A DNA stretch of 38,537 nucleotides from Candidatus Woesearchaeota archaeon (lineage in GTDB: Archaea > Nanobdellota > Nanobdellia > SCGC-AAA011-G17 > GW2011-AR20): contig JACOZR010000036.1 of NCBI GenBank assembly GCA_016181245.1, positions 1 through 38,537 of the forward strand, in the 5' to 3' direction. The position numbers and the translations under genes are program-made. Within the stretch, counting starts at the first letter, position 1. Each line of letters starts with the position of its first letter. The notes under the pieces are model-generated. The model saw only the letters and a program-made list of their open reading frames with translations, was not told the origin of the DNA and made no database searches. Shown here one piece after another: positions 1 through 38,537 of the stretch.

Positions 1-213
1 AGCATGGCTCATGCTCAAGATCATTTTATCGCCAGAATAGAAACTTATCAATGTCATTATTACAGAAAAAATAATTGCAAAAAACAGGCCAATAAAAATA
101 TTTCCAACATAAGCTCCTAAAGCATAACCTAAAGCTCCAATAATTACAAAGAATAAAGCGATTAAGAAAATTGATTTTCTTTTATTTGAAGAAATATGAT
201 CATATAGCATCAT
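1..213 (-). CDS. htpX: HtpX-family membrane zinc metalloprotease, N-terminal part
   Basis: Runs off the left edge; 71 N-terminal residues are visible. They start MMLYDHISSNKRKS, followed by two hydrophobic segments (about residues 15-35 and 38-57) and then YSGDKMILSMSHA. This order of a basic N-terminus, a two-helix hairpin and a SDK-hhL-xMxxA stretch is typical of HtpX just before its cytosolic HExxH protease domain, which lies outside the window. HtpX degrades damaged membrane proteins. The ATG shares its last base with the TAA of the upstream lemA, so translation is probably coupled. LemA-HtpX is a widespread gene pair, which supports the call. The catalytic motif itself is not visible. 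Confidence 0.8.
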   Translation of the reverse strand, partial: MMLYDHISSNKRKSIFLIALFFVIIGALGYALGAYVGNIFIGLFFAIIFSVIMTLISFYSGDKMILSMSHA

Positions 214-785
214 TAAAATTCAACTTTAACTGATTTCTTTTCAGATTCCTGAGCTTTAAAAAATTCTCTTTCTCTAAAATTAAGCATACCTGCAATAATC
301 CTGCTTGGAAATTGCTGTATACTGTTGTTTAATTCCATAACATTATCATTATAAAATTGTCTTGCATAAGCTATCTTGCTCTCTGTTCCTGAAAGTTCTT
401 CTTGTAACATCTTAAAGTTCTCAGAAGCCTGTAACTTAGGATAATCCTCAGCCACAGCAAATATTGTCTTTAAAGCGCCACTAATGGAATCAGAAGCTTT
501 TGCTTTATCGCTCATTGAACCAGAAACAAGATTAGCTCTCATCTTTGTTACTTCAGTCAAAACTCCTTTTTCATGCTTCATATAGCCCTTAACAGTTGCA
601 ATTAGATTAGGTATTAACTCGTATCTTCTCTTTAACTGCACATCTATCTGGCTCCAGGCATTATCTACTCTGTTCTTTAAGCTTATTAGTCTATTAAACA
701 TAAATATCACATAAAGAACAATAAAAGCTACAACGCCTATAACTATCCATAGTGCTAATATCATAAGAATACCAGTATAATCCAT
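213..785 (-). CDS. lemA: LemA family membrane-anchored protein
   Basis: About 190 residues: one N-terminal membrane helix (about residues 7-30 from the chosen start), then long amphipathic helices. The family signature is visible: an N-terminal Asn-Arg-hh-x-hKNRVDNAW-S-IDVQLKRR region, LIPNLIATVKGY, and a C-terminal YNDNVMELN with FPSRIIAG. LemA has no catalytic activity and is linked to membrane quality control with HtpX, the next gene. I chose ATG 785 (Met-Asp-Tyr) over an in-frame TTG at 803, because an AT-rich box (TTTTAAAT, about 804-811 on this strand) then sits about 25 bases upstream, as for a leaderless archaeal transcript. The 3' end overlaps htpX by one base. Confidence 0.88.
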   Translation of the reverse strand: MDYTGILMILALWIVIGVVAFIVLYVIFMFNRLISLKNRVDNAWSQIDVQLKRRYELIPNLIATVKGYMKHEKGVLTEVTKMRANLVSGSMSDKAKASDSISGALKTIFAVAEDYPKLQASENFKMLQEELSGTESKIAYARQFYNDNVMELNNSIQQFPSRIIAGMLNFREREFFKAQESEKKSVKVEF

Positions 786-811
786 TATATAAATATTTGC
801 CAAATTTAAAA
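784..811. promoter_or_regulatory. Overlapping divergent archaeal promoters
   Basis: On the plus strand an ATTATATAAATA box (784-795) is centred about 26 bases before ATG 816. On the minus strand TTTTAAAT (about 811-804) is centred about 25 bases before ATG 785. Both genes would therefore be leaderless and transcribed divergently from overlapping core promoters, so their initiation may be mutually exclusive. Confidence 0.5.
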
Positions 812-815
812 TGCC

Positions 816-1406
816 ATGGTAAACGTTTTAAAGGTTTCCTATGCTAATAAGGGTATGACAAAACAAAGATGCAAAATAACATTTTTAGGTGCTTATAACA
901 AAGATAAATATGTGGGGGATATGCACTTTGCAGCCCTAGGAAGTAGCGGTAGTAGATACTATGTAGACAGGGTAAATGGATTAATATTGCCTGTGGAAAT
1001 AAGTTTAAGAAGGTTTTCTATAAATCCCCATTTTAGAAATGTATATGCAACAAAACAAGAGGCAGGTGAAGAAGGAGCAGTAAAATTAAATTACCACGTA
1101 GATTTATCTAATGGAACTGTAAGGATACTCAAAACTTTCTTAGGAGCAATAAAAAGAGATGGTGAACTAGAAAGAGAGGTTAGAAAAAGAAATATACTAG
1201 AAAACGGTCAAATAAATAGAGCGATTGGCTTAGGAATATCTCAAGAGACAATAGATTTGTCATTCGCTAGCGGATATACCTTAATTGAAAAAGTAGTAGA
1301 AGTGCTATTAGAAAGGTTGAACAGATTTGAACCTGCAGGATACATGCCTGGCGATTTAGTTACAACGGGGCGCAGAAGAGGAGGACCAAGTAACACAGCA
1401 ATATGA
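816..1406 (+). CDS. Hypothetical protein (196 aa)
   Basis: I do not recognise this protein. It is soluble and mixed alpha/beta with many basic residues. The N-terminal half is rich in beta-prone stretches (CKITFLGAYN, YYVDRVNGLILPVEISLRRF); the C-terminal half has a charged helix and a likely amphipathic helix near TLIEKVVEVLLERL. There is no signal peptide and no metal-binding motif. The start is supported by a TATA box 26 bases upstream. The last codon overlaps the dphB start (ATGA overlap at 1403-1406), so the two genes are probably co-transcribed with coupled translation. That link gives no functional clue by itself. Confidence 0.75.
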   Translation: MVNVLKVSYANKGMTKQRCKITFLGAYNKDKYVGDMHFAALGSSGSRYYVDRVNGLILPVEISLRRFSINPHFRNVYATKQEAGEEGAVKLNYHVDLSNGTVRILKTFLGAIKRDGELEREVRKRNILENGQINRAIGLGISQETIDLSFASGYTLIEKVVEVLLERLNRFEPAGYMPGDLVTTGRRRGGPSNTAI

Positions 1407-2131
1407 CTTTATTCCTAATAGGTATAGGCTTAGAAGAAGAAGATATTTCATTAAAAGCGATTACTTCTTTAAAGTTATGTAAAAAAATTTACTTAGAATC
1501 ATACACCTCTACAGGAGTTTCGAAAGAATACTTAGAAAAGTTATTAAAAAAAAGTATAGAATCAAAAGACAGAGAGTTCTTTGAAAATGAAAGCAAAAAA
1601 ATAATTCTGAAAGCAAAAAAAGAAAATATCGCACTACTAATCCAAGGAGATTGTCTAAGCGCAACAACACATATATCTATTTTACAAGAAGCAATTGAAA
1701 ATAAAGTAAAAACAGAAATAATTCATGGAATCTCAATTTTTACAGCAATAAGTGAAACAGGATTAAGCTTGTACAATTTTGGAAAAACAACAAGTATTCC
1801 GTTTAACAATAAAAACATAAAAACACCATATGAAGTAGTAAAGTCTAATTTAGAAAAAGAAATGCACACCTTAATCTTATTAGATCTAAATCCAAAAGAA
1901 AATAAATTTTTAACAGCAAATGAAGGTTTAAAATATTTAATATCTCAAAATTTAGATGAAAACAAAGAAGCAGTAATATGTTCAAAGCTAGGAACAAGTA
2001 AAAAAGAAATAAAAAAAGGTAAAATAAAAGATTTAATAAACACAAAACTAAAATATTTCCCACAATGTATAATAATTCCAGGAAAAATGCATTTTGTGGA
2101 GGAAGAATTTCTAAATAAATGGAAAAATTAA
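1403..2131 (+). CDS. dphB: Diphthine synthase (Dph5/DphB)
   Basis: S-adenosylmethionine-dependent methyltransferase that methylates the modified histidine of elongation factor 2 in the second step of diphthamide synthesis. At 242 residues it is slightly shorter than the usual 255-270. It begins LFLIGIGLEEEDISLKA, the classic start of the tetrapyrrole-methylase fold (GhGL..DhohkA). The family features YLESYTS, a GDCLSATTH loop that resembles the GDPhhATTH motif, and IIHGISIFTA with SLYNFGKTTSIPF follow in the expected order. The GD-C in place of GD-P is a small deviation. A second diphthamide gene (dph2) lies at 16097, so the pathway seems present. It overlaps both neighbours, suggesting one transcript from 816 to about 2601. 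Confidence 0.93.
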   Translation: MTLFLIGIGLEEEDISLKAITSLKLCKKIYLESYTSTGVSKEYLEKLLKKSIESKDREFFENESKKIILKAKKENIALLIQGDCLSATTHISILQEAIENKVKTEIIHGISIFTAISETGLSLYNFGKTTSIPFNNKNIKTPYEVVKSNLEKEMHTLILLDLNPKENKFLTANEGLKYLISQNLDENKEAVICSKLGTSKKEIKKGKIKDLINTKLKYFPQCIIIPGKMHFVEEEFLNKWKN

Positions 2132-2601
2132 TAATAGAGAGACTATCTGAAGAAAACTTTGAAGATTTCTTTAAACTAATTCAGTTGTTTGCAAAATATG
2201 AAAAGCTTACTCCGCCAGATGAAAGTGCAAAAACAAGACTTAGGGTAGATGGCTTGTCAAATGATCCAATGTATCTTGCTTATCTAGGAATGTTAGAAAA
2301 AAGACCTATCAGTTATATGGTTCTGCTAAATACGTACTCAAGTTTTCTTGGATCAAAAACGCTATATCTGGAAGATGTTTTTGTTTTAGAAGAATTCAGG
2401 GGAAAAGGAGTAGGACAAAAAATGTTTGATTTTTGTACATCAATGGCAAGACAAGAAGAATATGGAAGACTGGACTGGTGTGTTTTAGATTGGAACAGAC
2501 CGATGATACAATTTTCACAAAGAAATGGAGCTCAAGAACTACCTTGGAAGCTCTTCAGGTTAGATAGAGACCAAATTGAAAGGTATAGAAAATTAGAATA
2601 A
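2119..2601 (+). CDS. GNAT-family N-acetyltransferase
   Basis: A 160-residue acetyltransferase. The acetyl-CoA pyrophosphate-binding motif A is clear: LEDVFVLEEFRGKGVGQKMF at about residues 84-103, with R-G-K-G-V-G at 94-99, followed by the helix FDFCTSMARQ. The C-terminal WCVLDWNRPMIQFSQRNGA matches motif B (N-x-x-h-x-F-x-x-x-x-G-A), as in the spermidine/diamine acetyltransferase branch. The substrate (polyamine, small amine or protein N-terminus) cannot be determined. Its first 13 bases overlap the end of dphB, so it is probably the last gene of that operon. Confidence 0.9.
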   Translation: MEKLIIERLSEENFEDFFKLIQLFAKYEKLTPPDESAKTRLRVDGLSNDPMYLAYLGMLEKRPISYMVLLNTYSSFLGSKTLYLEDVFVLEEFRGKGVGQKMFDFCTSMARQEEYGRLDWCVLDWNRPMIQFSQRNGAQELPWKLFRLDRDQIERYRKLE

Positions 2602-2635
2602 CAAAGCTTAAAAAAATAATAATCCGGGATAAAAT

Positions 2636-2998
2636 ATGTCAACATTAATAGCTTGCTTATCAACAGGAAAAGGAACATGGGGTCATGTATCTAGAGTAAT
2701 ACAAGATGGTAAATTTGATAGTGTAATTTTAATAACAAATGATTATGGTAAAGAAAATTTCCAAAAACTAGAAAATACAGATTTAGTAGCAATAAAGCTT
2801 GAGCAAGGCATGAAAGAATTAAGAGATGAAATCTACAAAAATTTAAAAGAAAAAATAAAATCAGATGAAACAGAAGTTGCTTTAAACTTAGCTTCAGGTA
2901 CAGGAAAAGAGCATATGGCTTTATTATCGGCTTTACTAAAACTAGGCATAGGGATAAGGTTAATGGCCTTAACTAAAGAAGGCATTGAAGAAATCTAA
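2636..2998 (+). CDS. Small CARF-like Rossmann-fold protein
   Basis: A 120-residue stand-alone domain. It opens with a beta strand and nucleotide-type loop (TLIACLSTGKGTWGHVSRV), then strand FDSVILITND. A second conserved block near residues 82-105 reads ALNLASGTGKEHMALLSALL followed by KLGIGIRLMAL. This pattern, with an N-terminal LxTGxG loop and a late N-h-x-G-GTK-like loop before a helix, resembles CARF ligand-binding domains of CRISPR-linked regulators and effectors. There is no attached wHTH or nuclease domain, and I see no CRISPR array here. The gene stands between an acetyltransferase and cdc6. The CARF assignment is by eye and moderate; a generic Rossmann NTP-binding protein is the alternative. 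Confidence 0.6.
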   Translation: MSTLIACLSTGKGTWGHVSRVIQDGKFDSVILITNDYGKENFQKLENTDLVAIKLEQGMKELRDEIYKNLKEKIKSDETEVALNLASGTGKEHMALLSALLKLGIGIRLMALTKEGIEEI

Positions 2999-3001
2999 AC
3001 A

Positions 3002-3009
3002 TTTATATC
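3002..3009 (+). promoter_or_regulatory. TATA box of cdc6
   Basis: TTTATATC is centred about 26 bases before ATG 3031, with no ribosome binding site in between. This indicates a leaderless cdc6 transcript. Confidence 0.5.
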
Positions 3010-3030
3010 TTTTCTTTACTTTAATAAATC

Positions 3031-4098
3031 ATGTCTAAGCTATTTGAAGATGTTTCAAAGGGTCAAGAATCTTTATTCTTAAATGAAATAGCCCTAGACC
3101 CAAATTTTACACCACAGATAGTCCAATATAGAGAAAATCAGCAAAAGTACATTGCAGATTGTATAAAACCATTATTTATGAAAAGAAATGGTAAAAATTT
3201 AATTATTCATGGAGCCCCGGGTATTGGAAAAACTTTAGCGGCAAAATATGTTTTAAAAGAATTACAAGAAGAAACAGATGATGTTTACATAGCCTACATA
3301 AATTGCTGGAAATCGCCAACAGCATACAAGGTAGTTTTAGAATTATGCGAACTTTTAGACTACAAGTTTACACACAACAAAACAACAGAAGAATTACTAA
3401 GGAAAATAACTGCAATACTAAACAAAAAATCTGTAGTTCTATGTTTTGATGAAATAGACAAACTTGAAAGCACAGATATAATCTATAATTTGTTAGAAGA
3501 TCTTTACAGGAAAACAATTATCTTGATAGTAAATGACAAATCATGGTTAGTCAAACTAGATTCAAGAATAAGATCAAGGTTAATGCCAGAAACTTTGGAA
3601 TTTAATCAATACAACAAAAATGAAATGCTTGGAATATTAAAAAAAAGAACAGAATTCGCATTTATTCCAAATACCTGTTCTCAAGAAGCGTTAGAAATAA
3701 TATCTCAAAAGGCATATGAATCGGGAGATGTAAGATTAGGAATTTATTTATTAAAAGAATCAGGTTCAATAGCAGAATCGGAATCATCAAGAAAAATATT
3801 AGAAGCTCATGCTAAAAAAGCGTTAGAAAAAACAAAAGAGTTTAGTATAAAAGGGCCTAATGACTTAAAAGAAGAAGATAGTTCTCTTTTAGAGTGTATA
3901 AAAAACAACCCAAATATCCAATCTTCAAAGCTTCACGAAATCTTTAACGCATCAATTTCTTATAAAACATTTAGAAGACAGTTAGAAAAACTGGAAAAAG
4001 CTAAATTAATAGAGCTTGAACAAGCTTCTTTAGGGGTCCAAGGAAAAGCAACAATAGTCAAGCTTAAACAGGAAAAAACACTAAACAGCTTTAATTAA
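3031..4098 (+). CDS. cdc6: Orc1/Cdc6 replication initiator ATPase
   Basis: A 355-residue AAA+ protein that binds replication origins and helps load the MCM helicase. Walker A is GAPGIGKT (residues 61-68), Walker B is VLCFDEIDKL (about 137-146), and sensor 1 is the Asn of IILIVNDKSWL. An arginine-rich IRSRLMPETLEF follows, then the lid domain. The C-terminal 90 residues (KNNPNIQSSKLHEIF to TIVKL) form a winged helix for origin DNA. Length is a little short of the usual 380-410. I looked for repeated origin-recognition boxes beside the gene and saw none. Its stop overlaps the convergent gene at 4095-4337 by four bases. Confidence 0.93.
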   Translation: MSKLFEDVSKGQESLFLNEIALDPNFTPQIVQYRENQQKYIADCIKPLFMKRNGKNLIIHGAPGIGKTLAAKYVLKELQEETDDVYIAYINCWKSPTAYKVVLELCELLDYKFTHNKTTEELLRKITAILNKKSVVLCFDEIDKLESTDIIYNLLEDLYRKTIILIVNDKSWLVKLDSRIRSRLMPETLEFNQYNKNEMLGILKKRTEFAFIPNTCSQEALEIISQKAYESGDVRLGIYLLKESGSIAESESSRKILEAHAKKALEKTKEFSIKGPNDLKEEDSSLLECIKNNPNIQSSKLHEIFNASISYKTFRRQLEKLEKAKLIELEQASLGVQGKATIVKLKQEKTLNSFN

Positions 4099-4337
4099 AC
4101 ATATTCTGCCAATTCTATAAGCTCACTCTCCTCAAGGTCTCTAAGAGTAGACACAAAACCAGGTAATAGCTCAGTTATATCTCTAGGCAATTGTATCAAA
4201 AGTTGCACAGTTTTTGCCCTCACAGAGTTCTCAACTTCATTAGAACATTCACTCCACCGATATTGCCAAAGTGCTTGATGAAATTCTCTGTATATTTCCA
4301 AGAATTCCGCAACCTGCTCCGTGGTGTAATTTGGCAT
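4095..4337 (-). CDS. Hypothetical helical protein (80 aa)
   Basis: Not recognised. A small acidic, all-helical protein starting MPNYTTEQVAEFLEIYREFH and ending in an acidic, Leu-rich helix (SELIELAEYV). There are no membrane segments and a single Cys. It is convergent with cdc6, with a four-base overlap of the stop codons. The start is supported by an AATTTAAATAAA box about 26 bases upstream (near 4364), so the transcript would be leaderless. Composition is protein-like and there is no competing reading frame on the other strand. Confidence 0.65.
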   Translation of the reverse strand: MPNYTTEQVAEFLEIYREFHQALWQYRWSECSNEVENSVRAKTVQLLIQLPRDITELLPGFVSTLRDLEESELIELAEYV

Positions 4338-4472
4338 ATAAATAGCATATTCTGGCTTTATTTAAATTATATACATTCTATAAAATATATATTCAATTCA
4401 CTAGTCCATCGGACAACCCCACGCGCCAGCCTTTTAAACAAAATTAATTCTAAGAATAGCGAGGTGATGAAA

Positions 4473-4661
4473 ATGAGTAAAAACCTATATCCAAAGCTAA
4501 AAAACACTTGGAACATTGCAGACTTCATAACAGAAAAAACACTAAACATACCAAAAAAATACCACGAAAGAATTGAAGGAATTTTCAGTCAACAACTAAA
4601 AAATCTAACAACTGTAGAGTTTGAGAAAAGAACATTCAGCATAATAAAGGAGGTGAGCTAA
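4473..4661 (+). CDS. Small hypothetical protein with strong ribosome binding site (62 aa)
   Basis: Starts MSKNLYPKLKNTWNIADFIT and is basic and helical, with no recognisable family. A GAGGTGA sequence (4461-4467) lies five bases before ATG 4473. An in-frame ATG at 4467 overlaps that site and is less likely. A TTTTAAA box near 4434 fits a transcript start near 4460. The next gene begins at the base after its stop. The pair looks like a short two-gene transcript ending in a T-tract. The residues around KKYHERIEGIFSQQLKNL suggest an amphipathic helix, perhaps for protein contact, but no function is assignable. Confidence 0.65.
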   Translation: MSKNLYPKLKNTWNIADFITEKTLNIPKKYHERIEGIFSQQLKNLTTVEFEKRTFSIIKEVS

Positions 4662-4775
4662 ATGGAATTCTACACAAGAGACGAATTATTTGAGTTAATG
4701 GAAAACGACGAAATATCAGATGAAGAAGAAGGATTCATGATTGGTTTCCTACATGCCTTCAAAAAGCAGGGTTAA
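4662..4775 (+). CDS. Tiny acidic protein (37 aa)
   Basis: Reads MEFYTRDELFELMENDEISD, then EEEGFMIGFLHAFKKQG. It directly follows the previous gene (no spacer) and has an excellent ribosome binding site, AAGGAGGTGA, about four bases before its ATG. The N-terminus is strongly acidic and the C-terminus ends in a short hydrophobic-basic helix. The opposite charge of the partner gene (basic) makes a small complex possible, but this is conjecture. The strong Shine-Dalgarno site is the main reason to accept so short a gene. Confidence 0.6.
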   Translation: MEFYTRDELFELMENDEISDEEEGFMIGFLHAFKKQG

Positions 4776-4776
4776 C

Positions 4777-4792
4777 TCTTTTTTTCTTTTTT
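4777..4792 (+). terminator. T-rich transcription terminator
   Basis: CTCTTTTTTTCTTTTTT immediately follows the stop of the 37-residue gene. Runs of T without a hairpin are the usual intrinsic termination signal for archaeal RNA polymerase. Confidence 0.55.
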
Positions 4793-4830
4793 ACAACAAA
4801 TTGATAAACCTTTACCAATAAAGAGAAAAT

Positions 4831-5799
4831 ATGGAGCAAATAGAACTAAACAAAAAGAAGGAAATACTTTTTTCGCCAAAACCGCCATTTCATTTTGATG
4901 CTACATTGCACAAGCCTTCTCATTTTCCTTCATCCGATAATGGATGGGAAAAAGGAAAATATTGGATTACAATGCAATGGAATAATGAAAATTTAGGATT
5001 AAAACTGGAAGATAAAGGAACAATTTCAAGCCCAAAAGTAAAAATAACAATTTACTCAGAAAAAGAGCTTGATAAAGATTTTATTGAAGATCTAAAAAAA
5101 GAATTAGAGTGGAGATTTAATTTTAACTCAGATATATCAGATTTTTCTAAAAAATTCAAAAATGATAAAGTTTTAGGCTCAATTATCAAAAAATGGAAAG
5201 GCATGAGACCTGTTGCTGCAAATTCTGTCTATGAAACTCTTATCATCTACATAGTCTTACAAAACGCCACAGTAAGACGTTCTGTCCAAATGCTTGAAAA
5301 TCTTTTTGCAAAATTTGGTTCAAAGCTAGTTTTTGATGGAAAAACACTATCTTGTTTTTGGATTTCTAGTGAAATGGCCAAAGTCGAAGAACAAGAATTA
5401 AGAGATATAAAAGTAGGATATCGCGCTAAATTCCTAAAAAGAATATCAGAACAATTTGTCAACAAGAAAATTGACGAATTTGCAATGAGAAACAAAACTA
5501 ATGAAGCAATAAAAAAAGACGTGCTAAAATTATATGGAATAGGTCCTGCATCAGTAGAATATCTGCTTTTCGAAGATTTCTATAGGTATGATGCCTTCAC
5601 AACAATACCACCATGGGAGCAAAAGATTTTATCTATGCTTATATTCAAAAAACCACTAGTTCCAACTAGCAAAATCCTAAAATTTGCTAAACGTTATGGA
5701 AAATACAAAAAATTAGCGATTCATTACATATGGGAAGACATTTTTTGGAAGAGAAAGCATAAAAGCATTCCATGGTTAGAAAAAGAGATAAGACTCTAA
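4831..5799 (+). CDS. HhH-GPD DNA glycosylase (AlkA/OGG-like)
   Basis: A 322-residue base-excision-repair protein. The N-terminal part (to about residue 110) is the beta-rich domain of AlkA/OGG1-type enzymes. From about 120 a helical domain follows. The helix-hairpin-helix is visible at about 233-248 (VLKLYGIGPASVEYLL), pairing with the DNA backbone through the GIG loop. In the following loop (RYDAFTTIPPWEQKIL) the usual catalytic Asp of the G/P-D motif is not obvious; a Glu in WEQK or the Asp in YDAF would have to serve. Alkylated purine or 8-oxoguanine removal cannot be separated from sequence alone. The gene is convergent with the small gene at 5802. Confidence 0.85.
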   Translation: MEQIELNKKKEILFSPKPPFHFDATLHKPSHFPSSDNGWEKGKYWITMQWNNENLGLKLEDKGTISSPKVKITIYSEKELDKDFIEDLKKELEWRFNFNSDISDFSKKFKNDKVLGSIIKKWKGMRPVAANSVYETLIIYIVLQNATVRRSVQMLENLFAKFGSKLVFDGKTLSCFWISSEMAKVEEQELRDIKVGYRAKFLKRISEQFVNKKIDEFAMRNKTNEAIKKDVLKLYGIGPASVEYLLFEDFYRYDAFTTIPPWEQKILSMLIFKKPLVPTSKILKFAKRYGKYKKLAIHYIWEDIFWKRKHKSIPWLEKEIRL

Positions 5800-5801
5800 A
5801 A

Positions 5802-6020
5802 TCAGCTTTTTTTATCATAAGGATCATAATTCCACCAAAAGAAATCATCATAAACGCTTCTAATAGTAAACTTTCCTTCAGGAATTTCATATTCTCCTTG
5901 AACAATTTCATCAAGTTCCCTGTAAAAACCAACAGCATGCCCACCAACAACATCATTTTTATACAATTTTTTCATAGTTTCATAGTGTTCAGTTAGTTTT
6001 TCAAGCATAGATCTTGGCAT
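5802..6020 (-). CDS. Hypothetical protein (72 aa)
   Basis: Not recognised. Starts MPRSMLEKLTEHYETMKKLY and ends in an aromatic, acidic stretch (DDFFWWNYDPYDKKS). It has a balanced, protein-like composition with a Gly-Gly-His loop (VVGGHAVGFY) and could be a small alpha/beta protein. Only two bases separate its stop from the convergent glycosylase stop. Two other frames across this region have low-complexity, implausible translations, so this frame is preferred. Confidence 0.6.
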   Translation of the reverse strand: MPRSMLEKLTEHYETMKKLYKNDVVGGHAVGFYRELDEIVQGEYEIPEGKFTIRSVYDDFFWWNYDPYDKKS

Positions 6021-6091
6021 ATCAATTAAAGTACAAAAAACATTAAAAAGTTAATCAAAAACAATTTAAACTTCAATTAAAAACAAAATCT

Positions 6092-6661
6092 ATGAAAATT
6101 CTGGCATTTTCAGACATTCATGGCAATAAGAAAGCTATAACCTCTATAATAAGTATAAGCAACAAGAAAAATCCAGACTTATTAATCTGCGCAGGGGATA
6201 TCTCAAGTTCAAAAATGATCACAAAAGAAGTCGTCAAAGAACTAAAGAAATCGAAAAAACCAATTTTTATAATTCATGGCAATCACGAAACATCTCAAGA
6301 GGTAGAATCTGACAAACAGGTAACTAACTTACATAAGAAGTTAATACAAATAGAAGATTATAATTTCTTAGGCTTCGGGGGTGGCGGTTTCTCAAAAAGA
6401 GACATAGAATTCGAAAAGTTCACAAAAAATATTAAAAAAGAAAATCTAATCCTAGTAACTCACGCTCCTCCTTATAATACCGTATTAGATATCTTACCAA
6501 TGGGGCATGTCGGCTCAATTTCAATAAAAAACTTCATAAAAAACAATAAACCAATCTTGGCAATTTGTGGTCATCTTCACGAAAATGAAGGAAAATCTGA
6601 AAAAATCTATAAAACTTTAATAATAAATCCAGGAATAAAAGGAAAAATAATAGAAATATAA
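6092..6661 (+). CDS. Calcineurin-like metallophosphoesterase
   Basis: A 189-residue enzyme with all five metal-site blocks: FSDIHGN (residues 6-12), CAGDIS, HGNHET, THAPP and CGHLHE, then the closing Asn-Pro-Gly (INPGIKG). These residues bind two metal ions that activate water for phosphoester hydrolysis. The small size and the CGHLH.G...INPG ending put it in the Icc/YfcE-type group of cytosolic phosphodiesterases; the substrate is unknown. A TTTAAA box near 6066 lies about 26 bases before the ATG, so the transcript is probably leaderless. Its end faces the KA-rich peptide gene across a perfect palindrome. Confidence 0.9.
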   Translation: MKILAFSDIHGNKKAITSIISISNKKNPDLLICAGDISSSKMITKEVVKELKKSKKPIFIIHGNHETSQEVESDKQVTNLHKKLIQIEDYNFLGFGGGGFSKRDIEFEKFTKNIKKENLILVTHAPPYNTVLDILPMGHVGSISIKNFIKNNKPILAICGHLHENEGKSEKIYKTLIINPGIKGKIIEI

Positions 6662-6666
6662 AAAGA

Positions 6667-6689
6667 AAGAGAAGATATTATCTTCTCTT
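6667..6689. terminator. Palindrome between convergent genes
   Basis: An 11-base perfect inverted repeat, AAGAGAAGATA and TATCTTCTCTT, with one base between. It lies between the phosphoesterase stop (6661) and inside the last codons of the convergent 21-residue gene. A bidirectional transcript-end or RNA-stability element is likely. It could also be a protein-binding dyad. Confidence 0.45.
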
Positions 6690-6743
6690 CTTAGAAGCCT
6701 TTCTTGTTGACTTCTTTGCTGCTGCTTTTCTTTTTGCTGCCAT
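6678..6743 (-). CDS. Lys/Arg/Ala-rich 21-residue peptide
   Basis: MAAKRKAAAKKSTRKASKKR plus a final Arg. More than half the residues are Lys or Arg and the rest mostly Ala/Ser/Thr, like the tail of histone H1 or of archaeal DNA-binding proteins. A GAGGTGA ribosome binding site lies about seven bases before the ATG, which argues that this very short gene is real. An RNA- or DNA-compacting role is an inference from charge. A dyad (AGCATAATGCT) about 40 bases upstream could be an operator. Confidence 0.6.
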   Translation of the reverse strand: MAAKRKAAAKKSTRKASKKRR

Positions 6744-6880
6744 ATTTTTTCACCTCTTTGATTCCCATAAGATTTTATGAGCATAATGCTTAGAAATAAA
6801 TTTCATTTTTTTATTATCCCCAATTGAATTAATTAAATTCATGTGAATAAAGTAACAAAACTTGTTTAAATATCTTTCTA

Positions 6881-7609
6881 TTAACAAAAAAATTTCTTGT
6901 AATTCTCAAAAAAAATTTTCTCAAGTTTATTTCTATCAATATGATTAATCTCAGAAACTATTTTAACAGTTTCACCGACGAGAAAAGGTTCATTTCTTTT
7001 GCCAATATCAGCACTCAAGAATGGAGAATCGGTTTCAGTTAGCAATTGTGATGCCTTAACTTCCAAAGCAATCTTCTGGAAATGTCTGCTTCTTTTAACA
7101 ATGCATGGAATAGAAATCATCCAATTATTTTTTTCAATTTGTTTTACAAGACTGAATTTTCCTTGAAAACAATGAAATACAATCTTCTTGACATCTAATT
7201 TTTCAAAAAGTTCAACACATTCCTTCTCGGCGTTTCTCGAATGTACAACAAAAGGTTTGTTTAAAGATTTTAGTTCACTAATAATCTTGGTAAGAATCTT
7301 TACCTGTCTTTCATCCTTACCATCTTTGAAATCCAAACCAACTTCTCCTATAGCAACAATATCTTTAGAATTCTTTTTAATGAACTTTATTTCATCGCCA
7401 ATCTCCTTATCGCTCATGTTAACAACATCTAAGGGATAAAGCCCTAAGCTTGCTTTGACATTCTTATATTTCTTTGATAACTTCAAAACATTCACATTGC
7501 TTTCATGATTAGTTCCTGCACTAATGATAATCATGTCTTTTTTAACAACTTTATTAATATCCTTAGAAAAAACTTCATGATCTAAGTGGCAATGGACATC
7601 TACTAGCAT
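6881..7609 (-). CDS. TatD-family metal-dependent hydrolase / DNase
   Basis: About 242 residues with the TatD amidohydrolase fold. Metal ligands are in place: VDVHCHLDH (residues 3-9 from the chosen ATG), GEVGLDF, VVHSRNA, VFHCFQG and TETDSPFL. The family includes 3'-5' exonucleases acting in DNA repair and turnover. I use ATG 7609 rather than the in-frame TTG at 7618, because the ATG follows the upstream protease stop by one base. It is probably the last gene of the operon that begins with aIF5A. Confidence 0.9.
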   Translation of the reverse strand: MLVDVHCHLDHEVFSKDINKVVKKDMIIISAGTNHESNVNVLKLSKKYKNVKASLGLYPLDVVNMSDKEIGDEIKFIKKNSKDIVAIGEVGLDFKDGKDERQVKILTKIISELKSLNKPFVVHSRNAEKECVELFEKLDVKKIVFHCFQGKFSLVKQIEKNNWMISIPCIVKRSRHFQKIALEVKASQLLTETDSPFLSADIGKRNEPFLVGETVKIVSEINHIDRNKLEKIFFENYKKFFC

Positions 7610-7610
7610 T

Positions 7611-8726
7611 TTAACCAAAAATAAATCTAATAAGCTTCATCAGCCAAGGTAATAAGTTAATTATCAGTATCAAAAGAAGGAAAAAAGTAACAGCTTTCCA
7701 AGCTTTCATTGCTTTTTCCTTGCTAACAAAAGTCATCATACCTAAAACAAACATCCTACCTCCATCAACAGGTCCTAAAGGTAACAAGTTAAACAAACCA
7801 ACACCCAGGCTAATAACCCATATCCAAAAGAATAATTGTCTCAACCAAAATATGAAATCTAGAGGGATCTTGCCATATCTATCAACAGCTTCAGCACTAT
7901 ACTCAACACTTAAAGGAGAAATACCTCCTTTGTCTGTTTGTAAAATAATCTCTTGTCCTGGTTTCTTTTTAGACAATTCTTCAAAAAATTCAGATGTAGT
8001 TTCAATTTTCACATCATCAATCTTAGTTATATTTTCTCCTTTTTGTATTCCAGATAAATCCAGAGGCCCATTTTCTACAACTTGGGAAACCATAACACCA
8101 TTTCCTTCTAAAAGGGAATTAGTAAATGGGTTTACAAAAAATAATAATGATATAACAAGTATTGCTAATAAAACATTAGAGAAACTTCCCGCTGCAAGAA
8201 TAGAAAGTTGCGCCTTAACACTTGATTTCTCCATCTTTTTCTCATCTGGCTCAACAAATGCAGCAGGTATTGGCCCTAAAAAAGCAAATCCAGAACTTTT
8301 AATCTTAATATTGTAGACTCTAGCAATAACTCCATGAGAAAATTCATGAACAATAGCAATGATGAACAAACTGATGATCCAATGTAAAAAGCTTAAAGTT
8401 GGCAATCCTGGAGCAATTTTTATTCCAGGCAATACAGGAGCTAAAGCAGGTAAAGAATCTGGAACAAATATTAAGTCAAATGTAGCCTTGATTATTATAA
8501 CAAACATGGCAATCATACCAATAAAACCAACAATAATTCCAGCGTAAGCTAAAAACTTTAACAATCTTGGATGTCTCTTGGCAACCTTATCCATCCATGC
8601 AAGTCCTAAGCTAGTCTTGTATAGGGCAAATATCTTCCCTTGAATTTCAAATTTATGCTTATGGGTAAGATAGAATATAGCTATAACAACTAAAAAAACA
8701 AGCAATAATATTAAATCTAAGTTCAT
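7611..8726 (-). CDS. M50-family site-2 protease with PDZ insert
   Basis: A 371-residue intramembrane zinc protease. The zinc-binding HEFSH lies at residues 127-131 inside a membrane helix. The third ligand motif, NLLPLGPVDGGRM, lies at about 313-325 in a later helix. Between them is a PDZ domain (MVSQVVENGPLDLSGIQKGE, with IDDVKI). About six hydrophobic segments are visible, two near the N-terminus. Such proteases cleave membrane-bound regulators. It sits 25 bases downstream of eL40 and one base from tatD, so it is probably in a translation-plus-quality-control operon. Confidence 0.92.
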   Translation of the reverse strand: MNLDLILLLVFLVVIAIFYLTHKHKFEIQGKIFALYKTSLGLAWMDKVAKRHPRLLKFLAYAGIIVGFIGMIAMFVIIIKATFDLIFVPDSLPALAPVLPGIKIAPGLPTLSFLHWIISLFIIAIVHEFSHGVIARVYNIKIKSSGFAFLGPIPAAFVEPDEKKMEKSSVKAQLSILAAGSFSNVLLAILVISLLFFVNPFTNSLLEGNGVMVSQVVENGPLDLSGIQKGENITKIDDVKIETTSEFFEELSKKKPGQEIILQTDKGGISPLSVEYSAEAVDRYGKIPLDFIFWLRQLFFWIWVISLGVGLFNLLPLGPVDGGRMFVLGMMTFVSKEKAMKAWKAVTFFLLLILIINLLPWLMKLIRFIFG

Positions 8727-8751
8727 TAACCAAGAAAAAGAATACTCCTAT

Positions 8752-8913
8752 TTATTTCTTTCTAACAGGTCTTAATGCTGCACCATTGCATTTCCTGCAT
8801 TTAACTTTTCCTGCTAGTACATGAACAGGCTTAGCTCTTATTTTAGACTTGCACTTTCTACAAACATAAATGTTAACTTGTAATCTATTTAACGCTTCTT
8901 GAAATTTTGCCAT
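8752..8913 (-). CDS. rpl40e: Ribosomal protein eL40 (L40e)
   Basis: A 53-residue zinc-ribbon protein of the large ribosomal subunit. It starts MAKFQEALNRLQVNIYVCRK and continues with CKSKIRAKPVHVLAGKVKC and RKCNGAALRPVRKK, giving two CxxC pairs that bind one zinc. The length matches archaeal stand-alone eL40, without the ubiquitin fusion of eukaryotes. The ATG lies two bases after the aIF5A stop, so the two genes share a transcript. Confidence 0.92.
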   Translation of the reverse strand: MAKFQEALNRLQVNIYVCRKCKSKIRAKPVHVLAGKVKCRKCNGAALRPVRKK

Positions 8914-8915
8914 TT

Positions 8916-9305
8916 TTATTTAATCTGCTTCATAACTTTATTGCCTAAAACATCCCAGTAAATAACCTGTACACCTTCTCTTATATTACCTTTAATGTCC
9001 TCAGGTATCTTGAGATCGAATGTCTCAAATGTTTCCATATCCATTACGTTTGCAGTTTCATCATGAATTGAAAGTATCTGAGCTGCTTTTTTCTCAATTA
9101 TTGGAACAACCATCTTGTCATGCCCCGGTAAAACAATAACTTTCTTTTGACTATCAACAATCCCTATTGCTTCTATTCTGCATTTAGCATGCCCGTGTTT
9201 CCCAGTTTTGGAGGTTTGGATGCTTTTTACAACACATGCAATGTTATCTATTATACAATAATTGCCAACCTTCAAACCACTGACATTGATTACTTTCTGC
9301 TCCAT
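8916..9305 (-). CDS. eif5a: Translation factor aIF5A
   Basis: About 129 residues: an N-terminal SH3-like barrel and a C-terminal OB fold. The exposed loop TSKTGKHGHAK (residues 31-41) carries the lysine (K36) that deoxyhypusine synthase modifies. The factor relieves ribosome stalling and helps form difficult peptide bonds. I choose ATG 9305 (Met-Glu-Gln), because a TTTATAAA box is centred about 29 bases upstream; an in-frame TTG at 9317 is less likely. It leads an operon with eL40, the site-2 protease and TatD. Confidence 0.95.
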   Translation of the reverse strand: MEQKVINVSGLKVGNYCIIDNIACVVKSIQTSKTGKHGHAKCRIEAIGIVDSQKKVIVLPGHDKMVVPIIEKKAAQILSIHDETANVMDMETFETFDLKIPEDIKGNIREGVQVIYWDVLGNKVMKQIK

Positions 9306-9330
9306 TCTAGTTATCAAAACAAAAGAAGAA

Positions 9331-9339
9331 ATTTATAAA
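9331..9339 (-). promoter_or_regulatory. TATA box of the aIF5A operon
   Basis: On the minus strand TTTATAAAT lies just upstream of ATG 9305 at leaderless spacing. It is one of the clearest archaeal promoters in the window. Confidence 0.55.
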
Positions 9340-9379
9340 CATTGTGGTGAAGGAAAAATTAAAAGAAAGACCGTAAAAG

Positions 9380-9685
9380 CTATCTTTCCTTAAAGTACTC
9401 TCCGCTTCGTGATTTCAAATAGCTAAGTAAATCTTCAGATAAAGACCTACCCACAGATTCTTCTGGTGCTTTTGATTTATCTAACTCTTTTGCTATTTCA
9501 AAAGCCAACTTAGAATATAATGAAGAGCAATCATACTGTTTTTCAGGAAGATTTTCAATCAAAAACAAAGCACCAAAATAACTGTCTTCAGATAACATCT
9601 TCTTAAAAGATGATGCAATTCTTTCCAAAGAATCAAGTCTATTTTCAAGTCCGATAGGTATTTCCTTAACATGAGATTCAGTCAT
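9380..9685 (-). CDS. Hypothetical protein (101 aa)
   Basis: Not recognised. An acidic, helical, soluble protein beginning MTESHVKEIPIGLENRLDSL. It has a likely amphipathic helix around LERIASSFKKML and a Ser-rich C-terminal half. A GAGGAGG ribosome binding site about nine bases before the ATG lies within the last codons of the upstream gene, which ends only three bases before this one, so the two are co-translated. Neither gene gives a functional clue to the other. Confidence 0.7.
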   Translation of the reverse strand: MTESHVKEIPIGLENRLDSLERIASSFKKMLSEDSYFGALFLIENLPEKQYDCSSLYSKLAFEIAKELDKSKAPEESVGRSLSEDLLSYLKSRSGEYFKER

Positions 9686-9688
9686 TTT

Positions 9689-10066
9689 TTAAAACCTCCT
9701 CAAAGATTTTTTAATATTAGCTTTCTTCTTTACAATTTTAGGCTTAGAGGCTTTTTTAACAGTTTTCTTCTCAGTTTTAACTTCTTTAACTGCTACAGGA
9801 GTTTCAACTTTTTCTTCTCGATAAACAGGCATTTCTTTAGCAGACATTACTTTATTATTTATCTCCTTTAAAGCGTCCTCTAAGACATTTAATTTCATAT
9901 TCATATTAAACAATTGTTTAGAAAGTACAGCAATTGCAATCCAAAGTTGTGCATTTGCTTGATTTTTAGCAGAATTATATGCATTTTTATGCAGATTTGT
10001 TTCTCTTACTTGTGCCTCAAGATAATCTCTTAAAGCAGGGTCAACTTTATTTCTCCAATCAGCCAT
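9689..10066 (-). CDS. Hypothetical coiled-coil protein with Lys-rich tail (125 aa)
   Basis: Not recognised. Begins MADWRNKVDPALRDYLEAQV, then a long helix rich in Ala/Asn (residues 20-75) that looks like a coiled coil, with LEDALKEINNKV. The last 40 residues are a low-complexity Lys/Val/Thr tail (KEVKTEKKTVKKASKPKIVK), probably disordered and nucleic-acid-binding. A GGAGGAT ribosome binding site precedes the ATG by about ten bases. It leads a two-gene unit with 9380-9685 and is divergent from the FKBP gene. Confidence 0.72.
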   Translation of the reverse strand: MADWRNKVDPALRDYLEAQVRETNLHKNAYNSAKNQANAQLWIAIAVLSKQLFNMNMKLNVLEDALKEINNKVMSAKEMPVYREEKVETPVAVKEVKTEKKTVKKASKPKIVKKKANIKKSLRRF

Positions 10067-10179
10067 TTTTCAAAAATCCTCCAATTGCGACAATTAAAGA
10101 AGCTTTAAATATTTTTCTATTGGCAAGTGATTACAAAAAAAAGCATATTTTTAAAAAACGGCAAAAAAACACCCTAAAT

Positions 10180-10821
10180 ATGATTAAGAAAGGAATGTTT
10201 ATAGAAATAAATTTTACTGCAAAGTTAGCAGATTCAGATAAAGTTTTTGATACTACAAATAAAGAAGTAGCAGAACAGAATCATTTCCATGAAAAACATG
10301 ATTACAAGCCTATAACAATCTGTGTAGGACATAAAGACATAATTGAAGGTCTAGACGAACAATTAATAGGTAAAGAACTCAAGAAATACACATTCAACAT
10401 TTCAGCAGAAAAAGGTTTTGGAAAAAAACATCATGAATTAATAAAATTAGTTCCATCTTCTTTATTTGCTCAGCAAAATATAAGGCCTGTTCCAGGCTTG
10501 CAAATAAACTTAAATGACATGATTGGTACAATAAGATCAGTCAGCGGAGGCAGAACTGTAATAGATTTTAACCACCCACTAGCAGGTAAAGATTTAACTT
10601 ATGAAGTAGAAATACTAAGAGAAGTTAAAGACTTAAAAGAAAAAGTAAGTAGTGTAATCTCTCAGATAACAAAAAAGTTTGAATTAATAATCAATAATAA
10701 TGAAGTAGAGATTAAGTCTAATATTAAGAAAGATTTTCAGGAAAAAATAGCAGAGGAAATAAAGTCAAGAATTTCAGAAATAAAAGAAGTGAAATTCTCA
10801 AAAGAGGAGAATGCAAAATAA
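10180..10821 (+). CDS. FKBP-type peptidyl-prolyl isomerase (SlyD-like)
   Basis: About 213 residues. The FKBP core is visible: FIEINFTAKLADSDKVFDTT, then the long insert-in-flap arrangement (ITICVGHKDIIEGLDEQLIG, followed by FNISAEKGFGKKHHELI) seen in archaeal long-type FKBPs. The flap residues GKD and YEVEILRE close the domain at about 150. The remaining 65 residues are a charged helical C-terminal domain found in archaeal homologues. It folds proteins and isomerises proline bonds in the cytosol. Start ATG 10180 sits about 28 bases after a T-rich/A-rich box (10147-10158), so the transcript is likely leaderless. The frame is open further upstream, but that stretch crosses the divergent promoter. 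Confidence 0.88.
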   Translation: MIKKGMFIEINFTAKLADSDKVFDTTNKEVAEQNHFHEKHDYKPITICVGHKDIIEGLDEQLIGKELKKYTFNISAEKGFGKKHHELIKLVPSSLFAQQNIRPVPGLQINLNDMIGTIRSVSGGRTVIDFNHPLAGKDLTYEVEILREVKDLKEKVSSVISQITKKFELIINNNEVEIKSNIKKDFQEKIAEEIKSRISEIKEVKFSKEENAK

Positions 10822-10883
10822 TTTCTTAAATATAATCACTATAGAATAAATAAATTTATATATCTACATCAAATAAGGAGATT

Positions 10884-12005
10884 ATGGATTCAATTATAAG
10901 GACTATTTCTAGGCAAGAAAGAGAAAAACCATTGAAATCTGAAATCAGAAAAACATCTCCTATAGATGAAGAACTAGAACAATTGTTATCTGCTCAAAGA
11001 GCAAAGATAAAAGTAATAGGTGTTGGTGGTGGCGGAGGTAACACTATCTCAAGAATATCTGAAATAGGGATTACTGGTGTCGAAACAATAGCAACAAATA
11101 CAGATGCTCAAGATTTGTTATACGCAAATGCAGATGTAAAAATACTTCTAGGAAAGCAAGTCAGTAAAGGAATGGGTGCGGGTTCTTTACCTCAAGTAGG
11201 TGAAGACTCAGCAAGAGAAAGTGAGGCAGAAGTAAAGCAAGCAATCCATGGCTCAGACATGATATTCATAACATGCGGTCTAGGCGGAGGAACAGGAACA
11301 GGTGCATCTCCAGTTATAGCAGACATAGCAAAAAAAAGTGGGGCATTAACAGTAGCTGTAGTGACAATTCCTTTTTCAATGGAAGGAAGAAGAAGATTAG
11401 ATAATGCTCTATTAGGTCTAGACAAGTTAGAACAAGCAGTAGATACATTAATTGTAATTCCTAATGATAAATTACTAGAGTTAGCTCCAGATTTACCACT
11501 ACAAACTGCATTCAAGGTAGCAGATGAAATTCTTACAAATGCAGTAAAAGGAATAGCAGAACTAGTCACTAAAGCAGGTTTAGTTAATTTAGACTTTGCA
11601 GACATAAAATCAGTAATGGGAAAAGGAGGAGTAGCAATGATTGGAGTGGGTGAATCAGACACCGAAAGAAGAGCTGTAGAAGCAGTAGAAAAAGCAATAA
11701 CCAATCCGCTACTTGATGTAGACATTACAGGAGCAAACGGTGCACTAATAAACGTGTCCGGGGGCCCAGATATGACTTTAAACGAAGCCCGTGAAGTAGT
11801 ACAAAGAGTATCAGAACGCCTAGATGAAGACGCGAGAATAATATGGGGTGCTCAAATCTCAGAAGATCTTGAGCACACTGTAAGAACAATGCTCATAGTA
11901 ACAGGCGTTCATTCTCCTCAAATCTTTGGAAGTATAAGAAAACCATCTGCTGAAAAGAAGAATAAAGAGATGGAACAAGAACTAGGCATCGATTTTATGG
12001 ACTAA
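10884..12005 (+). CDS. ftsZ: Cell division GTPase FtsZ
   Basis: A 373-residue tubulin-like GTPase that polymerises into the division ring. The nucleotide-binding elements are present: VIGVGGGGGNTISR (residues 44-57), the tubulin signature GGGTGTG (134-140), and FSMEGRRR. The synergy loop NLDFADIKSVM (235-245) completes the GTPase site of the next subunit. The N-terminal 40 residues are an archaeal-type extension, and the C-terminus is short without a bacterial FtsA-binding tail. AAGGAG lies about six bases before the ATG. The membrane anchor partner SepF is encoded at 15125. It heads the ftsZ-secE-spt5-L11 order common in archaea. Confidence 0.97.
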   Translation: MDSIIRTISRQEREKPLKSEIRKTSPIDEELEQLLSAQRAKIKVIGVGGGGGNTISRISEIGITGVETIATNTDAQDLLYANADVKILLGKQVSKGMGAGSLPQVGEDSARESEAEVKQAIHGSDMIFITCGLGGGTGTGASPVIADIAKKSGALTVAVVTIPFSMEGRRRLDNALLGLDKLEQAVDTLIVIPNDKLLELAPDLPLQTAFKVADEILTNAVKGIAELVTKAGLVNLDFADIKSVMGKGGVAMIGVGESDTERRAVEAVEKAITNPLLDVDITGANGALINVSGGPDMTLNEAREVVQRVSERLDEDARIIWGAQISEDLEHTVRTMLIVTGVHSPQIFGSIRKPSAEKKNKEMEQELGIDFMD

Positions 12006-12019
12006 AGTCCTTATGGGAA

Positions 12020-12028
12020 TCTTTATAA
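12020..12028 (+). promoter_or_regulatory. TATA box of secE-spt5 operon
   Basis: CTTTATAAA is centred about 26 bases before ATG 12051. This gives secE a leaderless start separate from ftsZ read-through. Confidence 0.5.
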
Positions 12029-12050
12029 ACCTGATTTTCTCAAAAATTTT

Positions 12051-12227
12051 ATGTCTTTATGGGAAAAATTCAAGCTTTTCATTATAGAATCTAAGAGGGT
12101 TTTTAGATCAACAAAAAAACCGTCAAAAGAAGAATATCTTGCCATAGTCAAGGTATCAGGCATAGGCGTGCTTATCATAGGGTTCCTAGGGTTTCTAATC
12201 CATATGATATCCTCATTAATACGTTAA
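12051..12227 (+). CDS. secE: Preprotein translocase subunit SecE (Sec61 gamma)
   Basis: A 58-residue single-span membrane protein. The cytosolic amphipathic helix (SLWEKFKLFIIESKRVFRST) is followed by the conserved KKPSKEEY turn, then one membrane helix (VSGIGVLIIGFLGFLIHMIS). This matches the archaeal Sec61 gamma layout. It clamps the two halves of SecY in the protein-conducting channel. One base separates its stop from the spt5 ATG, and the conserved secE-spt5-L11 order confirms the call. Confidence 0.93.
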   Translation: MSLWEKFKLFIIESKRVFRSTKKPSKEEYLAIVKVSGIGVLIIGFLGFLIHMISSLIR

Positions 12228-12228
12228 A

Positions 12229-12690
12229 ATGGCAATATTTGCTATAAGAACAACAGCAAACAGGGAAGACCAAGTACTGGATTTTGTTAGTTCCAACGCT
12301 AAAAAAAAGAACTTAGAAGTTTATTCATTAATTCATCCTCACGGTATGAGGGGCTATGTTTTCATAGAAGCAAACACTAAGCAAGATGCTGAAAATGCAA
12401 CATTAGGTGTACCTTACGCAAAGGGGATCTTAGGAAGTCCTGTAAATTACAAAGAAATAGAGCACATGCTTGAACAAGCTAAGACTCAAACAAACATAAT
12501 TAAGAATGATATTGTTGAAATAATCTCTGGCCCATTTAAGAGAGAAAAAGCCAAAGTAGTAAGAGTTGACAAGCAAAAGGAAGAAGTTATTGTTGAATTG
12601 CTAGAATCTGCAGTTCCAATTCCAATGACAATTAAATTAGATTCAGTTAAAGTCATAAGGAGAGAAGGCGAGGAGCAAAAAGAAGAATAA
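12229..12690 (+). CDS. spt5: Transcription elongation factor Spt5 (NusG homologue)
   Basis: 153 residues: an N-terminal NGN domain (IFAIRTTANREDQVLDFV, then GMRGYVFIEANTKQDAENA) that contacts the RNA polymerase clamp, and a C-terminal KOW domain (IVEIISGPFKREKAKVVRVD). It works with Spt4 to keep polymerase processive and couples it to ribosomes. Length is typical for archaea. It lies between secE and an unknown gene that separates it from L11. Confidence 0.95.
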   Translation: MAIFAIRTTANREDQVLDFVSSNAKKKNLEVYSLIHPHGMRGYVFIEANTKQDAENATLGVPYAKGILGSPVNYKEIEHMLEQAKTQTNIIKNDIVEIISGPFKREKAKVVRVDKQKEEVIVELLESAVPIPMTIKLDSVKVIRREGEEQKEE

Positions 12691-12691
12691 A

Positions 12692-13042
12692 ATGGAAAGT
12701 CAAACAGAATTTTTTAGATGGAAACCAATCGAATCAGGGTTAATCCCTAAAGATAAACTAGAGGGGTGGATCGGAGGGTATTTTAATAGAAAAGAAGATT
12801 TATCACAATTTAGAAGAAGAAGCACAATGTGTCTAGAATTATTATATGATTCAGATGGTGAAATAAAAGGCTATGCTTTTGTTATTCCAAATGGAGAAGT
12901 AAATAAAGATCACGAAGCAAGAATGCTTTTTATAAAGAGAGTATATGAAGAAGATGGCAAGACAATAGATTCTTACTTTGTAGATAAAAATGAAGGACTT
13001 TCCGGGTTTTCATGGAGTTTAAGCCATAGAGGGAAATGTTAA
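12692..13042 (+). CDS. Hypothetical protein inside the spt5-L11 operon (116 aa)
   Basis: Not recognised. Begins MESQTEFFRWKPIESGLIPK and has a central beta-rich region (TMCLELLYDSDGEIKGYAFV) and a C-terminal Gly/Ser/Trp-rich stretch. One base separates it from spt5 and one base from L11, so it is co-transcribed with them. In most archaea nothing lies between spt5 and L11, so this is a lineage-specific insertion. A ribosome- or polymerase-associated role is possible only by position. Confidence 0.72.
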   Translation: MESQTEFFRWKPIESGLIPKDKLEGWIGGYFNRKEDLSQFRRRSTMCLELLYDSDGEIKGYAFVIPNGEVNKDHEARMLFIKRVYEEDGKTIDSYFVDKNEGLSGFSWSLSHRGKC

Positions 13043-13043
13043 A

Positions 13044-13733
13044 ATGGGAACAGAAAAATTAGAATTACTTGTTGAAGGCGGAAAAGCAGCTGCTGATCAA
13101 AACACAGCTCAAAAGCTAGGTCCCATGGGTATTTTGCAGAATGTTATAAAGTCTGTAAATGAGAAAACTGTCTCATTTGCAGGAATGAAAGTTCCAGTAA
13201 AGGTTTCTATTGACACGACAACAAAAGAGTTTACAATAGAAATAGGTACTCCTCCAATAGCAGAATTAATTAAGAAAGAATTAAGCTTGCAAAAAGGCTC
13301 TGGCACACCAGATAAACAAAAAGTAGGTAATCTTTCTATAGAATCAATAATAAAAATTGCAAAGATGAAGAAAGAAACAATGCACGCTAATACGTTAAAA
13401 TCAGCTGTTAAATCAGCAGCAGGTTCAGCAAATTCTTTAGGTATCTTAGTAGAAGGTAAGCAATCAAAAGAAATATGTGAGATGATTGACAAAGGAGTAT
13501 TTGATAAACAAATCAAGGAAGAAGCAACAGAAACTCCAGAAGATAAAAAACAACTACTAAAAACACAATTAGACAGTTATAATCAATTAATGAAGAAAGA
13601 ATTAGATAAGATGAAAGCAGCTGCAGCAGCTGTAAAAGACAAACCAAAAGCTGAGGATAAAGCAGCAGCCCCAGCTGAAGAAAAAACAGCAGCTAAACCA
13701 GCAAAGGAAGAAAAGAAGTCTGGAAAGAAATAA
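13044..13733 (+). CDS. rpl11: Ribosomal protein uL11 with long basic-acidic tail
   Basis: The first 160 residues are a standard L11: LELLVEGGKAAADQNTAQKL (binding of GTPase-centre rRNA), GPMGI, VKVSIDTTTKEFTIEIGTPP, and an HANTLKSAVKSAAGSANSLG C-terminal RNA-binding domain. The final 70 residues are an added helical and Lys/Ala/Glu-rich tail (KMKAAAAAVKDKPKAEDKAA) that ordinary archaeal L11 lacks. L1 and L10, which usually follow, are absent; a frame remnant and tRNA-Pro come next. Confidence 0.94.
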   Translation: MGTEKLELLVEGGKAAADQNTAQKLGPMGILQNVIKSVNEKTVSFAGMKVPVKVSIDTTTKEFTIEIGTPPIAELIKKELSLQKGSGTPDKQKVGNLSIESIIKIAKMKKETMHANTLKSAVKSAAGSANSLGILVEGKQSKEICEMIDKGVFDKQIKEEATETPEDKKQLLKTQLDSYNQLMKKELDKMKAAAAAVKDKPKAEDKAAAPAEEKTAAKPAKEEKKSGKK

Positions 13734-13756
13734 CCCAATTTTCATAAAATAGATAA

Positions 13757-13936
13757 TGGAGTATTATTCTTAAAAGATATAAAAAACTTGTTAAAAAAAT
13801 TAATATCGAAACAACTCCCATAGGGTTTACTAAAGCTCATATAAGAAAAGATGGGATACACAGCCAAGAATTAAGGTTTAGAGTTCTCACAAAGCATAAC
13901 AATAAATTTATAAAACAAATAGGATGGATAAAATAG
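13757..13936 (+). pseudogene. Start-less reading-frame remnant, possibly homing-endonuclease-like
   Basis: A 59-codon open stretch without a start codon, preceded directly by TAA. It ends in TAG at 13934-13936. The translation looks like real protein: ILKRYKKLVKKINIETTPIG, then FTKAHIRKDGIHSQELRFRV, then LTKHNNKFIKQIGWIK. The basic, alternating pattern and the closing F-h-K-x-I-G-W resemble the C-terminal end of LAGLIDADG-type endonucleases, which invade introns and tRNA neighbourhoods. This assignment is by eye only. Its last base coincides with the proposed first base of tRNA-Pro. Confidence 0.4.
13907..13914 (+). promoter_or_regulatory. TATA box of tRNA-Pro
   Basis: TTTATAAA is centred 26 bases before the GGG at 13936-13938. 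If used, transcription would start exactly on that GGG and not on the one at 13960. Confidence 0.5.
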
Positions 13937-14067
13937 GGCGTAACACCCATTGCCGGTATGGGACTTCAAAAAGAAGCATAAAGCTATAGGCTAATGGTTA
14001 GGCTCACAGGTTTGGGTCTAAAAAAGCAAAAAACCTGTTGATCCAGGTTCGAATCCTGGTAGCCCCA
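13936..14067 (+). tRNA. tRNA-Pro(TGG) with anticodon-loop intron and interrupted acceptor stem
   Basis: The 3' part is certain: D arm GGCT-AATGGTTA-GGCT (13989-14004), anticodon stem ACAGG (14006-14010) with CCTGT (14034-14038), anticodon TGG (14013-14015), T arm CCAGG-TTCGAAT-CCTGG (14043-14059), acceptor TAGCCCC and discriminator A (14067). A 16-base insert (14017-14032) sits at the usual 37/38 intron site. The 5' acceptor should be GGGGCTA. Its last four bases GCTA are at 13983-13986, but the three bases before them are AAA. A matching GGG occurs at 13960-13962 (20-base insert) and at 13936-13938 (44-base insert, matching the TATA spacing). Both imply an intron at position 3/4. The mature tRNA would be 72 bases, with CCA not encoded. 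Confidence 0.75.
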
Positions 14068-14110
14068 ACTCCAAAAGGTTTAAAAAACAAAGGAATTAGA
14101 TTCTATAAAA

Positions 14111-14320
14111 ATGGCAAAACACAAAGTAGGCACAGCTGGTCGTTTTGGACCAAGATACGGAAGAAAGATTCGCCACATAGTTTCAGAAATTGAAAAAAAA
14201 TTACGTTCATGGCATAAATGCCCTTACTGTAAAAAGTTAAGAGTAAAGAGAGTTTCCTCTGGAATATGGGAATGTAGATCATGTAATACAAAGTTTACAG
14301 GAAAAGCATACACGGTTTAA
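14111..14320 (+). CDS. rpl37ae: Ribosomal protein eL43 (L37Ae)
   Basis: A 69-residue large-subunit protein: MAKHKVGTAGRFGPRYGRKI at the N-terminus (rRNA contact), followed by a zinc ribbon with CPYCKK and CRSCNTKFTG. Length and motif order match archaeal L37Ae. One base separates it from rpoP, and the L37Ae-RpoP-prefoldin order is common in archaea. Confidence 0.96.
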   Translation: MAKHKVGTAGRFGPRYGRKIRHIVSEIEKKLRSWHKCPYCKKLRVKRVSSGIWECRSCNTKFTGKAYTV

Positions 14321-14321
14321 A

Positions 14322-14459
14322 ATGGTTACACACAAATGTTTCGTTTGCGATAAAATAGTAAAGCAAGACTATACTAAAAAGAAAATCAGATGCCCTTATT
14401 GTGGCTCTAAAATTCTATACAAACCTAGAATAATCTCAAGAAAAGTAAAAGCAGTATAA
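14322..14459 (+). CDS. rpoP: RNA polymerase subunit P (Rpo12/Rpc10)
   Basis: A 45-residue zinc-binding subunit of archaeal RNA polymerase. Reads MVTHKCFVCDKIVKQDY, then KIRCPYCGSKILYKPR, giving C-x2-C and C-x2-C ligands. The conserved RCPYCGSKILYK block is diagnostic. It joins subunits 3 and 10 in the assembly platform. It is separated by one base from each neighbour in the operon. Confidence 0.95.
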   Translation: MVTHKCFVCDKIVKQDYTKKKIRCPYCGSKILYKPRIISRKVKAV

Positions 14460-14460
14460 G

Positions 14461-14784
14461 ATGGAAGATCAAAACCAGCAAATTCAAAAGCTTCAACAAT
14501 TGGAGCAAAACATGCAGTCATTGATTATGCAGCGTCAGTCTTTCCAATCTCAATTTCTCGATACAGAAAATGCATTAAAAGAAATACAAACTCCTCAAAA
14601 AGAGGTTTACAAAATTATGGGGGCAATAATGATAAGTGTTCCTCAAGAAGAAATAAAAAAAGAATTAGTAGAAAAAAAAGAAATTCTCGATCTAAGAATA
14701 AAAAGTATTGAAAAACAAGAAGATATTTTAAAAAAGGAATCAGATAAAATAAAAAAAGAGGTAATGAGTAATTTGAAGCAGTAA
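14461..14784 (+). CDS. pfdB: Prefoldin subunit beta
   Basis: 107 residues forming a coiled coil: an N-terminal helix rich in Gln (QQIQKLQQLEQNMQSLIMQR), a central beta hairpin (EVYKIMGAIMISVPQEE), and a long C-terminal helix. The VYKIMGxIM..V hairpin is typical of the beta subunit. Prefoldin captures unfolded proteins and passes them to the thermosome. It starts two bases after the rpoP stop. The alpha subunit is not in the window. Confidence 0.92.
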   Translation: MEDQNQQIQKLQQLEQNMQSLIMQRQSFQSQFLDTENALKEIQTPQKEVYKIMGAIMISVPQEEIKKELVEKKEILDLRIKSIEKQEDILKKESDKIKKEVMSNLKQ

Positions 14785-14787
14785 AAA

Positions 14788-15033
14788 ATGATTAAAGATG
14801 AAATCAATGATATTATTATAATACTACAATCAATAAGGGAAGATAATAGCGTTCCAAAAAACGTGAAAAGCAAAATAGATACAACAATTGTTTCTCTCAA
14901 CTCAAGTTGCGAAGTCTCCTTAAAGATTGACCAAGCATTGCAGGAATTAAGTGAAATTTCTAATGATCCGAATGTTCCGGCATATACAAGGATAGAAATA
15001 CTGAATCTTATTAGTACGTTAAGCAGGGATTAA
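14788..15033 (+). CDS. UPF0147 family protein
   Basis: 81 residues matching the archaeal UPF0147 pattern: IIILQSIREDNSVPKNVKSK (D-x-(T/S)-VP-(K/R)-NV), then a helix ending ALQELSEISNDPNVPAYTRI (EISNDPNxP-x-x-R) and a final short helix. All-helical and cytosolic; its function is unknown in the whole family. It commonly follows prefoldin beta in archaeal genomes, as here (three-base gap). It is probably the last gene of the eL43 operon. Confidence 0.85.
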   Translation: MIKDEINDIIIILQSIREDNSVPKNVKSKIDTTIVSLNSSCEVSLKIDQALQELSEISNDPNVPAYTRIEILNLISTLSRD

Positions 15034-15124
15034 ACTCAGTAAAAGCAGCAATTATGGTGCCTTAAAAATACAAATCTTCCAATAGAAATATTTATATATT
15101 TATTGAAGTTAAATACAAATTAAA

Positions 15125-15544
15125 ATGGGTGCATTCTCAAAGTTTAAAGATATCTTCAAGAAGGAAGATGATGGATTTGATGGAGAAATGGGCGAAGACT
15201 ACGTAGAATTAGCAGGCCCAATGGAAAGAGGCTCAAAAGCAAGAGTCATTGTAAGACCATTCGTTATTGAAGATTTCACAGATGTGAAGCCAGTTCTAGA
15301 CTGTTTAAGAGAAGGAGTCACAATAGCTTTAGTTAATATCAGGCCCTTAAAGGAAAGAGATATAGTTGAACTAAAAAGGGCTGTAAGCAAATTAAAGAAA
15401 ACCTGTGACGCAATAAGCGGGGATATTGCAGGTTTTGGTGAAGATTGGATTGTAGTAACTCCTCCTTTTGCACAAATTTATAGAACAGGTCAAACTGAAG
15501 ATATAAGGGAATCAGCTTCAGCAAGTGCTTCAATGCAAGATTAA
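15125..15544 (+). CDS. sepF: SepF, FtsZ membrane anchor
   Basis: 139 residues. The N-terminus (MGAFSKFKDIFKKED) is an amphipathic membrane-targeting helix, followed by an acidic linker. The SepF core follows from about residue 38 (ARVIVRPFVIEDFTDVKPVL, then IALVNIRPLKERDIVELKRA) and ends SGDIAGFGEDWIVVTPP. In archaea SepF tethers FtsZ filaments to the membrane at the division site; ftsZ is at 10884. An ATATTTATATATT box lies about 26 bases before the ATG. Confidence 0.93.
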   Translation: MGAFSKFKDIFKKEDDGFDGEMGEDYVELAGPMERGSKARVIVRPFVIEDFTDVKPVLDCLREGVTIALVNIRPLKERDIVELKRAVSKLKKTCDAISGDIAGFGEDWIVVTPPFAQIYRTGQTEDIRESASASASMQD

Positions 15545-15584
15545 TAATTAGTTTTATAAATTATCTCTTCATTCTTTATACACT

Positions 15585-16100
15585 ATGGAAGTAATTGAAA
15601 AACAAGATTGTCCTGTGTGCAAACAAAAAACAATGCAATTGATTCAGGAAGAGAGAGAAGTGCCTCACTTCGGCAAGTGCTATCTTATGTCTATGAATTG
15701 TATTGAATGTTTATACCATTCTTCAGACATAGAAGTTGAAAAAAAAGATAATCCTAAAAAATACGAATTTACAGTTGAAAAAAAACAAGATTTAAACGTA
15801 AGAGTTATAAAATCCGGAGAAGCAACAATAAAAATACCACAGTTAAGGATGTCAGTAACTCCTGCTCCATCATCTATAGGTTACATTTCTAATATTGAAG
15901 GAGTTCTAAGAAGATTCAAAAAAATAGTTGAAGACCAAAGAGACGCAACAGAAGATCCAGAGGCAAAGAAGTCCGCTAAAAACTTGTTAAAAAAATTCTG
16001 GAAAGCTGAATGCGGAGAACTAGCTCTAAAAATTATAATAGAAGATCCATCAGGAAATTCAGCAATAATTTCAGATAAGGCAGTAGTCTCAAAAAAATGA
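15585..16100 (+). CDS. ZPR1-type zinc-finger protein
   Basis: 171 residues with a C4 zinc finger, CPVCKQKTMQLIQEEREVPH, whose second pair is in MNCIECLYHSSDIE. The following LNVRVIKSGEATIKIPQLRM block matches the ZPR1 beta domain (VRVIKSxS.TI.IPEL). The helix GVLRRFKKIVEDQRDATED follows, and the end (ALKIIIEDPSGNSAI) matches the ZPR1 DPSGNSxI motif. Eukaryotic ZPR1 binds elongation factor 1 alpha as a folding chaperone; archaeal copies hold a single ZPR1 module. It overlaps dph2 by four bases. Confidence 0.92.
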   Translation: MEVIEKQDCPVCKQKTMQLIQEEREVPHFGKCYLMSMNCIECLYHSSDIEVEKKDNPKKYEFTVEKKQDLNVRVIKSGEATIKIPQLRMSVTPAPSSIGYISNIEGVLRRFKKIVEDQRDATEDPEAKKSAKNLLKKFWKAECGELALKIIIEDPSGNSAIISDKAVVSKK

Positions 16101-16774
16101 AAGTTCTTTTCGTAGATGCAAGAGCGAGTTTTGATATTACTGAATTAAAAAATAAAATTCTTTCAAAATTCAAAAAAGGAAAATTTGGATTAGTAGCAAA
16201 TATTCAATTTTTACCGCAATTAGAAGAAATAAAAAAAATTCTGCCCGAATCAATTGTTGCTGGTCAGGTAGTTGGATGTAATGTTTTGAACACAATAAAA
16301 ATAAAAGACAAAGTTGATGCATTTATCTACATAGGCTCAGCTTATTTTTATCCAATAGAAATTGCTGCAAAAACAAAAATACCAGTTTACGTAGCAAACC
16401 CATTGACAAATGAAATTTCTCTAGTAGCAAAAAAAGAAGTTGAAGAATATCTAAAGAAGAAGAAGGGTAAAATATTGAAATTCTTATCGGTAAAAAAAAT
16501 CGGCATTCTTGTTTCAACTAAACCGGGTCAGGAAAACATGAAACTAGCATTGATGATAAAAGAAAAACTTAATAAAGAATCTGTGATAGGGATATCTAAC
16601 ACATTAAATCCAGAAAACTTGGAAAATTTTTCAGATGTTGAATACTGGATAAACACAGCGTGCTCAAGAATAGAGCATCCAAAAATAATAAATTTTGAGG
16701 ACATCCCAGAAGAATATCTTAATGTAAAACCAAAGGTTGAAAGTTTCAGACCGAACTTGATAAAAGCCAAATGA
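16097..16774 (+). CDS. dph2: Shortened Dph2 (diphthamide synthesis radical-SAM-like enzyme)
   Basis: 225 residues; family members are about 330-340. Dph2 transfers the 3-amino-3-carboxypropyl group of S-adenosylmethionine to His of EF2, using a 4Fe-4S cluster held by one Cys from each of three domains. Visible: FVDARASFDITELK and LVANIQFLPQLEEIKKIL of domain 2, QVVGCNVLN (domain-2 Cys), IGILVSTKPGQ of domain 3, and INTACSRIEHP (domain-3 Cys). The whole first domain with its Cys is missing, and there is no room upstream because the start overlaps ZPR1. Either the cluster is held differently, or the first domain is encoded elsewhere. The start of glyS overlaps its end by four bases. Confidence 0.82.
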   Translation: MKVLFVDARASFDITELKNKILSKFKKGKFGLVANIQFLPQLEEIKKILPESIVAGQVVGCNVLNTIKIKDKVDAFIYIGSAYFYPIEIAAKTKIPVYVANPLTNEISLVAKKEVEEYLKKKKGKILKFLSVKKIGILVSTKPGQENMKLALMIKEKLNKESVIGISNTLNPENLENFSDVEYWINTACSRIEHPKIINFEDIPEEYLNVKPKVESFRPNLIKAK

Positions 16775-18267
16775 CAAAAACAGAAAACATAATGAATATT
16801 GCTACAAAGAGGGGCTTCTTCTTTCCAGCTGGTGAAATATACAAGCCAATTGCAGGATTCTGGACTTATGGCCATTTAGGAACATTAATGAAGCATAATT
16901 GGGAAAATCTCTGGAGAAAATACTTCTTAGGTTTAAGCACAAATTATTTTGAGATTGAAGATGTAAATATCATGCATAAAGCAGTATTCCAAAGTTCAGG
17001 TCACTTAGATAATTTTAATGATCCTTTAACAGAATGCAAGAAGTGCCATTTTCGCTGCAGAGCAGACCAGTTAATAGAGGATGCATTAGAAAGAAGCACA
17101 GATGGTCTTAAAGAAAAGGAAATGGAAGAGCTAATTAAAAAAAATAAAATCAAATGCCCAAATTGTAATTCTTCTGATTTTGATAAAGTGGTTTGGTTTA
17201 ACATGATGTTTGATTTAAAAGTTGGTGCAACAGGTAATGAAACAGTTTACCTAAGACCTGAAACAGCACAATCTCCTTACATAGCATTCAAAAGAGAATT
17301 CTCAGCTTTAAGGGAAAAATTGCCAATGGGCTTAGCTGTTATCGGAAAAGCATTCAGAAATGAAATTTCCCCAAGACAAGGATTTTTCAGATTAAGAGAG
17401 TTTACTCAAGCAGAATTGCAAATATTCTTTGATCCTGAAAATATTGACAAGGCAGATAATTGGAATGAAGTAAAAAACTACAAGGTAAGAGTTTTCCTAA
17501 CAAAAGATAAGAAAATAAATGAAATATCTTGTGAAGATTTAAATAAAAAGTTAAAATTACCAAGATTCTATGTGTACCACATGACTAAAATTCAAAAATT
17601 CTATTTAGAGGTTTTACAGATTCCAAAAGATAAGTTTAGATTCAGAGAATTATCAGAAGCAGAAAGAGCTTTTTACAATAAAATTCATTTTGATATAGAA
17701 TTGGACTTAGAAACATTAAAGGGCTGGAAAGAGATGGCGGGTTTGCATTTTAGGGGAGATCATGATTTAGGTGGTCATCAAAAAGGCTCAAAGGAAAAAT
17801 TAGAAGTTAGTATAGAAGGGAAAAAATTCATTCCAAATGTTCTAGAACTAAGTTTCGGTGTTGACAGAAATATATGGGCATTAATGGACATTTTCTATAA
17901 AGCAGAAAAAGAAAGAGAGTTATTCCAGTTTGATTCGATAATATCTCCTATCCAAGTTGCAATATTCCCATTATTAAGAAAAGATAAATTACCTGAAAAA
18001 GCAAAAGAAATTTTTGAAACTTTAAATAAAGAATTCATATGCTCTTATGATGAAACAGGATCCATTGGAAAAATGTATAGAAGGATGGATGAAATAGGAT
18101 GCAACGCAATGATTACAATAGATCATCAAACATTAAAAGATGATTCTGTAACATTAAGAGACAGAGATTCATTAAAACAGATAAGGGTTAAAACAAAAAA
18201 TCTTAAAGAAGTTCTTAAAAAATTCCTAGAAGGCGAGAGATTAGAGAAACTAGGAAAGATAGTTTAA
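16771..18267 (+). CDS. glyS: Glycyl-tRNA synthetase (archaeal/eukaryotic alpha2 type)
   Basis: A 498-residue class II synthetase. The N-terminal RGFFFPAGEIYKPIAGFWTY region and RPETAQSPYIAFKREF (from about residue 161) are diagnostic for GlyRS. Motif 2 is FRNEISPRQGFFRLREFTQA (about 194-213). Motif 3 is ELSFGVDRNIWALM. A Cys-rich insert (ECKKCHFRC and KCPNCNSS, about 88-135) probably binds zinc. The C-terminal anticodon-binding domain starts at about IQVAIFPLL. It is shorter than most homologues (550-600), mainly in the inserted domains. It attaches glycine to tRNA-Gly in the cytosol. tRNA-Ala follows directly. Confidence 0.96.
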   Translation: MTKTENIMNIATKRGFFFPAGEIYKPIAGFWTYGHLGTLMKHNWENLWRKYFLGLSTNYFEIEDVNIMHKAVFQSSGHLDNFNDPLTECKKCHFRCRADQLIEDALERSTDGLKEKEMEELIKKNKIKCPNCNSSDFDKVVWFNMMFDLKVGATGNETVYLRPETAQSPYIAFKREFSALREKLPMGLAVIGKAFRNEISPRQGFFRLREFTQAELQIFFDPENIDKADNWNEVKNYKVRVFLTKDKKINEISCEDLNKKLKLPRFYVYHMTKIQKFYLEVLQIPKDKFRFRELSEAERAFYNKIHFDIELDLETLKGWKEMAGLHFRGDHDLGGHQKGSKEKLEVSIEGKKFIPNVLELSFGVDRNIWALMDIFYKAEKERELFQFDSIISPIQVAIFPLLRKDKLPEKAKEIFETLNKEFICSYDETGSIGKMYRRMDEIGCNAMITIDHQTLKDDSVTLRDRDSLKQIRVKTKNLKEVLKKFLEGERLEKLGKIV

Positions 18268-18295
18268 TAAAATTAATATATTCAATTCTTATAAG

Positions 18296-18382
18296 GGGCC
18301 AGTAGTATAACGGTTAGAATCCGCCCATGGCATGGGTGGGATCCGGGTTCGAAAAATCAAATCGAAAATCCCGGCTGGTCCA
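18296..18382 (+). tRNA. tRNA-Ala(GGC) with a 15-base insert in the T loop
   Basis: Acceptor GGGCCAG pairs with CTGGTCC (18375-18381) and includes G3-U70, the alanine identity pair. D arm GTAT-AACGGTTA-GAAT; anticodon stem CGCCC/GGGTG with loop ATGGCAT, anticodon GGC at 18329-18331. T stem CCGGG (18343-18347) pairs with CCCGG (18370-18374), but the loop between them is 22 bases rather than 7. Removing 18354-18368 leaves the standard TTCGAAT loop and a 72-base tRNA. This is a non-canonical intron at about position 59/60. The short repeat TCGAAAA at both ends makes the exact cut uncertain. Discriminator A is at 18382; CCA is not encoded. Confidence 0.85.
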
Positions 18383-18385
18383 GCA

Positions 18386-18571
18386 TTATTTATTTAACAG
18401 CTTCATTTTCTTTTCCTTATCTTTTTCCTTAGCTTCTATTTCTTTTTCATAATAATTAGCTAACTCCAGCATATTATTTTTCCTTGCAGTCTCTAGTTTT
18501 TCCTTATGTATTTTTATTTGCTTTCCCAAAGACTCTATTCCTTTTTCCAGCCTCTTTTTCCTGTTGGTCAT
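18386..18571 (-). CDS. Small coiled-coil protein (61 aa)
   Basis: A highly charged helical protein (MTNRKKRLEKGIESLGKQIK, then heptad-like Lys/Glu repeats). It is very likely a short coiled coil or helical hairpin. Its ATG overlaps the stop of the nucleotidyltransferase gene by four bases (ATGA), so both are translated from one transcript. It could be a partner or inhibitor of that protein, but I recognise no family. The stop lies four bases from the convergent tRNA-Ala end. Confidence 0.7.
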   Translation of the reverse strand: MTNRKKRLEKGIESLGKQIKIHKEKLETARKNNMLELANYYEKEIEAKEKDKEKKMKLLNK

Positions 18572-19344
18572 AATAATTTAACCTCTTTCTGTAATAAGCC
18601 AAGAAGTTTTTCTGCGTAAATTATTTCTATTTTTACATCAACATTCTTATTACTCCTTACACTTCTGTAAACATCATACATTTTCTTCAGCTCATAGTCT
18701 GGGATATATCTAATAATCCACTTCTTGAAAGAGCTATTTGAAAAAAATTTTTTCTTTAGAACACAGTTTATTAGGAAAATTCCCCTCAACCTCAATATTA
18801 AAGAATAAATCACACTGTCAGAGCTTACATAGTCTCCTTCTAGTTTGTCTAGCTCTAGTAATTCCTTGGCACTTTTAATGCTATCTTCTGTTGATTCTTT
18901 AAACCATTTAATAAATTTAATTGAATCAAATTTTAGATCTCTTAATTCTTCAAGCAATACGCTGTTCATAATTGGTTTAGCTTCATTTATAGTGGAATAA
19001 ACAAAAATATCATTCTTTATTGCATTTTCTACCTTCGCCTCTTCAATAATCCCAATATCAAACTTCTTATTTATTATCTTAAATTTATTTTTTGCTATTA
19101 CCAATACATCTATATCAGAATCTTTACCCTCTTCATTTCTCGCATAACTCCCATATAAAAAAACACCCGAAATGTCTCTCAAATAAGGCATTAATAAACT
19201 CATTATTTCTTCTTCTATCGATAATTTTTTGGTTTCCAGCCTTGTAACTATTATTTCTTCTCCAAGCCAGTCTTTAGGAACCCATACAGCCCCGCTATTT
19301 CCGGATCTAGCTACTCTTTTCCTTATTTGCTCTTTAATTTCCAT
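18568..19344 (-). CDS. Nucleotidyltransferase with AbrB-like N-terminus and helical C-terminal domain
   Basis: 258 residues with three parts. Residues 1-35 (IRKRVARSGNSGAVWVPKDW, then LGEEIIVTRLE) match a SpoVT/AbrB-like or DUF2080-type DNA-binding strand-loop. Residues 45-100 are a minimal nucleotidyltransferase: FLYGSYARNEEGKDSDIDVL, with G-S-x-A-R-x-E and D-x-D metal ligands. Residues 130-258 are helical, with alternating hydrophobic and charged positions like a HEPN/substrate-binding helical bundle, but I see no R-x4-6-H motif. This fuses the elements of a MNT-HEPN pair with a putative self-regulator. A perfect dyad lies directly upstream of the ATG. Confidence 0.78.
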   Translation of the reverse strand: MEIKEQIRKRVARSGNSGAVWVPKDWLGEEIIVTRLETKKLSIEEEIMSLLMPYLRDISGVFLYGSYARNEEGKDSDIDVLVIAKNKFKIINKKFDIGIIEEAKVENAIKNDIFVYSTINEAKPIMNSVLLEELRDLKFDSIKFIKWFKESTEDSIKSAKELLELDKLEGDYVSSDSVIYSLILRLRGIFLINCVLKKKFFSNSSFKKWIIRYIPDYELKKMYDVYRSVRSNKNVDVKIEIIYAEKLLGLLQKEVKLL

Positions 19345-19374
19345 GTCTATACAATGGATAGACTTATTTATAAA
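19345..19374 (-). promoter_or_regulatory. Promoter with dyad operator for the nucleotidyltransferase
   Basis: GTCTAT-ACAATGG-ATAGAC (19345-19363) is a perfect 6-base inverted repeat with a 7-base spacer. It fills the space between a TTTATAAA box (19367-19374) and ATG 19344, where a bound protein would block polymerase. The AbrB-like N-terminus of the gene product is an obvious candidate binder, so autoregulation is inferred. Confidence 0.5.
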
Positions 19375-19439
19375 GATTTTGGAAAAGCTTTAATAGCCAT
19401 AACAATAACTTTATAAAAATGCACAATAAACAAAAAATA

Positions 19440-20378
19440 ATGAAAAGCTGGAAAATAATTTTAGTCCTAGTCTTAATACTCGTAATAGTATTACTAATAA
19501 CTGTAAAAACAGATTCCCCAAAAATATCAAGAAACCAAATAGCAATAATCCCAATAACAGGAACGTTATCGACCAGAGGTGTTGTAAGACCTGAAGAGAT
19601 AGACACCTTAATAAGACCAATTTACGAAGCTCATGCAAATGTATTTACAACAAAAGCTGTAGCAACAAAAATAGATTCATTAGAAAAAGCTAATTCAAAT
19701 AACAATGTAAAGGCAATTATCTTGGAAATAAATTCTCCAGGTGGAACAGTAGTAGCTTCAAAAGAAGTTGCTGAGGCAGTAGCCAAGTCAAAAAAACCTA
19801 CAGTAGCATTTATTAGAGAGATAGGAACATCGGGAGCATATTGGGTAGCTTCCTCAGCAGATTATATAGTTTCAGACGAATTATCAATAACAGGAAGCAT
19901 TGGAGTCTTATCATCTTATTTAGAATTTTCAGGATTCTTGCAAGAACATAATGTAAACTATCAAGAATTAACAGCAGGCAAATATAAAGAATTAGGCAAC
20001 CCATTCAAAGAATTAACTCCAGAAGAAGAAACAATCATGAAAGATAAATTAGTAAAAATTCAGGATGTATTCTTAAGAGAGATTCAAAGTAAAAGAAAAT
20101 TAAAAAACATTGAAGATATAAAAACAGGTAAATTTTATCTTAGCTTTGAAGCGAAAGAACTTGGTTTAGTGGATGAACTTGGTAACAAAGAAACAGCAGT
20201 TAAAAAAGCCAAAGAACTTGCAGGAATAGATCATGCCGAATTAACTCGCTATGAATCCAAAAAAACAATATTTGATTTGTTTAGTGCCTTATCTTCTAAT
20301 TCATTTTACTCAATGGGAAAAGGCATTGGCGAAGAGTTAAAAATTGATACTGATAAAAGTCCAGTTATGATGACTTAA
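19440..20378 (+). CDS. sppA: Signal peptide peptidase SppA (S49 family)
   Basis: About 312 residues. One N-terminal membrane helix (WKIILVLVLILVIVLLITV) is followed by the serine protease domain: ILEINSPGGTVVASKEVAEA, then FIREIGTSGAYWVASSADYI with the nucleophile Ser in the T-S-G-A-Y motif, and ITGSIGVLSSY. The catalytic Lys would be in the TAGKYKELGNPFKEL segment. SppA clears leftover signal peptides and membrane fragments. I choose ATG 19440 over the in-frame ATG 19419, because a TTTATAAA box (19410-19417) overlaps the earlier ATG and lies 26 bases before the later one. Confidence 0.94.
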   Translation: MKSWKIILVLVLILVIVLLITVKTDSPKISRNQIAIIPITGTLSTRGVVRPEEIDTLIRPIYEAHANVFTTKAVATKIDSLEKANSNNNVKAIILEINSPGGTVVASKEVAEAVAKSKKPTVAFIREIGTSGAYWVASSADYIVSDELSITGSIGVLSSYLEFSGFLQEHNVNYQELTAGKYKELGNPFKELTPEEETIMKDKLVKIQDVFLREIQSKRKLKNIEDIKTGKFYLSFEAKELGLVDELGNKETAVKKAKELAGIDHAELTRYESKKTIFDLFSALSSNSFYSMGKGIGEELKIDTDKSPVMMT

Positions 20379-20448
20379 TTCTAAAAATCATTTGTCACAA
20401 AATGTTAGAGGAAGAAAAGAATATAAACTAGTTTAACAGTATAATATT

Positions 20449-20880
20449 ATGATTACATATCCTTTTGAAAATCTAAAACCAATTAATCTTTATAATGCCA
20501 AAAATAATAAAAGAGACAAACAGCCAGCGCATCTAAAAACAAAAACTAGACAAAGGTGGTGGGGCGATAAACTTCTTGGGGAATGTTTTTGTTGTAACAG
20601 AAAACTACATTATGACGATGCTGATGTAGGGCATATCCAAGCAGCATCTAAAAGTGGCAAATGGTCACCAGAAAATTGTCGTTTAATCTGTAGGACATGT
20701 AATTCTGGGATGAGAAATACGAACATGAAAACTTATATGAAAAAATACTTTCCTGAAAAATATTCAAAAAAATTTCCTAAAGACAAAATTAAAGAGTCAA
20801 AGAAGCCCATTAAACGAAAATCTTCAAAACCTCCAGAAGGATTATTAAATATCCCAAAATGGGACATTTCGAAGTTTTAA
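20449..20880 (+). CDS. HNH endonuclease domain protein
   Basis: 143 residues. The core is CFCCNRKLHYDDADVGHIQA, with the catalytic His in D-V-G-H, then WSPENCRLICRTCNSGM. This gives two Cys pairs for a structural zinc and the Asn/His of the beta-beta-alpha-metal fold. The C-terminal 45 residues are a basic tail (IKESKKPIKRKSSKPPEGLL) that suits DNA or RNA binding. HNH proteins of this size are often free-standing or phage/mobile-element nucleases. Nothing else mobile is seen beside it. TATAAACT lies about 20-25 bases upstream. Confidence 0.85.
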   Translation: MITYPFENLKPINLYNAKNNKRDKQPAHLKTKTRQRWWGDKLLGECFCCNRKLHYDDADVGHIQAASKSGKWSPENCRLICRTCNSGMRNTNMKTYMKKYFPEKYSKKFPKDKIKESKKPIKRKSSKPPEGLLNIPKWDISKF

Positions 20881-20928
20881 TAAATAGCAATCCAAAACTC
20901 TTAAAAAACTCTTTCTCTTAATATTATA

Positions 20929-21197
20929 GCAGACTAGATTGGCGGGCTAGCCCCTCGTTGTAACTACAAACGGGCTTCATGGTAGGATCGAATCTTGGGG
21001 AGAGGTATATGTACTCATGCAAACCTCAGCCGTACTGATGATCCTCTGTCCTGTTCGGTCGGTATAGAAAGGAACTGAGTCAGGGTAGGAATACAGCAGC
21101 TCTAACTTACTATACTGGCGCTTACAGGGAAGCAGAGTGTAGGAAAAGTTGGGATCATTTGCATGAAATGCATATATCCATCTCCAGGAGTGTCTGC
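20929..21197 (+). ncRNA. Signal recognition particle RNA (7S RNA)
   Basis: About 269 bases. The SRP54-binding helix 8 is unmistakable at 21079-21100: GTCAGG, a GTA-GGAA-TAC tetraloop hairpin, then AGCAGC, giving the asymmetric loop read by SRP54. The Alu domain is near the 5' end, with a TGTAAC turn (about 20960). The two ends pair (GCAGAC at 20929 with GTCTGC at 21192), forming the archaeal helix 1 that closes both termini. End points are set by that pairing and are approximate. Confidence 0.93.
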
Positions 21198-21242
21198 AAT
21201 ATTAAAAATTAAAGAATAAGTAAAAAAATAAAGAAAAGGGAA

Positions 21243-22451
21243 TTAGAAACTTTTCCCAGTAAGAATCTTAATTCTAGTGTCTCCAGGTCTTACTCTGGAA
21301 TCCATAGCAACTAGATATTTTAAGTTGCTTCTTTCAGCACTTAAAACAAGATTCCTGTCAATATAACCGTCAAAGACAACAGCATAAGCATTCTTTAAGT
21401 TTCTAATAGTCCCGCCTAATTCACTTGTAGGAACCTTACCAAGAATATCTAATTTCTCATCTAATATGAAAGCCCCCCTTGTTCCAACTAAATCATCTAG
21501 TAAAGATTTAAACTTTCTAGTTTCATCAGTTTGAACTGGCTTAACAGGTTCAGGTCTCTTAACAAATCTTTTGTCTTCTGTAGGGGCCTGTACATTTTCT
21601 GTAGCTCTTTCCTGAGTAATCTCAGGTCTTGGTACATGAGATCTTTCATAATGATGATTGGTATTTTCAAAAGTTTGAGCAAAGTCCATCTTAACCTGTT
21701 CAATAGTAACTCTGCTTCTCAAAGCCTTATGAATCTCTTTCTTAGTAATTTCTTCAACCTCTTTACCATCAGGGGCTTTTATCACATAGTCTAGTTCAAT
21801 ACCAGCATCAATCAAACCTTTTACAATAAGGTCTCCCCCCCTATCTCCATCTACAAAAGCAATCAAGACTTTCTGAGAACTTAAATTCCTAAGAGAATTA
21901 GGTATGCTTGTCCCATTCACTGCAAGAGCATTCTTAATGCCATGTTTAAGTAAATTCAAAACATCAGCTCTCCCTTCTACTAAAATAATCTCTTCACTCT
22001 CATCAATAGCAGGTCCAGCAGCTAATCTATCTGGTCCATATTCTAATACACTAGAAGTCAATTCTCTCAATAATTCTTTAGCTCTTTCAATAACAAAGTT
22101 TCTTTTAGAAATCCTAACATCTTCAATTTTCTCAACTTTGACTTTAGAATTACAAGGTCCTATCCTTTGTATAGTCTCCAAAGCAGCTGCAATAACAGCA
22201 GTTTCAGCTTTGTCTAAATTACTAGGGATAATTATCCCACCATTAGTCCTTCCATTCCTCGTTTCTAAATTGACCTCAATTCTGCCAATTCTTCCACTTC
22301 TCTGTAATTCTCTTAATTCAAGATCATTTCCTAACAACCCTTCTGTTTGCCCAAAAATGGCGCCTACAACATCAGGTTTTTCAACTACGCCTTCAGCGTT
22401 AATGACTGTATGAACTATATATTTTGCTCCTACAGGGCTTATTTTTGCCAT
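21243..22451 (-). CDS. dnaG: Archaeal DnaG primase-like protein
   Basis: 402 residues. The N-terminal domain (KYIVHTVINAEGVVEKPDVV, then GAIFGQTEGLLG) is specific to archaeal DnaG. The TOPRIM domain has Glu159 in EEIILVEGRADVL and the acidic loop AFVDGDRGGDL (residues 198-208), which bind metal and nucleotide. A Pro/Glu-rich linker (about 255-305) and a conserved C-terminal domain follow (FILDEKLDILGKVPTSELGG). In archaea this protein associates with the exosome as an RNA-binding cap and can also act as a primase. A GGGGGGAT stretch precedes the ATG. Confidence 0.96.
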   Translation of the reverse strand: MAKISPVGAKYIVHTVINAEGVVEKPDVVGAIFGQTEGLLGNDLELRELQRSGRIGRIEVNLETRNGRTNGGIIIPSNLDKAETAVIAAALETIQRIGPCNSKVKVEKIEDVRISKRNFVIERAKELLRELTSSVLEYGPDRLAAGPAIDESEEIILVEGRADVLNLLKHGIKNALAVNGTSIPNSLRNLSSQKVLIAFVDGDRGGDLIVKGLIDAGIELDYVIKAPDGKEVEEITKKEIHKALRSRVTIEQVKMDFAQTFENTNHHYERSHVPRPEITQERATENVQAPTEDKRFVKRPEPVKPVQTDETRKFKSLLDDLVGTRGAFILDEKLDILGKVPTSELGGTIRNLKNAYAVVFDGYIDRNLVLSAERSNLKYLVAMDSRVRPGDTRIKILTGKSF

Positions 22452-22628
22452 TTAAATCCCCCCAATCTAAGCCCTTCGAAACTATAGAACAAAGCCTCAA
22501 AAGGAAAGAAATATCCTATATTCTTTCTTTTTTGCCTAATTTACGGTAATTTTGATATTTTGATGATAAATGAAGGTTAATTAAGCTTTGTTTGATAGTT
22601 TAAAGGTAATTTGTATATCATGAATGTT

Positions 22629-22700
22629 GCCTGGAACACTAACTCTCAAGTTCATCGTGTTAGCCGTTGGCTTACTCCATTGAGTATTCTCATGCCAGGC
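22629..22700 (-). ncRNA. Cloverleaf-like structured non-coding RNA candidate
   Basis: A 72-base element in the 310-base gap upstream of dnaG. In plus-strand order it has closing stem GCCTGG/CCAGGC (22629-22634 with 22695-22700), a long arm AACAC/GTGTT capped by AACT-CTCA-AGTT, a small arm AGCC-GTT-GGCT, and a hairpin TACTC-CATT-GAGTA. This makes a four-way junction similar in size to a tRNA, but it lacks the TTCRA T-loop. The minus strand is preferred because TTTATATA lies 27 bases before the GCCTGG on that strand. On that strand ACA follows the closing stem by one base, as in H/ACA guides, though the branched interior does not fit a simple guide. I see nothing else in the gap. Confidence 0.55.
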
Positions 22701-22723
22701 TATAATTGAAAAGGTAGTATTCA

Positions 22724-22731
22724 TATATAAA
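22724..22731 (-). promoter_or_regulatory. TATA box for the 22629-22700 RNA
   Basis: On the minus strand TTTATATA is centred about 27 bases before position 22700, where the closing stem of the structured RNA begins. No protein start codon lies at that distance. Confidence 0.45.
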
Positions 22732-22761
22732 GATTTCTATGACTACTCTAAAAGAGCAAAA

Positions 22762-23253
22762 TTAGTCATATTTGACAGCTTTTAGGTATTTTTTGACTTC
22801 ATCAAAGATAGCGTAAGTCTCAGCTTTCAAATCTTTATGAATTTTATCAAAGTGTTGCTTAACAAGAAATTTATCAAATATCTCTCTAATAAACTTAGAA
22901 ACAGGATTTTTTTCCCAATTATCCTCATAGTCCTTGTAAACATAACTTTCAAATAGTATTGAAACATTGCCTTTCAATAAGCTCTTATTTCCAACCTTAA
23001 CATCTTCAAGTTTAGCACCTCTAAGGGTAACATCTATTATCATCTTTGTATAATCATCTACTTTTTTTTCAGAACTCCACTTGATGAAAATATTTTTTCC
23101 ATCCTCAAAATCTCTGTCATTATACTCTTTTTCAATAAAGTCATATCTTCTCTGAAAAAACCATTCCTTCATCAACCTATAGGTCTCTCTTAAGTCTATT
23201 AATCCTGCTTTCTTAATCATAATCCCGCTTATTACATAGTCTGTTTCAGCCAT
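22762..23253 (-). CDS. Tandem paralogue C of unknown function (163 aa)
   Basis: Third member of a set of three adjacent related genes (with 23284-23790 and 23792-24280). Shared features are an N-terminal MA start with a short beta strand, then a helix with Y-x-x-h-K-x-W-h (TYRLMKEWFFQRRYDF here), an acidic-basic loop, and a central strand region (YTKMIIDVTLRGAKL). A W-E-x-N/S-x segment (DNWEKNPVSKFIREIFDKFL) precedes the final helix. There are no membrane segments, metal motifs or Walker motifs. I do not recognise the family; similar sets may be typical of this archaeal lineage. Confidence 0.72.
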   Translation of the reverse strand: MAETDYVISGIMIKKAGLIDLRETYRLMKEWFFQRRYDFIEKEYNDRDFEDGKNIFIKWSSEKKVDDYTKMIIDVTLRGAKLEDVKVGNKSLLKGNVSILFESYVYKDYEDNWEKNPVSKFIREIFDKFLVKQHFDKIHKDLKAETYAIFDEVKKYLKAVKYD

Positions 23254-23283
23254 AATATTCTCAACCTTTTAGTATTATTAAAC

Positions 23284-23790
23284 TTATCTTGTCAACCCAA
23301 AGTTTTCTTTTACATGATCAATAAACTGATATAGCAAAGTATAGTAAACCACTTTATGCTCCTCTAGTCTTCTTCTTCCTATAAAATTAAAATAGATAGT
23401 ATCAATAAAACTGGATTTTTCCCAGTCAGGATTACCAGCACCAACCCACCCAGTAATTCTGATTTCAAAATCACCTTTATCTAATTTTCTCTTAATATCC
23501 CCTATCTGCACTTCAGCCTCACTCATCCCAAGAATTAAAAAAGTAACTTTCATATTATAGGAAAAATAGTTACTAATTTTTTTAGAACATTCCCAAGCTA
23601 TTTCTAAATTTTTAATTCCTCCAGCAAATCTTCTCTCAGTAAACTTCTTTTCTAAAGTTTTTTCATCAACAAACCCTCTGTCTTCCAACCATAGCTTCAT
23701 ATTCTTGTAAACATTAGCAAAGTCTGTAGTTCCTTGCCATCTAATTTTCAATCCTGTGCTTGGTGTTAAAGGCGCATCATGTACTGCCAT
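23284..23790 (-). CDS. Tandem paralogue B of unknown function (168 aa)
   Basis: Middle gene of the three-paralogue set. It has VYKNMKLWLEDRGFVDEKTL (the Y-x-x-h-K-x-W-h helix), a beta-rich middle (YNMKVTFLILGMSEAEVQIG), NPDWEKSSFIDTIYFNFIGR, and a C-terminal helix. I take ATG 23790 (Met-Ala-Val) because all three paralogues then start Met-Ala, and because it lies one base after the previous stop. An in-frame ATG at 23799 is possible. The three genes probably form one transcript. Confidence 0.72.
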   Translation of the reverse strand: MAVHDAPLTPSTGLKIRWQGTTDFANVYKNMKLWLEDRGFVDEKTLEKKFTERRFAGGIKNLEIAWECSKKISNYFSYNMKVTFLILGMSEAEVQIGDIKRKLDKGDFEIRITGWVGAGNPDWEKSSFIDTIYFNFIGRRRLEEHKVVYYTLLYQFIDHVKENFGLTR

Positions 23791-23791
23791 A

Positions 23792-24280
23792 TTAATCATA
23801 CATCTCCAATGTTTTTTTCATCTCACCTAGAAGCTCCATCATCTCGAAATATAAATTAGCTTCGTAATAACTCTTGATTTTATGTTTTATAAGAAAGTTA
23901 ACATAGAGATGAAATAAAAGTTGTTTAAATGGTGTATCCTGCCACTGATTTCTATAATCTAATTCCAAATAAGCCACAATATTAACCTTTACATGAGCAG
24001 TATACTTATTGCCTTTTTTCCTTAATCCCCTAACTAAAGCAAAAGTTTCTATATGAAACTCAACAAAATCATCTATTTTCTTATCTCCATCCAGTTTAAT
24101 CAGAAGTTCATTACCATGCCCCTTAACCTTTTCAGTGTTCTCTTTCTCAGTAAAAGTATAAAGCTTCTTATCAAACCAATCTTTTATTGTATGATAATAA
24201 AGTTGAAGATCAAAGTTGCCCTCTCTTACGATTACTATTCCATTACCTGGGGTAATCTCATCCTTCTTGGGTATGGCCAT
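23792..24280 (-). CDS. Tandem paralogue A of unknown function (162 aa)
   Basis: First gene of the set. Begins MAIPKKDEITPGNGIVIVRE and has LYYHTIKDWFDKKLYTFTEK (the shared Y-x-x-h-K-x-W-h helix), HIETFALVRGLRKKG, and a central Lys/Val-rich strand pair (YTAHVKVNIVAYLELDYRNQ). It also has W-Q-D-T-P-F before a helix (KQLLFHLYVNFLIKHKIKSY). Identity to the other two is low but the order of elements is the same, indicating old duplication with divergent roles, perhaps as subunits of one complex (inference). Confidence 0.72.
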   Translation of the reverse strand: MAIPKKDEITPGNGIVIVREGNFDLQLYYHTIKDWFDKKLYTFTEKENTEKVKGHGNELLIKLDGDKKIDDFVEFHIETFALVRGLRKKGNKYTAHVKVNIVAYLELDYRNQWQDTPFKQLLFHLYVNFLIKHKIKSYYEANLYFEMMELLGEMKKTLEMYD

Positions 24281-24356
24281 AGTATCAAAATCCTTCTGAA
24301 ATTAATAAAACTTTCCTTTCAAAATATATTTAAATACAAACACCAATTGTTTAAAA

Positions 24357-24761
24357 ATGAACGATTGTATCTTCTGTAAAATCGCAAAAAAAGAAATTCC
24401 CTCTTTTATAATAAATGAATCTAAGAATTTTTTAGCATTTCTAGACATTAATCCTAGAACAAAAGGTCACGTACTGGTCATTCCAAAAAAACACTGTACT
24501 AATTTAACAGACTTTCCTTCTTCTTTGGCTAAGGAATTAATTGATTTTTCAAAAGAAACAGCAAATAAAATATTGAAAACAGTAAAAACAACAGATTTCA
24601 ACTTCTCAATAAACAATGGAAAATTTTCAGGTCAAGAAGTTTTTCATGCTCATTTCCACATTATTCCTAGATTCAAAGATGATAAACTGGCTCAATGGCC
24701 AAAATCTCCCTCTAGCAATGAACTACTAAAAAAATTAGCTGAAGAAATAAAGCAAAAATAG
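24357..24761 (+). CDS. HIT-family nucleotide hydrolase/transferase
   Basis: 134 residues. The histidine triad H-x-H-x-H is at VFHAHFHIIP (His97, His99, His101), and the zinc-site Cys pair CIFCK is at residues 4-8. The DINPRTKGHVLVIPKKH block is the conserved nucleotide-binding beta hairpin. HIT (HINT branch) enzymes remove groups from AMP-linked substrates. The ATG lies in AAAATGAACG after a TTTAAATACA box (about 24329), fitting leaderless transcription. It is divergent from the three-paralogue operon. Confidence 0.92.
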   Translation: MNDCIFCKIAKKEIPSFIINESKNFLAFLDINPRTKGHVLVIPKKHCTNLTDFPSSLAKELIDFSKETANKILKTVKTTDFNFSINNGKFSGQEVFHAHFHIIPRFKDDKLAQWPKSPSSNELLKKLAEEIKQK

Positions 24762-24803
24762 TTTCAAAACCCTTTTAAAATCAAATATTTCTAAATTCAT
24801 AAA

Positions 24804-24877
24804 GCCTCTGTAGCTCAGCTCGGTAGAGCGTCGGTTTCATGAGCCGAATGTCGGGTGTTCAAATCGCCCCAGAGGCA
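24804..24877 (+). tRNA. tRNA-Met(CAT), probably elongator
   Basis: A complete, uninterrupted cloverleaf: acceptor GCCTCTG/CAGAGGC, D arm GCTC-AGCTCGGTA-GAGC, anticodon arm TCGGT-TTCATGA-GCCGA, T arm GGGTG-TTCAAAT-CGCCC, discriminator A. A G-C first pair and no run of three G-C pairs at the anticodon stem base argue against the initiator. A CAT anticodon can also belong to tRNA-Ile2 (lysidine/agmatidine type). TTTTAAAA at about 24774-24781 is 26 bases upstream, so the pre-tRNA may have no 5' leader. CCA is not encoded. Confidence 0.92.
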
Positions 24878-24878
24878 T

Positions 24879-25280
24879 TCAAACAAAGCATATATCCGGT
24901 ATGTCTTCAATTCTAGAGTGAACAGGTCTAAATCCATTTTCACTTAATGTACCCGCTAACATTTCTACAAGTTGATGAGATTCCTCAGTATCTCTTATGA
25001 TTTTTTGTCTCACACGAACCAAAACTCTTCCAGTAGATTTCTCTAAGTAAATATGAACATCACTACCCTCTAAAAAATTTGAACGAGAATAAACAAATTT
25101 CCTAGATGCATCAAGTACATAAGCTTCAATTTTAGCCTTGGACTCACTCATTTGTTGAGGAGTTAAAACAGGTTCACTTTCTAATCTCAAAATTTGTCTT
25201 ATAAGTAAATTAGGGTTTTCTAATCTATCAACAACATAAACACCTAAAGTATACTTTTCTCTATCTTTGAAATGTATCAT
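24879..25280 (-). CDS. Hypothetical protein (133 aa)
   Basis: Not recognised. Alpha/beta, starting MIHFKDREKYTLGVYVVDRL. The middle (VLTPQQMSESKAKIEAYVLD) is helical, and the C-terminal half has beta strands (DVHIYLEKSTGRVLVRVRQK). ATG 25280 is chosen because CTTATATATT (about 25311-25302) lies 26 bases upstream, consistent with leaderless transcription. Its stop is two bases from the convergent tRNA-Met, and an in-frame upstream TTG is unnecessary. Confidence 0.7.
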   Translation of the reverse strand: MIHFKDREKYTLGVYVVDRLENPNLLIRQILRLESEPVLTPQQMSESKAKIEAYVLDASRKFVYSRSNFLEGSDVHIYLEKSTGRVLVRVRQKIIRDTEESHQLVEMLAGTLSENGFRPVHSRIEDIPDICFV

Positions 25281-25327
25281 AAACAAAAGTAAAACAAAAA
25301 AATATATAAGAATTTGCTAAGAAATAT

Positions 25328-25680
25328 CTATTTTCTGCCTAAAGTTATCTCAATAGTGCTAACTCTTATACTTTTTCCTTCTTTATTTTGAAATTCTTCA
25401 CTATCTATCTTAATATTCTTAATATCTACAGTATTCTCTAAAAATCTTTTACAGGCAACTTCAGAAATGTCTACACATCTTGAAATAAACTTGCCTCTTC
25501 CCTTAATTACTACTTCCTTAGCCCCCTGTGTAGTAAACTGCATAACGACACCTGTTACGTAACTCTTGCTGAGAAAGCCTTGACTTAGCTCAGTTTCATG
25601 AACGGCTTTGCGCCTACGAATACGGTGTAGTCATCTGCAGATTTTCTTGTTTCTTGCGTTCCATAGTCTTCCTGTTCCAT
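25328..25680 (-). CDS. alba: Chromatin protein Alba, coding sequence split by a 32-base insert
   Basis: Two pieces of one Alba protein lie in different frames. Exon 1 (25680 to about 25595) reads MEQEDYGTQETRKSADDYTV, then FVGAKPFM. Exon 2 (25562-25328) continues YVTGVVMQFTTQGAKEVVIK, GRGKFISRCVDISEV, with the end RVSTIEITLGRK. Joined, these match Alba throughout: V-(Y/F)-h-G-x-KP-h-M-x-YV, EVVIKxRG, IS+xVD, STIEI. Without removal, translation stops at TAA 12 bases after the FM codons. Removing 32 bases gives a 106-residue protein with Asn or Ser between Met and Tyr. Alba binds DNA and RNA as dimers. GGAGG lies upstream of the ATG. Confidence 0.85.
25563..25594 (-). other. Putative mRNA intron in alba
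   Basis: 32 bases, not a multiple of three, with an in-frame TAA. The ends can slide by one to three bases because the flanks repeat GA. The insert contains CTGAG and CTCAG, which pair with each other. AACT at its 5' side can also pair with AGTT at the 3' junction, with GAG/CTC just inside. A relaxed bulge-helix-bulge shape is therefore possible. Archaeal pre-mRNA introns are known for cbf5 in Crenarchaeota. An insertion mutation is the alternative. Confidence 0.55.
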
Positions 25681-25784
25681 TTTAATCTGCCTCCAACATT
25701 TTTTGATTAAAGTCAAAGTCTACTGTATTGTCATAAATAACAAAGTCAAGAAAGTTTTTAAATGTTTTCTGGAAAAACAAAATC

Positions 25785-25834
25785 TTTATATATAACCGCA
25801 ATAAAGATTATAATAACCATAATAAAGGTTATAA
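25785..25834 (+). promoter_or_regulatory. Promoter with paired direct repeats before the MntA/HepT genes
   Basis: TTTATATATAA (25785-25795) is the TATA box. Two near-identical 14-base repeats follow, AATAAAGATTATAA (25800-25813) and AATAAAGGTTATAA (25821-25834), starting exactly 21 bases apart (two helix turns). They span the expected transcription start up to the base before ATG 25836. This geometry suits cooperative repressor binding and toxin-antitoxin autoregulation. Confidence 0.5.
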
Positions 25835-25835
25835 A

Positions 25836-26336
25836 ATGAATATTTTACAGTTTTTCAAAACAAATCAGAATGTAAGAAAGATATTTGGGATTAGAGAAAT
25901 TAAAATAATTGAAAAGCAGCTCCTTGGAATAAATTTAACACAATCAGAAAAAAATAGGCTCTCCAGAGATGTAAGAAAAAAGCTTGAATGCATTAAAGAA
26001 TTAGCAAGATTTTCTCAAGAATTTGAATTAAAAAAAGGAGTGGTAATAAAAGAAAGAATTCGAAGTACAAAAGAGATTATACTTGAAGATATTTTGTTTA
26101 AAAAAATAAAAAAGATTATGCTATATGGCTCAACAGTAGAAAATAAAAGAACCTATAAGTCAGATATAGACATAGCAATAGAATTCTCTAATATTAATAT
26201 AAAAGAAGCCACATTATTTAGAAAAAGAATCTTAGGCAGATCTTATTCAGATATAGACATTCAAGTTTATAACATTCTTCCAGAAAAAATAAAAAAAGAG
26301 ATTAATGCTACAAGCAAGATAATTTATCAAAAATAA
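25836..26336 (+). CDS. mntA: MntA-like nucleotidyltransferase antitoxin
   Basis: 166 residues. The N-terminal 85 residues form a basic helical region (NVRKIFGIREIKIIEKQLLG) that could bind DNA. The nucleotidyltransferase core follows: KIMLYGSTVENKRTYKSDID, then IAIEF, with the G-S motif and D-x-D metal ligands, and a third Asp in YSDIDIQV. In MntA/HepT modules this enzyme AMPylates and silences the HEPN toxin. The next gene, in overlapping frame, is a HepT homologue. The direct-repeat promoter suggests autoregulation. Confidence 0.82.
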   Translation: MNILQFFKTNQNVRKIFGIREIKIIEKQLLGINLTQSEKNRLSRDVRKKLECIKELARFSQEFELKKGVVIKERIRSTKEIILEDILFKKIKKIMLYGSTVENKRTYKSDIDIAIEFSNINIKEATLFRKRILGRSYSDIDIQVYNILPEKIKKEINATSKIIYQK

Positions 26337-26746
26337 GGATTCAAGATAAAATAGAGGAAATCGAGAAGTACATAGAAGAGCTAAGTGAAATACAGCCAGA
26401 AAGCTTCGAAGCTTATAAGAACGATTTCAAAACAAAAGCAGCATGTGAAAGGTACTTTGAAAAAATTATAGAATCAGTCGTTGATCTTGCATTTTTAGTA
26501 ATTAAAGAAAATAAACTCAAAATTCCTGAAGAGGATAAAGAAGCATTTGATGTACTGGCAAAAGGAGAGATAATCTCAAAGGACCTAGCTGAAAAATTAA
26601 AAGACGCAAAGGGCATGAGAAATCTTATAGCACATGAATACGGGAAAGTCGATGATGAAATAGTCTTTGAGTCAGTTACATCTGAGTTGAAAATAGACAC
26701 TGAAACTTTTGTAAAAAAAATTAAACAAACTATAAAAAAGAATTAG
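26333..26746 (+). CDS. hepT: HepT-like HEPN toxin (DUF86), non-AUG start
   Basis: About 137 residues (from ATA 26333). Helical, with KIEEIEKYIEELSEIQPESF, then FKTKAACERYFEKIIESVVD, and the HEPN signature RNLIAHEYGKVDDEIVF (R-x4-H-x-Y) near residue 100. This is the RNase active site of HepT toxins. There is no ATG, GTG or TTG near the 5' end; the frame is bounded upstream by TAA inside mntA. Translation probably begins at ATA 26333, overlapping the mntA stop, or ATT 26339. The use of such a codon, or of a missed upstream change, needs explanation. The stop overlaps eS17 by four bases. Confidence 0.78.
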   Translation: MRIQDKIEEIEKYIEELSEIQPESFEAYKNDFKTKAACERYFEKIIESVVDLAFLVIKENKLKIPEEDKEAFDVLAKGEIISKDLAEKLKDAKGMRNLIAHEYGKVDDEIVFESVTSELKIDTETFVKKIKQTIKKN

Positions 26747-26940
26747 CGACTCTTACCACCTTGCTTAGTCAATCTTGTAACATACCCAGTTATGACATTT
26801 CTAAGCTTCTTAGAAGGAAAATCTACAACTTTTTCAGTAAGTTTCTTATTTGCTTCAAAGTTATCAGTAAATCCATCTTTGTTATCTCTATAAGTCTTCA
26901 AAGCTATTCTTTTAACCAATGCTGTCTTAATTCTTCCCAT
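26743..26940 (-). CDS. rps17e: Ribosomal protein eS17
   Basis: 65 residues: MGRIKTALVKRIALKTYRDN at the start, the F-x-x-NFEANKKLTEKVVDF middle, and SKKLRNVITGYVTRLTKQ at the end. These match archaeal S17e (MGRI+x...F..+F..NK..v.....SKklRN.IAGYVTRL). It is a small-subunit protein. ATG 26940 is used; an in-frame TTG two codons earlier is not needed. It overlaps the convergent hepT stop by four bases. Confidence 0.94.
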   Translation of the reverse strand: MGRIKTALVKRIALKTYRDNKDGFTDNFEANKKLTEKVVDFPSKKLRNVITGYVTRLTKQGGKSR

Positions 26941-26961
26941 AAACAAATCCTAAAAAATAAG

Positions 26962-27987
26962 CTATTTAAGCTTTTCTAAAACCCATATCTCTCTTCTAAT
27001 CCAAGAATCCTTTAAGTCATAAACAACAGGATTCTGAACTTCTTCAAAAACACTAGACCTAAAACCAGCATCTTCCATTAAAGTTTCAAAATCCATTTCA
27101 ACATCTTTGCCAAATGCTTTTATTATAGGTACAATAATAACAACCTTTCCTTCAACAATTTTGTTAGCTTCTAGTAAAAATTGATAATACATTTTCCTTA
27201 ATTTCTTTATAACTCTATAAGCTTCCTTTTGAGAAGGTGTTTTCTTCCAATAAGGCCCTAAATAAGGCTCAGTAACGATAGTTTCAACCTTATTGAAATA
27301 AATACTTAACTTCTTAGCATCTCCCTTAATTAATTTAAATTTATTTTTAAGTGAAAATTCTTTTTTTACCCATTGAATGTTATGTTGTGCTTCATAAATA
27401 GATTTGTCAATTCCTAGAACATTAAATCCATTAAGCAGGCCTTCTTGTAATATTGTTCCACATCCGCAAAAAGGGTCTAATAACTCTTTCCTAGCCTGAC
27501 TCAAGTTTATTAAAATTTTAGCCAGTCTTATTGAAATAACTTTTTTTTCATCGAATTCAGGTCTGTTTTCATCTCTTGTTTTATACTTTTTTGGGTTAGA
27601 AACAGAAAAAATACGAAAAAGAGTTTTACTCATTTCGATAACTTCCAAATCAAAAGTTACCGGTTTACTATCATATTTTCTAAAAATACCCTTGATTCCT
27701 TCCTTTTTAAAAAGTTGTTTAAAAGAATCTTTAATTTTTTCACTTCCAAAAAAAGAATAAGTAACAGTATTCTCAGAAAATTTTAATTGATCCATAGAAA
27801 ATTCTTTTCCAATTTTAATAACACCGCCAAAATTATCAGCAGTAAAGGCAAAAGAATTAATATCTAATACTAAGAATTCATTGTTACGAGAAACAAATTC
27901 ATATTTTATATCTCTAGCTTTAAGAAAACTAATTACTTCTAGAAAGCTTAATTCTCTATCTCTTCCTAAAACAAAAACGTATCTCAT
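26962..27987 (-). CDS. THUMP-type tRNA guanine-N2 methyltransferase (Trm11/TrmG10 family)
   Basis: 341 residues. The N-terminal 150 residues (MRYVFVLGRDRELSFLEVIS...) match the NFLD/THUMP region of Trm11-type enzymes, which binds tRNA. The catalytic part has the SAM-binding LLDPFCGCGTILQEGLLNGF (about residues 165-184), VLGIDKS, and motif IV TEPYLGPYW in place of the more common D/N-PPY. The expected product is N2-methylguanosine at position 10 of tRNA. It overlaps trhO by four bases, giving a tRNA-modification gene pair. Confidence 0.87.
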   Translation of the reverse strand: MRYVFVLGRDRELSFLEVISFLKARDIKYEFVSRNNEFLVLDINSFAFTADNFGGVIKIGKEFSMDQLKFSENTVTYSFFGSEKIKDSFKQLFKKEGIKGIFRKYDSKPVTFDLEVIEMSKTLFRIFSVSNPKKYKTRDENRPEFDEKKVISIRLAKILINLSQARKELLDPFCGCGTILQEGLLNGFNVLGIDKSIYEAQHNIQWVKKEFSLKNKFKLIKGDAKKLSIYFNKVETIVTEPYLGPYWKKTPSQKEAYRVIKKLRKMYYQFLLEANKIVEGKVVIIVPIIKAFGKDVEMDFETLMEDAGFRSSVFEEVQNPVVYDLKDSWIRREIWVLEKLK

Positions 27988-28823
27988 AATTCTTCAGAAC
28001 AGTATCCATTGAATTTTCTCTGGCAGTTCTTGCAGCAAATAAATAACTTATCACAATCAGTATTTTTGCAGTTTATATACAAATCGCTAAAGTCTTCACA
28101 AATCTCGCATTTAGATATTGGATGTACATTTTTACTATCACTCAAAGGAATAGCCATTCTTCTGTCAAAAACAAAGCATTTTCCCTCCCAATGAGCATCA
28201 GAGCATTTATCAGCATAATTTAAGATTCCGCCATCCAACTGAAAAACATCTCTAAATCCATTTTCAATTAAAAGTGCAGAAGCTTTTTCACACCTAACAC
28301 CACCGGTGCAATAAGTAACAATTTTCTTTTTTTTCAAAGAATTTAAAGAATTTATTTTACTTTTAAATTCAGTAAATTTTTTTATATCTAAATCTATAGC
28401 TCCTTTAAACTTTCCAATATGAGTTTCATAGTTGTTTCTTACATCTAAGAGTATAACATCTTCATGTTCATCTAAAAGTTTCTTCAATTGTTCAGGTTCT
28501 ATTTTCTTGGCAGCCTTAGAAGAATCAACATTAGTGTCAAAAGTAACAATTTCTTTCCTTACTCTAACGAACATCTTCCTATAAGCCTCATCCTCAACAA
28601 ATGTTTCTTTAAACTGAATATCCTTAAATTTTGCATAAGAAGTTAATTCATTTTTATAAGAATCAATAATGCTATCCTTCCCAGTGATACCTCCATTAAT
28701 TCCTTCTTTAGATACTAAAATCTTACCTTTCAATCCCAATTTTTTACAAAAAGAGAGATGTTCTTTTGCAAAGGATTCTGGATCTTCAATAGTTACATAT
28801 TTATAAAAAGTTATAACTTTCAT
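27984..28823 (-). CDS. trhO: TrhO-type rhodanese, tRNA uridine-34 hydroxylase
   Basis: 279 residues. The N-terminal acylphosphatase-like domain (FYKYVTIEDPESFAKEHLSF, then GKILVSKEGINGGITG) is typical of TrhO/YceA. A rhodanese domain follows, with VILLDVRNNYETHIGKFKGA and the catalytic Cys in VTYCTGGVRCEKA, then LDGGILNY. The C-terminal tail is Cys-rich (CEICEDFSDLYINC, CDKLFICCKNC), probably a zinc site. Bacterial TrhO hydroxylates U34 in tRNA. The family is mainly bacterial, so acquisition by transfer is likely. It is co-transcribed with a tRNA methyltransferase. Confidence 0.9.
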   Translation of the reverse strand: MKVITFYKYVTIEDPESFAKEHLSFCKKLGLKGKILVSKEGINGGITGKDSIIDSYKNELTSYAKFKDIQFKETFVEDEAYRKMFVRVRKEIVTFDTNVDSSKAAKKIEPEQLKKLLDEHEDVILLDVRNNYETHIGKFKGAIDLDIKKFTEFKSKINSLNSLKKKKIVTYCTGGVRCEKASALLIENGFRDVFQLDGGILNYADKCSDAHWEGKCFVFDRRMAIPLSDSKNVHPISKCEICEDFSDLYINCKNTDCDKLFICCKNCQRKFNGYCSEEL

Positions 28824-28847
28824 AAAAAACCACTTATATTAACGCTT

Positions 28848-29747
28848 TTAAATTTTTTCAAATATCAAAAAGTGCTTAGACATGTACTCGCCACCCTTTT
28901 TGTTCAATTCTCCAGGAGATAAGAAAAGTAAAGGTAATTTCCTTAGTTGTGCGTCATTATGGGCTAAAACTAAATCAGCATCACTAATCATCTTTTTATT
29001 TCTATATTTAACAAAGAACTTTACTTTCCCAACATTACTAGGTATGTCTGCAATATAGTCAATTTCAGAACTCTTTCTAATTATCTTTTCTTCTAAAACA
29101 AAAGCCTTTTTTTGTGAAAAATAGTTTTTGATATCCTCAGCCATATCGCTCTTTTCTTGAACTCTTCTAGGTTTTGGTTTTTGAATTTTTTCTTGTACTT
29201 TCAATTCTTGAGGTAAGGTTTCAACAATCTTTTCTGCAATAGGTTGTTCCTCTATTTTCATAGGTTGAACAACAGGTTGTACTGGAATTTCTTGAGCTTC
29301 TGGTTCAGGATAATATCTTTCCTTAATAATCTTTATAGCCTCATTATCACTTATTAAATACCATTTCCAAAAAATACCATCATCATTTTGCAGAGAATGG
29401 GCAAAATCTTTAATCTCTCTTAGAGCAACTCTCTGCCAGGCTTCTAAATCTCTGTCTTTCAGTATTTTATTTTCTTTTAATAGGTCATAAACTTTTTTAT
29501 GTACATCTTTTAAATGATCATAAAGAACATGTAATTTCTGCTCTTGCCCATCAATGTAATAAACAGGGCTTCCTCCAACTTTAGCATTACTAATCTTTAT
29601 TTTCTGTCTTCCAACTAATTCACTTAAAACAGCCCCTGCAAAAAATAAATTCCCTCCGAATTGTTTGGAGATTTGAACAGGCAAAACAGGCCCATTCATT
29701 CTAATAAAAGAAATTATTTTCTCTCTAAAGGCAGGGTCTTGACTCAT
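28848..29747 (-). CDS. Winged-helix protein with central disordered linker (299 aa)
   Basis: Not assigned to a named family. Residues 1-60 look like a winged helix (FREKIISFIRMNGPVLPVQI, then GAVLSELVGRQKIKI). A helical region to about 155 follows (DFAHSLQNDDGIFWKWYLIS). A Pro/Glu/Gln-rich linker spans about 155-205 (IPVQPVVQPMKIEEQPIAEK). The last 90 residues form an alpha/beta domain (EIDYIADIPSNVGKVKFFVK, then DADLVLAHNDAQLRKLPLLF) with an E/D...D...K spacing that recalls nuclease-like folds, but no motif is certain. A DNA-related role is plausible. It is a single gene with its own spacing. Confidence 0.72.
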   Translation of the reverse strand: MSQDPAFREKIISFIRMNGPVLPVQISKQFGGNLFFAGAVLSELVGRQKIKISNAKVGGSPVYYIDGQEQKLHVLYDHLKDVHKKVYDLLKENKILKDRDLEAWQRVALREIKDFAHSLQNDDGIFWKWYLISDNEAIKIIKERYYPEPEAQEIPVQPVVQPMKIEEQPIAEKIVETLPQELKVQEKIQKPKPRRVQEKSDMAEDIKNYFSQKKAFVLEEKIIRKSSEIDYIADIPSNVGKVKFFVKYRNKKMISDADLVLAHNDAQLRKLPLLFLSPGELNKKGGEYMSKHFLIFEKI

Positions 29748-29779
29748 AAAATTGATTAATCAAACAGGTATAAAAAGAT

Positions 29780-30001
29780 TTATACTATCTTGATTATATT
29801 TAATGGGCAATTAGATGATACCCTTTTAATCTCTTCAATATCAACCCTCTCAACAGATCTAACAAAAACTCCTTTGATATTCTTTGATTCAATTAAATCA
29901 GACTTTCCATCTTCTCCAGAAATACGCCAAAACTGGGGTGCAAGCTCAACACAAGCATTGCATCCAATACATTTATCTCTGTAATAAAGAATTTTTGCCA
30001 T
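29780..30001 (-). CDS. Ferredoxin, single [4Fe-4S]
   Basis: 73 residues. CIGCNAC (from residue 11) gives three Cys ligands, and the fourth is in SSNCPLNII near the C-terminus, as in monocluster ferredoxins. LAPQFWRI matches the family's region after the cluster. It is a small cytosolic electron carrier. Its start overlaps the 3' end of the U32 peptidase gene by 29 bases. A link to that gene product's iron-sulfur-dependent hydroxylation role is possible but unproven. Confidence 0.92.
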   Translation of the reverse strand: MAKILYYRDKCIGCNACVELAPQFWRISGEDGKSDLIESKNIKGVFVRSVERVDIEEIKRVSSNCPLNIIKIV

Positions 30002-31236
30002 TTGTTCTTTTTGTTAATATGTATAACTTATCTCCTGCCCTGACTTTAGTGCTTATAGGAACAGTAACATCAGTTCCCTTAGAAGCTGAAAGAATCTTCT
30101 TTTTATCTTTGTAAATGCTAGAAACACAAGATTCAATAACACCAGTAGTTGGTCCTGTAACCAAGATCTCGTCTCCTTCTTTAAGAGTTCCGCCACTTAA
30201 GGTAAATAAAGCTACATGAGGCTTTACGAAATAATTCTTAACTTTTCCAACAAGAAGCTTTTCCTTAGTTGCCTGAGAGCCGTAATAACCGCTCCATTCC
30301 CCAAGTTTCTTGCCCAAGTAATAACCGCCTTGCCCCCCTGTTATAAACTGATTCAAGGTCTTTAATCCATTTCTCTATTTTTTCTTGGTTATAAGTTCCA
30401 GCAATATAAGAATCAATTGCTTCTCTATAAGATTTGATAACAACATGTACATAATCCTCCTTTCTTCCTCTCCCTTCTATTTTCAAAACAGAAACTCCCG
30501 CATCTAGTATTTTATCTATAAATCCAATAGTACAAAGATCTTTTGGGGACATTACATATTTGTTATCGATAACCAATTCATCGCCAGTTTCTTCGTCAAT
30601 AACTCTGTAAGCCCTTCTGCAATTTTGCAAACATGCTCCCCTATTAGCAGATGCATTGTAGGTAGCTAGGCTCATATAGCATTTTCCAGAAATAGCCACG
30701 CACAAAGCACCATGTGCAAAAATCTCAACTTTCACAAGTTCCCCTGAAGGCCCAATAATCTCATTCTTCTTAATTTCTTCACAAATACTTTTTATTTGTT
30801 TCAAAGTTAATTCTCTTGCCAGAACAACAACGTCTGAAAATTGTGCATAAAATTTAACAGATTCAATATTACTGATATTAACTTGTGTAGAAATATGAAT
30901 TTTTAATCCTAAAGATTTAGCGCATTGAATAACAGCCATATCACTTACAATAACAGCATCAATTTTTGCATCTTTTGCAGCCTTGCACAAATTCTTCATT
31001 AAAGACATGTCATGATCATAAAGTACAGTATTAAGAGTTAAGTAAGACCTTACATTATTTTTCTTGCAAATAGAAACTATTTTCTTTAGATCATCTAAAT
31101 TAAAGTTATTTGCAGAACATGCCCTCATGTTTAGCTGCTCAACACCAAAATAAACAGAATCAGCTCCAGCATTTATAGCAGCCATTAAAGACTCATAAGA
31201 ACCTGCAGGTGCCATTAGTTCAATGGGTTTTTTCAT
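29973..31236 (-). CDS. U32-family peptidase / tRNA hydroxylation protein, frameshifted
   Basis: The reading frame runs from 31236 and opens KPIELMAPAGSYESLMAAIN with GADSVYFGVEQLNMRA (U32 TIM barrel). The Cys set is seen in AISGKCYMS and NRGACLQNCRRAY, which binds a cluster. At a run of six C on the plus strand (30333-30338) the frame shifts. The family's continuation (GGYYLGKKLGEWSGYYGS, then VGPTTG-like VTGPTTGVIES) lies in the next frame to 29973. Deleting one base restores a 420-residue protein of normal length. Relatives act as collagenase-like proteases or TrhP/RlhA RNA hydroxylation factors. The nearby trhO is suggestive of the tRNA role. Confidence 0.85.
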
Positions 31237-31288
31237 GCAAAAAAGAGCATAAGATAAGTTAATAAATTTTTTCTACATTTAAAGAGAT

Positions 31289-31684
31289 ATGAACTTAGAA
31301 GCATTTCTTAGAAAAGCCGAACTTGGAGAAGGGTTTAATGTAGAAGAAGCTTTAATGCAAATACCAGGAAGAATGAGACATTATTTTAGGGAGCTATCAA
31401 CTAGGCTAGGAAGAGAAAGCATGATTTTTCTAGTAGCTTGCGCAGACTTCTACGATAACCCAGAAAGAACATTAGAAATTATAAAAAAAACTTTTCCAGC
31501 AACAGGAATGGAAAGAGTAAACTTCCAAATGTTCTACAGAAAACAAGAGGAAGGGTATAGGAGAAGAAAAGCGAGTAGAACAAAAAGCGACCCGGATCTT
31601 ATAATGTTTGCAATAGAGGGTTTATGTCCAGAATCTCCAGGAAGAAAAGTTGGAAAATACATGGCGAGAGAAAAAATTTATTAA
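31289..31684 (+). CDS. Hypothetical basic helical protein (131 aa)
   Basis: Not recognised. Begins MNLEAFLRKAELGEGFNVEE; the rest is helical and Arg/Lys-rich (YRKQEEGYRRRKASRTKSDP), suggesting nucleic-acid binding. There is no membrane segment and few Cys. The gene stands alone between the divergent U32 gene and the convergent endA, overlapping endA's stop by four bases. TTTAAAG about 15 bases before the ATG and AT-rich sequence upstream give a weak promoter only. Confidence 0.65.
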   Translation: MNLEAFLRKAELGEGFNVEEALMQIPGRMRHYFRELSTRLGRESMIFLVACADFYDNPERTLEIIKKTFPATGMERVNFQMFYRKQEEGYRRRKASRTKSDPDLIMFAIEGLCPESPGRKVGKYMAREKIY

Positions 31685-32241
31685 GGTCTAGTCCATTTAA
31701 TCTCGTAATATGTAACATCCTCTTCCGCATCGACTATTCCCAATAAAAGTCTTTTCCTTGTACTATGAGCAACTCTATTTTTGGCACTAAATTCATGCCA
31801 CGTTAAAGTATTACCTTCGTGCACAGGAAATAAGACCCATTTAGCATGATCTTCTCCAGGTTTTACACCTCGATCATACACCCTAAAATCAGCTCCGAAT
31901 TTTAAAGCAGTCTTAACAATATAACCCCTACCCCTCATATCCCTATAAACAAGATACTTTAACCAAATATTAGGATCAGTTTTCTTAGAATTTTTTAATA
32001 AAGTATCAAACTTCAAGTTCTTCTTGCCATCTTTGACATTCATTTTTCCTTTTTCAACTAAGTATAAAGCTTCAACCAAAGAATAAACTATCTTGCCTTC
32101 CTTAGGCTCCCCATATCTACTAGAATCATAAAGTTCTCTAGCGCTTCCTTTATCCTGAGCACTAACCTTTTCAGTTAAAAAATCAGCCACAAACTTTCTG
32201 ACTTTTATCTTTTCTTCCTTGATAATCTCTTTATCTCCCAT
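31681..32241 (-). CDS. endA: tRNA-splicing endonuclease EndA
   Basis: 186 residues, the length of the homotetrameric archaeal type. The catalytic triad is intact: Tyr122 in FRVYDRG, His132 in GEDHAKW and Lys163 in STRKRLLLGIVD. GADFRVYD and HSTRKRLLLGIVD are the conserved strands of the C-terminal nuclease fold; the N-terminal domain has YSLVEALYLVEKGK. EndA cuts bulge-helix-bulge introns. At least two tRNAs and possibly alba in this window carry such inserts. It is divergent from RNase Z, linking the two tRNA end-processing and splicing nucleases. Confidence 0.96.
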   Translation of the reverse strand: MGDKEIIKEEKIKVRKFVADFLTEKVSAQDKGSARELYDSSRYGEPKEGKIVYSLVEALYLVEKGKMNVKDGKKNLKFDTLLKNSKKTDPNIWLKYLVYRDMRGRGYIVKTALKFGADFRVYDRGVKPGEDHAKWVLFPVHEGNTLTWHEFSAKNRVAHSTRKRLLLGIVDAEEDVTYYEIKWTRP

Positions 32242-32291
32242 CTCAAAGAAAGAGCATAAATTATTTAAAAGGCTTTTCTTTATCTTTTAAA

Positions 32292-33179
32292 ATGAAAATA
32301 ACATTTCTTGGAACTTCTGCTATGCTTCCTACAAAAGAAAGAAATCCTTCTTCAATTTTGATAGAGTATAAAAGTGATGGCTTATTGATAGATTGTGGAG
32401 AAGGAACTCAAAAACAAATCAGAATGGCTGGAATAAAGCCTACAAAAATCACAAAATTATTAATAACTCATTTTCACGGAGATCATATTTTAGGGATTCC
32501 AGGTTTAATGCAAAGTCTGGTAGCAAATAATTATGAAGGAGTTTTAGAAGTTTATGGCCCTGAAAAAACATCTTATTATCTAAAAAACTTATTAAAAGGA
32601 TTTATAGCAAAAGGCATAGTAAAAATTAAAGTTTATGAATTAAAAGAAAACAAGAAATTCTTTGAAAATAAAGACTTTACATTATCCTGTAAAAAAGTAA
32701 AACACGATATTCCTTGTCTAGCTTATTCTTTAAAAGAAAAAGACACACTTAAAGTAAACATAGAATATACAAAAAAGTTTGGTTTAACCCAACACCCATT
32801 ACTGGGAGAATTACAAAAAGGAAAGTCAATAAGCTATGAAGGGAAAAAAATAGATGTTAAAAAAGCAACTGTAAAAAAACCAGGAAGGAAAATATCAATA
32901 GTTTTAGATACACTACCAGAACCATCAATAGCAAAATTCATTGAAAACTCAGATGTGCTAATTTGTGATTCAACATGGGATGAAAGATCTAAAAATAAAA
33001 AGGGATTCCATATGACAAATTTAGATGCAGCAAAAATGGCAAAAAAATCTAAATCTAAAAAGCTAATATTAACTCATTTTTCGCAAAGATACAAAACAGC
33101 AGAGGAATTAGTAAAAGAAGCTAAAAAAATCTTTAAAGAGACTCATGAAGCTAAAGATTTTGCAGTTTTCAACGTTTAA
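32292..33179 (+). CDS. rnz: Ribonuclease Z (tRNase Z)
   Basis: A 295-residue metallo-beta-lactamase-fold nuclease that trims the 3' trailer of pre-tRNA. The metal motif THFHGDH (His60, His62, Asp64, His65) is present. SSILIEYKSDGLLIDCGEGT precedes it, HDIPCLAYSL provides the next His, and the HST-like late residues are in ILTHFSQRYK. The exosite arm appears as PGRKI. Since tRNA genes here lack CCA, the trimmed ends must then be completed by CCA-adding enzyme. It overlaps the convergent membrane-protein gene by 11 bases. Confidence 0.95.
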   Translation: MKITFLGTSAMLPTKERNPSSILIEYKSDGLLIDCGEGTQKQIRMAGIKPTKITKLLITHFHGDHILGIPGLMQSLVANNYEGVLEVYGPEKTSYYLKNLLKGFIAKGIVKIKVYELKENKKFFENKDFTLSCKKVKHDIPCLAYSLKEKDTLKVNIEYTKKFGLTQHPLLGELQKGKSISYEGKKIDVKKATVKKPGRKISIVLDTLPEPSIAKFIENSDVLICDSTWDERSKNKKGFHMTNLDAAKMAKKSKSKKLILTHFSQRYKTAEELVKEAKKIFKETHEAKDFAVFNV

Positions 33180-34017
33180 CTTTTTCTAGTTCAGAATAAA
33201 CACTAAACAAAAAGATTTCTCCCCATAAAGCTACTACAGCAACAACAATAAAGCTAAGCGTACTTAATACTATGGAAGGAGATAGTATTTTAGTAAGTAT
33301 ATTAAAGAATAAAGAAATTAAAAGATTTACACCAAATAAGATTAATATAGTAAAAATTAATGGCAAGAAATTATTCTTCATAAAATTATATGAATTCCTC
33401 AAAGATTCTTTGATACTTAATTTCTGTAAAAATAAAGCAGCTTCTGAAAAATAAAAGCTTAATGTGAAAAATATCATAAAAGGCAATGACAATAATAAAG
33501 CAATAATAAGCAAAATGGCCTTAGAAAATAAAGCTTCTAAAAATGATTCTGGTGCTGGCACAATATACCAAAGCAATATATAAATCAGAACTATTGGAAT
33601 TATGAGAACTATAAATTTTACAATCTTTAATCCTAAAAGCTTAAAGTAAAAAGTTCTTGCTGATTGTGAAAAAGCATCACTAAAGCTAAGCTTCTTTTTC
33701 AGGAATAATTGTCTTATCATGTAAAACTTAGCTGTATCTGTCCCAGTTCCTGTTAAAAATGCAAGCATAAAGAATATTAGGAAATAAAATACAGATTTAA
33801 TAAAGAATATAGGATCTAAGCTATTTAAAAATTGAGTCAAAGCTTCTTTTGATTGTAATAAATCATTAGATGAAGTTAAAAGATTAACAAGTCCTAATTG
33901 GTTTAATACAAAAACAAAAAAAATCAAGTTTACAATATAAAAAACAGTATCAGGAACAAAAAGTTCTAAATTGTTAAACAAAAGTTTCCAAGATCCTTTA
34001 AAATTTTTTTGATACAT
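33169..34017 (-). CDS. Multi-pass membrane protein (282 aa)
   Basis: About six hydrophobic helices: LFVPDTVFYIVNLIFFVFVL near residue 15, FFIKSVFYFLIFFMLAFLTG, LGLKIVKFIVLIIPIVLIYI, SKAILLIIALLLSLPFMIFF, FLPLIFTILILFGVNLLISL, and SIVLSTLSFIVVAVVALWGE. This resembles the glycerophosphodiester-phosphodiesterase membrane domain/DUF-type integral proteins common in archaea, with no catalytic motif. Function unknown. It overlaps rnz by 11 bases at its 3' end. Confidence 0.78.
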   Translation of the reverse strand: MYQKNFKGSWKLLFNNLELFVPDTVFYIVNLIFFVFVLNQLGLVNLLTSSNDLLQSKEALTQFLNSLDPIFFIKSVFYFLIFFMLAFLTGTGTDTAKFYMIRQLFLKKKLSFSDAFSQSARTFYFKLLGLKIVKFIVLIIPIVLIYILLWYIVPAPESFLEALFSKAILLIIALLLSLPFMIFFTLSFYFSEAALFLQKLSIKESLRNSYNFMKNNFLPLIFTILILFGVNLLISLFFNILTKILSPSIVLSTLSFIVVAVVALWGEIFLFSVYSELEKVKR

Positions 34018-34051
34018 GTTAAAAACAAAGTTTATCTTTATTTAAATTTAA

Positions 34052-34462
34052 TTATGCACTCTCTTGAACCTTTTTAAGAAGAACATAATCAATTACTTCT
34101 TGAGCATCTTCAAGTGCTTGAAGACGTGTATGCATGTCAGATATAACTATAGCCCTAATCTCCCCATTCCACATTATGGATTCATAGGTTGATATCCAGT
34201 CATTTAAAAAATGAGTATAACTAGCAAGAACTTCCTGAATCAATATATTCCCATCTTTCTTACCCGTACCTAAAGCAACAGCAGATATGTCCCTAAGAGC
34301 CAATCTAAAATTTCTAAATTCATCAGAATTAAAAACTTCTTCTACTCCCAAATAAGCACCACGAACACTTGCATACCTAGCATCTTCCATGTTCATAGCA
34401 TCCATTAATCCAGATAAAGAACGCTTAAATTTTTGAATAGGATTCAAATCATCAGTAATCAT
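34052..34462 (-). CDS. Hypothetical helical protein (136 aa)
   Basis: Not recognised. Helical and soluble: MITDDLNPIQKFKRSLSGLM at the start, LRDISAVALGTGKKDGN in the middle and a C-terminal helix ending YVLLKKVQESA. It starts five bases after the stop of the lipoprotein-like gene, so the two are probably co-transcribed downstream of tfb. No motifs are visible. Confidence 0.68.
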   Translation of the reverse strand: MITDDLNPIQKFKRSLSGLMDAMNMEDARYASVRGAYLGVEEVFNSDEFRNFRLALRDISAVALGTGKKDGNILIQEVLASYTHFLNDWISTYESIMWNGEIRAIVISDMHTRLQALEDAQEVIDYVLLKKVQESA

Positions 34463-34466
34463 TTAA

Positions 34467-34979
34467 TCACTTCCATCCCTTAGCTTCAGCTCTACTAAAA
34501 GCATAATCAAGCAATTTTTGTGATGCTAAAGCCAATACAGAATCTTCTTTGGAAGCTTCACGCTCTAACCCGTGTTTTCTCCACCAATTTCTCTCAAAAC
34601 CATTAACTTTCAAAAAAGCAAAATCTGGTTTCCCATTAAGGTTATTAACTCTTTGGTCATATTCTTTATTAAAAGAGAAATGCCCATCTGTTGATTCTAA
34701 CATAAAAGCGTAATCAGCTCTTAAGTCATGTAATGACACAGTCGCTGCAGGTTCATCACTAAAATTGATAACGTGCAATGTGAGGTTTTCCAAATCACTA
34801 GTATCAAGGTATCCAGCAGCAACTAGACTGGATAAACCAGTAGAATCTATTAATCCTGCTGTTAAAGGCAAACCTGCTTCAAGATAATGTTTCCCTGCTT
34901 TAGAGTTTCCACAACTACCCAAAACAGCAAGTGCAGCCAAGCCATAAACAACAGATTTTAAATTTCTCACTTTAGTCAT
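34467..34979 (-). CDS. Putative lipoprotein or exported protein (170 aa)
   Basis: N-terminus [20 protein letters not shown] is followed by GSCGNSKAG: a basic n-region, hydrophobic core and L-G-S-C lipobox-like cleavage site, as in bacterial-type and some archaeal lipoproteins. The rest is soluble and extracellular-looking ([20 protein letters not shown]), without a recognised domain. ATG 34979 overlaps the last eight bases of the tfb frame. I use it instead of an upstream in-frame start, because the shorter start gives the signal peptide in place. Confidence 0.65.
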
Positions 34980-35813
34980 CCAAATCCTTTTTCTTAATGC
35001 CACTCTTAAGGTCTAATTCTCTCAAAAGCTCTTTGTATCTGTTTCTAATTGTAACTTCAGTAACACCTGCTATGTCTGCAACTTCTCTTTGAGTTCTCTT
35101 CTCATTGCTTTCTCTAGAATTTCAACTGCCTTAGTTTGTGTATCTGCATTTAATTTCAAAGCAGAAGCAAATCTTGGTATATAATCAATAGGATTACTTG
35201 GTAATATTCTTATACCCAATTCTCTTGTAATAAACCTATAAGTTCTTCCTATTTCTTTTTTGTCAATACCAGAAGCTTCACTTAACTCATCTAAGGTTCT
35301 TGGAATTTCATGTCTTCTACAAGCTGCATAAAGTGCTCCAGCAACAACAGATTCCATAGACCTTCCCCTAACTAGACCTCTTTGAACAGCCATTGTATAA
35401 ATTCTGGCAGATTCCTCTTCAACACTTCCAGGTAATTTCAAATAAGAAGCAACTCTCTTTAATTCAGCTAAAGCAAGTTTTAAGTTCCTTTCAATAGCAG
35501 TAGAAATTCTATGCTGCCATTTTCTTAATCTAAAGTACTTATTTCTCTCTTTGCTTTGTAATTGATAAACATCGCCTTTCTGCCCAACATCAGTTCCTAA
35601 ACCTCTGTCAAACTTGGTATAAGTCATAGGACTGCCAGTTCTTCTTTTCTTGTCACCTTCATCATGATCAAATTCTCGCCATTCTTGGCTGAAGTCAATC
35701 ATCTTTTCTTCAATAACAAGACCACAATCTCTGCAAATTATCTCACCCTTTTCTTTATTCATGATGAGATTAATCCCACCACATTCGGAACATTTTTTAA
35801 TGTATGGTGCCAT
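34972..35813 (-). pseudogene. tfb: Transcription factor B, disrupted in the second cyclin fold
   Basis: The zinc ribbon KKCSECGGINLIMNKEKGEI with ICRDCG, the B-finger (RRTGSPMTYTKFDRGLGTDV) and the first cyclin repeat are normal. In the second repeat the frame ends at KAVEILEKA followed by out-of-place residues and a stop at 35070. The true C-terminus ([35 protein letters not shown], to 34972) lies in another frame. The roughly 25 residues usual between the two blocks (a K-R-x-x-G-x-T-S-G-x-SP-x-G type segment) are absent. The joint is near 35100-35110, at a GAGAAAGC/GAAAGCAATGAG near-repeat, so a deletion is implied. As read, the protein could not fold its C-terminal half. Confidence 0.85.
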
Positions 35814-35947
35814 TTTTACCCCCAAACGATGAAGGCATGATAACCTTTAAAAAGCCATTATAATCAACACTTTATAAAGCTTTCTCATTTTACGTAGTCA
35901 CTAATAAATAATAAAAATAAAAAGATTTATATACTCAGATATATACC

Positions 35948-36003
35948 ATGAAAGATACATGTAACACACTCCAAAAAGAGGTGATATTTCTGATTATTTT
36001 TTT
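35948..36003 (+). ncRNA. Possible short transcript antisense to the end of eS8
   Basis: TTTATATA (35926-35933) points to a transcript start around 35950-35955. A T7 run (35997-36003) would end it after about 50 bases. It contains GAGGTGAT (35978-35985), a ribosome-binding-like sequence with no ATG after it, and an ATG at 35948 that opens only 23 codons. It crosses the eS8 stop codon on the opposite strand. Could be a small antisense RNA, a leader peptide, or chance. Confidence 0.25.
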
Positions 36004-36377
36004 ATTAAAACAGCATTAATTTGACCTTCTTGCCCAGGTCTAGAAGTAATTTTAGCTTCACCTAATTCGGTTTTAATAATAGCCCCTTTGGTCATTATGT
36101 TTCTTCTGACAAAGTTTCTATTTGCTTGGCTGCTTGCAACAGTAAGAATTTTGCTCTGAACATATTTTTTAGTTTCAGGATTGTAAACATTAGCGATATT
36201 ATTAGCTAATTGAACATTTTTCAAAGCTCCGCCAAGCTTTCTAACATTAACTACTTTCTTTTCATCTAATTTTGTATTAGCAGAAACTCTAGCTAAATCA
36301 CTTAATCTCTTCTTCCTTAAGTCTCTATATCTTCCGCCAGTAACTTTCCTTTTTGATCTTGTATGTGTAAATGCCAT
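35994..36377 (-). CDS. rps8e: Ribosomal protein eS8
   Basis: 127 residues. The N-terminal basic block reads KRKVTGGRYRDLRKKRLSDL, and the middle NVRKLGGALKNVQLANNIAN. The end (GAIIKTELGEAKITSRPGQE with GQINAVLI) matches archaeal S8e (GG+.+..R.KR..ELG+.P..T..G..+...vR..GGN.K....). It is a small-subunit protein binding 16S rRNA. Divergent from LSm; the AT-rich gap between them provides both promoters. Confidence 0.94.
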   Translation of the reverse strand: MAFTHTRSKRKVTGGRYRDLRKKRLSDLARVSANTKLDEKKVVNVRKLGGALKNVQLANNIANVYNPETKKYVQSKILTVASSQANRNFVRRNIMTKGAIIKTELGEAKITSRPGQEGQINAVLIKK

Positions 36378-36460
36378 ATTATTAATGAAATATTTCTTTT
36401 TTTAAATATTGTGATTCTTTTATACAAAGCTTTAAATATATTATGATTCTGAAAAGAGTT

Positions 36461-36688
36461 ATGAGTAGTAACGATAGACCATTAGATATTCTTAATGATT
36501 CAAGAAATAAAAGGATAATGATAGAACTAAAGAACGGAAGACAGTTCATAGGAGTGTTAAAATCATTTGATATCCATATTAATCTAGTGCTAGAAGACAC
36601 AGAGGAACATGCTGAGGGTACATTAAAGAGAAAAATAGGAAACGTGTTTTTACGAGGAGACACAATAATTCTAATATCACCTCAATAG
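36461..36688 (+). CDS. Sm-like RNA-binding protein (LSm)
   Basis: 75 residues from ATG 36461: MSSNDRPLDILNDSRNKRIM, then the Sm1 motif (IELKNGRQFIGVLKSFDIHI, NLVLEDTEE) and Sm2 (NVFLRGDTIILISP). Archaeal LSm forms a heptameric ring binding U-rich RNA. ATG 36461 is preferred over an upstream in-frame ATG 36443, because TTTAAATATA (36431-36440) sits about 26 bases before it. It pairs with eL37, a conserved archaeal order, with a four-base gap. Confidence 0.93.
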   Translation: MSSNDRPLDILNDSRNKRIMIELKNGRQFIGVLKSFDIHINLVLEDTEEHAEGTLKRKIGNVFLRGDTIILISPQ

Positions 36689-36692
36689 AGAA

Positions 36693-36941
36693 ATGACAAA
36701 AGGAACATATTCTATGGGTAAGAAGTCCGGTAAGAGGACTCAAGTTATAAGATGCAGAAGATGTGGTAAAAAAACATATCACAAATCTCATAAAACATGT
36801 TCAAGCTGTGGCTATGGAAGATCTAAGAAGTTAAGAAGTTACGCTTGGCAAAACAAAACAGGAACTGGCAACCACAAAAAGCAAAAAACAATCATAAGAA
36901 CCAAAAAAGCCAATAGAAGACTTCCAAGAGTACAACGTTAA
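36693..36941 (+). CDS. rpl37e: Ribosomal protein eL37
   Basis: 82 residues: TKGTYSMGKKSGKRTQVIRC, then a zinc ribbon with CRRCGKKTYHKSHKTCSSCG and YAWQNKTGTG. These are the L37e hallmark residues (G-K-x-T-x-S-x-GK, RC-R-R-C-G, C-x-x-CGYG). About 20 extra basic residues extend the C-terminus (KKQKTIIRTKKANRRLPRVQ). It is a large-subunit protein near the tunnel exit, co-transcribed with LSm. Confidence 0.94.
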   Translation: MTKGTYSMGKKSGKRTQVIRCRRCGKKTYHKSHKTCSSCGYGRSKKLRSYAWQNKTGTGNHKKQKTIIRTKKANRRLPRVQR

Positions 36942-36990
36942 TTCTTTTTCAGAATATTTTTTAAAGGTATAATATTTCTAAATATTTAAA

Positions 36991-37030
36991 GAGGGAGTGC
37001 CGGAGCGGTCAAACGGGCTGGATTTTAGAA
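36991..37030 (+). tRNA. 5' half of a type-II tRNA (Ser or Leu), no 3' half seen
   Basis: GAGGGAG-TG-CCG-GAGCGGTCAAA-CGG-G-CTGGA fits acceptor, D stem and anticodon stem of a Ser/Leu tRNA (36991-37022). TATAATATTT at 36968-36977 is at promoter distance. The anticodon region ATTTTAGA is one T too long for a Leu(TAG) loop. I searched the following 300 bases for the T arm and the matching CTCCCTC acceptor and saw neither. It may be a trans-spliced half, a gene with introns I cannot resolve, or a break at a contig join. Confidence 0.55.
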
Positions 37031-37106
37031 ATAAAAGGTCAAGCTTAGGCTGCTAAGAGGCATAAGACACCCAGTAGCTTAGTGCTTACAAAATCAGTAA
37101 AGAAGT

Positions 37107-38537
37107 ATGAGTTCTTATCCAGAAACATGTTCTAAGAAAGTAGGTGAAGAAATAGTCGCAGAGTTTGAAATTTTAACACAAGGTCTGGGTGAGAGAGATA
37201 TGAATGCATTGCACTATCTAATTTTTCACCTTAGAAAAAGCACAGATAGATCTTGAACAAGCGCGTAAAACCTTAGCCTCTGCTAGACATCAGCAAGGCT
37301 CAATAATGAGCAAAGCTTTAAATTGGCTTAGACGCCAAAGAAGCGGAGATACTCCTACTTTAGAAGCAACCAGGCAAGCAGCACAACAAGAATATGATAA
37401 AGCTTTAAAAGAATACCTGAAGCTCAAAAAATATGAGGGAGTTGAGATCGCGGTAGCCCGGGGAGATTTAGTCAGAGAAATTAGTGAAAAGCAAAAACAA
37501 ACGCGGGCTGATCAGCTAAAAACTAAGATCGGCGAGCATAAAACTGATTTAACAGTCGCATTAAGGAGTAAGGATGCCCGGGATAACCTCGTTGGCGAAG
37601 GAAAACCTTTCACCCAAGCAGAATTTAATGCTATCAGGAAATCTAAGATGCTTGAGAGTACTGATACATCTTCACCAGAATACAATACCCAGGCCCTTGA
37701 AACTGTAACCTCTGTTCTGAAATCAGAATATAACTTAGCCTTGAATGAGGCTGTAGCAACTGAATTTTGCAAAGAGGCATTAAGGCTTACCAATAGTGAA
37801 GCTTTATTGAATAGAAAAAATAATGTCCTGACAAGGATTTTGAATGAATGGAGTAATGATCCTAAGAAAAGGATGTTAATTGGTGTTGGATTAACCGCAG
37901 GGTCTATTGCCTTGGCAACTAGGGGCTGGTGCGATACCCTTAGGAGTACTTTGGGGAACCAGAGCTTTTATGGCCTTTACTGGTTGGGAGAGAACTATTA
38001 ATGGCATTGAGCAAACACACGGAGAAAAAGTCAGCACCGCTTTAAGGATTGGTAGAGAAAAGCCTGAACAGACTGCACAAGAACAATACGCCAAGGCCAG
38101 GGAATTCAGAGTCAGAAGAGGCAAGGGTGAAGAAACTAAAGCTGAAGAACGCTTGAGAATTAAAATGCAAGCCGAACTTTTGGCTGAGCTAAATGGTAAA
38201 AAGCTGGATGTCAAAACCCCCGAAAGTCGAGCTAAACTAGTAGAAGCAGCAATTGCTAACATAGGCAAAACCAGCAACGAAGCAGCCGATGTCCGAACCC
38301 GGGGGAATCTAAGAAATAAGGTTATAGCAGGGGCTTTGACTGGTGTAACTTTGGGCTATGGAGCAGAAATTATGTCTGGCTTAGGTTATTCTATGGATAA
38401 TTACATCCCAGGAGTAGCTGGGGCTAAACAGCTGGCTGGAGAAGGACTAGGTACTTTAGGCAGAACAATAGATGCTAATGTTCCTGGCGTAGCTGGAGCT
38501 AAAGAAGCCATCATTGGTAACCCGGCACATGCCCAGG
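37107..38537 (+). pseudogene. Large coiled-coil/membrane protein, frameshifted twice, runs off right edge
   Basis: Coding continuity runs through three frames. 37107 on reads MSSYPETCSKKVGEEIVAEF to NALHYLIF. From a T5 run (37222-37226) it shifts to TLEKAQIDLEQARKTLASAR and the long ORF (LNWLRRQRSGDTPTLEATRQ) up to LIGVGLTAGSIALA. At G4 (37922-37925) it shifts again to AGAIPLGVLWGTRAFMAFTG and continues to the edge. Deleting one base at each run gives one protein: coiled coil, two or more membrane helices, then GVAGAK-type repeats (YIPGVAGAKQLAGEGLGTLG, then NVPGVAGAKEAIIG). GC content and codon choice are higher than the rest. Not archaeal-looking to me; similar proteins are known from candidate-phylum bacteria. 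Confidence 0.5.

What the first reader, a model, noticed from the sequence alone, without database searches (positions are those of the whole stretch)
13936..14067. tRNA-Pro with two inserts, one breaking the acceptor stem
Every part of tRNA-Pro(TGG) is present, but the first three acceptor bases (GGG) are separated from GCTA by either 20 bases (from 13960) or 44 bases (from 13936, which matches the TATA box spacing exactly). The intervening bases fold into two hairpins: CCCAT-TGCCGGT-ATGGG and CTTC-AAAAA-GAAG. A further 16-base insert sits at the canonical 37/38 site. An intron at position 3/4 with a leader-free 5' exon of only three bases would be very unusual for splicing by EndA.
Basis: partly seen in the sequence, partly recalled or inferred. 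Interest (0 to 1): 0.75.

Follow-up and report, generated by a model that had tools for sequence, protein, structure and literature searches.

The report
Intron splitting a tRNA's acceptor stem
A proline tRNA gene in a tiny, uncultured archaeon is interrupted after its third base by a 20-base intron whose splice signal is completed by the RNA upstream of the tRNA, so the intron probably has to be cut out before the tRNA's front end is trimmed; relatives share the arrangement, and an intron at this site was previously known to me only from another archaeal group.

Summary
The locus is tRNA-Pro(UGG) with two introns: 20 nt at position 3/4 (13963-13982) and 16 nt at 37/38 (14017-14032). Each has a textbook bulge-helix-bulge (BHB) motif, and removing both restores a perfect 7-bp acceptor stem. 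The 20-nt option (G1-G3 = 13960-13962) is right; the 44-nt option from 13936 has no BHB. Position 13936 instead fits the transcription start of a 24-nt leader. Three leader bases form part of the BHB, so splicing should precede RNase P. The sister species keeps both introns. Acceptor-stem introns (3/4 or 4/5), all in tRNA-Pro, occur in seven further genomes of the class (named records: Candidatus Woesearchaeota), with compensatory changes in the central helix. Their TATA-to-G1 spacing is 43-61 nt, versus 26-36 in intact tRNA genes. Their leaders are unusually complementary to exon nt 5 to about 26, suggesting a splint that supplies the outer BHB helix. Introns at 3/4 are already reported in some Thermoproteales, so the kind is known; the lineage and the leader anatomy look new. 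There are no RNA data.

The parts
13907..13914 (+). TATA box TTTATAAA, 49 nt upstream of G1 (box centre), predicting transcription start near 13936
   Evidence: Promoter scoring; start site inferred, not measured
13936..13956 (+). 5' leader, proposed splint: CCAUUGCC (13947-13954) and GG (13955-13956) complementary to exon nt 5-18; GGGCGUAAC partly complementary to exon nt 18-26
   Evidence: CCAUUGCC kept in sister species G001
13957..13960 (+). 5' strand of BHB central helix (UAUG; last base is G1)
13960..13962 (+). Exon 1: tRNA nt 1-3 (GGG)
13963..13982 (+). Intron 1 at position 3/4, 20 nt; inner helix CUUC (13964-13967) / GAAG (13973-13976); central-helix 3' strand CAUA (13977-13980); 5' bulge GG|A, 3' bulge AA|G
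   Evidence: conserved in G001
13983..14016 (+). Exon 2: tRNA nt 4-37, anticodon UGG at 14013-14015
14017..14032 (+). Intron 2 at position 37/38, 16 nt; BHB central helix UUUG (14011-14014) / CAAA (14027-14030)
   Evidence: conserved in G001
14033..14067 (+). Exon 3: tRNA nt 38-73 (no encoded CCA)
14111..14320 (+). Ribosomal protein L37Ae; same neighbour of tRNA-Pro in G001, G005, G006, G007, G012, G016, G066, G284
   Evidence: name from sequence motif and own knowledge
31681..32241 (-). EndA, tRNA-splicing endonuclease (186 aa), the predicted enzyme
   Evidence: PF01974 1.2e-28 and PF02778 4.7e-14; nearest PDB chains 3iey_A and 1a79

Best explanation
It is a functional, doubly interrupted tRNA-Pro(UGG) gene. 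A transcript starting near 13936 carries a ~24-nt leader. The leader pairs with exon nt 5 to about 26, and its last three bases plus G1 pair with the 3' end of the 20-nt intron, forming a BHB at position 3/4. EndA cuts there and at 37/38, and RtcB joins the exons. Only then can the 7-bp acceptor stem form, displace the leader and let RNase P cleave at G1. Shown: gene anatomy, BHB geometry, conservation and covariation, longer promoter spacing, leader-exon complementarity above controls at group level, EndA and RtcB genes. Inferred: transcription start, splicing itself, the order of steps, the splint function, and RNase P in this species (its RNA was found in the sister species but not in this incomplete assembly).
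For: Unique best two-intron solution restoring 7/7 acceptor pairs. Chance of the motif 1e-4 or less. Same two introns in the sister species; intron-1 changes confined to the loop, leader G13955 to A keeps the pair with U6. Strict acceptor-stem BHBs in seven more genomes, all tRNA-Pro, with compensatory central-helix changes UAUG:CAUA, GAUG:CAUC, GGUG:CACU, AAUG:CAUU, AAGG:CCUU, AUGG:CCAU. TATA spacing 43-61 versus 26-36 nt, p = 1.3e-4. Leader-exon duplex z mean -2.25 versus 0.0 in 30 controls, p = 4e-5. EndA in the window, RtcB present, RNase P RNA in G001.
Against: No RNA data. Short-stretch folding of the G000 leader-intron region prefers a competing CCCAU/AUGGG hairpin and is no more stable than shuffles. 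The splint signal is weak in G001, G040 and G087 and falls to p = 0.03 when the four positions next to the BHB are left out. Some intact controls also score low (L172, L180). The assembly is incomplete (83%).
Confidence: 0.88

Rival explanations
1. The intron at 3/4 is real and spliced by EndA, but the leader only supplies the few bases of the BHB; the wider leader-exon complementarity is incidental or has another role.
For: Splint weak in G001, G040 and G087; p = 0.03 without the four positions next to the BHB; some intact controls reach z of -2.4 to -3.2.
Against: Group difference p = 4e-5; complete separation of promoter spacing; long paired blocks, for example AAGUUACC with GGUAACUU in G284, although that gene was found with a pattern that selects for complementarity.
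Confidence: 0.45
2. A leaderless transcript starts at 13936 with GGG as nt 1-3, and the intron is 44 nt, 13939-13982.
For: TATA spacing fits a start at 13936; splicing it out would also give a perfect acceptor stem.
Against: No BHB joins 13938 to 13983. G13936-G13938 are kept in G001 but the bases just downstream, which a BHB would need, diverge. Relatives have the BHB at the GGG next to the shorter intron.
Confidence: 0.04
3. Pseudogene, with a functional tRNA-Pro(UGG) elsewhere in the genome.
For: Assembly 83% complete, so another copy cannot be excluded.
Against: No other copy found in G000 or G001; exons 97% identical between species with both BHBs maintained; same arrangement in other genera.
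Confidence: 0.04
4. No 3/4 splicing: the AAAGCUA end is trimmed and nt 1-3 are rebuilt by a Thg1-like 3'-to-5' polymerase.
For: Such repair is known for Thg1-like proteins (own knowledge).
Against: No Thg1 (PF04446) in 21 of 21 genomes including this one; it does not explain the conserved BHB.
Confidence: 0.01

Closest known systems
tRNA introns at position 3/4 in certain Thermoproteales (Sugahara et al. 2008, as cited in PMC4090602)
   Same: Intron at the same tRNA position, in archaea, with a BHB-type splice site.
   Different: Here in DPANN Woesearchaeota, which have one EndA gene per genome as far as found. The original paper is not held, so I could not compare which tRNAs are affected or whether their leaders are exon-complementary.
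Canonical and noncanonical archaeal BHB tRNA introns, several per gene (for example Pyrobaculum)
   Same: Short introns, 4-bp central helix with two 3-nt bulges, combined with a 37/38 intron.
   Different: Three of the four 5' central-helix bases, and the outer helix, come from the removable leader and not from an exon.
Split (trans-spliced) tRNA genes of Nanoarchaeum equitans and Crenarchaeota
   Same: Sequences outside the mature tRNA base-pair to build the BHB.
   Different: Exons are contiguous in one transcriptional direction; the pairing partner of the leader is the exon itself.
Permuted tRNA genes of Thermofilum pendens (PMC3218864)
   Same: Unusually long promoter-to-tRNA spacing marks genes with unusual processing.
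   Different: Exon order is normal here.

Membership tests
Archaeal BHB tRNA intron (EndA-spliced) | 4-bp central helix flanked by 3-nt bulges on opposite strands at the cut sites | tested here: met
   Both introns, four Watson-Crick pairs each
Archaeal BHB tRNA intron (EndA-spliced) | Removal restores a normal cloverleaf | tested here: met
   7/7 acceptor, tRNA-Pro(tgg)
Archaeal BHB tRNA intron (EndA-spliced) | EndA and ligase RtcB encoded in the genome | tested here: met
Archaeal BHB tRNA intron (EndA-spliced) | Pairing conserved by compensatory change | tested here: met
   Nine genomes with strict BHBs at 3/4 or 4/5
Archaeal BHB tRNA intron (EndA-spliced) | Spliced product seen in RNA | not testable with these tools
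   No RNA data
3/4 introns as in Thermoproteales | Insertion between nt 3 and 4 | tested here: met
3/4 introns as in Thermoproteales | Common descent with the Thermoproteales introns | not tested
   No Thermoproteales sequence fetched
Split tRNA gene | Exons on separate transcripts | tested here: not met
   All three exons lie in order within 108 nt
Group I intron | Match to a group I intron family | tested here: not met
   No such Rfam match in the window; insert only 20 nt
Thg1-type 5' repair | Thg1-like polymerase encoded | tested here: not met
   0 of 21 genomes

The most novel reading that the evidence does not exclude
The 5' leader is a cis-acting splint: an approximate antisense copy of exon nt 5 to about 26 that holds the pre-tRNA in a non-cloverleaf hairpin, supplies the outer helix of the acceptor-stem BHB, and forces the order splicing first, RNase P second. 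This would be a distinct precursor architecture for tRNA-Pro in this class of DPANN archaea.
Probability: 0.5. Interest if true: 0.65.

Novelty: new variant of a known kind. Interest (0 to 1): 0.52.

Why it matters
It appears to extend acceptor-stem tRNA introns, known from certain Thermoproteales, to DPANN archaea, and offers an explanation of how an intron can sit after only three exon bases: the removable leader stands in for the missing exon. It makes testable whether splicing can be obligatory before RNase P, and whether an EndA apparently encoded by a single gene handles introns at unusual positions when the BHB is canonical. It also shows that tRNA annotation can miscall such genes, here as tRNA-Phe.

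Tried and rejected
44-nt intron: no BHB. Pseudogene: conserved in the sister species, no other copy found. Thg1 repair: gene absent. ARAGORN's tRNA-Phe(aaa): artefact of the unspliced 37/38 intron. A covariance model of mature tRNA-Pro (R1) was a poor screen because it aligns AAA as nt 1-3 and ranks intact genes first. MAFFT misaligned the 5' modules (A2), so the helices were compared by script. G284 and G090 were left out of the enrichment tests because the pattern that found them selects for leader-exon complementarity. The Sugahara 2008 and 2007 papers are not held. The upstream ORF had no credible Pfam match.

Full report
What is there. The stretch 13960-14067 is a complete tRNA-Pro(UGG) in three exons. 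Rfam's tRNA model fits only from position 4 (38.1 bits), and ARAGORN calls the unspliced gene tRNA-Phe(aaa). I enumerated all strict bulge-helix-bulge (BHB) introns (4-bp central helix, two 3-nt bulges) in the region and scored the 4057 resulting models with up to two introns by cloverleaf fit. The best removes 13963-13982 (20 nt, position 3/4) and 14017-14032 (16 nt, 37/38) and restores 7/7 acceptor, 4/4 D, 5/5 anticodon and 5/5 T pairs. ARAGORN reads the spliced sequence as tRNA-Pro(tgg).

The 3/4 BHB. Central helix UAUG (13957-13960) with CAUA (13977-13980); 5' bulge GG|A; inner helix CUUC-AAAAA-GAAG; 3' bulge AA|G; outer pairs G13956-C5 and G13955-U6. In 20,000 dinucleotide shuffles of the upstream 90 nt, a GGG joined exactly to nt 4 by such a motif appeared in 0.44%, in 0.01% with an inner helix of 3 bp or more, and never with 4 bp or more. 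The alternative GGG at 13936 (44-nt intron) has no BHB.

Conservation. The other genome of the genus (G001) has the same gene (97% identical over the BLAST match) with both introns. Changes inside the 3/4 intron are confined to the loop (AAAAA to AAGGA), leader 13955 G to A keeps the pair with U6, and CCATTGCC is retained while the leader bases just upstream of it diverge. No second tRNA-Pro(UGG) was seen in either assembly; they are 83% and 89% complete.

Distribution. A pattern search for tRNA-Pro in 145 genomes, a mature tRNA-Pro covariance model and a leader-exon pattern over 378 genomes of the class, followed by inspection with the BHB script, gave strict acceptor-stem introns at 3/4 in G007, G028, G050 and G284 and at 4/5 in G040, G066 and G090. 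With G000 and G001 that makes nine genomes. G087 is broken at the same place without a strict BHB. All are tRNA-Pro. The central helices show compensatory change: UAUG:CAUA, GAUG:CAUC, GGUG:CACU, AAUG:CAUU at 3/4 and AAGG:CCUU, AUGG:CCAU, AUGG:CUAU at 4/5. Many tRNA-Pro genes of the class lack the intron. At one locus, tRNA-Pro directly upstream of the gene for ribosomal protein L37Ae, it is present in G000, G001, G007, G066 and G284 and absent in G005, G006, G012 and G016, so it has been gained or lost at a fixed place. The two public records found with the motif are named Candidatus Woesearchaeota. The searches were not exhaustive: frequencies are lower bounds.

The leader. Three of the four 5' bases of the central helix are leader, so the leader must still be attached when EndA cuts. 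Two further signals agree. First, the TATA box lies 43-61 nt from G1 in six acceptor-intron genes with a strong box, but 26-36 nt in 20 intact tRNA genes (p = 1.3e-4); for this gene it predicts a start near 13936. Second, the leader is complementary to exon nt 5 to about 26. In G000, CCAUUGCC pairs with GGC(U)AAUGG of the D arm, and GGGC.GUAAC can pair further on. Across eight genes found without using this feature, leader-exon duplex z-scores average -2.25 against 0.0 for 30 mostly tRNA-Pro controls with intact acceptors (p = 4e-5; 2e-4 with dinucleotide shuffles). The signal is partly in the four positions next to the BHB (p = 0.03 without them) and is weak in G001, G040 and G087. Predicted folds of longer precursors contain the leader-exon helix, but short-stretch folds of G000 favour a competing CCCAU/AUGGG hairpin. 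I rate the intron as near-certain on sequence evidence and the splint function as about even odds.

Machinery. The window encodes EndA (31681-32241, minus strand; PF01974 1.2e-28, PF02778 4.7e-14). Its closest PDB chains are 3iey_A (tRNA-splicing endonuclease; partner chain NEQ261, so Nanoarchaeum equitans) and 1a79. It is the only PF01974 gene found in the assembly; in 61 genomes, 56 have exactly one, one has two and four have none. That suggests a single-gene, alpha-type enzyme, but a divergent second subunit was not searched for separately, so the enzyme type is not settled. RtcB is present. RNase P RNA was found in G001 and 14 other relatives, but not in the incomplete G000 assembly. Thg1, needed for the 5'-repair rival, was found in none of 21 genomes.

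Proposed mechanism. Transcription near 13936; leader-exon hairpin; EndA cuts at 3/4 and 37/38; RtcB ligation; the full acceptor stem forms and displaces the leader; RNase P cleaves at G1. The order is an inference: if RNase P cut first, three bases of the central helix would be lost.

Compared with what is known. A review states that in an extreme case an intron is inserted at position 3/4 in certain Thermoproteales tRNAs (PMC4090602). tRNAscan-SE 2.0 extends candidates by 60 nt to catch introns near the ends (PMC8450103). A 2025 paper mentions acceptor-stem introns in archaea in general (PMC12397907). So this is not a new kind. What I did not find described, in a library that lacks many subscription papers, is its occurrence in DPANN archaea, its concentration in tRNA-Pro, and the exon-complementary leader.

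Noticed in passing
L005, L006, L007, L008, L009, L012, L015 (other tRNA genes of the same genome): The genome is rich in tRNA introns: BHB introns predicted at 37/38 and also near 22/23 and 30/31.
   Followed up: partly
L014 (G000:C6:20898-21041): A 144-nt tRNA match that looks like a tRNA with several inserts, including one in or next to the T loop; no good model was found by the script.
   Followed up: partly
L019 (G000:C4:8656-8673): A tRNA 3' part (variable arm, T arm, acceptor end) without a recognised 5' part next to it; could be a split or heavily interrupted tRNA.
   Followed up: no
L232 (G284, tRNA-Pro upstream of L37Ae): Appears to hold a third insert of several tens of nt in the T loop besides 3/4 and 37/38.
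   Followed up: no
window 13750-13935: Short ORF upstream of the tRNA, overlapping the TATA box; in G001 the frame is broken although much of the DNA is similar, so it looks like a decayed gene. No credible Pfam match.
   Followed up: partly
window 13947-13962: Leader hairpin CCCAU/AUGGG competes with the BHB for G1-G3; in G001 it is kept with one G-U pair. Could be a folding switch or chance.
   Followed up: no
window 20927-21199: Archaeal SRP RNA, 127 bits.
   Followed up: no
G013:C1:498996-501707, G015:C53, G004:C33: RtcB matches in two pieces separated by over 1 kb; open frames around the matches are about 950-1010 aa, as expected for an intein.
   Followed up: no
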